A stretch of 64,000 bases of DNA, taken from positions 495,209 through 559,208 of the forward strand of contig NZ_JAADJV010000002.1 of assembly GCF_011684115.1 (NCBI RefSeq), written 5' to 3'. The notes beneath the pieces are model-generated. The model ran no database searches and had not been told where the DNA came from. It saw nothing but the letters and a program-made list of their open reading frames with translations. Source of the stretch: Rahnella aceris. GTDB taxonomy: Bacteria > Pseudomonadota > Gammaproteobacteria > Enterobacterales > Enterobacteriaceae. Within the stretch, counting starts at the first letter, position 1. Every line of letters begins with the position of its first letter. Both the position numbers and the translations under genes were made by a program. Of this stretch, positions 1-64,000 are shown in pieces.

Positions 1-2
1 GC

Positions 3-32
3 AAACGGCGTTCCATAACTGAAACGCCGTTT
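3..32 (-). terminator. Probable uxaCBA terminator
   Basis: A perfect 10-bp stem (arms 3-12 and 23-32) with a 10-nt loop lies 25 bp beyond the uxaA stop codon on the minus strand and ends in a short T stretch. The left window edge hides how far the T tract continues. Confidence 0.6.
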
Positions 33-56
33 CATCCTAACGATAAACCTGACCGG

Positions 57-1547
57 TTACAATGTGACACCGCTTTTAAAAATGGCTAATTCGCGGAAAT
101 CATTGAGTTCGTTTTTGGCTTTGCGGCCATCGGCGATCGCCACGATCAGATCCACAAATTCACCCAGCAACTGATCCATACTGACATCGTGGATCAGGCG
201 TCCGGCATCGAAATCGATCCAGTGCGGTTTTTTCGTGGCCAGTTCGCTGTTGGTTGCCAGTTTCACTGTCGGCACAAAACCGCCGTAAGGCGTGCCGCGT
301 CCGGTACTGAACAGCACCATATGACAGCCCGCACCTGCCAGCGCACTGGTGGCGACGGCGTCGTTACCCGGCGCACTCAGCAGGTTCAGCCCCGGCGTAG
401 TCAGGCGTTCGCCGTATTTCAGCACGTCCATTACCGGGCTTTGGCCGGCTTTTTGTGTACAGCCCAGCGATTTTTCTTCCAGCGTAGTGATGCCACCGGC
501 TTTGTTACCCGGAGACGGGTTCTCGTAAATCGGCTGATTATGTTCGATGAAGTACTGTTTGAAATCATTCACCATGTGAACGGTTTTTTCAAACGTACTT
601 TCATCGCGACAACGGCTCATCAGAATACGTTCTGCGCCAAACATTTCAGGCACTTCGGTCAGCACGGAAGTGCCGCCGTTGGCGATCACGTAGTCGGAGA
701 AACGCCCCAGCAGCGGGTTAGCGGTGATACCCGATAAACCATCAGAGCCACCACATTCCAGACCGAATTTCAGTTCGCTGAGTTTACCGGCAACGCGTTT
801 ATCGTCACGCATTACAGCATACAGTTCGCGCAGGCGTTCCAGACCGGCTTCCACTTCGTCGTCGAACTTTTGCAGCGTCATGAAACGCACGCGCTCTTCG
901 TCCACTTCGCCCAGCGTTTCACGGAACACGTCCACCTGATTGTTTTCACAACCAAGGCCGATCACCAGCACCGCACCCGCATTCGGATGGCGTACCATAT
1001 TTTGCAGCATAGTACGGGTGTTCACATGATCGTCACCCAGTTGCGAACAACCGAACGGATGCGTGAACAGGTAAACGCCGTCGGTACCCTCCGCGTCATT
1101 GGTTTCTTTCAGGAAACGTGTCTGGATCTGGCGGGCTATCCCGTTGACGCAACCAACGGTCGGGATCAACCACAGCTCGTTACGGATCCCCACCTGACCA
1201 TTTTTACGACGGAAGATCTGCACATCGCGATCCGCCATCTGTTCCGGCAGGCTGGCGAAATCCGGCTGATACTGGTATTCGTCCAGATCACTCAGGTTAG
1301 TTTTACCGTTTTGCGAATGAATATGCACACCCGGCTCAATCGCCGTCAGCGCATGCCCGATCGGCAGACCGTATTTAACAATGTTCTCCCCCGCCGCAAT
1401 CTGGCGAAGGGCAAACTTGTGGCCACGGGCAACCGGCTGAGCCAACACGACGGTGTGACCGCCTGCTTCGACCTGCTCGCCCGCGTCGATATCGCGCAAC
1501 GCGACGGCGACGTTATCAGCGGTATGAATTTGAATGATACTTTGCAT
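57..1547 (-). CDS. uxaA: Altronate dehydratase
   Basis: The 496-aa product matches E. coli UxaA (495 aa) throughout. It is a cytoplasmic iron-dependent enzyme converting D-altronate to 2-keto-3-deoxygluconate in galacturonate breakdown. The first ~80 residues form the SAF domain of the UxaA/altronate hydrolase family, and the rest is the catalytic domain with its conserved cysteines and Gly-rich stretches. I chose the ATG at 1547 (MQSIIQIH) because it has an AAGAGAG ribosome site and fits the family length; the frame stays open 18 codons further upstream. It is the last gene of uxaCBA, 10 bp after uxaB, so translation is probably coupled. Confidence 0.96.
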   Translation of the reverse strand: MQSIIQIHTADNVAVALRDIDAGEQVEAGGHTVVLAQPVARGHKFALRQIAAGENIVKYGLPIGHALTAIEPGVHIHSQNGKTNLSDLDEYQYQPDFASLPEQMADRDVQIFRRKNGQVGIRNELWLIPTVGCVNGIARQIQTRFLKETNDAEGTDGVYLFTHPFGCSQLGDDHVNTRTMLQNMVRHPNAGAVLVIGLGCENNQVDVFRETLGEVDEERVRFMTLQKFDDEVEAGLERLRELYAVMRDDKRVAGKLSELKFGLECGGSDGLSGITANPLLGRFSDYVIANGGTSVLTEVPEMFGAERILMSRCRDESTFEKTVHMVNDFKQYFIEHNQPIYENPSPGNKAGGITTLEEKSLGCTQKAGQSPVMDVLKYGERLTTPGLNLLSAPGNDAVATSALAGAGCHMVLFSTGRGTPYGGFVPTVKLATNSELATKKPHWIDFDAGRLIHDVSMDQLLGEFVDLIVAIADGRKAKNELNDFRELAIFKSGVTL

Positions 1548-1557
1548 AGTTGCTCTC

Positions 1558-3009
1558 TTAGCTGTAAGCCGCCAACGCGTCACGCATGCCAAGGTCTTCA
1601 ATCGACTGCAATTGTTCGGTCACTTTTGCAGTCAGACCCGGCACGGTATTCAGGTCACGTCCCCAGTGTTCTTCATCCGCCAGCACAGTTTCGACCAGCC
1701 CGGCCAACGGCAGGCTGCCATTACGCACGTTACCCCACAGTTCGGAGAAACGGCTCAACCAGTGTGCATCGTCCTGCAGCGGATAAATTTCACCGTTACG
1801 TTCACCACGGTAAAACGCCAGCAAGGCTGCCAGTGCAAAGGTCAGGCGCGGAGGCAGAAGCTGATTCTTTTCCTGGCTCGCCAGCAGTTGCGGCAGAATG
1901 CGGGTGCGGTATTTGGTCATGCCGTTCAGGGCAATCGACAGCAGCTGATGCTGAATGAACGGGTTGCGGAAACGGCTGAGTACCGCCTGGGCAAAGGACG
2001 TCAGTTCATCCTGTGGCAAATCCAGCATCGGCGAGATTTCCTCAGCGATCGCCAGTTCGACAAAGCGGCTGATTTGCGCATCATTCATGGATTCGCCAAC
2101 GGTGTTCAGCCCTGACAGGAAGGCCACCGGCACCAGCGCGGTGTGTGCGCCGTTAAGGATCGCCACTTTGCGTTCTTTATACGGTTTGATGTCGTCAACC
2201 AGACGGATATTCAGCGGCAGCTTGTCCAGACGCAGTTCCTGCGCGAGACTTTTTGGCCCCTGAATGACGAATAAATAGAAGTGTTCGGCACTGTCGAAGA
2301 AGCTGTCCTGATAGCCCAGTTCTTCCTGCAGGCTGTCGACTTCACTGCGCGGATAACCGGTAACGATGCGGTCAACCAGCGTTGAGCAGAAGGTGTTGCT
2401 GTTTTTCAGCCACTGGGTGAATGCCGCTGGCAATGCCCAAAGTTGTGCGTAACGCAGCACCAGTTCCTGCAACGCTTCACCGTTGTAGTCGATCAGTTCG
2501 CATGGCAGCAGAACCCAGCCTTTATCGGCCGCGCCGGAGAAATGGTTGAAACGCTCGAACAGCAACCGGGTCAGTTTAGCCGGGAAGCTGGCCGGAGGCG
2601 TATCGTCCGGACGGTCGCTTTCAACATAGCTGATACCGGCTTCGGTCGTGTTAGAAAACACGAAGCGGATATTCGGGTCACGGGCCAGCGCCAGGTATTC
2701 ATCAAACTGGTGATAGATATTAATTTCGCGGTTAACGGAGCGGATGATCCGGGTATCACGCACCGTTTCCCCCTGCTCGTTCAGACCGCTGATGATGGTG
2801 GTGTACAGACCATCCTGCGTGCTGAGTGAAGGCGGAAAGTCAGTGTCAATCGGACGAACAACCACGATCCCGGCATCCAGATCGGTATGTTCATTCAGCA
2901 GGTCGATTTGCCAGTCGACAAACGCCCGCAGGAAATTACCTTCACCGAATTGAATAATTTTGTCCGGATGTTGACGGCCAGGGAAGTCACGGCGATTTAA
3001 CCTTTGCAT
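1558..3009 (-). CDS. uxaB: Tagaturonate (altronate) oxidoreductase
   Basis: The 483-aa product is the same length as E. coli UxaB and belongs to the mannitol dehydrogenase/polyol-specific long-chain dehydrogenase family. It reduces D-tagaturonate to D-altronate with NADH. The N-terminal part ([14 protein letters not shown], about residues 17-30) is the family's nucleotide-binding region, and the C-terminal half is helical. An AAGGTGA ribosome site precedes the ATG at 3009. In E. coli uxaB is a separate transcription unit; here it lies between uxaC and uxaA, so the isomerase, reductase and dehydratase of the galacturonate branch share one operon. Confidence 0.96.
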
Positions 3010-3119
3010 CTCACATTCACCTTAATTTGCTCAGACTCCGGTCTTTGAGGGCGGGAAAATTGCCCTATGGCCGTCGTTATCTGTTGGGATAGTTGTTTGT
3101 TATTTCAATGTTTATTTCA

Positions 3120-3141
3120 GGAGCGCAGGAACCTGCGCTCC
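3120..3141. other. Perfect hairpin between uxaC and uxaB
   Basis: Two perfect 10-bp arms (3120-3129, 3132-3141) separated by 2 nt lie in the 156-bp gap between uxaC and uxaB. No T tract follows on the minus strand, so I read it as an mRNA processing or stabilising hairpin rather than a terminator. Confidence 0.5.
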
Positions 3142-3165
3142 GTCGTGCTACTCAGTTCAAGCCGA

Positions 3166-4578
3166 TCAGTTCAGTTCAATCTGGAAATACTGTTTCGCGT
3201 TATCGAAGCAGATGTTTTTCACCATGCTGCCCAGCAGTTCGATGTCTGCCGGTGCTTCGCCCTCTTCCACCCAGCGACCAATCATCTGGCACAGAATGCG
3301 ACGGAAATATTCATGACGCGTATAGGACAGGAAACTGCGGCTGTCAGTCAGCATGCCGACGAAACGGCTGAGTAAGCCGAGGTTGGCGAGCTGTGTCATC
3401 TGACGTTGCATGCCGTCTTTCTGGTCGTTAAACCACCAGCCGGAACCGAACTGCATTTTGCCCGGCATCCCTTCACCCTGGAAATTACCGACCATGGTGC
3501 CGATCACTTCGTTATCACGCGGGTTCAGGCAGTACAGAATGGTTTTTGGCAGGCCACCGGCCAGACCTTGCGCGCCCAGCAATTTGGACAGCGGCTCGGC
3601 CAGTGGCTGGTCGTTAATGGAGTCGAAACCAACGTCTGCGCCAATCAGCTGGAACATACGGGTGTTGTTATTACGCAGCGCGCCAATGTGATACTGCTGT
3701 ACCCATTCACGACGTTGATATTCAGAAGCCAGATACAGCAGAACGCCGGTTTTGAACTGAGCAATTTCTTGCGCAGTTGGCGTTTCACCGCTCAGACGAC
3801 GGGACAGAATGCCGTCCAGCGTCGCATCATCCGCTTCGCCGTAAACCACTACATCCAGCGCGTGGTCTGACACTTTGCAGCCGTGCGCCGCAAAGTGATC
3901 CATACGTTTTTTCAGGGCATCACGCAGATCGCTGAAACGGGTAATGGAGACATCCGCCGCGGCTTCGAGTTTCTTCATGTAATCGACGAAGGTTGCCGCT
4001 TCAATGTTGAAGGCTTTATCCGGGCGCCAGCTTGGCAGCACTTTGACATCAAAGCCGGAGTCTTGTGCCACCGCTTTATGATGTTCCAGAGAATCAATCG
4101 GGTCATCGGTAGTGCCGACCATTTTCACGTTCATCTGTTTCATGATGCCGCGGGCAGAGAATGCATCCTGCGCCAGCAATTCATTACCGCGCTCCCAGAT
4201 TTCGCCCGCGGTAGACGGGGAAAGCAGTTTACCGGTGATGCCAAACGGACGGCGCAGCTCAAGGTGCGTCCAGTGGTACAGCGGGTTACCGATCGTGTGG
4301 GGAACCGTTGCAGCCCAGGCGTCAAATTTCTCGCGGTCGCTGGCATCGCCGGTACACATCCGCTCAGGCACACCGTTGGTACGCATTGCGCGCCATTTGT
4401 AGTGATCGCCTTTCAGCCAAATGTCATACAGGTTTTTGAATTTATAGTCCTGCGCAATCAGCTCAGGTGGCAAATGGCAGTGGTAGTCAAAAATTGGCTC
4501 ATCTTTCGCGTAGTCGTGATACAGGCGACGTGCGAATTCTGTGTCGAGAAGGAAGTCTTCCGTTAAAAACTGCGCCAT
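3166..4578 (-). CDS. uxaC: Uronate (glucuronate/galacturonate) isomerase
   Basis: The 470-aa product equals E. coli UxaC in length. It isomerises D-glucuronate to D-fructuronate and D-galacturonate to D-tagaturonate, the first step of hexuronate catabolism. It has the amidohydrolase-like TIM-barrel start [12 protein letters not shown] near residue 30, with the HxH metal-type motif of the family. It is the first gene of uxaCBA and faces the divergent transporter gene exuT across a 969-bp control region. ExuR repression relieved by hexuronates is the expected regulation, from E. coli knowledge and the neighbouring exuR. Confidence 0.97.
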
Positions 4579-4617
4579 CTTAGGTTCCTCATCATGAATT
4601 CTGTAGAGTTGTCACTC

Positions 4618-4642
4618 AATGGTGCGAAGTTATCACACCAAT
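4618..4642. promoter_or_regulatory. Candidate ExuR operator, uxaC-proximal
   Basis: Inverted repeat AATGGTGCG-N7-CACACCAAT, with 7 of 9 positions symmetric, 40-64 bp before the uxaC start. The TTGGTG half-site resembles the ATTGGT...ACCAAT motif known for enterobacterial ExuR/UxuR. Assignment to ExuR is inference. Confidence 0.45.
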
Positions 4643-4771
4643 TTAAGCTATCGTCCAGTACTTTTTAATGCACCAAAGCCATTAAAATGACTGATTTCAT
4701 TCCAAAAAAACAAACTAATTCTCTGTAAAATAATGACTTTAGCGTCATCAGCTGCTGGTGCTTATTATCCT

Positions 4772-4830
4772 CACAATTAGAGTGTCATTTTGTGATGTCA
4801 CTCAAACTTTAAATCTGTATGACAAGTTAT
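4772..4830. repeat. 59-bp control repeat, copy 1
   Basis: This matches 5168-5226 without gaps. The last 43 bp differ at only two positions; the first 16 bp are more diverged. It contains TGTGA-N6-TCAAA at 4791-4806, an imperfect CRP-like site, which fits cAMP-CRP control of sugar-acid genes (inference). Confidence 0.8.
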
Positions 4831-5016
4831 TTCGTACCAAATGTGACAAAACCTAAAAAGTGCGCGCCGGCTTGCGGACATTCAACCGGGCTTCGGCCTC
4901 ATTATCCTCTTCCCACGCCAGCAGGGCTTATGTAATCCATTTGCCCTTCAGGCGGCCTGCATCGGTCAATTTTTACCAGATAACAGTGTTCATTAACTGT
5001 TCACGATAAATGTGAT

Positions 5017-5041
5017 CATTTCGTGAAGTTGTCACACCAAT
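5017..5041. promoter_or_regulatory. Candidate ExuR operator, exuT side
   Basis: The block AAGTTGTCACACCAAT (5026-5041) matches 4627-4642 at 15 of 16 positions, but the opposite half-site is poorly conserved. It could be a weaker ExuR site or a relic of the duplication. Confidence 0.35.
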
Positions 5042-5167
5042 TACGTTTCATTTTTCAGGCTGTCATTGTTAAGCATTGACAGAAAAGTGTGAACCGGATC
5101 AATCAAAATACAGTTTTCATTGTAAAATCAAGTAAATAACCGTGAAGTTAAAAAAGTTAAGTAACCA

Positions 5168-5226
5168 CACAATATAAATGTGGTTTTGTGATGTCATTCA
5201 AATTTTAAATCTGTATGACAAGTTAT
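5168..5226. repeat. 59-bp control repeat, copy 2
   Basis: Second copy of the repeat at 4772-4830, 396 bp downstream, with a CRP-like TGTGA-N6-TCAAA at 5187-5202. It lies about 320 bp before exuT. Confidence 0.8.
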
Positions 5227-5547
5227 CTTTGCATCGCCCGGACAAGAGCGTCAGAGATTACCTGCCACGTCCTTTCGCTGTTTCCGGGCAAAACACTTCC
5301 CGGGTGCAGTCAGCCCCATGGCGAAGCAGTAATTCTGGTGTTCAGGACGTTCATCGGACCCTTACGCACAGATAACAATAACGCAGTGCGTAATAACACG
5401 GGCAGCTCCCAGTGAAATCATCTGGCGGCAACGTTCCCGAAAACACTTTAAGGAAAGCCAGAACCCCCACGCTTGTTCAGGTGGTGCGAAATACGCCCTG
5501 ACAGCCTGATGTTGTCATCGCCGGATTATTTACTGGGAGAGAGTTAA

Positions 5548-6840
5548 ATGGGTAAGATTAAAGGGTTACGCTGGTACATGATCGCACTCGTCACCTGCGG
5601 CACTGTATTAGGTTATTTGACACGTAACGCCATTGCGGCTGCAGCGCCAACGCTGATGAGCCAGTTAAACATCACCACACAGCAATATTCCTATATTATC
5701 GCCGCCTATTCCGCCTGCTACACCCTGATGCAGCCGGTCGCCGGTTACGTTCTCGACGTCATGGGCACCAAAGTCGGTTACGCGATGTTCGCTATTATGT
5801 GGGCCATCTTCTGTATGGCGACAGCGCTGGCAAGTAGCTGGGGTGGCCTGGCCATCGCCCGCGGTGCGGTCGGTATGGCAGAAGCGGCCATGATCCCTGC
5901 CGGCCTCAAAGCCAGCAGCGAATGGTTTCCGGCAAAAGAACGTTCTATTGCCGTCGGTTACTTCAACGTGGGTTCATCTATTGGCGGCATGATTGCGCCT
6001 CCGCTGGTCGTCTGGTGCATCGTGATGCATAGCTGGCAACTGGCCTTCATCATTACCGGCGTACTGAGCCTGATCTGGGCACTGAGCTGGCTGGTGTTCT
6101 ATAAGCACCCTAAAGATCAGAAGAAACTCAGCGCTGAAGAACGCACCTACATTCTGGAAGGTCAGGAAGCACAGCATCAGACCAACAACGGCAAGAAAAT
6201 GTCTGCCTGGCAGATCCTGCGTAACCGTCAGTTCTGGGGCATCGCGCTGCCACGTTTCCTGGCTGAACCCGCCTGGGGAACATTCAACGCCTGGATCCCG
6301 CTGTTCATGTTCAAAGTGTATGGTTTCAATCTGAAAGAAATCGCGATGTTTGCCTGGATGCCGATGCTGTTTGCCGACCTCGGCTGTATCCTGGGCGGCT
6401 ATCTGCCACCGTTATTCCAGAAGTACTTCAAAGTTAATCTGATCGTTTCCCGTAAAATGGTTGTCACCATGGGGGCGGTTCTGATGATTGGCCCTGGCAT
6501 GATCGGTTTGTTCACCAGCCCTTACGCCGCTATTGCTTTGTTATGTGTCGGTGGTTTTGCTCACCAGTCACTGTCCGGAGCGCTGATCACTCTGTCATCT
6601 GATGTGTTCGGTCGTAACGAAGTGGCTACCGCCAACGGTCTGACCGGTATGGCGGCCTGGATGGCAAGTACCATGTTTGCACTGGTGGTCGGGGCGCTGG
6701 CCGATACCATCGGTTTCAGCCCGCTGTTCGCCGCCCTTGCCGTGTTCGATCTGCTCGGCGCCATCATTATCTGGACAGTCCTGCAGAACCGTTCTGCAGT
6801 AGAACCTGTCCCGGCTCCGCTGAAAACCGCAAAAGCCTAA
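5548..6840 (+). CDS. exuT: Hexuronate MFS transporter
   Basis: The 430-aa membrane protein matches ExuT of E. coli, a major facilitator of the anion:cation symporter family that imports galacturonate and glucuronate by proton symport. Hydrophobic helices run throughout, with the first at about residues 8-30, and a central cytoplasmic loop (about residues 187-215) rich in K, E and Q. A strong GGGAGAGAG ribosome site precedes the ATG. It is divergent from uxaCBA and followed by exuR, so uptake, catabolism and regulator sit together. A terminator follows the stop codon. Confidence 0.95.
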   Translation: MGKIKGLRWYMIALVTCGTVLGYLTRNAIAAAAPTLMSQLNITTQQYSYIIAAYSACYTLMQPVAGYVLDVMGTKVGYAMFAIMWAIFCMATALASSWGGLAIARGAVGMAEAAMIPAGLKASSEWFPAKERSIAVGYFNVGSSIGGMIAPPLVVWCIVMHSWQLAFIITGVLSLIWALSWLVFYKHPKDQKKLSAEERTYILEGQEAQHQTNNGKKMSAWQILRNRQFWGIALPRFLAEPAWGTFNAWIPLFMFKVYGFNLKEIAMFAWMPMLFADLGCILGGYLPPLFQKYFKVNLIVSRKMVVTMGAVLMIGPGMIGLFTSPYAAIALLCVGGFAHQSLSGALITLSSDVFGRNEVATANGLTGMAAWMASTMFALVVGALADTIGFSPLFAALAVFDLLGAIIIWTVLQNRSAVEPVPAPLKTAKA

Positions 6841-6853
6841 ACGTCTGTTCGTC

Positions 6854-6889
6854 AGCCCGGTAACTCTCTTTACCGGGCTTTGCATTTTT
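6854..6889 (+). terminator. exuT terminator
   Basis: A GC-rich hairpin (AGCCCGGTAA paired with TTACCGGGCT) is followed by a T-rich tract 14 bp after the exuT stop. exuR therefore probably has its own promoter; a TATAAT at 6963-6968 lies 62 bp before its start. Confidence 0.8.
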
Positions 6890-7030
6890 CTGACATTTCT
6901 CCCATGCCTTTCTGTCCGATGCACGGTGCATCAAACTTTCGTAAAACGTATACTGGCACTTGTATAATAAGTTCACAGGTCTGTCCGACACTCATTTCTT
7001 ACAGGTTTCACTACTTTAAAGAGCACTCAT

Positions 7031-7807
7031 ATGGAATCCACAGACACCAGACGCCTATATCAACAACTGGCTGCCACGCTCAAGGAACGCATCGAAACAG
7101 GCTTGTATCCGGTTGGCGAAAAGCTGCCCGCTGAACGTCTGATTTCAGATGAAATGGATGTCAGTCGCACGGTCGTGCGTGAAGCGATTATCATGCTGGA
7201 AGTTGAAGGTTATGTGGAAGTCCGTAAAGGGTCGGGAATTCATGTGATGTCAAATCAGCAGCGCCACCTTGTTGTGCCCGATTGTGGCAGCGAGTTTGGC
7301 ACTGCCGGTCCGTTTGAGCTGTTACAGGCACGTCAGCTGATTGAAAGTAACATCGCTGAATTCGCCGCCACACAAGTCACCAAGCAGGACATCATGCGTC
7401 TGATGGAAATTCAGGAGCATGCCCGCCAGGAAGACCGCTTCCGCGATTCAGAATGGGATTTAAAATTCCATGTGCAGGTCGCACAGGCCACGCAAAACAG
7501 TGCGCTGGCGACCATCGTTGAGAAGATGTGGAGCCAGCGCTTGCATAACCCTTACTGGCGCAAACTGCATGAGCACATTGATGAGAAGTCCATTGAGAGC
7601 TGGTGTGAAGAACACGATCTGATTTTAAAAGCGCTGATCCGCCGTGATCCCCACGCCGCCAAACTGGCAATGTGGCAGCATCTGGAAAACACCAAACAAA
7701 TGCTTTTCCGCGCGACCAGCGATGATTTCGAGTTTAACGTAGACCGTTATCTTTATTCAGAAAACCCGGTAGTTCATCTCGACCCGCCGGTACTCAATTC
7801 TAAATAA
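7031..7807 (+). CDS. exuR: GntR-family hexuronate regulator
   Basis: The 258-aa product equals E. coli ExuR in length. It has an N-terminal GntR winged helix-turn-helix (about residues 8-75, with [18 protein letters not shown] as the recognition part) and a C-terminal helical FCD ligand domain typical of the FadR subfamily. ExuR represses uxaCA, uxaB and exuT, and tagaturonate or fructuronate relieves the repression; here all those genes are adjacent. The ATG at 7031 gives the family start [13 protein letters not shown] strong terminator follows. Confidence 0.95.
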
Positions 7808-7816
7808 ATTCCCCTT

Positions 7817-7848
7817 AAGGCAGGTTTATTCTCCCAACCTGCCTTTTT
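7817..7848 (+). terminator. exuR terminator
   Basis: A perfect stem (AAGGCAGGTT with AACCTGCCTT) ends in a run of Ts, 10 bp after the exuR stop. Confidence 0.9.
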
Positions 7849-8051
7849 CGTGCCTCTGCTTTGCCCCCGCCAATCCTGTCAGGCACTGTCGAGTAGTGTC
7901 AGCCAATGTAAAACCCTTTTCCATAACGTGCTTCAGACTTAAATGATCAGTCTCAACGCGCTATATTTACCTGTCTGAGTTATTGTTATTTTGTTACAGT
8001 TAGACCACTTTTTTTACCCGTCCATGCCGAGTGAAACAGGCCCGGAGACGC

Positions 8052-8066
8052 GTAAATCCCCGAAAA
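8052..8066 (+). promoter_or_regulatory. Possible CpxR box before yqjA
   Basis: GTAAA-N5-GAAAA matches the CpxR consensus GTAAA-N5-GTAAA at 9 of 10 positions. yqjA-mzrA is a known envelope-stress (CpxR) target in E. coli, but the promoter here is not located, so this is tentative. Confidence 0.3.
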
Positions 8067-8190
8067 ACTCATGACCAGAAAGCCCGCCAGGGAAGAGGCG
8101 ACCTTATCAGCAAAACAGGCAGCGTCGAGACAAATTCTCCGCTGATGTCTTTCGCTGACCCACTGAAAATGATGGAGTTTTACAACACCG

Positions 8191-8871
8191 ATGGAAATTA
8201 TCAGTTCGCTTATCGATGCCCTCTGGCAACAAGATTATAAAACCCTGGCTAATCCCCAATTAGTCTGGGCGTTGTATCTGATTTTATTCATGATTATTTT
8301 TCTGGAAAACGGTTTGTTGCCTGCGGCTTTTTTGCCGGGCGACAGCCTGCTGATCCTTGTTGGCGTTTTGATCGCCAAAGATGCCATGAATTTCCCTTTA
8401 ACCATTTTCCTGCTGACCACCGCAGCCAGCCTCGGTTGCTGGCTGAGTTACGCCCAGGGAAAATGGCTGGGCAACACCCGGATAGTACAAAGCTGGCTGG
8501 CGCATTTACCCGTGCATTATCATGAACGTGCACACGCGCTTTTCCATAAGCACGGTCTTTCCGCCTTGTTAGTCGGCCGTTTTCTGGCCTTTGTCCGCAC
8601 CCTGCTGCCAACAATTGCCGGACTTTCAGGCCTGAACAATAGCCGTTTCCAGTTTTTCAACTGGGTGAGCGGATTGTTGTGGATCCTGATCCTGACCTCG
8701 CTGGGGTATTTTCTCGGTAAAACCCCGCTGTTCCTGAAATATGAAGATCAGGTGATGAACTGCCTGATGCTGCTCCCTGTTTTGCTGCTGGTCGGCGGCC
8801 TGATCGGTTCGATTGTCGTGCTGTGGCGCAAAAAACACGCTGACCGTCAAAATAAAGGCAAGAACGCATAA
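8191..8871 (+). CDS. yqjA: DedA-family inner membrane protein YqjA
   Basis: The 226-aa polytopic protein closely matches E. coli YqjA (220 aa). DedA proteins are proton-dependent membrane transporters linked to undecaprenyl-phosphate or lipid recycling; YqjA supports growth at alkaline pH and normal cell division. The family signatures are visible: [13 protein letters not shown] at about residues 42-54, and [19 protein letters not shown] about residues 129-147 with the essential Arg residues. The start ATG at 8191 corresponds to the E. coli N-terminus; GGAG lies rather far upstream. Its stop overlaps the mzrA start by one base (TAATG), so the two are translationally coupled. Confidence 0.94.
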
Positions 8872-9254
8872 TGAACCGAAGATTACTCAAACGTTCATTT
8901 ATCTGGCCTCTGCTGCTCATGCTGCTGGCGGCGGCGACTATGATCGGGCTGGCGGTATCACGTCTTCCGGCACCGACCAGTGCGCTGCAAATCCGTCCTG
9001 CCAGAGCGGGCGTCGCCTTACCCGATGGTTTTTATGTCTATCAGGGGCTGAGCCAGCGCGGTATTCACATCAAAAGCATTACGCCGCTCAATGATGCTTT
9101 GGTGGTACAACTCGACACCGCCTCACAACGCAAACTGGCGGAGACCGTATTGCAGGACATTTTGCCTGCCGGATTCGTTATCCAGTACTACGAACCTCAA
9201 CATGCTACGACCTGGGGGGCGAAACTGGATCGTGAGCGTCTTAAGTTCGGATAA
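8871..9254 (+). CDS. mzrA: EnvZ/OmpR modulator MzrA
   Basis: The 127-aa protein is the same length as E. coli MzrA, which binds EnvZ and links CpxAR signalling to EnvZ/OmpR. It has one N-terminal membrane helix (about residues 10-30) and a small periplasmic domain with the conserved [10 protein letters not shown] and IKSITP segments. N-terminal identity is low, but the C-terminal pattern and the position directly after yqjA make the call firm. Confidence 0.9.
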
Positions 9255-9383
9255 GACCATGCGCAGGATTTGTCTCATATCACCACATATTCAGCGGTAA
9301 TATAATTTAGACGCTAGCATTCATAAAACTCATCAACAAATGGAATTAAGTGCACATTCGCTTAAACGTCAAAAGGAAAACCG

Positions 9384-9764
9384 ATGATGAAAATCACTTT
9401 ATCTGCCCTCACTCTTGTTCCTGCATTGCTGTTTACCACTGCCGCTTTTGCCGCACCTCAGCCGGAAAGTTGCGTGACTAAGCAACAGGAAATCCAGAAA
9501 CAGATCGACGAAGCGCGGGCGCATAAAAACCAGAACCGCGTTGACGGTCTGGAGAAAGCGTTACGTGAAAATAAAGCGCACTGTACCGATGCAGGTCTGA
9601 AAGCAGAAAATCAGAAACGTGTTGAAGAGAAACGTGAAAAAGTTGCCGAACGTGAGCAAGAGTTGAAAGAGGTTCAGGCTAAAGGCGACCACGAAAAAAT
9701 CATCAAGAAACAGCAAAAACTGGAAGAAGCGAAGTCTGAACTGAAAGAGGCTGAAGGCCATTAA
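9384..9764 (+). CDS. yqjC: DUF1090 periplasmic protein YqjC
   Basis: The 126-aa protein has a clear signal peptide cleaved after AFA (about residue 24), then a charged E/K/Q-rich helical mature part that should form a coiled coil (about residues 60-125). Two cysteines (in ESCVTK and AHCTDAG) are conserved in the DUF1090 family and could form a disulfide. The function is not established. AAAGGA precedes tandem ATGs at 9384 and 9387. It stands before yqjDEK as in E. coli. Confidence 0.9.
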   Translation: MMKITLSALTLVPALLFTTAAFAAPQPESCVTKQQEIQKQIDEARAHKNQNRVDGLEKALRENKAHCTDAGLKAENQKRVEEKREKVAEREQELKEVQAKGDHEKIIKKQQKLEEAKSELKEAEGH

Positions 9765-9911
9765 TCGCTTTTCAGACTGACAGATTTTGCCTCACGCCAT
9801 AGCGGGTTTACAGCGATCTTGCCTTTTGAAACAGACAATTCGCATTTGCGATAACCCGAATATCCGCTATGTTAAAAGTTCGAATCAGTTAACGTATGGA
9901 GTGACTTACAC

Positions 9912-10214
9912 ATGGCTAGTAATACATCAGAACAACTGCGCGCTGAACTCAAGTCATTGGCGGATACTCTGGAAGAAGTTCTCCAGACCTCTACCGATAA
10001 GCCGAAAGCTGAACTCGATAAACTGCGTGGTAAAGCAGAATCTCTGCTCAAAGATACCCGCGAGCGTCTGAGTGATACAGGTGACAAGATTGCCTATCAG
10101 ACCAAAGAAATCGCCGGTAAAGCTGACGATTACGTGCATGAAAAACCCTGGACGGGCGTCGGTATTGGTGCCGCGGTCGGTGTTGTGATTGGCGTTCTGT
10201 TAGCCCGCCGCTGA
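9912..10214 (+). CDS. yqjD: Ribosome-associated membrane protein YqjD
   Basis: The 100-aa protein belongs to the ElaB/YqjD/DUF883 family. The N-terminal ~75 residues are a charged amphipathic helix region, and the last ~20 residues are a Gly-rich membrane anchor (VGIGAAVGVVIGVLLARR). In E. coli YqjD tethers stationary-phase ribosomes to the inner membrane and is RpoS-dependent. It is first in the tight yqjDEK set, with yqjE starting 3 bp after its stop. Confidence 0.93.
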   Translation: MASNTSEQLRAELKSLADTLEEVLQTSTDKPKAELDKLRGKAESLLKDTRERLSDTGDKIAYQTKEIAGKADDYVHEKPWTGVGIGAAVGVVIGVLLARR

Positions 10215-10216
10215 TT

Positions 10217-10624
10217 ATGGCTGAATCGATCAAACCTTCGCCACAAGGGCCGGGTAAGGGCCTGTTTGACATCGTGTCCCGCATTGCCACTGTGGTGGTG
10301 AGTATTGTGGAAACGCGTGTCCGGCTGGCTGTGGTTGAGCTGGAAGAGGAAAAGGCCAATATTTTCCAATTACTGCTTATGGCCGGTATTACCCTGATCT
10401 TTACTGCCTTTGGTCTTATGAGTTTGCTGGTTGTTTTATTCTGGGCCATTGACCCGGCCTATCGTCTTACGGCGATAGCAACAACGACCGGCGTGTTGCT
10501 GCTTCTGGCAGTGATCCTTGGCGCGATGACACTGGCGAAAGCCAAACGATCAACACTGCTTAGCCTCACCCGTAAGCAACTGGACGTCGATCGCGCTCTG
10601 CTGGAAAAGGATGACGAGCTATGA
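10217..10624 (+). CDS. yqjE: Membrane protein YqjE
   Basis: The 135-aa protein belongs to the DUF1469 (Phage_holin_3_6) family. It has a cytoplasmic N-terminus, two membrane helices (about residues 50-75 and 82-105) and a charged C-terminus. Despite the family name it is a chromosomal housekeeping gene of unknown function, co-transcribed with yqjD. Its stop overlaps the yqjK start by 4 bp. Confidence 0.92.
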   Translation: MAESIKPSPQGPGKGLFDIVSRIATVVVSIVETRVRLAVVELEEEKANIFQLLLMAGITLIFTAFGLMSLLVVLFWAIDPAYRLTAIATTTGVLLLLAVILGAMTLAKAKRSTLLSLTRKQLDVDRALLEKDDEL

Positions 10625-10905
10625 GCATTCCGAACCGTGCTATCGAAAAAGTCAGGTTGCTGCGCAAAATTGAGCGTCAGCGCGGCGAGCTTTCTCAGGC
10701 CGGTTCTGACTGGCTGGATGCCACCGCGAAAGTGGATCACTACTGGATAAAACTGGTGGATATGCGTAAATATCTGGTCGTAGGCTCAAGCCTGCTGGCT
10801 GTTTACGGTATCCGTCATCCCAGTGCAGTGGTTCGCTGGTCCCGGCGCGCTTTCGGTATCTGGGGAACGGTACGTCTGTTTCGCAAGACCATCGGCAACA
10901 AATAG
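10621..10905 (+). CDS. yqjK: YqjK-like protein
   Basis: The 94-aa protein matches the YqjK family. It has a basic N-terminal helix and a hydrophobic segment near residues 52-66. The function is unknown. It overlaps yqjE by 4 bp and is last in yqjDEK, followed by a strong terminator. Confidence 0.88.
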   Translation: MSIPNRAIEKVRLLRKIERQRGELSQAGSDWLDATAKVDHYWIKLVDMRKYLVVGSSLLAVYGIRHPSAVVRWSRRAFGIWGTVRLFRKTIGNK

Positions 10906-10922
10906 CGTGATACCCATCCTGC

Positions 10923-10961
10923 AAAAAGGGCTGATTGAAAACAATCAGCCCTTTTCTTTTT
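10923..10961 (+). terminator. yqjDEK terminator
   Basis: A perfect hairpin (AAGGGCTGATTG paired with CAATCAGCCCTT) is followed by TTCTTTTT, 18 bp after yqjK. Confidence 0.92.
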
Positions 10962-11144
10962 GAATAACAATACGGTGGCTGTTCAATTTATTTGAACCAT
11001 TCAGACAGATTTACTTGCTAACATAACTTATTCATCCGACTTATTATCTCGTCATCAACTGATGCGGTAACGGCAGGAAATATTTTCCGACCGGACCGGT
11101 AACACTTTTAGCTCAATTTGGGCGCACCACTTTCGGAGTCGAAG

Positions 11145-11537
11145 ATGAACAAGTTACACGACACAGCTTTACTGGTTGCACGTATTCTGATGCCTATTCT
11201 GTTTATTGTTGCAGGTTGGGGCAAAATTAACGGTTACACCGCGACTGCGGGTTACATGGCTTCCATGGGCGTGCCAAGCTTCTTCCTGCCACTGACTATC
11301 TTGTTAGAGTTTGGCGGCGGTCTGGCAATCTTGTTCGGCTTCTTTACCCGTACCACCGCGCTGATCACCGCCATCTTCACTATCCTGACGGCGCTGATCT
11401 TCCACACTGATTTTGCACAGGGCGTGAACCAGATGATGTTCATGAAAAACCTGTCTATCGCGGGTGGATTCTTCGTCCTGTTTGCTTCCGGCCCTGGCGC
11501 ATTCAGCATCGACCGCCTGATCAAGAAAAACTGGTAA
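11145..11537 (+). CDS. yqjF: DoxX-family membrane protein YqjF
   Basis: The 130-aa protein with four membrane helices matches E. coli YqjF of the DoxX family. I chose the ATG at 11145 (MNKLHDTALLVARIL), which has GGAG 10 bp upstream and fits the family; the frame is open 9 codons further. E. coli YqjF is linked to detection or processing of nitrotoluene breakdown products under YhaJ control, and yhaJ lies close by here. The biochemical role is not established. Confidence 0.93.
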   Translation: MNKLHDTALLVARILMPILFIVAGWGKINGYTATAGYMASMGVPSFFLPLTILLEFGGGLAILFGFFTRTTALITAIFTILTALIFHTDFAQGVNQMMFMKNLSIAGGFFVLFASGPGAFSIDRLIKKNW

Positions 11538-11600
11538 TTGCCCCGGCACCAGGGAGCAGCAACCACGCTATAATTAAATAAGACAATAAGTCAGACCTGC

Positions 11601-11633
11601 AGGGCGATGTGATTTATCACCTCGCCCTTTTTT
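11601..11633 (+). terminator. yqjF terminator
   Basis: The hairpin AGGGCGA...TCGCCCT with inner GTGAT/ATCAC pairing is followed by a T run, about 65 bp after yqjF. Confidence 0.85.
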
Positions 11634-11654
11634 ATTACTTATCTGTAAATCTCC

Positions 11655-11683
11655 CCTAAATCATTCGGGTTGCATCAAGGCGG
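11655..11683 (+). repeat. Partial copy of dispersed repeat
   Basis: This 29-nt stretch matches 14465-14493 at 23 positions (CTAAATCAT...TTGCA...AAGGCGGC). Only the start of the element is present, just before the yqjG ribosome site. Confidence 0.5.
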
Positions 11684-11711
11684 CTCGGAGGATGAGGGGG
11701 AAGGAGGAAAA

Positions 11712-12695
11712 ATGGGACAACTAGTGAATGGCGTTTGGCAGGACACCTGGTACGACACCAAGTCGACCGGCGGTCATTTCAAACGTTCAGCAGCGCAGTT
11801 TCGTAACTGGATAACGCCTGATGGGACGCCGGGCGAACACGGCGTTGGCGGCTTTACCGCAGAACGCGACCGTTATCATCTGTATGTTTCGCTGGCCTGC
11901 CCGTGGGCGCACCGCACCTTACTGATGCGTACGCTGAAAGGGCTGGAAGACATTATCCCGGTGTCTGTCGTGCACCCGCTGATGCTGGAACACGGCTGGA
12001 CGTTCGGCACCGATTTCCCGGCCGCGACCGGTGATGATTTGTATCATCTGAATTACGCCTATGAAATCTATCTGCGCGCGCAGAACGATTACACCGGCCG
12101 CGTCACCGTGCCAATCCTGTGGGATAAAAAGCAGCAGACCATCGTCAGCAATGAATCCGCCGATATCATCCGCATGTTCAACAGCGCGTTTGATGCCGTG
12201 GGTGCCAAAGCCGGGGATTATTATCCCGAGGCGTTGCGTTCAGAGATTGATGAGATTAATGAGTGGGTGTATCCGCAAATCAATAATGGGGTGTATAAGG
12301 CGGGTTTTGCGACATCTCAGGAAGCCTACGATGAAGCGGTTGACGGTGTTTTTGCGGCACTGGAACGTGCCGAGGAATTACTGGGCAAACATCGCTATCT
12401 GACCGGCAATCAGCTGACCGAGGCGGATCTGCGTTTGTGGACCACGCTGGTGCGTTTTGATCCCGTCTATGTCACACACTTTAAATGCGATCGCTACCGC
12501 ATCAGCGACTACCCGAATCTGTACGGTTTCCTGCGCGATATCTACCAGATGCCGGGGATTCGCGACACGGTGAATTTCGCGCACATCCGTAATCACTATT
12601 TCCGCAGCCACGCGACCATCAATCCTTACGGGATTATTTCCACCGGACCGGCGCAGGATTTAGACTCTGAGCACGGCCGCGATAGCCGTTTTTGA
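11712..12695 (+). CDS. yqjG: Glutathionyl-hydroquinone reductase
   Basis: The 327-aa product matches E. coli YqjG (328 aa), a Xi-class glutathione transferase that reduces glutathionyl-hydroquinones. The catalytic cysteine is Cys63 in LACPWAHR, followed by the thioredoxin fold, then a helical C-terminal domain with the Tyr-rich segment of the family. I chose the ATG at 11712 because AAGGAGGA stands 4 bp upstream. It is cytoplasmic and probably protects against quinones. Confidence 0.95.
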   Translation: MGQLVNGVWQDTWYDTKSTGGHFKRSAAQFRNWITPDGTPGEHGVGGFTAERDRYHLYVSLACPWAHRTLLMRTLKGLEDIIPVSVVHPLMLEHGWTFGTDFPAATGDDLYHLNYAYEIYLRAQNDYTGRVTVPILWDKKQQTIVSNESADIIRMFNSAFDAVGAKAGDYYPEALRSEIDEINEWVYPQINNGVYKAGFATSQEAYDEAVDGVFAALERAEELLGKHRYLTGNQLTEADLRLWTTLVRFDPVYVTHFKCDRYRISDYPNLYGFLRDIYQMPGIRDTVNFAHIRNHYFRSHATINPYGIISTGPAQDLDSEHGRDSRF

Positions 12696-12706
12696 TTTCG
12701 TTCGGC

Positions 12707-12732
12707 TCCTTCCCCTTTCACACGGGGAAGGA
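12707..12732. terminator. Hairpin between convergent yqjG and yhaJ
   Basis: A perfect 9-bp stem (TCCTTCCCC with GGGGAAGGA) with an 8-nt loop fills the 41-bp gap between converging genes. The T tract is weak, so termination is probable but not certain. Confidence 0.55.
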
Positions 12733-12736
12733 CACA

Positions 12737-13642
12737 TTACTTCACGTCCCGCGTAGCCAGCAGCTTAGGGATTTCACGCAGGAACCAGGCTTTTGCCTCG
12801 CCCATGCTGTCGCGGCGCCACGCCATAATAATGTCGATTTCACGGTTATATTCCGCGCTCACCACCCGCAATCGCCCTTCCTCGATATCTTTCTCGACCA
12901 TCGGATAAGGCATCGTCGCCACGCCCAATCCCGCCAGCAAGGCTTTACGCTTCTCTTCGATGGTACTGACCGTCAGACGCTGCTGTTTATCCAGCAACTG
13001 AACGGTTAATACCGGACGCTCACGGGCGGTATCCGCCACGGCAATCCCGCGGTATTTAACCCGGCTAACGTCAGACAGCGGCTCCGCTTCAAGATGGATC
13101 GGGTGATCCGGCGCGGCCACGTATATGCTGGCCAGCTTATACAGCTTGCGGCTGTTAATTTCGGTGGAAGAGCGGAAATGCATATCCGGCGCGATCACAA
13201 TATCCGCCCGGCCTTGCTCGAGACGTTCCCACGCACCGGCCAGCACTTCGGTTAACAGGGACACCTGCGTATTGGCTTTCAGCGCCAGCTTTTCAATCAG
13301 CGGGAACAACTGCGCAGCGGGCGATAACGCTTCACACACGATGGTGATGTGCGTTTCCCAACCGCGGGCCAGTGCTTCGGCATCCACTGTCAGTTTATCT
13401 GCGGCTTCCAGCAATACTCGTCCACGTTCGAGCAACATCCGGCCAACATTGGTGAATTTTGTCCGATGACCTGAACGGTCAAATAACACCACATCCAGCT
13501 CTTCTTCAAGTTTCTGCATGGTGTAGCTCAATGCCGACGGGACGCGGCCCAGCTCATCGGCGGCAGCGGCGAAACTCCCCCTGCGGTCAATCGCATCCAT
13601 GACCCGTAATGCTTCCAGTGTGAGTGCGCGATCCTTAGCCAT
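12737..13642 (-). CDS. yhaJ: LysR-family regulator YhaJ
   Basis: The 301-aa LysR-type regulator has an N-terminal winged helix-turn-helix (about residues 6-65: TLEALRVMDAIDRRGSFAAA) and a C-terminal periplasmic-binding-type effector domain. I chose the ATG at 13642 (MAKDRAL) with an AGAGAAGAG site; the frame is open 19 codons upstream. In E. coli YhaJ activates yqjF and reacts to quinone-like compounds. It is divergent from yhaK across 110 bp, the usual layout for LysR control of a neighbour. Confidence 0.92.
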   Translation of the reverse strand: MAKDRALTLEALRVMDAIDRRGSFAAAADELGRVPSALSYTMQKLEEELDVVLFDRSGHRTKFTNVGRMLLERGRVLLEAADKLTVDAEALARGWETHITIVCEALSPAAQLFPLIEKLALKANTQVSLLTEVLAGAWERLEQGRADIVIAPDMHFRSSTEINSRKLYKLASIYVAAPDHPIHLEAEPLSDVSRVKYRGIAVADTARERPVLTVQLLDKQQRLTVSTIEEKRKALLAGLGVATMPYPMVEKDIEEGRLRVVSAEYNREIDIIMAWRRDSMGEAKAWFLREIPKLLATRDVK

Positions 13643-13752
13643 TCTCTTCTCTTTCAGGAAATTTGAATATAGCGACCAGATTAACTGGCTAACAATCACA
13701 CGTCCAGACGCTTACCATTTATACATCGAAATTTTTAAGAGAGGCGACCGCC

Positions 13753-14457
13753 ATGATTACCAGCAGAACGGCAAAAGAGTGCGGTAGCGCTGACTTTGGC
13801 TGGCTCCAGGCACGGTATACATTTTCCTTCGGCCATTACTTTGATCCCAAGCTGATGGGCTACGCTTCCCTGCGCGTCCTGAATCAGGAAGTGCTGTCAC
13901 CCGGCGCCAGTTTCCAGCCGCGCACGTATCCGCGCGTGGATGTGCTGAATCTGGTGTTGCAGGGTTCGGCGGAATACCGCGACAGCGAAGGCAACAGCAT
14001 GCAGGTCAGCGCCGGTGAAGCAGCGTTGCTGTCGACGCAGGCGAATGTCAGTTACAGCGAACTGAACACCAGCACCACCCAGCCACTGACGCGAATGCAA
14101 CTGTGGCTGGATGCCTGTCCTGAACACGAGAATCCGTTAACGCAGAAAATGGTACTGCCGGAGGCGACGCATTTCCTGCTGGCCTCACCAGACGGGGAAA
14201 AGGGCAGCCTGCAACTGCGGCAAAACGTGTGGATCCATCAACTGACACTGGCGGCGGGTGAAGCAATAACATTGCCGGTTCGTGGACCACGCGCCTATTT
14301 GCAATCAATTCACGGGCAGATTAATGCACAGGGCGCGGTCACCCACGAATCACAAAAACTGGCCTGCGGTGACGGTGCATTTATCCATCAGGAAAACAGC
14401 CTGACCGTTTCTGCCAGCACGCCATTACGGGCGCTGCTGATTGATATGCCGGTGTAG
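13753..14457 (+). CDS. yhaK: Pirin-family bicupin YhaK
   Basis: The 234-aa product matches E. coli YhaK (233 aa), a pirin-like bicupin found in the cytosol and proposed to sense redox or nitrosative stress. The pirin-type N-terminus (FSFGHYFDPKLMGYASLRVLN) is clear. It lies next to and divergent from yhaJ, so YhaJ regulation is likely (inference). Confidence 0.93.
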   Translation: MITSRTAKECGSADFGWLQARYTFSFGHYFDPKLMGYASLRVLNQEVLSPGASFQPRTYPRVDVLNLVLQGSAEYRDSEGNSMQVSAGEAALLSTQANVSYSELNTSTTQPLTRMQLWLDACPEHENPLTQKMVLPEATHFLLASPDGEKGSLQLRQNVWIHQLTLAAGEAITLPVRGPRAYLQSIHGQINAQGAVTHESQKLACGDGAFIHQENSLTVSASTPLRALLIDMPV

Positions 14458-14464
14458 AACGTCC

Positions 14465-14580
14465 ACTAAATCATGCAAATTGCAGGAAGGCGGCGAACGC
14501 ATGAATCCCGATGAGCTTACTGAAGTAAGCGATTCGGGTGAGTAAGAGCAGCCAACGCGTCGGCAGTTTGAATGGTGACG
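14465..14580 (+). repeat. Dispersed hairpin repeat after yhaK
   Basis: This element begins CTAAATCAT and contains a nested hairpin: CCCGAT paired with ATTCGGG outside and GCTTACT with AGTAAGC inside (about 14505-14540). It then has the AGCAGCCAACGCG segment. I recall very similar elements scattered between genes in Serratia, Yersinia and Rahnella; that is memory, not a search. It lies between yhaK and the rnpB terminator. Confidence 0.6.
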
Positions 14581-14591
14581 GGGAAAAGGCG

Positions 14592-14623
14592 AAAGCCCGC
14601 GTAGTTAACACTACGCGGGCTTT
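14592..14623 (-). terminator. rnpB terminator
   Basis: A perfect 13-bp stem (arms 14592-14604 and 14611-14623) with a 6-nt loop follows the 3' end of the RNase P RNA on the minus strand. Confidence 0.93.
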
Positions 14624-14632
14624 CTGTTGACG

Positions 14633-15009
<377 letters not shown>

Positions 15010-15034
15010 GCGGCGGATAATAGGGTATTACGCC

Positions 15035-15904
15035 CTATTTGTCACCCTCTTGCTCATCAAGCGCGTATTTATACAACGCATTCTTCTTCACACCGTGGAT
15101 TTCGGCGGCCAGCGCGGCCGCTTTTTTGAGCGGCAGTTCTTTTTGCAGCAATGCCAGTGTGCGCAGGGCTTCCGCCGGTAAGGCTTCGGTATCGACCTTA
15201 TGGCCTTCAACGATCAGCACCATTTCACCGCGCCGGCGCGTTTCGACTTCCTGCACCCATGCCAGCAGTTCACCCACCGGCGCACCGTGAATATTTTCCC
15301 AGGTTTTGGTCAGTTCACGCGCCAGTACGACATAACGATCTGGCCCCCAGACTTCGACCATATCCTGCAAACTGTCCAACAGGCGGTGCGTGGATTCATA
15401 GAAAATCAGCGTACGGGGTTCTTCAATCAATGCCTGCAACGTATCTTTACGGGATTTGGTTTTGGCGGGCAGAAACCCTTCGTAACAGAAACGATCAGAG
15501 GGCAAACCGGCGGCACAAAGCGCGGTGATCGCCGCACAGGCACCGGGTAACGGCACCACGCGGATACCGGCTTCACGGCAGCGACGCACAAGGTGATAGC
15601 CAGGATCATTGATCAGCGGCGTACCGGCATCCGAGACCAGCGCTATCGTCTGGCCTGCCTGCAATTTCGCCAGTAAATGCTCAGCTTTCTGCTGTTCATT
15701 ATGATCATGCAGCGGATACATTTTTGCCGTGATCGCGAAATGTTGCAGCAGCAATCCGGTATGGCGGGTATCTTCTGCAGCAATCAAATCTACACTGTTC
15801 AGTACGGCCAGCGCGCGTTGGGTAATATCCCCTAAATTGCCAATTGGCGTCGGTACGATATACAGCGTTGAGGCAGAAATATCTGCTTGATCGTCTTGAT
15901 TCAT
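15035..15904 (-). CDS. rsmI: 16S rRNA C1402 2'-O-methyltransferase
   Basis: The 289-aa product matches E. coli RsmI (286 aa), a tetrapyrrole-methylase-fold enzyme that 2'-O-methylates C1402 in the decoding centre of 16S rRNA using SAM. The family motifs [17 protein letters not shown] (about residues 17-33), AEDTRHTG and [12 protein letters not shown] are all present. It is divergent from lpoA, with a 61-bp shared promoter gap, as in E. coli. Confidence 0.96.
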
Positions 15905-15965
15905 TGTTTCATCCGGATTGCCGATTTAATATTGAGCATCTTAAAAAAACATCACTGGAAACTGA

Positions 15966-18002
15966 ATGCCTTCCTCAATGACCTTTCGTACCCGTTCGGG
16001 ACGTTTACTCCCTGCCATCATCGTGGCCATGCTTCTTGCCAGCTGTTCAGGTCAGGCGCCGCAGGCACCGACAGAAAGTGTCCAGGGTGCAGCGTCCGGC
16101 AGCTCTGACTATTATTTGCAGCAGGCGCAGCAAAGCGGTGATGATAACAAGGCTGACTGGCAATTGCTTGCAGTGCGTGCCCTGATACGCGAAGGCAAAG
16201 CGCCTCAGGCGGCGGAACAGCTGGCTAAAGTGCCGCAAAATCTGACGGCTGCCCAAACCGTCGAACAGCAACTGACCAGTGCAGAAGTGCAGGTTGCGCT
16301 GAAAAATTATCCGGCAGCAGCCACCAGTCTGAGCCAGTTGGATCCCCACGATCTGACCAACGATCAGAAAGCCCGTTATTATCAGGCGCAAATCGATGCC
16401 AGTCAGGGGCGCACCAGCCTTGGCGTGATCCGCGCCTATATCGCGCAGGAGCCGCTGGTACAAGGTCAGCCGCATCAGGACAACATTGACCGCACCTGGA
16501 TGGCGCTGACGCAGATGTCCGCACAGGACGTCAACAGCATCGTGATCAATGCGGATGAAAATACGCTGCAGGGATGGCTGGATTTACTCAGCGTCTGGCA
16601 AAGCAACAAGCAGGATCCTGATTTACTGAAAGCCGGGATTAAAGACTGGCAGCGCCGTTATCCGGTGAATCCGGCAGCGAAAAGCCTGCCGACTCAGCTC
16701 AATAATGTGCTGACTTTCCAGCCTGCTTCAACCGGCAAAATTGCGCTGTTTCTGCCAATGAGCGGCCCGGCACAGGTTTACGGGAATGCCATTCAGCAGG
16801 GTTTTAATGCGGCAATGAGCGGTCAGGTCAGCCAGCCAGCGGCACAAACGGCACCGACCGATCCAAACGCACAATCTCAGACGCCGGCAGACCCGAACGC
16901 AGCCGTCAGTACATCTGCACCGGACGCCAACGCGCAAAATACCGCGTCTCAAACCGATCCTTCCCAGGCTCAGCCTGCCGCAACCCCAGCCGCTGCGCCC
17001 GTGGCCAGCAGCAACGGGCAGGTGAAAGTGTATGATACCAATGGTCAGCCTCTGGCCGCGCTTCTGACGCAGGCTCAGCAGGATGGCGCAACGCTGGTTG
17101 TCGGCCCGCTGCTGAAAGATCAGGTGAACGCACTCGCTTCTGACCAGACGCCTCTGAATGTTTTAGCGCTCAATCAGCCAGAAACTGAGAAAAACAGCCC
17201 GAATATCTGTTACTTTGCGCTCTCGCCGGAAGACGAGGCACAGGATGCTGCGCGCCACATGTGGTCTGAGCAGAAACGTATGCCGCTGTTACTGGTGCCG
17301 CGTGGCAGCTTCGGCGACCGTATCGCGCAGGCTTTTGCTAACGAATGGCAGAAACTGGGCGGGCAAACCGTACTGAAACAAGGTCTCGGTTCCGCCGGTG
17401 AATTGCGTTCTTCTATTGGCAGCGGTATCCGCCTGACCGGTACGCCGGTCACCACCAGTGATGCAGCCGCGCCAGCACAAGCGCAGGGTGTCACAATTGG
17501 TGGCATTACCATCCCGGCGCCGCCGACAGATGCACAGATTACGCAAGGCAGTACCAGTGGCGCAGTGGATTCCGTCTACGTTGTTGCGACACAAAGTGAA
17601 CTGACGCTGATTAAACCGATGCTGGATCTGGCCGTGAATGGCCGCGTGCATCCTTCAGTGTACGCCAGTTCACGCAGCTATCAGGCAGGTGCCGGTCCGG
17701 ATTACCGTCTCGAAATGGAAGGCGTGCAGTTTAGCGATATCCCCTTACTGGCAGGCGGTAACCCTGCGCTGATGCAGCAGGCAGCCGCGAAGTTTGGTAA
17801 CGACTATTCGCTGGTCCGTCTCTATGCGATGGGGATCGATGCCTGGAATCTGGCAAATCATTTCTCCCAGATGCGCACATTGCCTGGCTTCCAGGTTTCC
17901 GGCAGCACCGGAGAATTGAGCGCCAATAGCAATTGCGTGATCCACCGTAAATTGCCATGGCTGCAATACCGTCAGGGTTCGCTGGTGCCAGTTTCTTCTT
18001 AA
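15966..18002 (+). CDS. lpoA: Outer-membrane lipoprotein LpoA, PBP1A activator
   Basis: The 678-aa lipoprotein matches E. coli LpoA (678 aa). A lipobox (LLASC) puts the lipidated Cys at residue 27. Residues ~30-255 form the helical TPR-like N-domain, and residues ~256-678 the periplasmic-binding-like C-domain that contacts PBP1A. Residues ~286-348 are low complexity, rich in Q, A, P and T, a flexible insert also present in E. coli but different in sequence. The ATG at 15966 has GGAAA upstream. It is first in the series lpoA-yraN-diaA-dolP. Confidence 0.95.
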   Translation: MPSSMTFRTRSGRLLPAIIVAMLLASCSGQAPQAPTESVQGAASGSSDYYLQQAQQSGDDNKADWQLLAVRALIREGKAPQAAEQLAKVPQNLTAAQTVEQQLTSAEVQVALKNYPAAATSLSQLDPHDLTNDQKARYYQAQIDASQGRTSLGVIRAYIAQEPLVQGQPHQDNIDRTWMALTQMSAQDVNSIVINADENTLQGWLDLLSVWQSNKQDPDLLKAGIKDWQRRYPVNPAAKSLPTQLNNVLTFQPASTGKIALFLPMSGPAQVYGNAIQQGFNAAMSGQVSQPAAQTAPTDPNAQSQTPADPNAAVSTSAPDANAQNTASQTDPSQAQPAATPAAAPVASSNGQVKVYDTNGQPLAALLTQAQQDGATLVVGPLLKDQVNALASDQTPLNVLALNQPETEKNSPNICYFALSPEDEAQDAARHMWSEQKRMPLLLVPRGSFGDRIAQAFANEWQKLGGQTVLKQGLGSAGELRSSIGSGIRLTGTPVTTSDAAAPAQAQGVTIGGITIPAPPTDAQITQGSTSGAVDSVYVVATQSELTLIKPMLDLAVNGRVHPSVYASSRSYQAGAGPDYRLEMEGVQFSDIPLLAGGNPALMQQAAAKFGNDYSLVRLYAMGIDAWNLANHFSQMRTLPGFQVSGSTGELSANSNCVIHRKLPWLQYRQGSLVPVSS

Positions 18003-18067
18003 GAGAAAACTGAAACAGCTCAACAGAGATCGGAATTCTCAGCCATTACAGGTACAAGGACGTACTG

Positions 18068-18436
18068 ATGAAGTCTTTTTTGTCAAAAACGCGGGCGTGC
18101 GGCGATAAATACGAAGCATTTGCACGACGCTATCTCGAAAAAGCCGGGTTAACCTTCGTGGCGGCCAATGTGGCCTGCCGTGCCGGTGAAATTGACATGA
18201 TCATGCGTGACCAGCAAACCTGGGTGTTTGTTGAAGTCCGTTACCGGCGCAACGCCAGTTTTGGTGGTGCGGCGGCCAGCGTGACGATTCAAAAACAGCA
18301 GCGCCTGTTACGCGCTGCCTCTTTCTGGCTTGCAGGAAAGAACGCAAGCTTTGACACATCATCTTGCCGTTTTGATGTTTTTGCCATCACCGGCAGCCAG
18401 ATAGAATGGCTGCGTGATGCCTTCAATGCGGAATAA
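18068..18436 (+). CDS. yraN: UPF0102 protein YraN
   Basis: The 122-aa protein belongs to the UPF0102 family, a small PD-(D/E)XK nuclease-like fold. The GEIDMIMRD and VFVEVRYR segments supply the conserved acidic and lysine-type positions. The function is uncertain. It stands between lpoA and diaA as in E. coli. Confidence 0.92.
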
Positions 18437-18466
18437 ATATTACGACGACTGACTGGACGAAAACCC

Positions 18467-19057
18467 GTGCTGGATAGAATCAAAGTCTGCTTTACAGAAA
18501 GTATCCAAACTCAGATTGCGGCGGCAGAAGCCTTGCCTGACGCGATTTCCCGCGCCGCGATGACGCTGGTGCAATCGCTGCTTAACGGCAATAAAATTCT
18601 GTGCTGCGGCAATGGCACCTCTGCGGCAAATGCGCAGCATTTTTCCGCCAGTCTGATTAATCGTTTTGAAACTGAACGTCCTAGCCTTCCTGCAATCTCA
18701 TTATGTGCAGATAACATTGTGCTCACTGCGATTGCCAACGATCGACTGCATGAAGAAATTTATGCTAAACAGGTGCGCGCCTTAGGTCAGGCGGGTGATG
18801 TTCTGCTGGCCATTTCTACCCGCGGCAACAGCCGTGATATTGTCAAAGCCGTTGAAGCAGCGGTAACCCGTGATATGACCATTGTCGCATTAACAGGTTA
18901 TGACGGCGGCGAGCTGGCGGGTTTACTGGGGCCTCATGATGTTGAGATCCGTATTCCCTCTCATCGCAGCGCCCGCATTCAGGAAATGCATATGCTCACA
19001 GTTAACTGTCTCTGTGACCTGATAGATAACACGCTGTTCCCACACCAGGACGATTAA
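18467..19057 (+). CDS. diaA: DnaA initiator-associating protein DiaA
   Basis: The 196-aa product is nearly identical to E. coli DiaA, same length. It is an SIS-domain homotetramer that binds DnaA and promotes timely, synchronous initiation at oriC. The SIS core runs from about residue 35 to 190 ([24 protein letters not shown]). Translation starts at a GTG (18467) to give the family N-terminus. It is an odd non-envelope gene within an envelope cluster, as in E. coli. Confidence 0.96.
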
Positions 19058-19066
19058 GGAGATCCC

Positions 19067-19642
19067 ATGAAGGCGAGTCCTCTCTTTGCTGTATTGTTAA
19101 GCGCCCTTCTGCTACAAGGCTGTGTCGCCGCTGCGGTAGTTGGTGCGGCTGGCGTCGCAACAAAAACAACGACTGACCCACGTACGGTCGGCACTCAGGT
19201 TGATGACAGCACGCTGGAAGCCCGTGTCTCTAATGCGGTGAGTAAAGATAAACAACTGAAAGACGAAGCCCGCATCGTGGCGACTGCGTATCAGGGTAAA
19301 GTCCTGTTAACCGGTCAGGCGCCGACGGCGGATATGGCTTCTCGCGCAAAACAAATTGCGATGGGTGTTGAAGGCGCAACGGAAGTGTACAACGAAATCC
19401 GTACCGGTAAGCCGGTCAGCATGGGCACAGCGTCAATGGATACGTGGATCACCACCAAAGTCCGTTCTCAGTTGCTGACCAGTGATTCGGTTAAATCATC
19501 TAACGTCAAAGTCACCACCGAAAACGGCGAAGTGTTCCTGCTGGGTCTGGTGACGCAGGAAGAAGGTAAGTCAGCGGCTGGGATAGCGGCTGGCGTGAGC
19601 GGCGTTAAACACGTCACCACGGCCTTTACTTACGTTAAATAG
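19067..19642 (+). CDS. dolP: Outer-membrane lipoprotein DolP
   Basis: The 191-aa lipoprotein matches E. coli DolP (YraP, 191 aa). A lipobox (LLQGC) puts the lipidated Cys at residue 19, followed by two BON domains (about residues 45-115 and 120-190). DolP binds anionic phospholipid at the division site, supports outer-membrane integrity and helps BAM; it is sigma-E controlled in E. coli. It starts 9 bp after diaA. Confidence 0.95.
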   Translation: MKASPLFAVLLSALLLQGCVAAAVVGAAGVATKTTTDPRTVGTQVDDSTLEARVSNAVSKDKQLKDEARIVATAYQGKVLLTGQAPTADMASRAKQIAMGVEGATEVYNEIRTGKPVSMGTASMDTWITTKVRSQLLTSDSVKSSNVKVTTENGEVFLLGLVTQEEGKSAAGIAAGVSGVKHVTTAFTYVK

Positions 19643-19672
19643 CTACGTGAAATAATTCAGTACGTTATAACC

Positions 19673-19702
19673 AAAAAGGACAGCTCAGGCTGTCCTTTTT
19701 TT
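19673..19702. terminator. Bidirectional terminator dolP/mtgA
   Basis: The perfect stem AAAAAGGACAGC / GCTGTCCTTTTT with a 4-nt loop has A and T tracts on both sides, placed between convergent dolP and mtgA. Confidence 0.93.
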
Positions 19703-19721
19703 AATGTAAACATCATCCGCT

Positions 19722-20444
19722 CTAATGCAGTTTATGCTCTTGCAGGAAAGACTCACCACCGAGCTGGCTCATCTGACGCAGGATCCATTGCTGACGGCGT
19801 ATGACATACGCAGAAGGCGCATTCACCTTAAACAGATGCGGATTCGGCAACACCGCCGCCAGTAACGCGGCCTGAGACGCAGTCAGGCGGCTGGCCGGTT
19901 TATGGAAGAAATGCTGCGCAGCCTGCTCGACGCCAAAGACGCCATCACCAAACTCCGCGATATTCAGGTACACCGTCAGAATGCGACGTTTTGTCCATAC
20001 GGTTTCAATACCCACGGTCAGCCCGGCCTCAAGCCCTTTACGCACCCAACTGCGCCCATCCCACAGAAACAGGTTTTTAGCGGTTTGCTGGGATAATGTC
20101 GAAGCACCACGCATTTTTCCGCCGTCTTTATCCAGCACCGACTGAATAGCATCGACATCAAATCCCCAATGAGTCGGGAATTTCTGATCTTCCGCCGCCA
20201 TCACCGCGAGCGCCATTGGTGAGGAAATCTCACTCATTGGCACCCAGTCCGAATGTGCAACATAACCAAAATCACCGGTCAGCCACGCGGAAATCTGGCG
20301 CTCCACCATCACGGCAGAAAAAGGCACGGGTAAAAAAGAAAAAAGAAGAATGCCCGCTACCCATAAGCAGAGTAACAGTATCACTGCGCGTTTTAGCCAT
20401 AACAGCGGCGTACGCAACAGGCCTTTTCGAGTAATTTTATTCAT
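19722..20444 (-). CDS. mtgA: Monofunctional peptidoglycan glycosyltransferase
   Basis: The 240-aa protein matches E. coli MtgA (242 aa). One N-terminal membrane helix (about residues 17-40) is followed by a GT51 domain that polymerises lipid II. Motifs present are [14 protein letters not shown] (catalytic Glu), [16 protein letters not shown] and [23 protein letters not shown] chose the ATG at 20444, which has a GGAAAG site. In E. coli mtgA lies after npr/yrbL; here it follows dolP. Confidence 0.95.
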
Positions 20445-21227
20445 TTGGCGCTTTCCACAACACATCCGACCATCTAATCAATCTCAATAATAACCTGCAA
20501 GATCAGGCTAGCGAAATGCTGCACAATATTGCTAACAATTGAGCAATAACAATGAAACTTTTGCTTACATTCAGAACGAAAAATTCCGATTAAACCACTA
20601 CCATCAAGGAGTTCCGTCAAACAGTCAGGAACTCTTGCTTTTTTCACTGCGACTGATTTTTAAGCAAAAAAGTAAAATTTTTGTAAACTAATCAACAAAA
20701 GATACGTAAGATTAATTTATGATTCCGATCAGTGAAAGTGAATAAATTCTCATCAATTATTCCGTAATGCGTTAACGCACTAAGTCAAATACAACACCTG
20801 TGATACCTAAAAAATCAGCAGGGTGTGCACCTTTTTATCAGATAAAAAACGCATAAACCTAAGTGAAATTTTTTCATTTAAAATAAATTTCAGATCTCTT
20901 TTGGCTCCGGAGAGATCATTTCGCTGAAATTCACACTTAAACCATATATTACAACAAGTTGGCATAAATTTTTCAATTTATAGAACCGGTTTCATAGACG
21001 GGCATGTCGCAAATTCACCTGCAAAACCGCCTGCTATTGTTCACTTCCATAAGCAAAATTGCATGTCGCCAATACAACATCAACATGCTTCATTTGTATT
21101 CTGTCAAAAATCCTGCGATAAAGACTTGATGTTTTGTATAGACAAAGACTAATCTACATCACAGTTTTTAATGAATGTTGTAACAGTTCTGCTTATATTT
21201 GTTATGTTGATTGCTACAGGATGTATT
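20445..21227. other. AT-rich gap between mtgA and arcZ
   Basis: About 780 bp with no convincing gene. It must hold the mtgA promoter (leftward) and the arcZ promoter (rightward, near 21200-21228). The one strong element is an isolated rightward terminator at 20605-20645. elbB, the usual mtgA neighbour, is absent. Confidence 0.6.
20605..20645 (+). terminator. Orphan rightward terminator
   Basis: A stem (CAAGGAGTTCC with GGAACTCTTG, one bulge, 12-nt loop) is followed at once by CTTTTTT on the plus strand. No plus-strand gene lies upstream, and the minus strand lacks a T tract, so an unannotated RNA may end here. Confidence 0.6.
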
Positions 21228-21351
21228 AGACTTTAAACCTGAATTCCAAGACCTGCGAAAACCGAACCCTAAAAACTATCGTGGGTTACCTCTTTCCCTG
21301 GTGTTGGCGCAGTATTCGCGCACCCCGGCCTCGGCCGGGGTTATTTTTTTT
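21228..21351 (+). ncRNA. arcZ: Small RNA ArcZ
   Basis: The 3' half is nearly identical to the conserved core of E. coli ArcZ: TTTCCCTGGTGTTGGCGCAG, GTATTCGCGCACCCCGG, then a GC-rich terminator hairpin and a run of eight Ts ending at 21351. ArcZ is an Hfq-dependent sRNA, processed to a ~56-nt 3' form, that activates rpoS and represses flhDC and others; ArcA/ArcB repress it. It sits beside arcB as in E. coli. The 5' end is uncertain (upstream sequence is diverged) and is set from the 121-nt E. coli length. Confidence 0.93.
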
Positions 21352-23680
21352 CAGCGTTTGCCGTCCAGTCACGTAATACTTTGATGTCATTGCGCCATTC
21401 GGCCTTCAGCTCATCAATCCATTCCTGAACGTTATCCCACCAGGCTGGCAATGTCGGCGTCTGAATTTGTTGTGCCAGTTGCTGTAAATGTTTCAGGCCA
21501 ACAGAACCCGCCGCGCCTTTGATTTTGTGGCCTTCCTCGGCAATCCCTTTTTGATCGCGTGCCGTCATGTTGGAATCAAGCACAGCCAGATAGCCCGGCA
21601 TCATTTTTTCAAACATATCCGCACTCTGATAAATCAGTTTCGCCCCAACCAGGTCGATGTACTGCTCAAGCATGGCGGTATCAAGCAACGATTCGCTGTC
21701 TTTCATCACTACGGGTTCCTTTTCCACTACGGAAACGTCAGGCTGATGATCCCAGAACTGCTGAATCATCGCGGTCAGCGCGGAAACAGACAGCGGCTTG
21801 CTCAGCACGTCATCCATTCCCGCATCGAGATACTCTTTTTTGTCTTTCAGCACGTTTGCTGTCAGGGCAATCAGTGGCGGCAGACGTTGTCCGGCGTAAT
21901 CGGTGCGCAGCTTGCGGGCAATATCCAGCCCTGTCATGTCAGGCAACTGGATATCCAGCAGTACCAGATCGAATTCGTCAGGATCGAACATCTCCAGCGC
22001 ATCATGGCCATTCATCGCCACTTCCACGCTGTTACCTAACTTCTCCAGCACTGAACGCGCCACAATGACGTTCAGCTCAATGTCTTCGACCAGCAGCACG
22101 TGCAGCGCCGGTAAGGGCATGTCTTCTTCGTCACTGGCCAGGTCAGCCGGTGAATCCAGCGTTGGTGCGCGTACGACGAGCGTAAAGCAGGAACCCTGAC
22201 CCGGCACGCTGCTGACGGTGATATCGCCGCCCATTGCCTGCGCCAGACGTTTTGACACCGCCAGCCCAATCCCTGTGCCGGTCGCCGGTTTACCGCCGTT
22301 CTGATCTTTCACCTGATAATACATGGCGAAGATTTTGTCCTGCTCATCCTGCGGGATCCCCAGACCGGAATCGCGCACGACAAATCGCAGCATATCGTTC
22401 GGTTCATAATGCACGCTCAGCACAATCTCACCTTCGCGGGTGAATTTGACGGCGTTGCCGATCAGATTCCACAGAATCTGGCGCAGACGCGTGCCGTCCG
22501 TCGTAATACTGCGCGGCAACGGCAGGTCAGGCTCCATGATAAATTTCAGCCCTTTCGGCTGGGCCAGCAGTCCGGAGAGATTTTCCAGATCGGAGAGGAA
22601 TTCGGTGAAATCAACCGGCTGGTTATCAAGCTGCACTTTGCGGCGCTCAATTTTGTCCATTTCAATAATATCGTTGAAGATATTGCCGAGGGTGATCGCG
22701 CTGACATGAATGGTTTTCAGGTAGCTGTGCTGTTCTTTGTCCAGCTCGGTGTCGAGCAAAATGCGGCTCAGCCCGACGATGCCGTTAAGCGGCGTACGCA
22801 GCTCGTGGCTGATCGTTGAGATAAAAGTGGTCTTCTCACGGCTGGCGTTCTCTAACGCGTCCTGATAGCGCTTACGCTCGGTAATATCGCGTCCGAAGCC
22901 CATCAGCCCGTGTCGCTTACCGATACGGTCATAAAACGGCACTTTACGCAATTCGAAGCAGGCTTTGCGCCCGTCCGGATAGACCAGCCATTGTTCGTAG
23001 GTCAGGGAAACGTTGTGACGGAAAACCTTCTCGTCGGTTTCGACCACTTTCTCGGCGATATCCGGAGTATAAACGTCGTTGGGAGTCAGGCCGATCAGTT
23101 GCTTTTCACTTTTGCCGGTCAGCAGTTCCATCGCCCGGTTACAGCCGGAGAATTCTTTGTCTTCGTTGCGGTAATACACCAGGTCCGGCGAGGCATCGAG
23201 GAAAGAGCGTAATAATGCAGATTGCTGGCTCAGTTCGATCTGCGCCTGTTCGCGGTGCTGCATTTCGAGTTTCAGCTTATCGACCACTGCCAGACGCGCT
23301 TCTTCCGCTTTCACACGGTCGGCGATTTCCTGATTCAGTTGGGTGATGTTGTCTTTGAGTTGCTGATTCAGTTCGAGGTCGCGGTGGCGCATTTCTTCCA
23401 GTTTATCGACCAGACGCGCTAAACGCTGACGCGACTCTTCAAGTTGTTCAACCACCACCGACAGGAAGTAAACCGCCCAGGGCGTGATCAGCAAACCAAA
23501 GAAGATGGAACGAACGACGTCGATACTCTCAACCTGCCCGCGCAGGAGCATCGTGACCGCCATCTGGACAATCATTGCCAGTACCACCAGCGCAGACGCC
23601 AGCAACAGTGAGAATCTCACCAGCCCCAGCTTGACCATCAGATCGACATAATACTGCGCTAAAACCCGGATTTGCTTCAT
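21341..23680 (-). CDS. arcB: Hybrid sensor kinase ArcB
   Basis: The 779-aa protein matches E. coli ArcB (778 aa), the redox sensor that phosphorylates ArcA under low respiration. It has two membrane helices (about 22-44, 57-77), a coiled coil with leucine zipper (about 80-150), a PAS domain (about 155-270) with the redox cysteines Cys180 and Cys241, HisKA with His292 in STISHELRTP, ATPase boxes (NLIGNAVKF, DSGLGIP, GTGIGLA), a receiver domain with Asp576, and HPt with His718 in GHKIKGAAGS. The full phosphorelay is intact. The stop codon lies inside the ArcZ terminator on the other strand. Confidence 0.97.
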   Translation of the reverse strand: MKQIRVLAQYYVDLMVKLGLVRFSLLLASALVVLAMIVQMAVTMLLRGQVESIDVVRSIFFGLLITPWAVYFLSVVVEQLEESRQRLARLVDKLEEMRHRDLELNQQLKDNITQLNQEIADRVKAEEARLAVVDKLKLEMQHREQAQIELSQQSALLRSFLDASPDLVYYRNEDKEFSGCNRAMELLTGKSEKQLIGLTPNDVYTPDIAEKVVETDEKVFRHNVSLTYEQWLVYPDGRKACFELRKVPFYDRIGKRHGLMGFGRDITERKRYQDALENASREKTTFISTISHELRTPLNGIVGLSRILLDTELDKEQHSYLKTIHVSAITLGNIFNDIIEMDKIERRKVQLDNQPVDFTEFLSDLENLSGLLAQPKGLKFIMEPDLPLPRSITTDGTRLRQILWNLIGNAVKFTREGEIVLSVHYEPNDMLRFVVRDSGLGIPQDEQDKIFAMYYQVKDQNGGKPATGTGIGLAVSKRLAQAMGGDITVSSVPGQGSCFTLVVRAPTLDSPADLASDEEDMPLPALHVLLVEDIELNVIVARSVLEKLGNSVEVAMNGHDALEMFDPDEFDLVLLDIQLPDMTGLDIARKLRTDYAGQRLPPLIALTANVLKDKKEYLDAGMDDVLSKPLSVSALTAMIQQFWDHQPDVSVVEKEPVVMKDSESLLDTAMLEQYIDLVGAKLIYQSADMFEKMMPGYLAVLDSNMTARDQKGIAEEGHKIKGAAGSVGLKHLQQLAQQIQTPTLPAWWDNVQEWIDELKAEWRNDIKVLRDWTANAEKK

Positions 23681-24091
23681 AACGTTTCCCTTAAAACGAA
23701 GTCGTCTGAATCATACCGCAAAACCTCACCGGCGTGATGGCAGGGGATAAATTGAGCGTGAAGTTTGTGAGATGCACCTTGCAGGGGCTTGTCATGGTGC
23801 AATGCAGGAAATAAGGGCAGAGTTATTGACTATTATCTGCGGTGATATTATTAATATCGGCCGGCTTTTATCAGGCTGCACGCGTTGCCAACTGCCGTCC
23901 AGCTAACATTTTTTCCTTTTATCCTCCGAATATTTTCTCTCCCGGTGCGTTTCGCACAGGCATAACTATTCATTATTACTGCAAATAAAGTCATTCGTGG
24001 CAGTATGAATAATTCTTATTACAAACACCGGACTAACACATTATTACTGTCAGGTTAAAAACAGTGACAAACCGCATGGGTACAGTATTTT

Positions 24092-24108
24092 CCAGTATAA
24101 AATACTGG
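24092..24108. repeat. Short palindrome upstream of gltB
   Basis: CCAGTAT-AAA-ATACTGG is a perfect 7-bp inverted repeat about 190 bp before the candidate gltB promoter. The role is unknown. Confidence 0.5.
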
Positions 24109-24283
24109 TAATTACGCCCCTGCCAGCACGGTGCGGAGATCTTACGCTTTCCCCATAGTGAGTCAGCTCACACTTTACGTGCATGCCCCCATCGGAAATA
24201 TGCCAGCAAAAACCCCACAAAACATATATATTTCAAATAATTAAATCTCTTTATATCACTTTTAATATAACTTAAATCGCCAT

Positions 24284-24312
24284 TTGACCTGTCTGTGCTT
24301 TCTCGCTAAGTT
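24284..24312 (+). promoter_or_regulatory. Candidate gltBD promoter
   Basis: TTGACC, 17 bp, TAAGTT, directly downstream of an AT-rich tract. A start near 24319 would give a leader of about 235 nt before the gltB ATG. Confidence 0.45.
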
Positions 24313-24553
24313 GGGAGTCCGCTGGAAGCAATCTCGACGGGTGAGCAACTCGTCATATTTATGCAGTAATTGAAGACTCCCTCATTAAAACAAGTCAACC
24401 ACCACTTGTGAGAACCATCACGAGAGGCCTTTGACGGAGATGTCCGGGCAATCAACGCACCGCAAGAGTGCGCGAAATTGCGGACAAACCTCTGTGTATA
24501 AGCCCGCTCGCGATTGGTGTGAGAGTCTCGCAGAGCCTGGGGAGGTTCACGTA

Positions 24554-27500
24554 ATGTTGTACGATAAATCCCAAGAGAGGGACAACTGTGGTTTCGGCCT
24601 GATCGCCCATATAGAAGGCGAACCTAGCCATAAGGTCGTGCGTACTGCGATCCACGCGCTGGCCCGTATGCAACACCGTGGCGCGATCCTTGCTGACGGC
24701 AAGACCGGCGACGGCTGTGGCCTTCATTTACAGAAACCTGACCGCTTCTTCCGCATGATTGCTGAAGAACGTGGCTGGCGTCTGGCGAAAAACTATGCCG
24801 TTGGCATGCTGTTCCTCAGCAAAGATGAAAAAGAAGCTGAGGCAAGCCGCCGCATTGTTGAAGAAGAGTTGCAAAACGAGACGCTGTCCGTGGTGGGCTG
24901 GCGTGACGTTCCGACCAATCCGGACGTACTCGGTGAAATCGCGCTTTCCTCCCTGCCCCGCATCGAACAAATTTTTGTCAACGCGCCTGCCGGCTGGCGT
25001 CCGCGTGACATGGAGCGCCGCCTTTATATGGCGCGCCGCCGTATTGAGAAACGCATTCAGGATAAAGACTTCTATGTGTGCAGTTTCTCCAACGTGGTCA
25101 CGATCTATAAAGGCCTGTGTATGCCTGCGGATCTGCCACGCTTCTATTTAGACCTGGCCGACCTGCGTCTGGAATCGGCCATCTGCCTGTTCCACCAGCG
25201 TTTCTCGACCAACACCGTACCGCGCTGGCAACTGGCTCAGCCTTTCCGCTATCTGGCGCACAACGGCGAAATCAACACCATCACCGGTAACCGCCAGTGG
25301 GCGCGTGCCCGTGCGTATAAATTCAAAACGCCGCTGATCCCCGATCTGCAAGACGCCTCACCGTTCGTGAATGAAACCGGTTCGGACTCCAGCTCGCTGG
25401 ACAACATGCTGGAACTGTTCCTGGCAGGCGGGATGGATTTACTGCGCGCCATGCGTTTGCTGGTGCCGCCAGCCTGGCAGCAAAACCCGGACATGGACGA
25501 CGATCTGCGCGCATTCTTCGACTTTAACTCCATGCACATGGAGCCGTGGGATGGCCCGGCCGGTATCGTGATGTCAGATGGCCGTTATGCCGCCTGTAAC
25601 CTTGACCGTAACGGTCTGCGTCCTGCGCGCTATGTCATCACCAAAGATAAGCTGATCACCTGTGCGTCCGAAGTTGGCATCTGGGATTATCAGCCGGACG
25701 AAGTGGTCGAAAAAGGCCGCGTCGGACCGGGCGAGCTGATGGTGATCGACACCCGCAGCGGCAAAATCCACCATTCTGCAGAAACTGACAACGATCTGAA
25801 GGGCCGCCATCCTTATAAGCAATGGATGGAGAAAAACGTTCAGCGTCTGGTGCCGTTCGAAGACTTGCCGGAAGATCAGGTGGGCAGCCGTGAGCTGGAA
25901 GACACCTTACTGGAAACTTTCCAGAAGCAATTCGGCTACAGCAGCGAAGAACTCGATCAGATCATCCGCGTACTGGGTGAAAACGGTCAGGAAGCCGTCG
26001 GCTCCATGGGTGACGACACGCCATTTGCCGTGCTCTCCAGCCGTCCGCGTATCGTGTATGACTACTTCCGCCAGCAATTTGCGCAGGTCACTAACCCGCC
26101 AATCGATCCGCTGCGCGAAGCCCACGTGATGTCTCTGGCGACCAGCATCGGCCGCGAGATGAACGTGTTCTGCGAAGCCGAAGGTCAGGCTCACCGTCTG
26201 AGCTTCAAATCGCCAATCCTGCTGTGGTCTGACTTTAAACAGCTGACCACACTCGACAGCAAACACTATCGCGCGGAAACGCTGGATATTACGTACGATC
26301 CGACCGAACAAAATATGGAGCAGTTCGTCCAGAAACTCTGTGACGAAGGCGAACAGAAAGTGCGTAACGGCGCGGTTCTGCTGGTGCTGTCTGACCGCAA
26401 TATCGCCCCGAACCGCCTGCCGCTGCCTGCACCCATGGCCGTCGGTGCGTTGCAGTTGCGTCTGGTTGAAAAAAGCCTGCGATGCGATGCCAACATCATT
26501 GTTGAAACCGCCAGCGCCCGTGACCCGCACCATTTCGCCGTGCTGATTGGCTTCGGTGCCACTGCGGTTTACCCGTATCTGGCCTACGAAACCCTGGCAA
26601 AACTGGTCGACTCCCAGGTCATCGAGAAGAAATACCGTGAAGTGATGCTGAACTACCGTAACGGCATCAACAAAGGCCTGTACAAGATCATGTCCAAAAT
26701 GGGCATATCAACCGTCGCCTCTTACCGTTGCTCGAAACTGTTTGAAGCAGTCGGTCTGGCGAAGGATCTGTGCAACACCTGCTTTAACGGCGTCGTCAGC
26801 CGTATCGGCGGTGCCGGTTACAGCGACTTCGAACAGGACTTACTGAACCTGTCCAAGCGCGCGTGGCTGAAACGCAAAACGCTGGATCAGGGCGGCCTGC
26901 TGAAATTTGTCCACGGTGGCGAATACCATTCCTATAACCCGGACGTGGTCACTACCCTGCAAGCCGCTGTCAACAGCGGTGATTACGACGATTATAAGAA
27001 ATACGCCAAACTGGTAAACGAGCGTCCGGTGGCCACACTGCGTGACTTGCTGAAAGTCACGCCAAAAGGCCAGCCGATCCCTGTTGATCAGGTTGAACCG
27101 GCGGAAGGTTTATTTACCCGTTTCGATACCGCAGCGATGTCTATCGGCGCACTGAGCCCGGAAGCGCATGAATCTCTGGCCGAAGCGATGAACAGCATCG
27201 GCGGACGTTCTAACTCCGGCGAAGGTGGCGAAGACCCGGCGCGTTACGGCACCAATAAAGTGTCCCGAATCAAACAGGTGGCTTCCGGTCGTTTCGGTGT
27301 AACCCCGGCGTATCTGGTCAATGCTGACGTTATCCAGATCAAAGTGGCGCAGGGTGCAAAACCAGGCGAAGGCGGCCAGTTGCCGGGTGACAAAGTGACG
27401 CCGTACATCGCGAAACTGCGCTATTCCGTACCGGGCGTGACCCTGATTTCTCCACCGCCGCACCACGATATTTATTCCATTGAAGATCTGGCGCAGCTGA

Positions 27501-29011
27501 TTTTCGACCTGAAACAGGTCAACCCGAAAGCGATGATTTCGGTGAAACTGGTGTCTGAACCGGGCGTCGGCACTATCGCCGTTGGCGTGGCAAAAGCTTA
27601 CGCGGATCTCATCACTATCGCTGGCTACGATGGCGGCACCGGCGCAAGCCCGCTGTCTTCGGTGAAGTATGCCGGTTGTCCGTGGGAACTGGGCCTGGTA
27701 GAAACACAACAGGCACTGGTGGCCAACGGCCTGCGTCATAAGATCCGTCTGCAGGTTGATGGCGGCCTGAAAACCGGCCTCGACATCATCAAGGCAGCGA
27801 TTCTTGGTGCAGAAAGCTTCGGTTTTGGTACCGGCCCGATGGTGGCGCTGGGTTGTAAATACCTGCGTATTTGCCACCTGAACAACTGTGCAACGGGCGT
27901 GGCAACTCAGGATGAAAAACTGCGACGCAACCATTATCACGGACTGCCGGAACGCGTAGTGAACTACTTCAGGTTCATTACGCAGGAAACCCGTGAAATC
28001 ATGGCCGAGTTGGGTGTCAGCCAGCTGGTGGATCTGATTGGTCGTACCGATTTACTGACTGAACTGGACGGTTTCACCGCCAAGCAAAACAATCTCGACC
28101 TTTCTGCGATACTGGCAACGGCCACGCCGCATGAAGGCAAAGCGGTGTACTGCACTGAAAGCAACCCGGCGTTCGACAAGGGTCAGCTGAATAAAGACAT
28201 CCTGGAACAGGCCGCGCCGCATATCGATTCAAAACAGAGCAAAGCGTTCTACTTTGATATCCGCAACACTGACCGTTCCGTTGGCGCTATGTTGTCCGGT
28301 GCGATTGCAGAGAAACATGGCGATCAGGGCATGGCGGCTGATCCGGTGCGTATTAACTTCAACGGCACCGCAGGCCAGAGCTTCGGCGTCTGGAACGCAG
28401 GCGGCGTAGATTTAATGCTGACCGGCGACGCGAACGACTATGTGGGCAAAGGTATGGCGGGTGGCCGCATTGCCATTCGTCCGCCAATTGGTTCTGCGTT
28501 CCGCAGTCACGAAGCCAGCATCATCGGTAACACCTGTTTATATGGCGCAACCGGCGGCAAAATGTTTGCTGCAGGCCGCGCGGGTGAGCGTTTCGCGGTA
28601 CGTAACTCCGGTGCCATCACCGTGGTGGAAGGCATCGGCGATAACGGTTGTGAATATATGACCGGCGGCATTGTTTGTGTGCTGGGCCGTACCGGCGTCA
28701 ACTTCGGCGCAGGCATGACCGGTGGTTTCGCTTATGTTCTTGATGAAGATGGCGAATTCCGCAAACGTGTTAACCCGGAACTGGTTGAAGTCCTGGAAGT
28801 AGCCGATCTGGCTATCCATGAAGAGCATCTGCGCGGTTTGATCATCGAACACGTACAGCTGACCGCATCGACCCGTGGTGAAGAGATTTTGGCGAACTGG
28901 CCGGAATGGGCGCCTAAATTTGCCCTGGTAAAACCGAAGTCCAGTGATGTCAAAGCATTGTTGGGTCACCGTAGTCGTTCCGCAGCTGAGCTGCGGGTAC
29001 AAGCGCAGTAA
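24554..29011 (+). CDS. gltB: Glutamate synthase (NADPH) large subunit
   Basis: The 1485-aa protein matches E. coli GltB (1486 aa). It takes the amide nitrogen of glutamine and, with 2-oxoglutarate and electrons from GltD, makes two glutamates. Maturation should remove 11 residues to expose Cys12 as the N-terminal nucleophile of the class II amidotransferase domain (about residues 12-430). Next come the central and FMN-binding synthase domains (GEGGEDPARYG, DGGTGASPLSS, and CKYLRICHLNNCATGVATQD with the 3Fe-4S cysteines), and the C-terminal beta-helix of GXXG repeats. The ATG at 24554 has a GGAGG site; the frame is open 41 codons upstream from a TTG. Confidence 0.97.
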   Translation: MLYDKSQERDNCGFGLIAHIEGEPSHKVVRTAIHALARMQHRGAILADGKTGDGCGLHLQKPDRFFRMIAEERGWRLAKNYAVGMLFLSKDEKEAEASRRIVEEELQNETLSVVGWRDVPTNPDVLGEIALSSLPRIEQIFVNAPAGWRPRDMERRLYMARRRIEKRIQDKDFYVCSFSNVVTIYKGLCMPADLPRFYLDLADLRLESAICLFHQRFSTNTVPRWQLAQPFRYLAHNGEINTITGNRQWARARAYKFKTPLIPDLQDASPFVNETGSDSSSLDNMLELFLAGGMDLLRAMRLLVPPAWQQNPDMDDDLRAFFDFNSMHMEPWDGPAGIVMSDGRYAACNLDRNGLRPARYVITKDKLITCASEVGIWDYQPDEVVEKGRVGPGELMVIDTRSGKIHHSAETDNDLKGRHPYKQWMEKNVQRLVPFEDLPEDQVGSRELEDTLLETFQKQFGYSSEELDQIIRVLGENGQEAVGSMGDDTPFAVLSSRPRIVYDYFRQQFAQVTNPPIDPLREAHVMSLATSIGREMNVFCEAEGQAHRLSFKSPILLWSDFKQLTTLDSKHYRAETLDITYDPTEQNMEQFVQKLCDEGEQKVRNGAVLLVLSDRNIAPNRLPLPAPMAVGALQLRLVEKSLRCDANIIVETASARDPHHFAVLIGFGATAVYPYLAYETLAKLVDSQVIEKKYREVMLNYRNGINKGLYKIMSKMGISTVASYRCSKLFEAVGLAKDLCNTCFNGVVSRIGGAGYSDFEQDLLNLSKRAWLKRKTLDQGGLLKFVHGGEYHSYNPDVVTTLQAAVNSGDYDDYKKYAKLVNERPVATLRDLLKVTPKGQPIPVDQVEPAEGLFTRFDTAAMSIGALSPEAHESLAEAMNSIGGRSNSGEGGEDPARYGTNKVSRIKQVASGRFGVTPAYLVNADVIQIKVAQGAKPGEGGQLPGDKVTPYIAKLRYSVPGVTLISPPPHHDIYSIEDLAQLIFDLKQVNPKAMISVKLVSEPGVGTIAVGVAKAYADLITIAGYDGGTGASPLSSVKYAGCPWELGLVETQQALVANGLRHKIRLQVDGGLKTGLDIIKAAILGAESFGFGTGPMVALGCKYLRICHLNNCATGVATQDEKLRRNHYHGLPERVVNYFRFITQETREIMAELGVSQLVDLIGRTDLLTELDGFTAKQNNLDLSAILATATPHEGKAVYCTESNPAFDKGQLNKDILEQAAPHIDSKQSKAFYFDIRNTDRSVGAMLSGAIAEKHGDQGMAADPVRINFNGTAGQSFGVWNAGGVDLMLTGDANDYVGKGMAGGRIAIRPPIGSAFRSHEASIIGNTCLYGATGGKMFAAGRAGERFAVRNSGAITVVEGIGDNGCEYMTGGIVCVLGRTGVNFGAGMTGGFAYVLDEDGEFRKRVNPELVEVLEVADLAIHEEHLRGLIIEHVQLTASTRGEEILANWPEWAPKFALVKPKSSDVKALLGHRSRSAAELRVQAQ

Positions 29012-30439
<1,428 letters not shown>

Positions 30440-30457
30440 TCCGACGGGGCATCAAAA

Positions 30458-30494
30458 CGGGGCTGCCAGCGATGGCAGCCCCGTTGTTTTTTTA
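30458..30494 (+). terminator. gltBD terminator
   Basis: The hairpin GGGGCTGCCA / TGGCAGCCCC is followed by GTTGTTTTTTT, about 20 bp after gltD. Confidence 0.93.
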
Positions 30495-30546
30495 ATCGTA
30501 TGCAATCTGCACTGGCGAAAAGAGGCGGCGGCGTATTTAAGGCAAT

Positions 30547-30575
30547 AAAAAACCCCACGTAACAACGCAGGGTTT
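30547..30575 (-). terminator. sspAB terminator
   Basis: On the minus strand AAACCCTGCGT pairs with ACGTGGGGTTT and a T tract follows, about 28 bp after the sspB stop. Confidence 0.8.
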
Positions 30576-30602
30576 AAGCATGAAGCCGGATTGAGCGGGT
30601 TG

Positions 30603-31097
30603 TTATTTCACAACACGCAATGCCGGGCGACCACCGCGAGGCGGTGTCGGCGGCTCATCATCCGGATCTTCTTCAGCCACATCCGGCAAATCACCATCAA
30701 TGACTGACATGGTCGGTTCTGTCGGCTCATCAGCGCTCAGGTCACCGTCAAAGGCACCTTCGGCTTCATAAGCAGGTTCAGGTTCGAACATGGTACCGGC
30801 ACCGTTTTCACGGGCATAAATTGCCAGAACAGCAGCAATCGGTACAAACACGTTACGCGGTACGCCACCAAAACGGGCGTTAAAGCGTACGTCATCATTA
30901 CCCAGTTCGAGATTGCCGACAGCACGCGGCGCAACGTTCAGAACAATTTGTCCGTCACGCGCAAACTCCATCGGCACCATCACGCCAGGCATCGTCACGT
31001 CAACCACCAGATGCGGGGTTAACTGGTTGTCCAGCAACCAGTCATAAAAAGCCCGCAGCAGATAGGGGCGACGCGGAGACATGTCGGTCATCTCCAT
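30603..31097 (-). CDS. sspB: ClpXP specificity adaptor SspB
   Basis: The 164-aa protein matches E. coli SspB (165 aa). It tethers ssrA-tagged proteins and RseA to ClpXP. The folded N-domain (about residues 5-110, starting SPRRPYLLRAFYDWLLDNQL) is followed by an acidic flexible linker (about 111-150). The C-terminal ClpX-binding tail RGGRPALRVVK is exact. It begins 3 bp after sspA. Confidence 0.96.
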   Translation of the reverse strand: MEMTDMSPRRPYLLRAFYDWLLDNQLTPHLVVDVTMPGVMVPMEFARDGQIVLNVAPRAVGNLELGNDDVRFNARFGGVPRNVFVPIAAVLAIYARENGAGTMFEPEPAYEAEGAFDGDLSADEPTEPTMSVIDGDLPDVAEEDPDDEPPTPPRGGRPALRVVK

Positions 31098-31100
31098 ACC

Positions 31101-31742
31101 TTAACCTCGGGTATGCAAACGCATTTCGCGCTCTGCTTCGGTCAGGGAAGCCAGGAAAGCATCACGTTCGAAGACGCGGGTCATGTAGCCTTTCAGCTCT
31201 TTCGAACCGGTACCTGACAATTCAATGCCCAGCTCTGGCAAACGCCACAACAGCGGAGCCAGGTAGCAATCGACCAGACTGAACTCTTCGCTTTTGAAAT
31301 AAGGCATGTACGAGAAGATTGGCGCAATCGCCAGCAGCTCTTCACGCAGTTGCTTACGTGCAGCGTCCGCTTCAGTCGCAGAACCTTGCTCGATTTGACG
31401 CATCAGCGAATACCAGTCATTTTCGATGCGGTGCATCATCAGACGGCTCTCACCACGGGCAACCGGATAAACCGGCATCAGCGGCGGATGCGGGAAGCGC
31501 TCATCAAGATATTCCATGATGATGCGGGATTCAAACAGGGTCAGCTCACGATCAACCAGTGTCGGTACAGTGCGGTAAGGGTTGAGGTCAATAAGATCCT
31601 GCGGCAGGTGATCCATCTCAACCTGCTCGATCTCGACACTGACACCTTTCTCCGCCAGTACGATACGTACCTGATGGCTAAAAATGTCGGTCGGGCCGGA
31701 AAACAGCGTCATTACCGAACGTTTGTTGGCAGCGACAGCCAT
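31101..31742 (-). CDS. sspA: Stringent starvation protein A
   Basis: The 213-aa glutathione-transferase-fold protein matches E. coli SspA (212 aa). It binds RNA polymerase with sigma70 and alters transcription in starvation and acid stress; it has no GST activity. The N-terminal thioredoxin-like domain begins MTLFSGPTDIFSHQVRIVL (about 10-28), and the helical C-domain contains the PHPPLMP segment. I chose the ATG at 31742 (MAVAANKRS) with a GGAGG site. Confidence 0.96.
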   Translation of the reverse strand: MAVAANKRSVMTLFSGPTDIFSHQVRIVLAEKGVSVEIEQVEMDHLPQDLIDLNPYRTVPTLVDRELTLFESRIIMEYLDERFPHPPLMPVYPVARGESRLMMHRIENDWYSLMRQIEQGSATEADAARKQLREELLAIAPIFSYMPYFKSEEFSLVDCYLAPLLWRLPELGIELSGTGSKELKGYMTRVFERDAFLASLTEAEREMRLHTRG

Positions 31743-32076
31743 GAAAACCTCCAAGTTTATCTAGAATATTACAGCGAGTTATCGCCAGCCTGCAGTTTTT
31801 GTCCCGTAGTTTCATAGACAACCATCGGCAAGGCGAACCCAGCCAGGAAGCGCGGCAACGTCAACTGCTCGGCGAACAGGCACAAAAGTGTGTGATAGTT
31901 TACCAGATTTTACGCAGGCTGTGGGGGACGGTGAGACGATTTCATGGGGAATTGTGTGTCAGGAGATCATTTCCCCTGCAATTACGGAACAAAAGGCATA
32001 AAAAAACCCGGTGAAACACCGGGTTTTTGACGCTGATTTTCGTGCCGAAGCACTGTGCTGCAATAGCAGCAGAAAA
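31743..32076 (-). promoter_or_regulatory. sspA upstream region
   Basis: 334 bp between rpsI and sspA, both leftward. It holds the rpsI terminator (32002-32028) and, by position, the sspA promoter. I see no other distinct motif. Confidence 0.55.
32002..32028 (-). terminator. rplM-rpsI terminator
   Basis: AAAACCCGGTG / CACCGGGTTTT hairpin with a T run on the minus strand, about 50 bp after rpsI. Confidence 0.93.
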
Positions 32077-32472
<396 letters not shown>

Positions 32473-32485
32473 CTATAATCCCGAA

Positions 32486-33232
<747 letters not shown>

Positions 33233-34372
33233 TCACGGCAGATGCGGCCGCCTGAGGTATTCCTCACTCTGCATCTCCTGCAGACGCGAGAGACAACGCT
33301 GATATTCGAATTTCAGCCGTTCCCCCTGATAAATCTCAAACATCGGCACCGCTGCGGAAATCACCAGTTTTACATGGCGCTCATAGAATTCATCGACCAG
33401 CGCCAGAAAACGCCGCGCAGCGTTCTCACTGTCTGCGCCCATCACCGGCACATTATGCAGCAGTACACTGTGATAGATTTTCGACAGCGCAATATAATCG
33501 AGCTGGCTGCGCGCCTCTTCACATAAGGTATGAAATTCCACCGCCAGCACGCCGTCAACGGCAGCAATGGCTTGCAGCGGACGATGATTCACTTCCAGTA
33601 CGGGTCTTTCGCCTGCCTCCGCGCCACTGTGATTGCCGGTCAGTTTGCCCAGCATGGAATGCATCGCGTCACTCGTATCAGGGCCAACAGGCGATAACCA
33701 CAAATTGGCTTGTGTCAGCGTACGCAGACGGTAATCAATGCCGGCATCCACATTCAGCACATCGCAATATTCTTTAATCAGATCAATGGCCGGCAGGAAC
33801 CGCGCGCGTTGCAGACCGTTGCGGTACAGCAAATCAGGCGGAATGTTCGATGTCGCAATCAGGGTGATACCGCGGGCAAACAGCGCCTGCAGCAACGTCG
33901 CCAGCAACATCGCATCGGTAATATCCGAAACAAAAAACTCGTCGAAACAGAGTACGTCCGTTTCCGCTTTGAAGCGGTCAGCAATCACTTCCAGCGGATC
34001 TTCCTGCCCCTGAAGCTCCGTCAGTTCTTCATGGACACGCAACATAAAGCGGTGAAAATGCAGGCGAAGCTTACGTTCACCGGGCAGGCTGTGGAAAAAC
34101 AAATCCATCAGCCAGGTTTTACCGCGCCCCACGCCGCCCCACATATACAGTCCCTGTACTGGTCGCGAAGGGGTTTTCGGCGGAGATTTTGCAAACAAAC
34201 GGCCCAGCAACCCTCCACGACCGGTGGTCTGAGGCATTGTTGCGGGCTGCGCGGAAAGTGCCTGATAAATCACATCAAGCTGTGCGACAGCCTGTTTCTG
34301 AACAGCATCCGCCTGGAATTCACCGGCATCCACAGCGTTCTGATAAAGGAAAAGGGGTGATTGAGATTGCAT
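33233..34372 (-). CDS. zapE: Cell division ATPase ZapE
   Basis: The 379-aa AFG1-type ATPase matches E. coli ZapE (375 aa), which contacts the Z ring and supports division under stress. Walker A GGVGRGKTW is at residues 79-87 and Walker B LCFDEF about 158. I chose the ATG at 34372 (MQSQSPLFLYQNAV), where similarity begins; the frame is open 61 codons upstream but that part looks non-coding. An AGGGA site precedes it. It is divergent from zapG. Confidence 0.94.
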   Translation of the reverse strand: MQSQSPLFLYQNAVDAGEFQADAVQKQAVAQLDVIYQALSAQPATMPQTTGRGGLLGRLFAKSPPKTPSRPVQGLYMWGGVGRGKTWLMDLFFHSLPGERKLRLHFHRFMLRVHEELTELQGQEDPLEVIADRFKAETDVLCFDEFFVSDITDAMLLATLLQALFARGITLIATSNIPPDLLYRNGLQRARFLPAIDLIKEYCDVLNVDAGIDYRLRTLTQANLWLSPVGPDTSDAMHSMLGKLTGNHSGAEAGERPVLEVNHRPLQAIAAVDGVLAVEFHTLCEEARSQLDYIALSKIYHSVLLHNVPVMGADSENAARRFLALVDEFYERHVKLVISAAVPMFEIYQGERLKFEYQRCLSRLQEMQSEEYLRRPHLP

Positions 34373-34657
34373 CTTTGTTAACGTCCCTGAGAAAAAATTT
34401 TTATGTTTTTCACGTCGTTTAGCCGCTTTTTTGCCGTGGGTTCGCCGCTTTTCCCGGCTGTCTGTGTATGAAAAAACCAACAGATAGCAGTGATTTTCCT
34501 CGCAGGATTCCACTCTGGCAAGGTTAACGGTTATAGTGGAGATATTGCATGACAAATGCGTGTAACAATTACGTTAAAACCATTGTGTAAAGAAGTTAAG
34601 TCATAAAAGTTACGTGAAAAAGCCCTGCGGGACAACGAAGTCAAAATAGGAGTCATT

Positions 34658-35059
34658 ATGACCTGGGAGTATGCACTCATTGGATTAGTGGTCGGTATCG
34701 CGATTGGTGCGGTAGCGATGCGCTTTGGTAATCGTAAATTACGTGATCAACAAGTCATGAAAAACGAACTGGAGAAAAGCAAAGCCGAACTCGACGAATA
34801 CCGTCAGGAACTGGTGGGCCATTTTGCCCGCAGCGCAGAGTTGCTGGATAACATGGCGACTGATTACCGTCAGCTGTATCAGCACATGGCTAAAAGCTCC
34901 AACAATTTGCTGCCCGATATGCCCGAGCAAGATAATCCGTTCAACTACCGCCTGACCGGCTCCGAGGCCGATAACGATCAGGTACCGGTGCAAATGCCAC
35001 GCGATTATTCTGATGGCGCGTCCGGTCTGCTGCGTGGTGAGCGTCCGGTTCGTAAATAA
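34658..35059 (+). CDS. zapG: Division/envelope protein ZapG (YhcB)
   Basis: The 133-aa protein matches E. coli YhcB/ZapG (132 aa, DUF1043). One N-terminal membrane helix (about residues 4-22) is followed by a long coiled coil (about 28-85) and a disordered tail. It interacts with division and elongation proteins and affects envelope growth. AATAGGAG precedes the ATG. It lies between zapE and degQ as in E. coli. Confidence 0.94.
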   Translation: MTWEYALIGLVVGIAIGAVAMRFGNRKLRDQQVMKNELEKSKAELDEYRQELVGHFARSAELLDNMATDYRQLYQHMAKSSNNLLPDMPEQDNPFNYRLTGSEADNDQVPVQMPRDYSDGASGLLRGERPVRK

Positions 35060-35213
35060 CAGACGCCCCTGACCTGCATAACAATCGTTATGCAGGCGTA
35101 TTTACGGCATATGTCCCGTGCATGTGCCGTTCTCCAGACCCTTCCCGTGCTGTGAATCACTGTTCTATTGTCCATAACTGACGTCCATTACAGAAAGCGA
35201 GAGAGTTATCGTG

Positions 35214-36581
35214 ATGAAGAAAAAGTCATTTTTGCTCAGTGTGTTAGCTGTTAGCCTTGGATTAACTTTCGCTTCTGCGCCTATGGCGAATGCCGCTTTA
35301 CCTACGGAAGTTCAGGGACAACCTTTGCCAAGTCTGGCACCTATGCTGGAAAAAGTATTGCCCGCAGTCGTGGGCGTTCAGGTTTCAGGTACCCAGCCAC
35401 CCAGTGCGGATGTCCCACCGGAATACAAATTCTTCTTCGGTCAGCAGGACCCTGAACCCAATCAGGGGCCACAGCCTTTTGAAGGGCTCGGTTCAGGCGT
35501 TATTATTGATGCCGCCAAAGGCTATGTGCTCACCAACAACCACGTGGTGAATAATGCGGATAAAATCAACGTTCAGCTCAACGATGGCCGTGAATATAAA
35601 GCCAGGCTCATCGGCAAAGACGATCAGTCTGATATTGCGGTGATCCAGCTGATTGATGCTAAAAATCTGACACAAATTACGATGGCGGATTCCGACAACC
35701 TGCGTGTCGGTGATTTTGCCGTCGCCGTTGGCAATCCGTTTGGGCTTGGCCAGACGGTGACATCCGGCATTGTTTCTGCGCTTGGTCGCAGCGGCCTGAA
35801 TCTTGAGGGGCTGGAAAACTTTATTCAGACCGATGCGTCGATTAACCGCGGTAACTCCGGGGGCGCATTGCTCGATCTGAAAGGTGAACTGATTGGTATT
35901 AACACCGCCATCATTTCCTCTCAGGGTGGCAGCGTCGGTATCGGTTTTGCTATCCCGGCGAACATGGCGAAGAACCTCAGCCATCAGTTGATTGAGTTCG
36001 GTGAAGTGAAACGCGGCCTGCTGGGGATCCGCGGCAGTGAAATGACGCCGGAACTGGCGCAGGCATTCAAACTTGACAGCCAGCGCGGCGCTTTCGTCAA
36101 TGAAGTATTGCCGGATTCTGCAGCGGCGAAAGCCGGTATTAAACCGGGCGACGTACTGATTACCCTGCAGGGGAAAACGCTGAGCAGCTTTGCTGAGTTA
36201 CGCGCGAAAGTGGGCACCGCAGGTCCGGGCGTCACCATGCAGATTGGTTTGCTGCGCGATGGTAAACCGATGACTGTGAACGTCACGCTGGATAAAAGCC
36301 CGGCCGTGGAAGTCAGCATTGAGAAACTCAATCCTGCCTTGCAGGGTGTGACGCTCAGCGATCCGGCGGATAAAAACGCCAAAGGCGTGCATGTCGATGA
36401 CGTGAAAAAAGGGACGCCCGCTGACCAAATCGGTCTGGAAAAAGACGATGTGATTATCGGTGTAAACCGCGAACCGCTCGAAAATCTGGCCGCTTTCCGC
36501 AAAATACTGGAAAGCAAACCTGACCTGATCGCGCTGAGCATCTTGCGTAAAGGGCAAAATATCTACTTATTCATGCCGTAA
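35214..36581 (+). CDS. degQ: Periplasmic serine protease DegQ
   Basis: The 455-aa protein matches E. coli DegQ (455 aa). A signal peptide is cleaved after ANA (residue 28), then comes a trypsin-like domain with catalytic His110, Asp140 and Ser215 (NRGNSGGAL), and two PDZ domains (about 260-350 and 365-450). It degrades and chaperones unfolded periplasmic proteins. A GTG directly precedes the chosen ATG at 35214; the ATG fits the family start MKKK. Confidence 0.95.
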   Translation: MKKKSFLLSVLAVSLGLTFASAPMANAALPTEVQGQPLPSLAPMLEKVLPAVVGVQVSGTQPPSADVPPEYKFFFGQQDPEPNQGPQPFEGLGSGVIIDAAKGYVLTNNHVVNNADKINVQLNDGREYKARLIGKDDQSDIAVIQLIDAKNLTQITMADSDNLRVGDFAVAVGNPFGLGQTVTSGIVSALGRSGLNLEGLENFIQTDASINRGNSGGALLDLKGELIGINTAIISSQGGSVGIGFAIPANMAKNLSHQLIEFGEVKRGLLGIRGSEMTPELAQAFKLDSQRGAFVNEVLPDSAAAKAGIKPGDVLITLQGKTLSSFAELRAKVGTAGPGVTMQIGLLRDGKPMTVNVTLDKSPAVEVSIEKLNPALQGVTLSDPADKNAKGVHVDDVKKGTPADQIGLEKDDVIIGVNREPLENLAAFRKILESKPDLIALSILRKGQNIYLFMP

Positions 36582-36668
36582 AGCGTTGAAAATCGGACGC
36601 AGGTGCTGCTGCGTCCGATTAACTCATGCTATTCTTCCCTCACTTTTTATCTCGCATCCCATATACCC

Positions 36669-37736
36669 ATGTTTGTTAAGCTATTGAGATCCGCTGTTAT
36701 CGGCCTGATTGTTGCTGGCATTTTGCTGGCGGCGGTACCTATGTTGCGTAAAAACATCACAGAACCGCTGTTTGACCGAAACTTCACCCAAAACAGCGAA
36801 GAACCGGTCAGCTATAACTCAGGCGTCCGCCACGCTGCTCCGGCAGTGGTGAACGTTTATAACCGCAACATGGGTAACAGTTCACAGAACGAACTGGCCA
36901 TCCGCACACTGGGTTCCGGTGTGATCATGAACGACAATGGTTATATCCTCACCAACAAGCACGTAATCAATAATGCCGATCAGATCATCGTCGCATTGCA
37001 GGATGGCCGCGTATTTGAAGCCTTGCTGGTCGGCTCTGACAGCCTGACTGACCTGGCCGTACTGAAAATCAACGCCGGAAATCTGCCGGTGATCCCGATT
37101 AATCCACATCGCGCCCCGCATGTCGGTGATGTCGTGATGGCAATTGGTAACCCATATAACCTCGGTCAGACAGTCACGCAGGGTATTATCAGCGCCACTG
37201 GTCGTATTGGCCTCAGCCCGTCAGGCCGCCAGAACTTTCTGCAAACCGATGCATCGATTAACCAGGGTAACTCCGGCGGTGCACTGGTGAATTCGCTGGG
37301 TGAGCTGATGGGGATTAATACACTGTCCTTTGACCAAAGTAATGACGGCGCCACACCGGAAGGTATCGGCTTTGCCATCCCGACCGCACTGGCGACAAAA
37401 GTCATGGGCAAGCTGATTCGCGATGGCCGGGTTATTCGCGGGTATATCGGAATCAGCGGGCGCGAGGTTTCCCCTCTGCACGGGCCGAATAGCGGACTGG
37501 ATCATATTCAGGGGATTGTGGTGAATGAAGTCACACCCAATGGCCCGGCGGCTAATGCAGGCATGCAGGTCAGAGACGTGATCGTTAACGTCAACAACAA
37601 ACCGGCTGTTTCCGCTATCGAGACAATGGATCAGGTCGCAGAGGTTCGTCCGGGTACGGTCATTCCGGTGGAGATTATGCGTGACGGTCAGAAGCTGACC
37701 TTGCAGGTGACCGTGCAGGAATATCCTGATCACTGA
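36669..37736 (+). CDS. degS: Site-1 protease DegS
   Basis: The 355-aa protein matches E. coli DegS (355 aa). It has an N-terminal membrane anchor (about residues 5-25), a protease domain with His98, Asp128 and Ser202, and one PDZ domain (about 255-350). The PDZ senses misfolded porin C-termini, and DegS then cleaves RseA to release sigma-E. I chose the ATG at 36669 (MFVKLLRSAV). It follows its paralogue degQ by 87 bp. Confidence 0.96.
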   Translation: MFVKLLRSAVIGLIVAGILLAAVPMLRKNITEPLFDRNFTQNSEEPVSYNSGVRHAAPAVVNVYNRNMGNSSQNELAIRTLGSGVIMNDNGYILTNKHVINNADQIIVALQDGRVFEALLVGSDSLTDLAVLKINAGNLPVIPINPHRAPHVGDVVMAIGNPYNLGQTVTQGIISATGRIGLSPSGRQNFLQTDASINQGNSGGALVNSLGELMGINTLSFDQSNDGATPEGIGFAIPTALATKVMGKLIRDGRVIRGYIGISGREVSPLHGPNSGLDHIQGIVVNEVTPNGPAANAGMQVRDVIVNVNNKPAVSAIETMDQVAEVRPGTVIPVEIMRDGQKLTLQVTVQEYPDH

Positions 37737-37757
37737 CGATCGCTGAAGACAGCAACG

Positions 37758-37792
37758 AAAAAGCCGGAAAGGTTTCCCCTTCCGGCTTTTTT
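37758..37792. terminator. Bidirectional terminator degS/murA
   Basis: AAAAAGCCGGAA / TTCCGGCTTTTT hairpin with A and T tracts on both sides, between convergent degS and murA. Confidence 0.93.
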
Positions 37793-37812
37793 ATTGCATC
37801 AAGAGCTACGAA

Positions 37813-39084
<1,272 letters not shown>

Positions 39085-39139
39085 CTATTCATTAAAACGA
39101 CAGGTCAAATACGAGGAAGCTGCCGGAACTCCGGCAGTC

Positions 39140-39394
39140 TTATAAACCGCTCAGTTTACGGTCACGCGCCCATTCTTCAGGGGTATAAGCCTTAATAGAC
39201 AGTGCGTGAATTCGATTGTCGGCGATGTATTCCATCAGCGGTGCGTAAACGGTCTGCTGTTTTTTCACGCGGCTCATGCCATCAAACATCGCACCAACGA
39301 CAATGGCCTGAAAATGACTGCCATCGCCAGTAATGTGGGCTTCGTCCAGTGCCAATGCGTTCATCAGCACGTCTTTAATTTCACTCGTTTCCAT
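39140..39394 (-). CDS. ibaG: BolA-family protein IbaG
   Basis: The 84-aa protein matches E. coli IbaG (YrbA), a BolA-family protein that binds monothiol glutaredoxin with an Fe-S cluster and is acid-induced. The BolA fold and the conserved HFQAIVVG and YTPEEW segments are seen. It precedes murA. Confidence 0.94.
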
Positions 39395-39467
39395 AGGGAT
39401 CTATTCTTCTGAAGAATCATAACAGCCCGATATCTTATAGGGATCGGCGCAATTCTTAAACCACGAA

Positions 39468-39502
39468 AAAGCCCCTGACGAAGAGTTTCGCACAGGGGCT
39501 TT
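39468..39502 (-). terminator. mla operon terminator
   Basis: On the minus strand AAAGCCCCTG pairs with CAGGGGCTTT and TTCG follows, between mlaB and ibaG. Confidence 0.85.
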
Positions 39503-39562
39503 ACGGACATTCAGTCAATTATTCACATCCCGCAGCCTAACTCACGGGAACTGCTCATATAT

Positions 39563-39877
39563 TTATTCAACAGAGCAGCCCGTAGTGTCCGACGGAATAA
39601 TGTCCTGAAGGTTATACAAGGTAATCAGTGTTCTCAGCCTGTCGGTGATGCCCGCAATCGTCAGCGTAATCCCCTGCTGACGGGCTTCCTCGCGTAAATG
39701 CACCAGGAAAGCCAGACCGGAAGAATCCACACGCTCCAGCCCGGAAACATCCAGACAGGTCACGCCGGACATCAGCTTTCTGCGCATATCCCAGAATGCC
39801 ACCAGCGTTTCGCGATCTAACTCACCGTGCAACATCAGTCGCGGCGGCTGCGATTCCCAGCGCAGGGCTTCACTCAT
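39563..39877 (-). CDS. mlaB: Mla complex STAS subunit MlaB
   Basis: The 104-aa STAS-domain protein is the cytoplasmic subunit that stabilises the MlaF ATPase in MlaFEDB. The [20 protein letters not shown] segment (about residues 38-57) is the STAS signature with its conserved serines. It overlaps mlaC by 4 bp. Confidence 0.94.
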
Positions 39878-40509
39878 TGTTGTTTATCCAGCGTGATCGG
39901 CTGAGCAGCGGCTTGTTTCAGACGCGCTGTCAGACCCTCGATACCTTTCTGGCGCAAGATATCTGCCCACTCGTTCTGTTTGGTCGAAATCATGCTGACG
40001 CCTTCGGCGATCATGTCATATGCCTGCCATTCGCCTGTGCGGCTGTTTTTACGCCACTGGAAATCCAGACGAACCGGAGGACGACCATTCGGATCGGTAA
40101 TGGTGACACGGATAGCAATGATATCTTTATCCGCGTAGGACTGCTCTGGTTGCACCGTGTAGCTCTGGCCGTTGTACATCGCCAGCGCCTGACCGTAAGC
40201 CTGTTGCAGATAGTCAGAGAACGCCGCGAAATAAGCCTCGCGCTGTGCAGGTGTCGCCTGTTGATAATAGCGGCCTAATACCAGCGCGCCGGCGTATTTG
40301 ACCTGCACATACGGCAGCAATTCTTCACGAACGATCTGGCGCAGATAGTTAGGATCCTGCTTGATTTTCGGCTGTTCGGTTTTGAGGCGGGTGAAGGTTT
40401 TGTTCGCTGCTTCATTCATCACGCTGTAAGGATTGGTCTTGTCCACAGCAGCATTCGCCAGCGGAGCCATAACCACCAACAGTGCAGCGATCACTAAACG
40501 TTTAAACAT
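39874..40509 (-). CDS. mlaC: Periplasmic phospholipid carrier MlaC
   Basis: The 211-aa protein matches E. coli MlaC. A signal peptide is cleaved after ANA (about residue 20), then the lipid-binding Tol_Tol_Ttg2 fold follows. It shuttles phospholipid between the outer-membrane MlaA-OmpC complex and the MlaFEDB complex. It starts 41 bp after mlaD. Confidence 0.95.
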
Positions 40510-40550
40510 ACTTATTTCCTCTTTTATGGAGAATCCGTAATGGCAAATTC

Positions 40551-41117
40551 TTAATGGGCAGCCGGCTGTGGCGCCGTATTAGCGTCAGGTGCAGGTGCAG
40601 CATTCCCTTCAGGCGCAGCAGGAGCCGCCGTTGCGTCAGGGTCAGCCTTGCCGTCGCCACTCTTATAAAGGAACTGGCCAATCAGGTCTTCGAGAACCAT
40701 CGCTGATTTAGTGTCCTGAATAACGCCGCCGTTTTTAAGGATAGTCGTTCTCATTTCAGGGTCTTCAAAACCAATATTCAACGCCAGGAATTGTTCGCCC
40801 AGCAAACCAGACGTGCGGATCGCCAGCGTACTGGTGCTCGGGATCTGGTTGTATTTCTGGTCGATATCCATTTCGACACGTGGGGAATAGTTTTTATCAA
40901 GCGTTATGCTGCTGACGCGGCCGATAACCACGCCACCGACTTTGACCGGCGAACCGCTTTTCAGGCCGCCTATATTGTCGAAGTCCGCAGAAATACGGTA
41001 AGTCGGGTCGGAGCCGATGGAACGGATGTCGGCCACTTTAAGACACAGGAAGATCACCGCAATCAATGCGATGATTAAAAACGCGCCTACCCAGATTTCA
41101 CTCTTTTTCGTTTGCAT
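40551..41117 (-). CDS. mlaD: MCE-domain protein MlaD
   Basis: The 188-aa protein matches E. coli MlaD (183 aa). One N-terminal membrane helix (about residues 8-28) anchors an MCE domain (about 40-115) that forms the hexameric channel ring. The C-terminal ~35 residues are A/P/D-rich low complexity, slightly longer than in E. coli. It starts 3 bp after mlaE. Confidence 0.95.
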
Positions 41118-41120
41118 GGT

Positions 41121-41903
41121 TTAATTTCCAAACATCAGTGCTGTCAGCACAAAATCCAATCCCAGCACCGCCAGTGACGAATGCACCACAGTACGTGTCG
41201 TTGCCCGGCTAATCCCTTCGGACGTCGGTATCGCATCATAGCCATTGAACAACGCAATCCAGGTCACAGTGATAGCGAAAACAAGGCTTTTAATCAGGCA
41301 GTTAAGTAAATCAGTCCGCCAGTCTACCGCGGTTTGCATCGCTGACCAGAAGAAACCGCTGTCGATGCCTTTCCAGTCCACACCCACCAGCGAACCTCCC
41401 CAAACCCCCACGGCAACGAAAATCGCCGTCAACAAAGGCATGGAAATCAGACCGGCCCAGAAACGCGGTGCAACAACGCGGCGCAGCGGATCGATAGCCA
41501 TCATCTCCAGGCTGGAAATTTGCTCGGTGGCTTTCATCAACCCCAGTTCGGCGGTCAGCGCGGAACCCGCTCGGCCGGCGAACAACAGAGCAGTCACCAC
41601 CGGTCCAAGTTCACGCAGTAAAGAGAGCGCCACCATCATACCGAGGCTGGCCTCAGCGCTGTAGGTGGTTAAAATCAGATATCCCTGCAAACCAAGCACC
41701 ATGCCGATAAACAAGCCGGAAACGAGGATAATCAGCAGGGAAAGTACACCAACGCTGTAAAGCTGCTTGATCAACAGCGGCCATTGCTTGGCAAATTGCG
41801 GCTTACCGACCAATGCCCGAAAGAGCATCAGACCGGCGCGGCCAAAAGACGCACAGGTGTTTATCCCGCGGCGCCCGACTGAGGCTAACGCCTTAATTAA
41901 CAT
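41121..41903 (-). CDS. mlaE: Phospholipid ABC permease MlaE
   Basis: The 260-aa polytopic permease equals E. coli MlaE in length. It forms the dimeric membrane core of MlaFEDB. The family segment [24 protein letters not shown] is intact (about residues 108-131). Confidence 0.96.
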
Positions 41904-41918
41904 GAATAGGGAACTCCA

Positions 41919-42722
41919 TCATCCGAGCAGCTCGGTTTTGTAATCACCGGCAGGGAAACGGAAAGGCACCGGTCCATCGGCAATACCGTCAAGGAACTGA
42001 CGAACACGCGGATCAGGATTATTTTGCAGCTCCTCAGGTGTGCCTTCGGCAATCACATGCTGCGCGGCCACAATATAAGCGTAATCAGCAATACTTAGCA
42101 CTTCAGGAACGTCATGAGAAACCACGATGCACGTCACACCCAGCGCATGGTTCAGTTCATCAATGAGTTTAACCAGGACGCCCATGGTGATCGGATCCTG
42201 TCCCACAAAAGGCTCATCGAACATGATCAGTTCAGGGTCGAGGGCAATCGCACGAGCCAGTGCGACACGTCTTGCCATACCGCCAGACAATTCAGCAGGC
42301 ATCAGGTCACCGGCACCGCGTAACCCGACCGCTTCCAGTTTCATGGTCACCGTACTGCGCAGTAATTCTTCCGGTAATTTGCTGTGTTCACGCAGCGGGA
42401 ACGCCACATTTTCGAACACAGTCAGGTCAGTAAACAATGCACCGGACTGAAACAACATACTCATTTTCTTGCGCGATTCGTACAATTTGCGACGGGACAA
42501 CGTCGGAATGTTATCGCCGTCGAACCAGATTTCGCCGCTGTCGGGCGCAAGTTGTCCGCCAATCAGACGCAGCAAGGTGGTTTTACCGATCCCCGAAGGC
42601 CCCATGATTGCAGTGACTTTGCCACGCGGCACGGTCATATTTATCTCTTCGAAAATGGGACGATCGCCGCGCACAAAACTCATGCCTTTGATCTCAACCA
42701 GATTCGATTCGCTTTGACTCAT
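41919..42722 (-). CDS. mlaF: Phospholipid ABC ATPase MlaF
   Basis: The 267-aa ATPase has Walker A GPSGIGKT (residues 41-48), the signature LSGGM, and Walker B LIMFDEP. It powers lipid movement in MlaFEDB, which keeps the outer leaflet free of phospholipid. It is the first gene of mlaFEDCB and divergent from yrbG over 307 bp. Confidence 0.96.
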   Translation of the reverse strand: MSQSESNLVEIKGMSFVRGDRPIFEEINMTVPRGKVTAIMGPSGIGKTTLLRLIGGQLAPDSGEIWFDGDNIPTLSRRKLYESRKKMSMLFQSGALFTDLTVFENVAFPLREHSKLPEELLRSTVTMKLEAVGLRGAGDLMPAELSGGMARRVALARAIALDPELIMFDEPFVGQDPITMGVLVKLIDELNHALGVTCIVVSHDVPEVLSIADYAYIVAAQHVIAEGTPEELQNNPDPRVRQFLDGIADGPVPFRFPAGDYKTELLG

Positions 42723-43029
42723 TCAGTTTTTCCCTTCGGAATGCTTTCGCTAAGAATACGTCTGACACGCACAAGGTATCGTATAACTTTGGTATTTTTA
42801 CAAAAACTTACCCCGGTTTCGTTACCAAAGTTGCCATCGATTTACTTTTCTGCCACAGACGGTCAAAATCAACGAATTACCATTTTAAAATAAAAGCCTT
42901 CATCGTCTAACATACAGGAACCCGCAGGCGTCATTTTCAGACAAAATGTCGCCTTAGCTCATGTTGACGAAGGAATCGCCTGCCCGCCAGGGCAACGAAC
43001 CTCGCATTATACCCAATAAAGGATGTTTC
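42723..43029. promoter_or_regulatory. Divergent mlaF-yrbG control region
   Basis: 307 bp holding both promoters. The visible element is a perfect 10-bp inverted repeat with arms 42785-42794 (AACTTTGGTA) and 42833-42842 (TACCAAAGTT), 38 bp apart, centred about 90 bp before mlaF. Confidence 0.6.
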
Positions 43030-44007
43030 ATGCTTCTCGCTATCGTACTGATGATTGTCGGCTTGTTACTGTTAGTTTACGCCGCTGATCGTCTGGTGTA
43101 CGGAGCCGCAGTGCTGGCACGCTCGATGGGCATCTCCCCGCTGGTGATTGGTATGACTGTCGTCGGCGTCGGAATATCCCTTCCTGAACTGGTGGTTTCC
43201 ACCACCGCCGCCATCAACGATCAGATGGATTTGGCCGTCGGAAACGCAATTGGTTCGAATATCATTAATATTCTTCTGATTTTGGGCGGTGCCGCCCTGA
43301 TTCATCCACTTTCCGTTCGTTCTGATATATTACGCCGCGAGCTCCCATTATTGTTACTGGTCACCGCACTGTGTGGTTTTCTGTTAAGCGACGGCGAACT
43401 CAGCCGGTTTGATGGTGTTTTGCTACTGGCCAGCGCAGGCGTGTTCATGATGCTGATGATAAAAATCGCCCGGGCCGCCGAAAAAGAGGGGCTGGATACG
43501 CTGACCTACGAGCAAATGTCCGAACTTCCGCAAGACAGTAGCAATACGGTCGCATTTTTGTGGCTGGCACTGGGCTTTATCATCATGCCGCTGGCGTCGG
43601 GCATGATCGTTGATAACAGCACTGTCATCGCGCGTTATCTGGGTGTCAGTGAACTGGTGATTGGCCTGACGGTGATTGCTATCGGTACCAGTCTGCCAGA
43701 ACTGGCGACCTTTATCGCCGGCGCTATCAAAGGCGAAGATGACATCGCGCTGGGTAATATTATCGGCGCAAACATTTTTAATACCTGCCTGGTGCTGGGA
43801 TTACCCGCGCTGGTAGCACCAGGTTCGTTCAACCCAGACGCGTTTCATCGCGATTATTGGGTCATGCTGGCGGTCAGCGTGGTGCTTTCCGGACTATGCC
43901 TGATGCGTAAACACCGTATCGGACATTTAGCCGGTGCATTACTGCTGTGTGGATTTATCGCTTATATGGCCGTGCTGTTTCTATTACCGGACAGCATTGC
44001 CTTCTGA
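43030..44007 (+). CDS. yrbG: Ca2+/Na+ antiporter-family protein YrbG
   Basis: The 325-aa polytopic protein matches E. coli YrbG (325 aa). It has the two inverted alpha-repeats of the Ca2+:cation antiporter family: GVGISLPELVVSTTAA with GNAIGSNIINILLILG in the first half, and AIGTSLPELATFIAG with GNIIGANIFNTCLVLG in the second. The transport role is not firmly shown. I chose the ATG at 43030 with AAAGGA; the frame is open 23 codons upstream. It heads the yrbG-kdsDC-lpt series. Confidence 0.94.
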   Translation: MLLAIVLMIVGLLLLVYAADRLVYGAAVLARSMGISPLVIGMTVVGVGISLPELVVSTTAAINDQMDLAVGNAIGSNIINILLILGGAALIHPLSVRSDILRRELPLLLLVTALCGFLLSDGELSRFDGVLLLASAGVFMMLMIKIARAAEKEGLDTLTYEQMSELPQDSSNTVAFLWLALGFIIMPLASGMIVDNSTVIARYLGVSELVIGLTVIAIGTSLPELATFIAGAIKGEDDIALGNIIGANIFNTCLVLGLPALVAPGSFNPDAFHRDYWVMLAVSVVLSGLCLMRKHRIGHLAGALLLCGFIAYMAVLFLLPDSIAF

Positions 44008-44026
44008 ACTCTGTCAGGAACCCACT

Positions 44027-45013
44027 ATGGCTAACGATACCTTCGCCCCCGGTTTTGATTTTCAGGCCGTCGGACATGATGTGCTGAAAACAGAACGTGA
44101 AGGACTTGAGCAGTTAGATCAATACATTAACGGTGATTTTACCCGCGCCTGCGAAAAAATCTTCGCCTGCAATGGCAAAGTCGTCGTCATGGGCATGGGC
44201 AAATCTGGTCATATCGGCCGTAAGATGGCCGCCACCTTTGCCAGTACGGGCACACCGGCATTCTTTGTGCATCCCGGCGAAGCCAGCCACGGTGATCTGG
44301 GCATGGTATCGAAGCAGGATGTCGTCATTCTGATTTCCAACTCCGGCGAAGCCCATGAAATTCTGGGGCTGATACCGGTACTCAAACGTCTGGGCATTAC
44401 GCTTATCTGCATGACGTCTAACCCCGAAAGCACGATGGGGAAAGCGGCAGATGTTCACCTTTGTGTAAAAGTGCCCAAAGAAGCCTGCCCGCTGGGTCTG
44501 GCACCGACCAGCAGCACCACGGCAGTGCTGGTGATGGGCGATGCACTGGCCGTCGCACTGCTTGAAGCACGCGGCTTCACACCGGAAGATTTCGCCCTGT
44601 CACATCCTGGCGGAGCACTGGGTCGCAAGCTGTTACTGCGCGTCAGCGATATCATGCACACCGGGGATGAAATTCCGCACGTCAGCCGTGAAGCTTCGTT
44701 GCGGGATGCGTTGCTGGAAATCACCCGAAAAAATCTGGGCATGACGGTTATCTGCAACGATTTGATGAAAATCGAAGGGATCTTTACCGATGGGGATTTA
44801 CGACGCATCTTTGATATGGGCGTCAACATCAATACGGCATCGATTGCGGATGTGATGACGACAGGCGGTATCCGCGTGCGTCCTTCACTGCTGGCAGTTG
44901 ATGCGCTGAATTTAATGCAGGACAAACACATCACTTGCGTGATGGTTGCTGATGGTGACCAGTTGCTGGGTGTGTTACATATGCACGATATGCTGCGCGC
45001 TGGCGTAGTTTAA
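44027..45013 (+). CDS. kdsD: Arabinose-5-phosphate isomerase KdsD
   Basis: The 328-aa enzyme equals E. coli KdsD in length. It converts ribulose-5-phosphate to arabinose-5-phosphate, the Kdo precursor. An SIS domain (about residues 35-185; GMGKSGHIGRK) is followed by two CBS domains (about 205-325). I chose the ATG at 44027 (MANDTFAPG); the frame is open 31 codons upstream, inside yrbG. Confidence 0.97.
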   Translation: MANDTFAPGFDFQAVGHDVLKTEREGLEQLDQYINGDFTRACEKIFACNGKVVVMGMGKSGHIGRKMAATFASTGTPAFFVHPGEASHGDLGMVSKQDVVILISNSGEAHEILGLIPVLKRLGITLICMTSNPESTMGKAADVHLCVKVPKEACPLGLAPTSSTTAVLVMGDALAVALLEARGFTPEDFALSHPGGALGRKLLLRVSDIMHTGDEIPHVSREASLRDALLEITRKNLGMTVICNDLMKIEGIFTDGDLRRIFDMGVNINTASIADVMTTGGIRVRPSLLAVDALNLMQDKHITCVMVADGDQLLGVLHMHDMLRAGVV

Positions 45014-45029
45014 TTGAGGAATTCCCTGA

Positions 45030-45596
45030 ATGAGTAATAGCGCAGCCCTGGTGGAAACCTGCTACGGTCCGGTCAGTGCGCAAGTGCTTGAACGGGCAAA
45101 AGCAATCCGCCTGCTGATTTGCGATGTCGATGGCGTTATGTCTGATGGCCTGATCTATATGGGAAATCAGGGAGAAGAGCTGAAAAGTTTCAACGTTCGC
45201 GACGGTTACGGTATCCGCTGCCTGCTGACATCCGATATCGAAGTCGCGATTATTACAGGCCGCAATGCGAAATTACTGGAAGATCGCGCTAAAACTCTGG
45301 GCATACGCCACTTGTATCAGGGGCAATCTGATAAGCTTTTGGCCTTCCGCGAACTGTTAGATACACTGTCTCTGCGGGCCGAAGAAGTGGCGTACATTGG
45401 TGATGACCTGATTGACTGGCCGGTGATGGCCGAAGTGGGTCTCTCTGTCGCGGTTCAGGATGCACATCCTGTTCTGTTACCGAAAGCGCATTATGTTACC
45501 CGTATCGCGGGTGGACGTGGTGCAGTACGCGAACTGTGTGATTTGATTCTGCTGGCGCAGGGTAAGCTGGAGGACGCCAAAGGGCTGTCGATATGA
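45030..45596 (+). CDS. kdsC: Kdo-8-phosphate phosphatase KdsC
   Basis: The 188-aa HAD phosphatase matches E. coli KdsC. The nucleophile Asp32 and Asp34 lie in CDVDGVMSDG, with further HAD motifs (IITGRN, GDDLIDWPVM). It releases Kdo from Kdo-8-P for LPS. Its stop overlaps the lptC ATG by 4 bp. Confidence 0.97.
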   Translation: MSNSAALVETCYGPVSAQVLERAKAIRLLICDVDGVMSDGLIYMGNQGEELKSFNVRDGYGIRCLLTSDIEVAIITGRNAKLLEDRAKTLGIRHLYQGQSDKLLAFRELLDTLSLRAEEVAYIGDDLIDWPVMAEVGLSVAVQDAHPVLLPKAHYVTRIAGGRGAVRELCDLILLAQGKLEDAKGLSI

Positions 45597-46162
45597 GTAA
45601 AGCAAAACTTTGGATTATTCTGGCGCTGACTGCCATCGTTCTGGTGCTGATTGGCTGGTCATTATCTGACAACAGCGATGATGTTCCGCAAGCGGTCAAT
45701 GATCAGGATCCGACTTACCAGACGTCCCACACCGTTACGATGGTGTATGACCCGATGGGCAGCCTGACGTATAAACTGGTTTCAGACCAGGTAAAATATT
45801 ACACCGCTGATCAGGTGTCATGGTTTACCAATCCGGTCGCGACCATGTATGACAAGAACAAAGTAGCCACCTGGGTATTGCGTTCTGATAAAGCGAAACT
45901 GACTCAGGATAAAATGCTCTATCTTTATGGGCATGTGCAGGCAGACAGCCTGACACCTGAGACATCACAGCTGCAAAGAATCAAAACGGACAATGCACGG
46001 GTTAACCTGACGACACAGGACGTTGCCTCAGACGATGAAGTGACGTTGTATGGTACAGGTTTTACATCTAACGGCATGAAAATGCGTGGTAATCTGCGTG
46101 ACAAAACAGCAGAGCTGATCGAAAAGGTAACGACCTCTTATGAAATTCAAAGCAAAAAATAA
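45593..46162 (+). CDS. lptC: LPS transport protein LptC
   Basis: The 189-aa bitopic protein matches E. coli LptC (191 aa). One N-terminal membrane helix (about residues 7-25) precedes a periplasmic beta-jellyroll that receives LPS from LptB2FG and passes it to LptA. It overlaps kdsC by 4 bp and lptA by 23 bp. Confidence 0.96.
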   Translation: MSKAKLWIILALTAIVLVLIGWSLSDNSDDVPQAVNDQDPTYQTSHTVTMVYDPMGSLTYKLVSDQVKYYTADQVSWFTNPVATMYDKNKVATWVLRSDKAKLTQDKMLYLYGHVQADSLTPETSQLQRIKTDNARVNLTTQDVASDDEVTLYGTGFTSNGMKMRGNLRDKTAELIEKVTTSYEIQSKK

Positions 46163-46697
46163 AATCCGTGATCTCCTGATCGTCAGCTCATTGTTAGCCG
46201 TCAGCGTTCCGGCATTTGCCTTAAAAGACGATACAACGAAACCGATCACCATTGATTCAGCAAACCAGGCGCTCGACGTCAATACCAATACCGCGACCTT
46301 TACCGGCAATGTGGTCGTCAATCAGGGTACGATCCAGGTTAAAGCCGACAAAGTGGTCGTCATCCGCCCGCAGGGGGTTTCCGGTAAAGAAGTGGTAGAA
46401 GGTTACGGCAACCCGGTGACGTTCTACCAGATGCAGGATAACGGTAAGCCGATTAAAGGCCATGCACAGAAAGTCCGCTACGAAGTGGAAAATGACCTCG
46501 TCACGCTGACCGGCAACGCTTACCTTGAGCAACTGGACAGCAATGTGAAAGGCGACCGTATTACCTATCTGGTACAGAAACAGCAAATGGAAGCCTTTAG
46601 TGATAAAGGTAACCGTGTGACGACCGTTCTGGTACCTTCGCAGCTGCAACAAAAAACGCCTGCAGCGGGCGGCCAGCCGACCAAAAAGAGTAACTGA
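46140..46697 (+). CDS. lptA: Periplasmic LPS bridge protein LptA
   Basis: The 185-aa protein matches E. coli LptA (185 aa). A signal peptide is cleaved after AFA (about residue 27), then comes the beta-jellyroll that oligomerises into the LPS bridge to LptD. It begins inside the end of lptC and ends 6 bp before lptB. Confidence 0.96.
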   Translation: MKFKAKNKIRDLLIVSSLLAVSVPAFALKDDTTKPITIDSANQALDVNTNTATFTGNVVVNQGTIQVKADKVVVIRPQGVSGKEVVEGYGNPVTFYQMQDNGKPIKGHAQKVRYEVENDLVTLTGNAYLEQLDSNVKGDRITYLVQKQQMEAFSDKGNRVTTVLVPSQLQQKTPAAGGQPTKKSN

Positions 46698-46703
46698 TAT
46701 TTT

Positions 46704-47429
46704 ATGGCTAAATTAATCGCAGAGAATCTGGCAAAGGCATACAAAGGCCGTAAGGTCGTTGAAGATGTCAGTCTGATGGTCAACTCGGGTGAAATCGTCG
46801 GGTTATTAGGGCCAAACGGTGCGGGTAAAACCACCACCTTTTACATGGTCGTGGGCATCGTCCAGCGCGATGCGGGCCGCATTATCGTTGATGATGAAGA
46901 CATCAGCCTGCTGCCGCTGCATACCCGCGCCCGTCGCGGTATTGGCTATCTTCCGCAGGAAGCCTCCATTTTCCGTCGTCTGAGCGTATTTGATAACCTG
47001 ATGGCGGTGCTGCAGATCCGTGACGATCTGACCAAAGAACAGCGTAATGACCGCGCTAATGAATTAATGGAAGAGTTCCATATTTCTCATTTGCGCGATA
47101 ACCTCGGTCAGTCACTGTCTGGTGGTGAACGCCGTCGTGTTGAAATTGCCCGTGCACTGGCAGCGAACCCTAAATTCATCCTGCTGGATGAACCGTTCGC
47201 CGGGGTTGACCCGATTTCCGTTATCGACATCAAAAAAATCATTGAGCATTTACGTGACAGCGGCCTCGGCGTACTGATCACTGACCATAACGTTCGCGAA
47301 ACACTCGACGTTTGTGAACGCGCGTATATCGTCAGTCAGGGGAAATTGATCGCCCACGGCACGCCAGCCGACATTCTTGCTGATGAACAAGTTAAACGTG
47401 TTTATCTTGGTGAAGAATTCCGTCTGTGA
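46704..47429 (+). CDS. lptB: LPS export ABC ATPase LptB
   Basis: The 241-aa ATPase matches E. coli LptB (241 aa). Walker A GPNGAGKT is at residues 36-43, the signature LSGGERRR about 138, and Walker [11 protein letters not shown] about 157. With LptF and LptG (elsewhere) it extracts LPS from the inner membrane. Confidence 0.97.
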
Positions 47430-47530
47430 TCTGTGCCGCCGGAACCGTGCCTGTTTCAACCTACACTGAAACAGGCCGTCTCTGACAGAAGTGTTGCCGT
47501 TTTCACTCATCAACGGAATTAAGCCAAGAT

Positions 47531-48964
47531 ATGAAGCAAGGTTTGCAACTCAGACTCAGCCAACAACTGGCAATGACTCCTCAGTTACAACAGGCCATCC
47601 GCTTGTTGCAACTATCCACGCTTGAGCTCCAGCAGGAGATCCAACTCGCGCTGGAGAGCAACCCTCTGTTGGAACAAACCGACCTTCATGAAGAAATCGA
47701 CTCGGTAGAAACCACCGACAGCGAAGGGTTAGACACCCGCGAGGCACTCGAGCAGAAAGACATGCCGGAAGAGTTGCCGCTGGACGCCACCTGGGATGAG
47801 ATTTACACCGCAGGCACGCCGTCAGGCACCGGCAATGATTACAGCGACGATGAGCTACCGATTTACCAGGGCGAAACCACGCAGACACTTCAGGATTACC
47901 TGATGTGGCAGGTCGAGCTGACGCCGTTCTCTGATACCGATGCCGCGATTGCCACGTCAATCGTCGATGCAGTGGATGACACCGGTTACCTGACCGTCTC
48001 CCTTGACGACATTCTTGAAAGCGTCGGTGATGAAAATGTCACCATGGACGAAGTCGAAGCCGTACTTAAGCGCGTTCAGCGTTTTGATCCGGTGGGTGTC
48101 GCCGCCCGTGACCTGCGCGACTGCCTGCTGATCCAGCTTTCTCAATATGCGACTGACACGCCTTTCATCACTGAAGCCCGTCTTATCATCAGCGAACATC
48201 TCGATTTGCTGGCGAACCATGATTTCCGCGCACTTATGCGATCAACCCGGTTAAAAGAAGATACACTGAAAGGAGCGATGCTCCTGATCCAGTCTCTTGA
48301 TCCGCGTCCGGGCCAGTCTATCAACACCGGCGAATCCGAATACGTGATCCCGGATGTGCTGGTGCGTAAAGTGTCAGGTGTCTGGGCGGTAGAACTCAAT
48401 TCCGACAGCATTCCGCGTCTGAAGATTAACCAGCAGTACGCCGCGATGGGGAATTCCGCACGCAGCGACAGCGACGGGCAATTTATCCGCAGCAATCTGC
48501 AGGAAGCCAAGTGGTTAATCAAAAGCCTGGAAAGCCGTAACGACACGCTGTTGAAAGTGACGCGCTGCATCGTTGAGCAGCAGCAGGCGTTCTTTGAACT
48601 GGGTGAAGAATTTATGAAACCTATGGTACTGGCAGATATTGCCAGTGCCGTGGAAATGCACGAATCGACGATTTCACGTGTGACGACGCAGAAGTTCCTG
48701 CACAGCCCGCGTGGCATTTTCGAACTGAAGTATTTCTTCTCCAGCCATGTCAGTACAGACAGCGGTGGCGAGGCATCGTCAACCGCGATCCGGGCGCTGG
48801 TGAAGAAATTAATCGCAGCGGAGAATCCTGTAAAACCGCTCAGTGACAGTAAGTTAGCGACCCTGCTTTCCGATCAGGGAATTATGGTTGCGCGTCGGAC
48901 TGTCGCCAAATACCGAGAGTCTTTGTCCATCCCGCCCTCAAACCAACGTAAACAGTTAGTTTGA
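47531..48964 (+). CDS. rpoN: RNA polymerase sigma-54 factor
   Basis: The 477-aa protein matches E. coli RpoN (477 aa). It has a Q/L-rich region I (1-50), an acidic region II (about 55-115), the core-binding and HTH parts, and the C-terminal RpoN box [11 protein letters not shown]. It directs nitrogen and other enhancer-dependent promoters. A 9-bp stem hairpin (47450-47475) without a T tract lies between lptB and rpoN, so read-through is possible. Confidence 0.97.
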
Positions 48965-48987
48965 CCTCAACAGAGAAGGAAGACATT

Positions 48988-49275
48988 ATGCAGCTCAACA
49001 TTACCGGACATCACATTGAGATCACGGATCCCCTGAGAGAGTTCATCACGTCGAAGCTGGCTAAGCTTGAGCAGTATTTCGACAGGATTAATCAGGTGTA
49101 TGTGGTGTTGAGCGTGGAAAAGGTGCAGAAAGTAGCGGAAGCCACTTTGCATGTGAACGGAGGCGAATTACATGCCACCTCGGAACATCAGGATATGTAC
49201 GCAGCGATTGACGGACTGGTTGATAAACTGGCCCGACAGTTGAATAAACATAAAGACAAACTGAAACAGCACTGA
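48988..49275 (+). CDS. hpf: Hibernation promoting factor HPF
   Basis: The 95-aa short-form HPF equals the E. coli length. It binds the 30S decoding region and helps form 100S ribosome dimers in stationary phase. I chose the ATG at 48988 (MQLNITGHHIEIT) with an AGAAGGA site. It follows rpoN by 23 bp. Confidence 0.96.
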   Translation: MQLNITGHHIEITDPLREFITSKLAKLEQYFDRINQVYVVLSVEKVQKVAEATLHVNGGELHATSEHQDMYAAIDGLVDKLARQLNKHKDKLKQH

Positions 49276-49385
49276 CATTCATGTAGCCAACCCTGTGCTA
49301 CAAACCTTCGGGCATCGGCTTGTGACCTTCGGGAAACGAGCCGATATAGCTTTAAGGGTGAAACAGCGCAAAAGTGAAAGATGAC

Positions 49386-49856
49386 ATGATTAACGATACT
49401 GCAATGCAATTAACGTCGGTGCTTAATGCCGAATGCACCAAAAGCGGCGTTCATTGCGCCAGCAAAAAACGCGCACTGGAAATCATCAGTGAGTTGGCCG
49501 CCAAACAATTAAATTTGTCGCCGCAGGTGATTTTTGACGCCATTTTGACCCGTGAACGTATGGGGAGCACCGGGATCGGTGCCGGGATCGCCATCCCGCA
49601 CGGTAAGCTGGAAGAAGACACTTTACGTGCCGTCGGCGTATTCATTCAGCTTGAACAACCGATTGCTTTTGACGCCATCGATAATCAGCCGGTAGATTTG
49701 CTTTTTGCCTTGCTGGTACCGGCAGATCAATGTAAAACCCATTTACATACATTATCTTTAGTCGCTAAGAAATTAGCTGATAAAACAGTGTGTCGCCGTC
49801 TGCGTGGCGCGCAAAGTGACGAAGAACTGTTCCAGATAATGACTGAAAACGAATAA
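49386..49856 (+). CDS. ptsN: PTS(Ntr) enzyme IIA (PtsN)
   Basis: The 156-aa IIA-fru-type protein matches E. coli PtsN (163 aa) but has a shorter C-terminus. The phosphorylated His72 is in AIPHGKLEED. It regulates potassium transport and other processes according to its phosphorylation by EI(Ntr)-NPr. The ATG at 49386 fits the family start; a GTG four codons upstream is in frame. Confidence 0.95.
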   Translation: MINDTAMQLTSVLNAECTKSGVHCASKKRALEIISELAAKQLNLSPQVIFDAILTRERMGSTGIGAGIAIPHGKLEEDTLRAVGVFIQLEQPIAFDAIDNQPVDLLFALLVPADQCKTHLHTLSLVAKKLADKTVCRRLRGAQSDEELFQIMTENE

Positions 49857-49923
49857 ATTGCTGATTCCCGGTACAGTGCCGGGAAAATGAATTCTGCACA
49901 CTGAATGCCAGGGGAGTGACACC

Positions 49924-50778
49924 ATGGTGCTGATGATTGTCAGCGGCCGTTCCGGTTCCGGGAAGTCGGTTGCCCTACGGGCACTAGAAGACATGGGTTT
50001 TTACTGTGTGGACAACCTGCCGGTGGTGTTATTGCCGCAGCTTGCCCAGACCCTTGTTGAACGTAATACATCAGCGGCCGTCAGCATTGACGTCCGTAAC
50101 ATGCCGGAAACACCGGAAGTTTATGAGTATGCGATGTCACAACTGCCGGAGAGCTTCTCACCGCAGTTGTTATTCCTTGATGCCGACCGCAATACTCTGA
50201 TCCGCCGCTACAGCGACACCCGTCGTCTGCACCCGCTTTCCAGCAAAAATCTGTCCCTCGAAAGTGCCATTGATGAAGAAGCCGATCTGCTCGAACCACT
50301 GCGTTCGTCTGCGGATTTGATCATCGACACCTCCGAAATGTCCGTGCATGAACTGGCAGAAATGCTGCGTACCCGTCTGCTGGGTAAACGCGAGCGCGAA
50401 CTGACGATGGTGTTCGAATCCTTCGGTTTCAAACACGGCATTCCGATTGATGCGGATTATGTTTTCGATGTGCGTTTTCTGCCAAACCCGCACTGGGATC
50501 CGAAACTGCGTCCGATGACAGGCCTTGATAAGCCGGTCGCGGCGTTCCTTGACCGTCATACTGAAGTGCACAACTTTATTTACCAGACCCGCAGCTACCT
50601 CGAACAATGGCTGCCGATGCTGGAAACGAACAACCGCAGCTATCTGACCGTCGCCATTGGCTGTACCGGCGGTAAACACCGTTCGGTCTATATCGCAGAG
50701 CAACTGGCCGACTATTTCCGTTCCCGCGGGAAAAATGTGCAATCCCGCCATCGCACGCTGGAAAAACGCAAATCATGA
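49924..50778 (+). CDS. rapZ: RNase adaptor protein RapZ
   Basis: The 284-aa protein matches E. coli RapZ (284 aa). It binds sRNA GlmZ and delivers it to RNase E, linking glucosamine-6-phosphate levels to GlmS. Walker A GRSGSGKS lies at residues 8-15. It overlaps npr by 4 bp. Confidence 0.96.
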
Positions 50779-51047
50779 CGGTGAAACAAACGGTAGAAAT
50801 CAAAAACCGGTTGGGTATGCATGCCCGCCCGGCAATGAAGTTGTTTGAACTGGTGCAGAGCTTTGAATCAGAAGTGATGCTGCGCAACGACACGGGCATT
50901 GAAGCGGAAGCCAGCAGTGTCATCGCGCTGCTGATGCTCGATTCCCCGAAAGGTCAGAAAATCGAAATCGAAGCCACCGGCCCCGATGAAGAACAGGCAT
51001 TGACGGCAGTGGTAAATCTGATTAATTCAGGTTTTGATGAAGACTGA
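50775..51047 (+). CDS. npr: PTS(Ntr) phosphocarrier NPr
   Basis: The 90-aa HPr-like protein (ptsO) has the active His16 in RLGMHARPA. It carries phosphate from EI(Ntr) to PtsN. A small hairpin (AGCCG/CGGCT near 51066-51084) lies between it and the convergent regulator gene. In E. coli yrbL follows; here the PRD regulator gene does. Confidence 0.96.
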
Positions 51048-51072
51048 TAATTAACGCACTCTTTGAGCCGTA

Positions 51073-52992
51073 TTAAATGCGGCTTAAACAGTCGATTGCA
51101 ATGGCCTTGAAACTCTCAAAGTTTTCGCTGCTCAGCAGACGGCTCATTGAGCGTTCCCGCACAAACGTCACGAACAAATCGTAAATCGCCATCGCCTCTT
51201 CATAATCTGCCTTGCTGATTGCCAGCAGGAAAATCACGTGTGCTGTCTCCCCTTCTCCCCACGCAATGCCCTGCGGAGAGAGCAACGTTATCACCACGGT
51301 TTTCTTCGCCAGCAGCCCCAGCGAGTGCGGCAGCGCAATCCCTTCCCCCAGCATGGTCGAGACAATTTCCTCGCGCTCAACCACCGACGGATAAAACGCC
51401 TGATCGACGTAGCCTTCGGCTTCCAGCTGAGAGCACACATGGCGGAATAACTCCGCCTGCGTCATCGGTTCATCGATGATCATGAAGTGTTTTTCGTCGA
51501 AGAATTTTTCCAGCATATAAGGCCGGGTGCGATCAACCAGTACCAGCTTGCCAAGCTGCTCCATCTGGTATTCGGTCGGGAATGGCGACAGCACCACCAC
51601 CGGTTTATTCTTCTCGCTGATGCGGGCGTTGGAGATGATGAAATCTTCGTCGATGTGTTCCAGTTGTTCGTAATCCCGCAACGTCACCACCTGTTTCATC
51701 ACCAGCTGCGGATATTTGCGGCTAATCTGCGCCTGAATCATACGGATGGTCGAATTGCCGGTGTCGCATACCAGCATCACCTGCGGATGTCGCTGATAAC
51801 CGATGTTGTAATGCCGCTCCAGCCCGACGCCGATATGCAGCACAAGAAACCCAATCTCGTTTTCACTCAGGGTGTACGGCGTGTATTTCCCCCAGCTCGA
51901 CACCGCCGCCAGCGTGACGTCATACGCCATCGGGTAATGCTGTTTGATGTTGTTCAGCAGCGGGTTGGGGATATTAATCTGGTATTTCACCCGCGTAATC
52001 ATGGTTTTGATATGCGTCAGCAGATCAGCGCGCAGCTGTTTATCACCTTGTAAATCATAACTATAGTGCGAATTGATATACGACAGGATGTAATCGACCA
52101 GCGATTCGTCATCGTCAGCATTAATGTCCGTTGGCAGGATTTGCTGCACGCGACGCGCGGCGATATTCACCCGCAGATAAGCTTCTTCAGAGGCCGGAAT
52201 TTCCTTGCCCACCAGACTTTTCAGCTCCGCAGCCAGCCGCACAGAAACGTGTTTGACCGCCGGGTCACCGTCTTCAGCATCAAAATCAGTCAGCGGATAA
52301 CCGCCGGCAATGCGTTTAATGGCCACCGCGCAATAGAGAATCAGATATTGTTCACCTTCGTCGGTCAGTTGAATAGAAGACTGCGTCAGAAGCTGATGCA
52401 TAAAGCGCGTCAGCGGCACCAGCGCTTCCGACTCCAGGCTTTCCGCCTTCAGCAGCGGATTGGCCTGTTCTTCGGCATCGAGCTGGAACAACAAGTCGGT
52501 CAGGCAGGCGCGGATTGCCAGCTCCGCACCAAACAGCTTCATGCCATAGCGCGGCTTGGTTTCAATATTCAGATGATAGCGGGCCAGATGCTCCCTTACC
52601 TCAGCCATATCATTTTGCAGGGTTCCCCGGCTGACAAACCATTCATCAGCCAGATCTTCCAGCTTTAATGAAAAAGCTGAGGTCAAAAAGCGGATCAGCA
52701 GCGTCTTCACCCGCTCTGCGGCCGTACGCGGCGTCGGATTCGGTTTACGTTGTGTCGACTGCTGTAACGACGAGAACAGGCTCTGATCATCAACGCGCAG
52801 CTGATACCCGCTGCCACGGTTGTGTACGAAGGTCGCGCCATAGTCCGCGATGATTTCATTAAGCGCAGTGATATCCGCACGGACCGTCCGCGTCGACACC
52901 GACAGGCGTTTTGCCAGTTCATCCTGAGGCAGCGTTTCGGTTTGCAGCGCATCAAACAGTTGCGCCAGACGTTGATTGGGAAATCTCACCAT
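51073..52992 (-). CDS. PRD/EIIB/EIIA-type transcriptional regulator
   Basis: The 639-aa protein is a MtlR/LicR-type multidomain regulator. An N-terminal HTH_11 (about residues 5-65; ELAKRLSVSTRTVRADI) is followed by a second HTH (about 95-150), two PRDs (about 190-290 and 300-400), an EIIB-like domain with Cys409 in VCDTGNST and an EIIA-fru-like domain with His556 in ALPHS. PRD2 keeps its histidines (His327, His386), but the matching places in PRD1 are Tyr220/Cys221 and Asn276, so PRD1 looks unphosphorylatable. It is last in the nine-gene operon, 216 bp after the aldolase gene, and is the likely DNA-binding activator of it. A GGAAGAACA site precedes the ATG. Confidence 0.88.
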   Translation of the reverse strand: MVRFPNQRLAQLFDALQTETLPQDELAKRLSVSTRTVRADITALNEIIADYGATFVHNRGSGYQLRVDDQSLFSSLQQSTQRKPNPTPRTAAERVKTLLIRFLTSAFSLKLEDLADEWFVSRGTLQNDMAEVREHLARYHLNIETKPRYGMKLFGAELAIRACLTDLLFQLDAEEQANPLLKAESLESEALVPLTRFMHQLLTQSSIQLTDEGEQYLILYCAVAIKRIAGGYPLTDFDAEDGDPAVKHVSVRLAAELKSLVGKEIPASEEAYLRVNIAARRVQQILPTDINADDDESLVDYILSYINSHYSYDLQGDKQLRADLLTHIKTMITRVKYQINIPNPLLNNIKQHYPMAYDVTLAAVSSWGKYTPYTLSENEIGFLVLHIGVGLERHYNIGYQRHPQVMLVCDTGNSTIRMIQAQISRKYPQLVMKQVVTLRDYEQLEHIDEDFIISNARISEKNKPVVVLSPFPTEYQMEQLGKLVLVDRTRPYMLEKFFDEKHFMIIDEPMTQAELFRHVCSQLEAEGYVDQAFYPSVVEREEIVSTMLGEGIALPHSLGLLAKKTVVITLLSPQGIAWGEGETAHVIFLLAISKADYEEAMAIYDLFVTFVRERSMSRLLSSENFESFKAIAIDCLSRI

Positions 52993-53208
52993 TGTTCTTC
53001 CATATTATTCCGGCTACGGCGCGATCACCCTTTACGACGAACTGCCGACCGCCACAGAGTCATCGATAAACGCGGTTTGCCGTTTTCGGCAAATACCTTG
53101 AATCAGGTGATGTTATCGCTTCGTTGATTGATTGCGTAAATATATTTGCCATCCGGTAACAACATCAGTGTGCCCGGACGGCTTACCGCGCAGGAAAGGT
53201 CAGAACCT

Positions 53209-53949
53209 TCAGCCCACCAGCTTTTTGACGCTGGCCAGCAGGGTTTTCACATCGTCAGGACGGGTGTTACCGGTGGCGCTGTCGATAATCGAGCTGTAGA
53301 TATGCGGGATGATTTTAGTGACGCCCGCCGCCAGCGCGATTTCCATAATCGGCTCGAAGTTTTCTAAATCGATACCGCCGGTCGGTTCCAGCCAGAAATC
53401 CTGTTCCGCACAGGCACGGGCCACGGCAGCGAATTCATCACGGGTTTTCAGGCCACCCATCGGGAAATATTTCACCGAGCTGCCGCCCATATCTTTCAGC
53501 AGCGCAATGGCGGTTTCCACCGGCACGATGGCGTCCGCAGAAGCAGAACTCAGCGGTCCGGTATTGATCTTCACAAAGCCGGGTTTACCGGTGGGTGAAA
53601 TCAGACCGTTGACCACGCTGTCGTTTTGCCCAAGCATTCCACGGCTGGTACCGACGCCGGTAAAGACCTGATTGACGTGCTGCGGCTGAACCTGCGCTGA
53701 AATCTGGCTGACCATCAGAGACTGACGCGGATCGCCCGCGCCTAAACCGACAGACAACGCGTTTTCAATCAATGCGGCATACTCTTTCATGTCCGCCACC
53801 GCACTCGCGACGTCTGGATAATTTTTGGAAAGCACACCGACCAGTACATGACCTTCTGCCGCTTCATAGATATCACGGGCATTGTCTTTCGAGCCCGCCA
53901 GCACATTCAGGCACACGCGGTCACGATAGAAATTTGGGGTCAGCTTCAT
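53209..53949 (-). CDS. dgaF: KDGP aldolase-family protein (DgaF type)
   Basis: The 246-aa protein belongs to the DgaF-type 2-keto-3-deoxy-6-phosphogluconate aldolase family. It should split KDGP to pyruvate and glyceraldehyde-3-phosphate through a Schiff base; the likely lysine is Lys160 in SSVKYFPMGG. The family was named from the Salmonella D-glucosaminate pathway. It overlaps dgaE by 4 bp. The actual substrate here is inferred from the neighbours. Confidence 0.85.
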   Translation of the reverse strand: MKLTPNFYRDRVCLNVLAGSKDNARDIYEAAEGHVLVGVLSKNYPDVASAVADMKEYAALIENALSVGLGAGDPRQSLMVSQISAQVQPQHVNQVFTGVGTSRGMLGQNDSVVNGLISPTGKPGFVKINTGPLSSASADAIVPVETAIALLKDMGGSSVKYFPMGGLKTRDEFAAVARACAEQDFWLEPTGGIDLENFEPIMEIALAAGVTKIIPHIYSSIIDSATGNTRPDDVKTLLASVKKLVG

Positions 53950-55073
53950 GCTTTGTCTCCGCTGAAAAGTTGTTTAAAACGTTGTGCGACGATGGTGAGC
54001 TGCGGCGGCGTCACGCTGCGCACATCGACTTCGATCTTGCCTTCGTTGGCGCGGTAGCCACGGAAATAAATCGCGATATCGCCGTTTTTCATGGCGTCCA
54101 CAATGGCTTTGGTTTTCCAGCCCAGTACCGCTTCATCGAAAGTGATTTCCGTACGGGCGATATCACGTCCGGCGCTGTCCCAGACCACGCGTCCGGTAAC
54201 ACCGCTGATTTCATTCAGGCTGGCGATAAATGGCGTCATCTTGTCGACCATTTCCTGCCCGGTGGTTTTCGGCAAGGTGAGATAGCTTTCGATAGCCTGC
54301 GTCAGGCCAAGAATGCCTTCTTTGCCGACTTTCATCGCACGACCAATCCCGCCCGATTGCAGTTTTACCCATTCGACATACTGTTTTTTGCCGAGCACCA
54401 GCCCGCTGGTCGGCCCTTCGATGGCCTTCGCGCCACTGTAAATCACCAGATCCGCACCCATCTCGTAATAACAGGTCAGATCTTCTTCCGCGGCGGCATC
54501 GACGATCAGCGGCACATTGTGCTTACGCGCCACTTCAGCGGCTTCCGCAACCGACAAAATGCTTTTCTGCACTGAGTGGTGCGATTTTATGTACATGATT
54601 GCAGCGGTACGCGGGGTGATGCAGGCCGCGAGTTGTGCGGCAGAACATTCGTTGGCATAACCGGCTTCTACCACCTTGCCACCGCCCATCGTCACCATCG
54701 TCGCGACCGGTGCACCGAAATTCACGTTATGGCCTTTTGGCAGAACGATATCGTGCGGGATTTCCAGTGGCGCGGCGTGCAGGTTTTCCAGCAGCCAGGC
54801 GTCATCTTTGACGATCACCGCCGCCACAGATTGCGCGATCCCGGCAGAAGCGCAGGAAACCACCACCGCGTTTTCGACGTTTAGCAGTTTCGCGATGTAA
54901 GCGCCGGTTTTGTTCACCAGATCTTTCATCTCAAAGTAATGATTCAGACCGGTATTCACCACTGCTGCGACTTCTTCACGCGGCGTGGAAACGCCCAGCG
55001 CTGTCATACGACCGGAAGCATTAATGACTTGTTTTAACTGGTACTTTTCATACAGCGATTGTTCAGAAGACAT
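53946..55073 (-). CDS. dgaE: PLP-dependent ammonia-lyase (DgaE type)
   Basis: The 375-aa SelA-like fold-type I PLP enzyme matches DgaE, D-glucosaminate-6-phosphate ammonia-lyase. It should form KDGP and ammonia. The PLP lysine is Lys216 in YSGAKAIEGP, and the ring-contacting Asp192 is in LIVDAAAEED. No selenocysteine genes are nearby, so a SelA role is unlikely. It overlaps the amidohydrolase gene by 11 bp and dgaF by 4 bp, so the three enzymes are made together. Confidence 0.85.
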   Translation of the reverse strand: MSSEQSLYEKYQLKQVINASGRMTALGVSTPREEVAAVVNTGLNHYFEMKDLVNKTGAYIAKLLNVENAVVVSCASAGIAQSVAAVIVKDDAWLLENLHAAPLEIPHDIVLPKGHNVNFGAPVATMVTMGGGKVVEAGYANECSAAQLAACITPRTAAIMYIKSHHSVQKSILSVAEAAEVARKHNVPLIVDAAAEEDLTCYYEMGADLVIYSGAKAIEGPTSGLVLGKKQYVEWVKLQSGGIGRAMKVGKEGILGLTQAIESYLTLPKTTGQEMVDKMTPFIASLNEISGVTGRVVWDSAGRDIARTEITFDEAVLGWKTKAIVDAMKNGDIAIYFRGYRANEGKIEVDVRSVTPPQLTIVAQRFKQLFSGDKA

Positions 55074-56196
55074 GAGCAGATTTCCCTTCTTCGGTTAACA
55101 GAGTGACGCCCGCGACCACAGCGGCCAGAGGCACCAGCAAACTTTCGCCTTTCACGGACTGTCCTTCGGAATCGATAAACACCTGCGGCGCCTGACGGAG
55201 TTCGAACAGGGTCAGATCGGCGTCGGCACCGATTTGCAGACGACCTTTGGCAGGAAGACGCAGCGCATCAGCGGCATGCGATGTAACGCAATCAATCACC
55301 TGCGGCAATGTCAGGCCGACGCTGAAGAATTTCGACATCACCGTCGCCAGGCTGTGCACCGGCCCGTTGAGGCGATTGCGGCAATAAATATCGGAACTGA
55401 TGGTGTGCGGCAAAATGCCCTGCTTAATGGCCAGCTCTGCCACTTCAAAGCTGAAACTCGCGGTGCCGTGACCGACATCCAGCAGCACGCCACGGCTGAG
55501 CGCCCGCTTAACGGAATCACGCAGCACGCCTTCCGGCGAGAGAATACGGTTCGGCTTGCCGTTATAGCAGTGGGTAATGATGTCGCCCGAGGTCAGTAAA
55601 TCTGCGATTTCGTCGAGGTTCGGCGGGTTATTACCGATATGCACCATCAGGGGCAGGTCATCGTTTTCCTGCTGAATTTCTTTGGCGCGCACCAGTGGCT
55701 TAATGCCGTTCTGGCCGACCACACTGCTGCTCATGCGCGCTTTGATGCCAATGATAAAACCGGGATTTCGCGCGATGGCGTCACGCACGCCGACCTTGTC
55801 GATCTGGGTCATATCCGCCAGTTCGTTCTGCGTGACAATGCCGGTGCGGGCGATATTGAGAAACGCGTAGACGTTGGTTTTCGCCTCACGGGTAATCTGA
55901 TAGAAATCGTCGACATCATTCGCGCCGGTACTGCCCGCATCGGCCACGGTGGTGACACCGCAGGCCACACCAATCAGATCGGCTTCGTCATGATAAATCG
56001 GCGATTTGGGGTAACAGTGAACATGGGAGTCGATCCATCCCGCGCTGGCGTAAACCTTGCCCTGAAGATCGAGAGTCTGGCGGGCGGTGGCACCGCAGGG
56101 CAACGTGCCAATGGCGGCGAATTTGCCGTCGCGGATTGCAATATCAGTCAGGCTGCCGTCTGCGCGTAATGCCTGCCGGATGATTAAGTCATACAT
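55063..56196 (-). CDS. Amidohydrolase/deacetylase-family metal enzyme
   Basis: The 377-aa protein is a dihydroorotase-like amidohydrolase with a complete binuclear metal set: His58-x-His60 (DSHVH), a probably carboxylated Lys152 (GIKARMSS), His186 (MVHIGN), His209 (ITHCYNG) and Asp269 (SSDIYC). It probably removes an acyl group from an N-acyl amino sugar acid before DgaE acts; this is inference from position. It appears to be the putative amidohydrolase family named for EF_0837/AHA_3915 (recalled name). The ATG at 56196 has a GGAGAAC site. Confidence 0.82.
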   Translation of the reverse strand: MYDLIIRQALRADGSLTDIAIRDGKFAAIGTLPCGATARQTLDLQGKVYASAGWIDSHVHCYPKSPIYHDEADLIGVACGVTTVADAGSTGANDVDDFYQITREAKTNVYAFLNIARTGIVTQNELADMTQIDKVGVRDAIARNPGFIIGIKARMSSSVVGQNGIKPLVRAKEIQQENDDLPLMVHIGNNPPNLDEIADLLTSGDIITHCYNGKPNRILSPEGVLRDSVKRALSRGVLLDVGHGTASFSFEVAELAIKQGILPHTISSDIYCRNRLNGPVHSLATVMSKFFSVGLTLPQVIDCVTSHAADALRLPAKGRLQIGADADLTLFELRQAPQVFIDSEGQSVKGESLLVPLAAVVAGVTLLTEEGKSAHVF

Positions 56197-56216
56197 ACGA
56201 CGTTCTCCATAATCTC

Positions 56217-56242
56217 GGGCGTCAGGAGTGTTCCTGACGCCC
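56217..56242. other. Intercistronic hairpin between transport and enzyme genes
   Basis: A perfect 11-bp stem (56217-56227 with 56232-56242) and 4-nt loop lie in the 81-bp gap between the DUF4310 gene and the amidohydrolase gene. There is no T tract, so it may set mRNA stability or segmental expression. Confidence 0.55.
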
Positions 56243-56277
56243 GTTTACTGCAGCTTTTCTTCTGTACTACTGCGTTC

Positions 56278-56925
56278 TTACAGTGAAACCGGGAAGACAG
56301 CGCCCAGCACCATTGCGCCGAGAATGGCACCACCGGTAATCGGTTTTTGCCACAGATAGAAACCCAGTGCGCCAATCAGCGAGCCCAGACCGATAGGAAT
56401 CGATGCCGCCATCGCTGACAGGATAATCAACGGCCCGAGGAAGCGGCCGGAGGCATTACCCGCACCCATCATCACGTCAGCGCCGTAGGTAGAATTGCTC
56501 TGATTGATGGTGAATTTACGTGCCAGAATGATGATGTAACCGACGGCTAACCCGAGGATCAGGCCGGTTACCAGCGAGGCCGCGAAGTTCGCCACCGGGA
56601 AGATAATCCCCGCGCCGAGCAACAGTGCCGGGACGCCCAGGCCGATACCGGTCTGGATCGCACCACCGATATCGAGAATACCGACCAGCGAACCTTCGAT
56701 GATGCGGGCAAACAGAAAGCTGGCACCGAAGGCCGCCACTGCGCCGTACACGCCGGTATCCATGCCGGAACGCAGCATTGATACAAACGCCACTTCGTTA
56801 AACGCACCGATGCCGTACAGGTAATACATGTGTGTCCCGGCGAAAACACCGGAAGACAGCAGTCCGACAAAAATCGGGAACGACCACTCGGCGTACCAGA
56901 AACCACGTTTGGCTTGTTCTTCCAT
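56278..56925 (-). CDS. DUF4310 membrane protein
   Basis: The 215-aa polytopic protein has several hydrophobic helices (about residues 14-34, 58-75, 93-135, 160-215) and a conserved-looking loop GADVMMGAGNASGRFLGPL. I recognise it as DUF4310, always found with DUF4311, DUF4312 and SFCGS proteins; no function is established. It is probably a subunit of an unusual transporter. An ATG two codons upstream (56931) is also possible, but AGGA is better spaced for 56925. Confidence 0.78.
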   Translation of the reverse strand: MEEQAKRGFWYAEWSFPIFVGLLSSGVFAGTHMYYLYGIGAFNEVAFVSMLRSGMDTGVYGAVAAFGASFLFARIIEGSLVGILDIGGAIQTGIGLGVPALLLGAGIIFPVANFAASLVTGLILGLAVGYIIILARKFTINQSNSTYGADVMMGAGNASGRFLGPLIILSAMAASIPIGLGSLIGALGFYLWQKPITGGAILGAMVLGAVFPVSL

Positions 56926-56938
56926 TGTCATGTTCCTC

Positions 56939-57715
56939 TTACTTGCCGCTGAGTGAATTGTGAATGCCGTTCAGCCATGTCGGGACGTCCAGCATGAATG
57001 ACTGCAACAGTTTGACGTCGAAGCCACGGAAGAAACCGCTGAGGACGAACAGCGCGATAATCGCCGCCATCATCACTTTGGTGACGTGGTTCCAGCCGCT
57101 TTCTTCGACGCCTTTACCGATCAGGATACCCAGCACCAGACCCGGTACGGCGTTACCCATGATCATCTGCGCCAGACCACCAAAAATAGTGGCCCAGAAA
57201 CCGGAACGACGTCCTGCATCGATCGCCGCCAGCCAGAAAATCACCGGCATCACGGTGTTCACCAACAGGTTGGCCGCAGGCACCAGCACTTTGATTGCCG
57301 TGACCTGCAACGCCGCAGGCACCGCAGACGCAGTAGTGTTGAGGAAGGCGACCACAATCATGCCGATGATGCCGCCTGCAATCGCCATCTTGCGCGGGTC
57401 ATGCATGGTTTCAGCCACATTGCGGTTTTTAAACATCAGGGCAGCGGTTGCCCAGTGGGGAATGATGCGGTGGTCAACGTCCTGGGTGAAAGAACCTGCC
57501 GCCACGGAAGAAGCCCAGGCGTTAAAGAAGAAGCCCAGACCAAATGAGAAATGCGAAGCCGGATCGCCTTCACAGGAGTTTAATTCCCCAAGCGTACGAA
57601 AAGCCCCCATTCCTTGCACGGTGGGTGCATGGAACATACGTGCGGCCCCCGCACCTACGCCCACGCCAACCAGTCCGCCGATAATAAGCGACTTAAATAA
57701 AATAATTAAAAACAT
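56939..57715 (-). CDS. DUF4311 membrane protein
   Basis: The 258-aa polytopic protein begins with a Gly-rich helix (residues 3-26) and has helices at about 110-130, 138-165 and 178-235. A long polar section follows the first helix and contains MGAFRTLGELNSCEGDPASH and FTQDVDHRIIPHW, with conserved-looking Cys, Asp and His residues that could line a substrate site. I recognise it as DUF4311. The gene starts 32 bp after DUF4312 and ends just before DUF4310, suggesting a two-subunit membrane unit. An AAGGA site precedes the ATG. Confidence 0.8.
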   Translation of the reverse strand: MFLIILFKSLIIGGLVGVGVGAGAARMFHAPTVQGMGAFRTLGELNSCEGDPASHFSFGLGFFFNAWASSVAAGSFTQDVDHRIIPHWATAALMFKNRNVAETMHDPRKMAIAGGIIGMIVVAFLNTTASAVPAALQVTAIKVLVPAANLLVNTVMPVIFWLAAIDAGRRSGFWATIFGGLAQMIMGNAVPGLVLGILIGKGVEESGWNHVTKVMMAAIIALFVLSGFFRGFDVKLLQSFMLDVPTWLNGIHNSLSGK

Positions 57716-57747
57716 CAGTATATCCTTGTCATTTATAGCTAACGTTT

Positions 57748-58047
57748 TTATTTCGTGACAAAAACTACCTGTTCCGTATTAATAACAGTCAGGTTGACGG
57801 TAATGTCTAACGCCACGTAATAACTCTTTCTTTCCCTGGCCAGAAAAAAGAACAGAAACTTTTCTCTTTTGACTGACTCTTCTGCCTTTATTATCCTGAC
57901 GTCCTGCGGTTCTATACGCAGTAAGACATTATTGGCAGACGATTTGAGAACCGTTCTCTGAACCTGACTCAGTGCGGAAGAAAAGGCGGCAGCCTTATTT
58001 TCGCCCTTTCCTTCAACCCGAACTGTCGTGGTTAATTGTTGCTTCAT
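57748..58047 (-). CDS. DUF4312 small soluble protein
   Basis: The 99-aa protein has no signal peptide or membrane helix, and contains no His or Cys, so it is not itself a PTS-type phosphocarrier. Its alternating beta-strand and helix pattern suggests a small ferredoxin-like or dodecin-like fold (inference). It is DUF4312 by sequence and company. Its ATG overlaps the SFCGS stop by one base (TAATG). Confidence 0.75.
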   Translation of the reverse strand: MKQQLTTTVRVEGKGENKAAAFSSALSQVQRTVLKSSANNVLLRIEPQDVRIIKAEESVKREKFLFFFLARERKSYYVALDITVNLTVINTEQVVFVTK

Positions 58048-58415
58048 TACGCCTGACCATACTTCTTGTTATAAGCTTCAACCAGACGCTGACCCAGTTC
58101 TTCTTTATCCATAAATCCGAACCCTAATACTAAACAGCCTTCGTTAATTGCCGTGACACCTTCATCCACTGAACGCATCCCGTACTTAGCTTTATATCCG
58201 TATTTGTTTTGAGCGGTAATCGCACCGGCACCGCCACTGCCGCAGAAAGAAATACCAAAGGTCGCACCTTCTGCTTTCATCACGTCACCGAGTTTCATAT
58301 CTGCTGCCATACCCGGGACAACGATGGCTTTCCCGCCAGCCGCTTCCACGCCGGCTGCCACTTTCTGGCCTTTTCCTAAACGGTCACCGATCACCACTAA
58401 TACTTGTCCCATCAT
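58047..58415 (-). CDS. Glycine-rich SFCGS-family protein
   Basis: The 122-aa soluble protein is named for SFCGSGGAGA (residues 56-65), a Cys followed by a Gly/Ser-rich loop at the end of a beta-strand, as in the phosphocysteine loop of PTS EIIB domains. The N-terminus (QVLVVIGDRLGKGQKVAAGV) reads as strand, loop, helix. Cys58 is a candidate phospho-acceptor (inference). It comes second in the operon. Confidence 0.78.
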   Translation of the reverse strand: MMGQVLVVIGDRLGKGQKVAAGVEAAGGKAIVVPGMAADMKLGDVMKAEGATFGISFCGSGGAGAITAQNKYGYKAKYGMRSVDEGVTAINEGCLVLGFGFMDKEELGQRLVEAYNKKYGQA

Positions 58416-58458
58416 TCACATCTCCGGATAATTAATTCGTTAAATTTTCAGTAAAAGG

Positions 58459-58809
58459 TTATTTAGGTTCGTTATCTCTTGCGACTTCTAAATGTACCGA
58501 GAGTAAATACGCTTCCTCAATCGGTAAGTTTCCAAACCAGCTGACCACGTCCTCTGCCATTTGCATGGACTCAGCAGAGATTTCATCAAATAAATCTTTT
58601 TCGACTTCAGGCAACGGCTCGCCGGTAATTGAGCGTAATACCATGGCTTTAACGTGTGACGTTAACATCTGCAACTGAACATCGGTGGTATAGATATTCT
58701 TCGCACTTTGCATCGCCTGAATATCCTTTAATACTTGCTCTGTTATCGCCGCAGCATCTTTCAATTCAATCCGCCCGGTCCCATTCACAGATGCGCTTGC
58801 GTTATTCAC
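58459..58809 (-). CDS. Stand-alone PRD-domain protein
   Basis: The 116-aa protein is one PTS-regulation domain without a DNA- or RNA-binding part. Both PRD histidines are present, His52 (LTSHVKAM) and His106 (LSVHLEVA). It may be a phosphorylation-dependent partner of the operon regulator or of the transporter. It is the first gene of the operon. Confidence 0.78.
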   Translation of the reverse strand: MNNASASVNGTGRIELKDAAAITEQVLKDIQAMQSAKNIYTTDVQLQMLTSHVKAMVLRSITGEPLPEVEKDLFDEISAESMQMAEDVVSWFGNLPIEEAYLLSVHLEVARDNEPK

Positions 58810-59031
58810 TCGCGATTACCTCTCTCCTTGCCTGACTCACTATTTTCAGCCATTTATTTCGTCTGTCTTTACCCTAACCCCGCGCAGATTTCCTGTGTAG
58901 AGGATCTTTTTCCAGTTCGAAGTGGAAATACGGTGCGCTGAGCAGATCCAATTCGCAAAACGAAAAGTTAAGTCGTTATATCACTGAATATTTCGGTTTG
59001 TAGCAGCGTATTTCACTGGTAATCGGAATTT

Positions 59032-59061
59032 TCGCAATGCGGATTAATTACCTCGCAATGC
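59032..59061 (-). promoter_or_regulatory. Direct repeats GCATTGCGA upstream of PRD operon
   Basis: Two exact 9-bp repeats (minus strand GCATTGCGA) begin 21 bp apart, two helical turns, about 225-250 bp before the first gene of the operon. This is the spacing expected for a dimeric activator. A related TTTTGCGAATT lies near 58950. Confidence 0.5.
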
Positions 59062-59113
59062 TTTCATTTCTGCTTAAGAATGCCTAGTATCAAAGAACAC
59101 ACGCAAATTCCCG

Positions 59114-59150
59114 ACACCCCCGCGCTTACCCGCGGGGGTGTTATTTTTTG
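59114..59150 (+). terminator. Terminator in the rnk leader
   Basis: An 11-bp GC-rich stem (ACACCCCCGCG / CGCGGGGGTGT) is followed by TATTTTTT and ends 59 bp before the rnk ATG. No rightward gene lies upstream. Confidence 0.85.
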
Positions 59151-59208
59151 CCGACCGGCACCCCACCCGCATGAAGCGGGTGATGCAAAAGGAACCACGG
59201 AGAATGTT

Positions 59209-59619
59209 ATGAGTAAACCGATACTGATCATCAACGAACTTGACGCAGAACGCCTGGATACACTGCTGGCACAACCGGCCTTTGCCAACACCCCGGTCGC
59301 CGATGCACTGAACGAAGAGTTAGATCGCGCAGAGATTTTGCCGCCCGAGCAAATCCCCGCCGACGTGGTCACGATGAACAGCAAGGTGCGCTTTACAGAA
59401 GGTAAAGACGGCGAAGAACATATCCGCACGCTGGTGTATCCCGCAGCGCTAAAAGACAGTAAAGAACAGCTGTCCGTGATGGCCCCGCTGGGAGCTGCCT
59501 TGCTGGGGCTGCGCACAGGCGGAAGTATCACGTGGGAAATGCCGAATGGCGAGAACAGCCGGATTGAAGTGCTGGAACTGTTGTATCAGCCGGAGGCGGC
59601 GGGGGAATTGCGTCGTTAA
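59209..59619 (+). CDS. rnk: Regulator of nucleoside diphosphate kinase
   Basis: The 136-aa protein matches E. coli Rnk (136 aa), a GreA/GreB-like protein that binds RNA polymerase. The N-terminal coiled coil is short (about 1-50) and the C-terminal FKBP-like domain runs about 55-136 ([24 protein letters not shown]). I chose the ATG at 59209 ([12 protein letters not shown]) with GGAG; the frame is open 43 codons upstream, through a terminator hairpin. In E. coli rnk lies elsewhere on the chromosome. Confidence 0.95.
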
Positions 59620-59637
59620 GGGTTTTCTTTTGCAGAG

Positions 59638-59754
59638 GCCGCTGCAATGGCGGCTTTACTTAAGAATGAGAAAATTTCGGTTTCTCACCTGCGGGAGCCG
59701 CTGCACGGCGGCTTTACTTGAGAATGAGAAAGTTTCGGTTTCTCACCTGCGGTG
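59638..59754 (+). repeat. Two tandem 59-bp hairpin units
   Basis: Units start at 59638 and 59697 and are about 90% identical by eye. Each has a GCCGC...GCGGC hairpin and a GAGAAA...TTTCTC hairpin. Confidence 0.85.
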
Positions 59755-59945
59755 ATCGCTTAACGCGCAGCGCCGAAACCGCCCAAGAGGGAGAAGTGCT
59801 TTCTCCCTCTTGGATCTCCCTCCGCTTTTTACTGCGCGCTGTCGCTGGCACAACGGACATGTTCTGCTGCATCGGTGAGTGGCGCAAAATGTCATCGCTG
59901 CGCGATTCCCTCATTTCAGGCTTCGAGCCATAGGTCTCGAGCCGT
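59697..59945 (+). repeat. Left arm of large inverted repeat
   Basis: The reverse complement matches 60055-60320. The best part is 59726-59792 against 60198-60262. It includes the 11-bp hairpin AAGAGGGAGAA / TTCTCCCTCTT (59785-59811). Confidence 0.7.
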
Positions 59946-60054
59946 TCATTCGGTGCCATTTTTGAGCACGCCAATAAACCTATCTAGAAGATACAAATAA
60001 TCTGCCGTTGAATTTAAGATCCTGCGGGCGATTCAGAAATCTTGCTGAGTGAGA

Positions 60055-60320
60055 GGTTGCAGACCTTAGGCTGCAATCCCGAAAGGAAGGCACCGCGCAG
60101 CGGCAAGATTTCCAGCCTGTCGCGGTGGTACCTGAAACAGAGCCAGCGAGCGAAGCGCGCAGTTTAAGACGTGGAGATTCCAAAGAGGGCTCGTCTTAGC
60201 CCTCTTTGGTCGGTTTCGGCGCGAGAGGCCGTCTGATCACCGCGATTGAGAAACCGAAATTTTCACCGCTTTCAGCACTCTCAGCACTCTCAGCATTGAG
60301 AAGCCGCTCAGGCAGCGGCC
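60055..60320 (-). repeat. Right arm of large inverted repeat
   Basis: Inverted copy of the left arm, with a matching hairpin AAAGAGGGCT / AGCCCTCTTT (60182-60207) and a final GCCGCT...AGCGGC hairpin (60303-60319) that may also end cybC transcription. Confidence 0.7.
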
Positions 60321-60326
60321 ATCTGC

Positions 60327-60713
60327 CTACTTAAACTTCTTATGATTCTCGTTACGCGTAGCCTTAAACCCTTCGGCTTCTTTCTTCGCTTCATCCACTT
60401 TGCCTGCTTTGGCTAAAGCGGAAGCTTTATCAATCTGGCCGATCAGCGTATCCAGCCCTTTGTGGTAATCCTGCATTTCAGGGCTGTCCGGCGCTTTGCC
60501 TTTCAGTTTCGGTGGTGTGGCTTTTTTCGCGTCCTCGGCAGCCGCTTTCATGTTTGCCAGACCGGTGGTCAGTTCGGCCTGATCGCTGGTTTTCAACACC
60601 TTGCCGTAGTTATCAGCAATTGTATCCATGTCCGTTTCTAAATCTGCTGCCAGTGCTGCCGTGCTGCTGCCGAGCATGGCTATCACCGCTAACGCCATCA
60701 GTTGTTTACGCAT
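60327..60713 (-). CDS. cybC: Soluble cytochrome b562
   Basis: The 128-aa protein matches E. coli cytochrome b562. A signal peptide is cleaved after ALA (about residue 22), leaving a four-helix bundle of 106 residues. The haem ligands are Met7 of the mature protein (ADLETDM) and the near-C-terminal His (RNENHKK); there is no CXXCH, so haem is non-covalent. It is periplasmic with unknown physiological partner. It lies beside tldE as in E. coli. Confidence 0.94.
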   Translation of the reverse strand: MRKQLMALAVIAMLGSSTAALAADLETDMDTIADNYGKVLKTSDQAELTTGLANMKAAAEDAKKATPPKLKGKAPDSPEMQDYHKGLDTLIGQIDKASALAKAGKVDEAKKEAEGFKATRNENHKKFK

Positions 60714-60860
60714 GAACTTTCTCTCTATTGTTATTTGTTTATTAGATAAAACGACATTGCTTGTAAGGCTTTATAAAAATAGGCTGAGAGAGAGAAAAAC
60801 GGGATGAATTTTTTGTAAAGAATTAAAGCAGCGATCGGGCGACCGCTGCTTTAAGGAGGG

Positions 60861-62207
60861 TTATTCGCCAGCGATTTTCATTGCCGGTAACAGCACGGAA
60901 CCGCACTGGATATTGCTGCGGGTTTCGATGTCGCTGCCAATGGCGACCATATTGCGCCACATGTCTTTCAGATTACCGGCAATAGTGATTTCGCTTACCG
61001 GATACTGGATCTCGCCATTCTCGACCCAGAAACCTGCCGCGCCACGGGAGTAATCGCCGGTAACGCCACTGACGCCCTGCCCCATCAGTTCGGTGACGAC
61101 CAGGCCTTTATCGAGCTTACGCAGCATTCCGGCGAAATCATCGCCCTGACCGGCGATGCGCCAGTTGTGAATGCCGCCCGCGTGACCGGTGGTTTGCAGA
61201 CCGAGCTTACGCGCGGAATAGCAGGTCATCAGCCAGTTTTGCAGCACGCCGTCTTTGACGATATCACGACGCTCGGTGCGCACACCTTCGCTGTCGAATG
61301 GCGTGGAAGCCAGCCCCTGCAACAGGTGCGGATGTTCTTCAATGGTCAGCCACTCCGGCAAAATTTGCTTGCCGAGGCTGTCGAGCAGGAAAGACGATTT
61401 ACGGTAAATGCTGCCACCGCTGATCGCCCCCACCAGATGCCCGAACAGGCCGGTCGCGACTTCAGAAGCGAACAATACCGGAGCCTGCATGGTCGGTAAT
61501 TTGCGCGGCGCCAGACGTGACAAGGTGCGGCGGGCGCACTCTGCGCCGACCCATTCGGGGTCTTTCAGATCGCTCATTTTACGGGCGATGGAGTAGGCGT
61601 AATCGCGCTCCATGTCGCCTTCGTGTTCGGCAATCACTGAGGCGGAAATCGAATGACGCGTCGAGCAATAGCTTTGCAACATGCCGTGGCTGTTACCGAA
61701 AACGCGGATACCGTAATGGCTGTTGAAACTGCCACCTTCGGTATTGGTGATACGCTTGTCAGCCTGCAACGCCGCCTGTTCAGCACGTGCGGCCAGTTCG
61801 ATGCTGCGATCCGGATCCAGCTCTTCCGGGTGGAATAAATCCAGGTCCGGTGCATCGAACGCCAGCATCTCTTTATCGGCCACGCCCGCGAACGGATCCG
61901 GCGACGTGTAACGGGCAATATCCAGCGCCGCCTGCACGGTGCGGGAAATAGCGTCCGGGCTTAAATCGGTGGAAGACGCACTGCCTTTACGGTTCTGATA
62001 ATAAACGGTGATGCCCAGTGCGCCGTCGCTGTTGAATTCCACATTCTCGACTTCGCCAAAACGGGTGCTGACGCCGATACCGGTGGTTTTGCTGACCGCC
62101 ACTTCTGCAGCATCTGAACCGGCTTTCGCCAGTTCCAGTGCCTGAGATACGGCCTGTTCCAGAGTCTTACGCTGCTGCGCTACTTGATTCACTACGTTCA
62201 TCGGCAT
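60861..62207 (-). CDS. tldE: Metalloprotease complex subunit TldE
   Basis: The 448-aa protein matches E. coli TldE/PmbA (450 aa). With TldD, encoded elsewhere, it forms a protease that matures microcin B17 and removes leader peptides of modified peptides. TldE has no HExxH motif and does not bind zinc itself. The [20 protein letters not shown] and [12 protein letters not shown] segments are characteristic. It is divergent from darP. Confidence 0.95.
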
Positions 62208-62428
62208 GCCATCGCTTATGAGATAAAAGGGATTGTTCTACACTGATATACAGAAAGTCTTATCTTTGAGTCTAACAGAGACTCGCCACAATTTCGCATT
62301 CACTCCGGCGTTGTTATGCCCAAAGTTGCAACAGAACATGGATGTATGCGGCATAACCCTGCATAATGCCGCCAAAGCAATAAAGCACAATCAAACTGAC
62401 AGGATTACCTCGTTAAGAGGAAGCGCCC

Positions 62429-62980
62429 ATGACAAAGAAAATTGACGACTGGCACGACGACGTTCCCGAAACCAACGAGAACGAAGATGATGAAGAAATC
62501 ATCTGGGTCAGTAAAAGTGAAATTAAACGTGACGCCGAGGCGCTGAAAGATCTCGGTGCAGAAATGGTTGAACTGGGTAAAAACTCGCTGGACAAACTGC
62601 CTCTGGACGACGATCTGCGCGCAGCGATCGACTTAGCGCAGAAGATCAAGAAAGAAGGCCGCCGCCGCCAGTTACAGCTGATTGGTAAAATGCTGCGTTC
62701 CCGCGATGTTGAACCGATCCAGACCGCGCTGGATAAGCTGAAAAACCGCCATAACCAGCAGATTTCGCTGTTCCATAAACTGGAAATGCTGCGTGACCGT
62801 CTGGTTGAAGAAGGTGATGATGCGATCCCGCCGGTACTGGAGTTGTATCCTGAAGCCGATCGCCAGCAACTGCGCGCACTGATCCGTAACGCACAGAAAG
62901 AGAAAGCCACTAACAAGCCGCCGAAATCTTACCGCCAGATTTTTCAGTATCTGCGCGAACTGGCTGAAGGTCAGGAATAA
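62429..62980 (+). CDS. darP: Ribosome assembly factor DarP
   Basis: The 183-aa protein matches E. coli YjgA/DarP (183 aa), a late 50S assembly factor that helps form the peptidyl-transferase centre. An acidic N-terminus (about 1-30) is followed by helical bundles. It lies beside tldE as in E. coli. Confidence 0.95.
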
Positions 62981-62987
62981 AAAAACA

Positions 62988-63028
62988 AAAACCCGCCTTT
63001 TTACTTAACAGAAAATGGCGGGTTTTTT
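62988..63028. terminator. Bidirectional terminator darP/barstar
   Basis: AAAACCCGCC / GGCGGGTTTT stem with T tracts on both strands, between convergent darP and the barstar gene. Confidence 0.92.
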
Positions 63029-63032
63029 CTTT

Positions 63033-63326
63033 TCAGCCTTTAGCCTTTACTGCGGGTTTCTCCAGCAGATTCAGCCGCAACTCGCCTTCCAGTTCTTCCT
63101 CCGCTTCTTCAAACAACAGAATCAGCGCGCCGAAACGGCGTTTACGGCTGGCATTCAGATTAATGAAATCTATCTCAACCGGCAGTGCAATCCCGCCCGT
63201 TACCTCATCCCAGAGTGCGTCCAGATTCGCGCCGAAGCTGTCAGTCAGTGCAAACTGACGGACAAACTCGCGGTAGAATGCGGGTAAATCCGGGATGTGA
63301 TTAAAATCGAAGCTCACTTTATTCAT
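63033..63326 (-). CDS. Barstar-family RNase inhibitor
   Basis: The 97-aa acidic protein matches the barstar family and E. coli YhcO. The segment RRFGALILLFEEAEEELEGEL near residues 60-80 is typical. It has no signal peptide, so it is cytoplasmic. I chose the ATG at 63326, which has GGAG 8 bp upstream; two other starts lie 2-3 codons upstream. It directly follows the barnase gene, so it is the likely immunity protein. Confidence 0.9.
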   Translation of the reverse strand: MNKVSFDFNHIPDLPAFYREFVRQFALTDSFGANLDALWDEVTGGIALPVEIDFINLNASRKRRFGALILLFEEAEEELEGELRLNLLEKPAVKAKG

Positions 63327-63331
63327 CGACA

Positions 63332-63778
63332 TCACTCCACCCGAACGAAGTTCTGATAATGGTCTTTACTGACATAAATCAGCCCGTCGCTGGCAAACAA
63401 CACGCGGTCAGCACCGCGACGCCCGCAGCGATAGTTAATATCCGCTTCGCGCCACACCCTTTTGTACGCCGAAGGCAAACGTCCTTCCCGGTTTGAGAAG
63501 CGGTCACCACCGATGGCTTTGCCCGGCAATACATCACATAAATTCCCGGAACGGGCATCCCAGCCGGCTTCCCGCGCCTTTTTCTTGGTGATGTAATTTT
63601 CAGGCAATTTATGGTTCTGGCGTAAATAGCCGATCACCGTTTGTTCATCGGTGCCCGGAACTATTGTGCCCTGATTATATGTCGTTTTCGCGACAACCTG
63701 CCCCGCGACACCGCACAGCCCGAAAAACACGGCGGCCATCATCAGATTGCGCACACACCGCCCGTTAAATGCCTTCAT
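63332..63778 (-). CDS. Secreted barnase-family ribonuclease
   Basis: The 148-aa protein has a signal peptide (cleavage about residue 30, VVA) and a barnase-like guanyl-specific RNase domain. All barnase catalytic residues have counterparts: Lys65, Arg97 (FSNREG), Glu111 (WREADINY), Arg121, Arg125 and His140 (DHYQ). Cys81 and Cys118 are absent from barnase and could form a periplasmic disulfide. Its stop overlaps the start region of the barstar gene. It may be an exported digestive or antagonistic RNase. Confidence 0.9.
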   Translation of the reverse strand: MKAFNGRCVRNLMMAAVFFGLCGVAGQVVAKTTYNQGTIVPGTDEQTVIGYLRQNHKLPENYITKKKAREAGWDARSGNLCDVLPGKAIGGDRFSNREGRLPSAYKRVWREADINYRCGRRGADRVLFASDGLIYVSKDHYQNFVRVE

Positions 63779-63855
63779 TGACGTCCTTTGTGTTGAGCCG
63801 GAATGAAACTGTTTCTGTTTATTGTTTCTTAAAAAGTAACTTCTGGAAAGCTGAC

Positions 63856-64000
63856 TTAAAGATTCCCTAAATGCAGCGTTTTCACCTGCAAATATTCTTC
63901 CAGCCCCAGCACCGAACCTTCACGCCCCAGGCCGGATTCTTTTACGCCGCCAAATGGCGCGGCTTCGTTGGAAATCGCACATTCATTAATGCCAATCATC
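63856..64000 (-). CDS. Aldehyde dehydrogenase, C-terminus (partial)
   Basis: The last 48 codons read IGINECAIS...[16 protein letters not shown]...EEYLQVK, the C-terminal signature of NAD(P)-dependent succinate-semialdehyde dehydrogenase (GabD type). The rest lies beyond the right edge, so the catalytic Cys is not visible and the exact substrate is uncertain. No gene symbol is given for that reason. Confidence 0.85.

Follow-up and report, generated by a model that had tools for sequence, protein, structure and literature searches.

The locus analysed here raises the question of how a sugar acid acquires a 6-phosphate in an operon without an obvious source for it. Within the window, a stretch of 64,000 nucleotides from Rahnella aceris, the preliminary description had recognised nine leftward genes, several of them overlapping, and had pointed out that the DgaE-type lyase needs a 6-phosphate; the five genes without assigned function were suggested to form a new phosphorylating transporter. 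All nine reading frames are present on the minus strand between 51073 and 58809, with three overlapping pairs of adjacent genes (11, 4 and 1 bases), and both order and names were confirmed by the coordinates and by Pfam and NCBIfam. In the order of transcription (hydrophobic segments from a crude scan), the genes are:

58459..58809, minus strand, small stand-alone PRD protein of the EF_0829 family (TIGR03582, 127.8 bits, cut-off 69.35)
58047..58415, minus strand, SFCGS protein (PF14272, 203 bits)
57748..58047, minus strand, small DUF4312 protein (PF14189, 109.9 bits)
56939..57715, minus strand, DUF4311 membrane protein (PF14188, 396.5 bits; 6 hydrophobic segments)
56278..56931, minus strand, DUF4310 membrane protein (PF14187, 347.3 bits; 6 hydrophobic segments)
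55063..56196, minus strand, amidohydrolase of the EF_0837 family (TIGR03583, 551.6 bits, cut-off 432.15)
53946..55073, minus strand, DgaE-family PLP ammonia-lyase (TIGR01437, 581.5 bits, cut-off 385.3)
53209..53949, minus strand, DgaF-type 2-dehydro-3-deoxy-phosphogluconate aldolase (NF047796, 389.6 bits, cut-off 300)
51073..52992, minus strand, regulator with HTH, Mga, two PRD, EIIB-like motif and EIIA in this order (Pfam)

The family labels EF_0829..0839 and AHA_3910..3917, given in the preliminary description, proved correct, every curated model concerned (TIGR03582, 03577, 03578, 03580, 03579, 03583 and 03581) being matched above its cut-off. Judged by these models, the nine genes are the conserved EF_0829..0839/AHA_3910..3917 cluster (TIGR03577-TIGR03583), most members of which the models call conserved hypothetical; Salmonella STM4440-STM4448 and the E. 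faecalis copy, which has an extra EIIC, MupG-family protein and kinase, are further examples. Among the best 80 of 540 confirmed loci, that is, near kin of the window operon, the full nine-gene set was found in 78 and the same gene order in all 80, the two incomplete loci (L029 and L067) being cut short by contig ends. Across the same family, 295 genomes were surveyed: SFCGS is present in 141 and DgaF in 141 (140 above cut-off), with both in 140 when the two lists were compared by eye. The families SFCGS, DUF4310, DUF4311 and DUF4312 also occur in records of Salmonella, Klebsiella, Aeromonas and Enterococcus. Of the control genomes, only that of Lactococcus lactis gave a match in the SFCGS search, below the cut-off.

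The pathway first envisaged, in which an N-acyl amino-aldonate undergoes deacylation, ammonia elimination and aldol cleavage, fits the families and the conserved residues, with the order of steps and the substrate as proposals. The amidohydrolase (structural kin 8wzy and 2ics) keeps H58, H60, K152, H186, H209 and D269 in at least 97% of 89 sequences, and is proposed to be an N-deacylase of a 2-amino-aldonate or its phosphate. For the DgaE-type enzyme (kin 7lc0/7lce), K216, H166, R245, R307, R338 and R352 were found in 85/85 sequences and H165 in 83/85, and the arginines R307, R338 and R352, which we regard as phosphate ligands, are kept in all 13 sequences compared across uptake types. For DGL, docking is reported to place the corresponding residues at the phosphate (PMC9529869). 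The triad is also complete in PDB 8t7j, annotated only as a putative selenocysteine synthase, and is thus not unique to known DGLs. Against the equivalog model for D-glucosaminate-6-phosphate lyase the enzyme scored 350.9 bits, below the cut-off of 600, and it is 38-39% identical to two enterobacterial DgaE proteins of mannose-PTS operons and 51% identical to L. paracasei DgaE. The structural kin of the DgaF-type aldolase are 3m0z, 3lm7 and 3nzr.

Among the small proteins, the PRD protein has two histidines, His52 and His106, that are each conserved in 97% or more of 90 sequences, and is a candidate PTS-type histidine protein with a phosphohistidine role. In SFCGS, Cys58 is invariant in 85 sequences; the top fold matches of its AF2 model (pLDDT 90.9) are RpiB/LacAB, and hhalign against RpiB gave E 1.1e-6, with Cys58 aligned to E. 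coli RpiB Cys66, the position of the catalytic cysteine of RpiB/LacAB. SFCGS is therefore predicted here for the first time, from model and profile, to have the fold of the RpiB/LacAB sugar-phosphate isomerases. It shares with them the predicted fold and the cysteine, without a PF02502 match at E 0.01 in the Pfam search and without the ring-opening histidine, E. coli RpiB His99, the place of which is taken in SFCGS by Asn91, a variable position. A phosphocysteine carrier and a sugar-phosphate binder are both candidate roles; we know of no phosphocysteine-carrying example of the RpiB fold. DUF4312 is probably soluble, the crude hydrophobicity scan giving no candidate membrane segment, and its most conserved positions (97% or more of 84 sequences) include neither His nor Cys.

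DUF4310 and DUF4311 are, from their hydrophobic segments, candidates for the two halves of a transport channel. Pfam gave no match for either beyond its own DUF family, hhalign against a few EIIC sequences gave no match to a known EIIC family, and the DUF4311 model, of moderate quality (pLDDT 72.5), matched no solved fold in the structure search.

The statement that the operon has no standard EIIA/B/C holds in part. Since the regulator contains an EIIA domain (PF00359) and a conserved cysteine in a motif that we take to be EIIB-like, EII-type domains are not wholly absent: Cys409 was found in 81/83 and His556 of the EIIA domain in 82/83 sequences, and H327 and H386 are conserved as well. The E. 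faecalis regulator gave no EIIA match in Pfam, so that this domain cannot be the general phosphoryl donor. The residues of the operon able in principle to carry phosphate are SFCGS Cys58, PRD His52/His106 and regulator His556/Cys409.

Linked PfkB kinases were searched for (reference match above 60 bits, within 10 kb on either side as far as sequence was available), and none was found at the 80 loci with the DUF module (L067 without its downstream part), nor at 13 mannose-PTS DgaE/DgaF loci, consisting of 12 second copies picked among the matches listed and one L. paracasei plasmid. Of the 5 operons in which MupG or GntP occurs and the DUF module does not, 4 carry a PfkB kinase (C. difficile L092, Niallia L139, Priestia L094 and contig L168), the exception, L167, carrying MupG-AmiH-DgaE-DgaF without an adjacent kinase and with its 5' part cut off. 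The kinase gene tracks the type of uptake with this one exception, the kinase-bearing operons being few. E. faecalis L088 has the DUF module, EIIC, MupG and kinase together, and L169, a Bacillota-like contig that ends 340 bases after DgaF, has a DUF operon with neither EIIC nor MupG. Among kinase models, the highest scores of the linked kinases are with those of KDG-kinase type, none reaching its cut-off; the PfkB kinase of the EIIC/MupG operons is predicted to be an aldonate 6-kinase. In the genome of the window no close homologue of an aldonate kinase was found, the best match being 30% over part of the sequence. On a Bartonella plasmid (L089), an HPr-EI fusion, as identified by Pfam, directly follows the regulator, and on a sister plasmid (L090) the same place is occupied by a ptsP of equal length; given the close relationship of the two plasmids, the linkage is probably one event. 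HPr-EI supplies the PTS with phosphoryl groups from PEP, and no other EII gene is annotated in the examined stretches of the two plasmids, although this fusion could serve only the regulator.

We infer from this set of observations, with a confidence slightly better than even, that the operon directs PTS-powered phosphorylating uptake of an N-acylated 2-amino-2-deoxy-aldonate and its catabolism for carbon and nitrogen; N-acetyl-D-glucosaminate (GlcNAc1A), or a compound close to it, is the most likely substrate. The acid would enter through a membrane channel of DUF4310 and DUF4311, while the phosphoryl group would pass from PEP via EI and HPr to a histidine carrier, either the stand-alone PRD protein or the regulator EIIA domain, then to the RpiB-like SFCGS, probably on Cys58, and finally to O6 of the incoming acid. 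After removal of the acyl group by the amidohydrolase, the DgaE-type enzyme would eliminate ammonia to give 2-keto-3-deoxy-6-phosphogluconate, which DgaF would cleave into pyruvate and glyceraldehyde-3-phosphate; the PRD/EIIA regulator would sense the phosphoryl flow. The suggestion of a phosphorylating transporter gains indirect support from the HPr-EI neighbour, the kinase pattern and the DgaE arginines, except that PRD and SFCGS need not be parts of it. The more specific proposal of a new PTS permease class made of non-homologous parts, with PRD as EIIA, RpiB-fold SFCGS as EIIB (phosphocysteine on Cys58) and DUF4310/DUF4311 as the channel, is offered only tentatively and is rather unlikely as it stands.

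Many relatives have a tenth gene, for a lactonase, of which the window contains a remnant.

53018..53211, minus strand, decayed lactonase remnant, including the shared junction at the DgaF end (blastn to L003)

The remnant is identical to L003 at 127/155 positions, with an additional exact stretch of 35 bases, and a lactonase gene is found at this site in 39/80 related loci. Where present, the enzyme is probably exported and would open an aldonolactone ahead of uptake. Because chitin LPMOs produce GlcNAc1A lactones and so many loci have the lactonase, an origin from chitin was considered. LPMO family PF03067 is present in 61/295 family genomes, and SFCGS occurs in 36/61 genomes with LPMO versus 105/234 without (odds ratio 1.8, Fisher p 0.06, counted by eye and uncorrected for relatedness); no PF03067 member was found in the window genome. 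The chitin/LPMO origin is not supported by this co-occurrence, and chitin is possibly one source of the substrate among others.

Three other readings have to be weighed against PTS-powered uptake. The chemistry may be right for a substrate other than GlcNAc1A, such as another epimer, another N-acyl group or a non-chitin acid, and this we regard as a serious possibility, though short of an even chance; it is compatible with the preferred reading, and the two probabilities overlap. The DgaE score below the equivalog cut-off, its distance from the mannose-PTS enzymes and the LPMO data agree with it, whereas DgaF passes the 2-dehydro-3-deoxy-phosphogluconate aldolase model, and the mannose-PTS dga operon of L. 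paracasei, in which there is no amidohydrolase, has a DgaE that shares 64-66% identity with those of the DUF operons of E. faecalis and L169.

The other two readings concern the phosphate itself. DUF4310/DUF4311 might form an ordinary non-phosphorylating secondary transporter, phosphate being supplied by an unlinked chromosomal sugar kinase or added to KDG after DgaE; the lack of an EIIC match in the few profile comparisons and of a DUF4311 fold match accords with this, as do the KDG-kinase-type scores of the linked kinases, the Priestia operon, in which AmiH-DgaE-DgaF is paired with a gluconate:H+ symporter and kinase, and the characterised GlcNAc1A route, reported to run through symporter OngIT, deacetylase, deaminase and KDG kinase (PMC9537276). 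The lack of a linked kinase still allows an unlinked one, but the contrast between the DUF loci and the MupG/GntP operons and the conserved DgaE arginines argue against this reading, which leaves the HPr-EI fusion and the constant PRD and SFCGS partners unexplained, and we consider it unlikely. Less probable still is a purely regulatory role of PRD, SFCGS and DUF4312, in which sugar phosphate bound at the RpiB-like site of SFCGS would, together with the PRD protein, tune the regulator, Bartonella HPr-EI phosphorylating the regulator only. PRD domains are well known as sites of regulatory phosphorylation, and such a role would suit both H327 and H386 of the regulator and an SFCGS with the RpiB cysteine loop and no ring-opening histidine. 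In content and order, however, the module is a single block between regulator and enzymes, kept even in E. faecalis, where the regulator differs and comes first, and the source of the 6-phosphate would be left unexplained.

One of the known systems closest to this operon is the Salmonella D-glucosaminate pathway, reported to consist of a mannose-family PTS, DgaE and DgaF (PMC9529869), with which the operon would have phosphorylating uptake in common. DgaABCD-DgaE-DgaF shares with the Rahnella operon the DgaE/DgaF families, the arginine triad, the catalytic residues and the lack of a linked kinase in our search; the Rahnella operon differs in having no mannose-type EIIA-D genes, an added amidohydrolase, and a PRD/EIIA regulator in place of the sigma-54-type activator. 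Each of the 12 genomes of L127-L138 holds both systems. The Ong pathway of Pseudoalteromonas leads N-acetylglucosaminate through deacetylation and deamination to KDG-6-phosphate (PMC9537276, PMC12017989); it is described as working without initial phosphorylation, with deacetylation as the first step (PMC12017989). It shares the probable substrate and fate with the Rahnella operon and employs a sodium solute symporter, a D-aminoacylase-type OngB, a fold-type III OngC and KdgK. The enzymes of the Rahnella operon belong to other named families, the lyase being of SelA/DgaE type, and a linked kinase is absent.

The E. coli yhfSTUWXYZ operon likewise has a small PRD protein (YhfY) and a small cysteine-loop protein (YhfU), together with YhfT, presumably a membrane protein. 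Profile comparison gave E 3.6e-4 (probability 37%) for PRD against YhfY and E 1.4e-3 (probability 18%) for YhfU against RpiB; SFCGS against YhfU (E 0.12) and DUF4310/DUF4311 against YhfT were not significant. If the Rahnella operon does encode a new class of permease, the yhf operon may hold a cousin of it.

DUF4310, DUF4311, DUF4312 and SFCGS are families without assigned function; judged by SFCGS, roughly every second genome sampled from the host family has them. The present comparison narrows the cluster to two questions, whether uptake depends on EI/HPr and whether SFCGS Cys58 is a phosphate carrier. If both are true, there would be a phosphorylation-first route for N-acetylglucosaminate, the only route that we found in print being phosphorylation-free, and the PTS would gain a class that relies on an unexpected fold.

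The nine minus-strand genes claimed in the preliminary description (window 51073-58809) were found at those positions, together with a lactonase remnant, as follows.

PRD protein, minus strand, TIGR03582
SFCGS protein, minus strand, TIGR03577
DUF4312 protein, minus strand, TIGR03578
DUF4311 protein, minus strand, TIGR03580
DUF4310 protein, minus strand, TIGR03579
EF_0837 amidohydrolase, minus strand, TIGR03583
DgaE-family enzyme, minus strand, TIGR01437
DgaF/KDGP aldolase, minus strand, NF047796 and TIGR03581
53018-53211, minus strand, lactonase remnant with most of the middle gone, between DgaF and the regulator
HTH-Mga-PRD-EIIA regulator, minus strand, Pfam/NCBIfam

Operon loci were collected by a DUF4311-alignment scan of genome contigs, and the best 80 of 540 confirmed ones, mostly from Enterobacterales and hence near kin, were kept. 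Among these best 80 the gene order was identical in all and the nine-gene set complete in 78, the exceptions (L029 and L067) being contig-end cases. Within 295 genomes of the host's family, SFCGS and DgaF were each present in 141 and both together in 140 (joint count by eye). Given this conservation of content, order and co-occurrence, the operon is a real and strongly conserved unit, and Salmonella STM4440-STM4448 is the same operon. Only 26 bases separate its end from that of a convergent NPr gene, which belongs to an hpf-ptsN-rapZ-npr cluster (window 48961-51047, plus strand; genes named by their translations). Across the 80 loci, cybC (68/80) and pmbA (73/80) are commoner neighbours than npr and rapZ (32/80). 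In the Aeromonas caviae pKAM479_3 record a stretch of the operon taking in the greater part of DUF4310, the amidohydrolase, DgaE and the beginning of DgaF was not found, a deletion or an assembly fault. Four phage-filed records (L167-L170) carry bacterial operons and look like host DNA; L168 holds an EIIC/MupG operon with linked kinase, L169 a DUF operon, and L170 is a Salmonella contig.

Uptake genes and kinases near DgaE/DgaF operons were compared by tblastn with a reference set. A PfkB match above 60 bits was found in 0/80 DUF-module loci (L067 covered up to its downstream part), and mannose-type PTS loci gave neither a kinase match nor an amidohydrolase in 12/12 second copies, chosen among the matches listed, and one L. 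paracasei plasmid. PfkB accompanied 4/5 operons with MupG (and EIIC where seen) or a gluconate symporter and no DUF module in view (C. difficile, Niallia, Priestia and L168), the exception being L167, an unverified record beginning at MupG; kinase-bearing operons are few and the compared loci related, and the pattern is given as counts. These counts fit a rule by which a kinase is linked where the aldonate enters unphosphorylated and none where uptake itself phosphorylates. With a disaccharide PTS the phosphate would go onto the other sugar, and MupG would then split the product, leaving the aldonate without phosphate; E. faecalis combines DUF module, EIIC, MupG and kinase. Since the linked kinases resemble KDG-kinase-type models, with scores under the cut-off, they might instead act after DgaE. 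In the window genome a close homologue of the linked kinase was not found, the best match being 30% over part. E. faecalis (L088, 14959-15258) and Niallia (L139, 3436-3714) each have a short ORF rich in apolar residues, 99 and 93 codons long respectively, separating EIIC from MupG; the former gave no match in a Pfam search. L033 and L040 have gaps of more than 350 bases within the operon; in L040 (Yersinia aldovae, region 14532-16274) an open frame of 452 residues on the opposite strand, with a lactonase trace beside it, occupies the lactonase site and looks like an insertion.

On plasmids of two Bartonella isolates (L089 and L090) ptsP directly follows the operon, encoding in L089 an HPr-EI fusion (PF00381, PF05524, PF00391, PF02896) and having the same length in L090. 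As the plasmids are closely related, the linkage probably arose once. The regulator might also be the only partner that the fusion serves; nevertheless, a PEP-to-HPr phosphoryl source adjoins the operon on an alphaproteobacterial plasmid. These 56-kb plasmids, from bat isolates, also carry type VI secretion genes adjoining the operon and ptsP, and in L090 the genes for replication and partition appear in two copies, the order inverted. Judged by conservation, PRD-protein His52 and His106 (each in at least 97% of 90 sequences), regulator EIIA His556 (82/83) and Cys409 (81/83), and SFCGS Cys58 (85/85) could be phosphate carriers. DUF4311 and DUF4310, with six hydrophobic segments apiece in a crude scan, form a candidate channel by operon position and hydrophobicity; fold comparison of the moderate-quality DUF4311 model (pLDDT 72.5) gave no credible match. 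The E. coli yhf operon (L096, 4936-12345) holds a parallel set: YhfY, a small PRD protein; YhfU, a protein with a cysteine loop; and YhfT. Their annotation gives no function, and the links by profile are weak.

The DgaE-type enzyme is alignable with D-glucosaminate-6-phosphate lyase (DGL; PDB 7lc0/7lce), whose docked model, in the portion of PMC9529869 available, places the 6-phosphate close to Arg301, 332 and 346 and the carboxylate close to Arg226. The corresponding R307, R338, R352 and R245 occur in 85/85 sequences, as do K216 and H166, with H165 in 83/85; all but H165, which is Ala in Bartonella, are kept in 13/13 DgaE proteins from operons with differing uptake genes. Among the controls, Cys replaces R352 in two Rhizobium homologues, one adjacent to an ABC transporter and one unannotated; R307 is missing from two SelA proteins, and a third SelA sequence did not align. 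PDB 8t7j also keeps all three phosphate arginines, which counts against the specificity of the triad. The model for true DGL has a cut-off that the window enzyme does not reach, so that the two may differ in the details of their substrate. The amidohydrolase (nearest PDB entries 8wzy and 2ics) conserves H58, H60, K152, H186, H209 and D269, the usual metal-site residues of the superfamily.

The best description of the substrate is an N-acylated 2-amino-2-deoxy-aldonate, N-acetyl-D-glucosaminate (GlcNAc1A) being the leading candidate. An aldonate is independently supported by the lactonase gene, 59-70% identical to a Klebsiella PF10282 lactonase and placed between DgaF and the regulator in 39/80 loci. 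Its N-terminus is signal-peptide-like in 11/12 of those listed, as in Klebsiella, and thus suggests an extracytoplasmic aldonolactone, though a crude signal-peptide pattern matched only 13/40 lactonases with automatic starts. Other Rahnella carry fuller copies, and the sole further PF10282 match in the window genome is a 335-residue frame elsewhere. Release of GlcNAc1A from chitin by LPMOs was an appealing source, but LPMO co-occurrence with the operon was weak across the 295 family genomes and the window genome has zero LPMO. The available parts of PMC9537276 and PMC12017989 state that the described GlcNAc1A pathway runs without initial phosphorylation, and that of PMC11653859 gives OngB/OngC homologues as distant or absent in two Aeromonas strains.

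In the sections available, STM4441-2 are tabulated as unknown and crp-regulated (PMC11000858), EF0838 is listed as potentially critical and EF0839 as possibly adding to fitness (PMC7701990), and a urine screen recovered a fragment with a putative EF0839 or EF2975 promoter (PMC2912369); these sections assign no role to the DUF proteins. The operon is real, conserved and without explanation in the literature searched. The earlier proposal of a phosphorylating transporter is strengthened by the kinase pattern, the Bartonella HPr-EI and the DgaE arginines, short of proof. PTS-powered phosphorylating uptake now appears marginally the better bet, and the fuller claim, that the operon would encode a permease of a new class whose phosphocarrier has the RpiB fold, is a rather doubtful extension of it.
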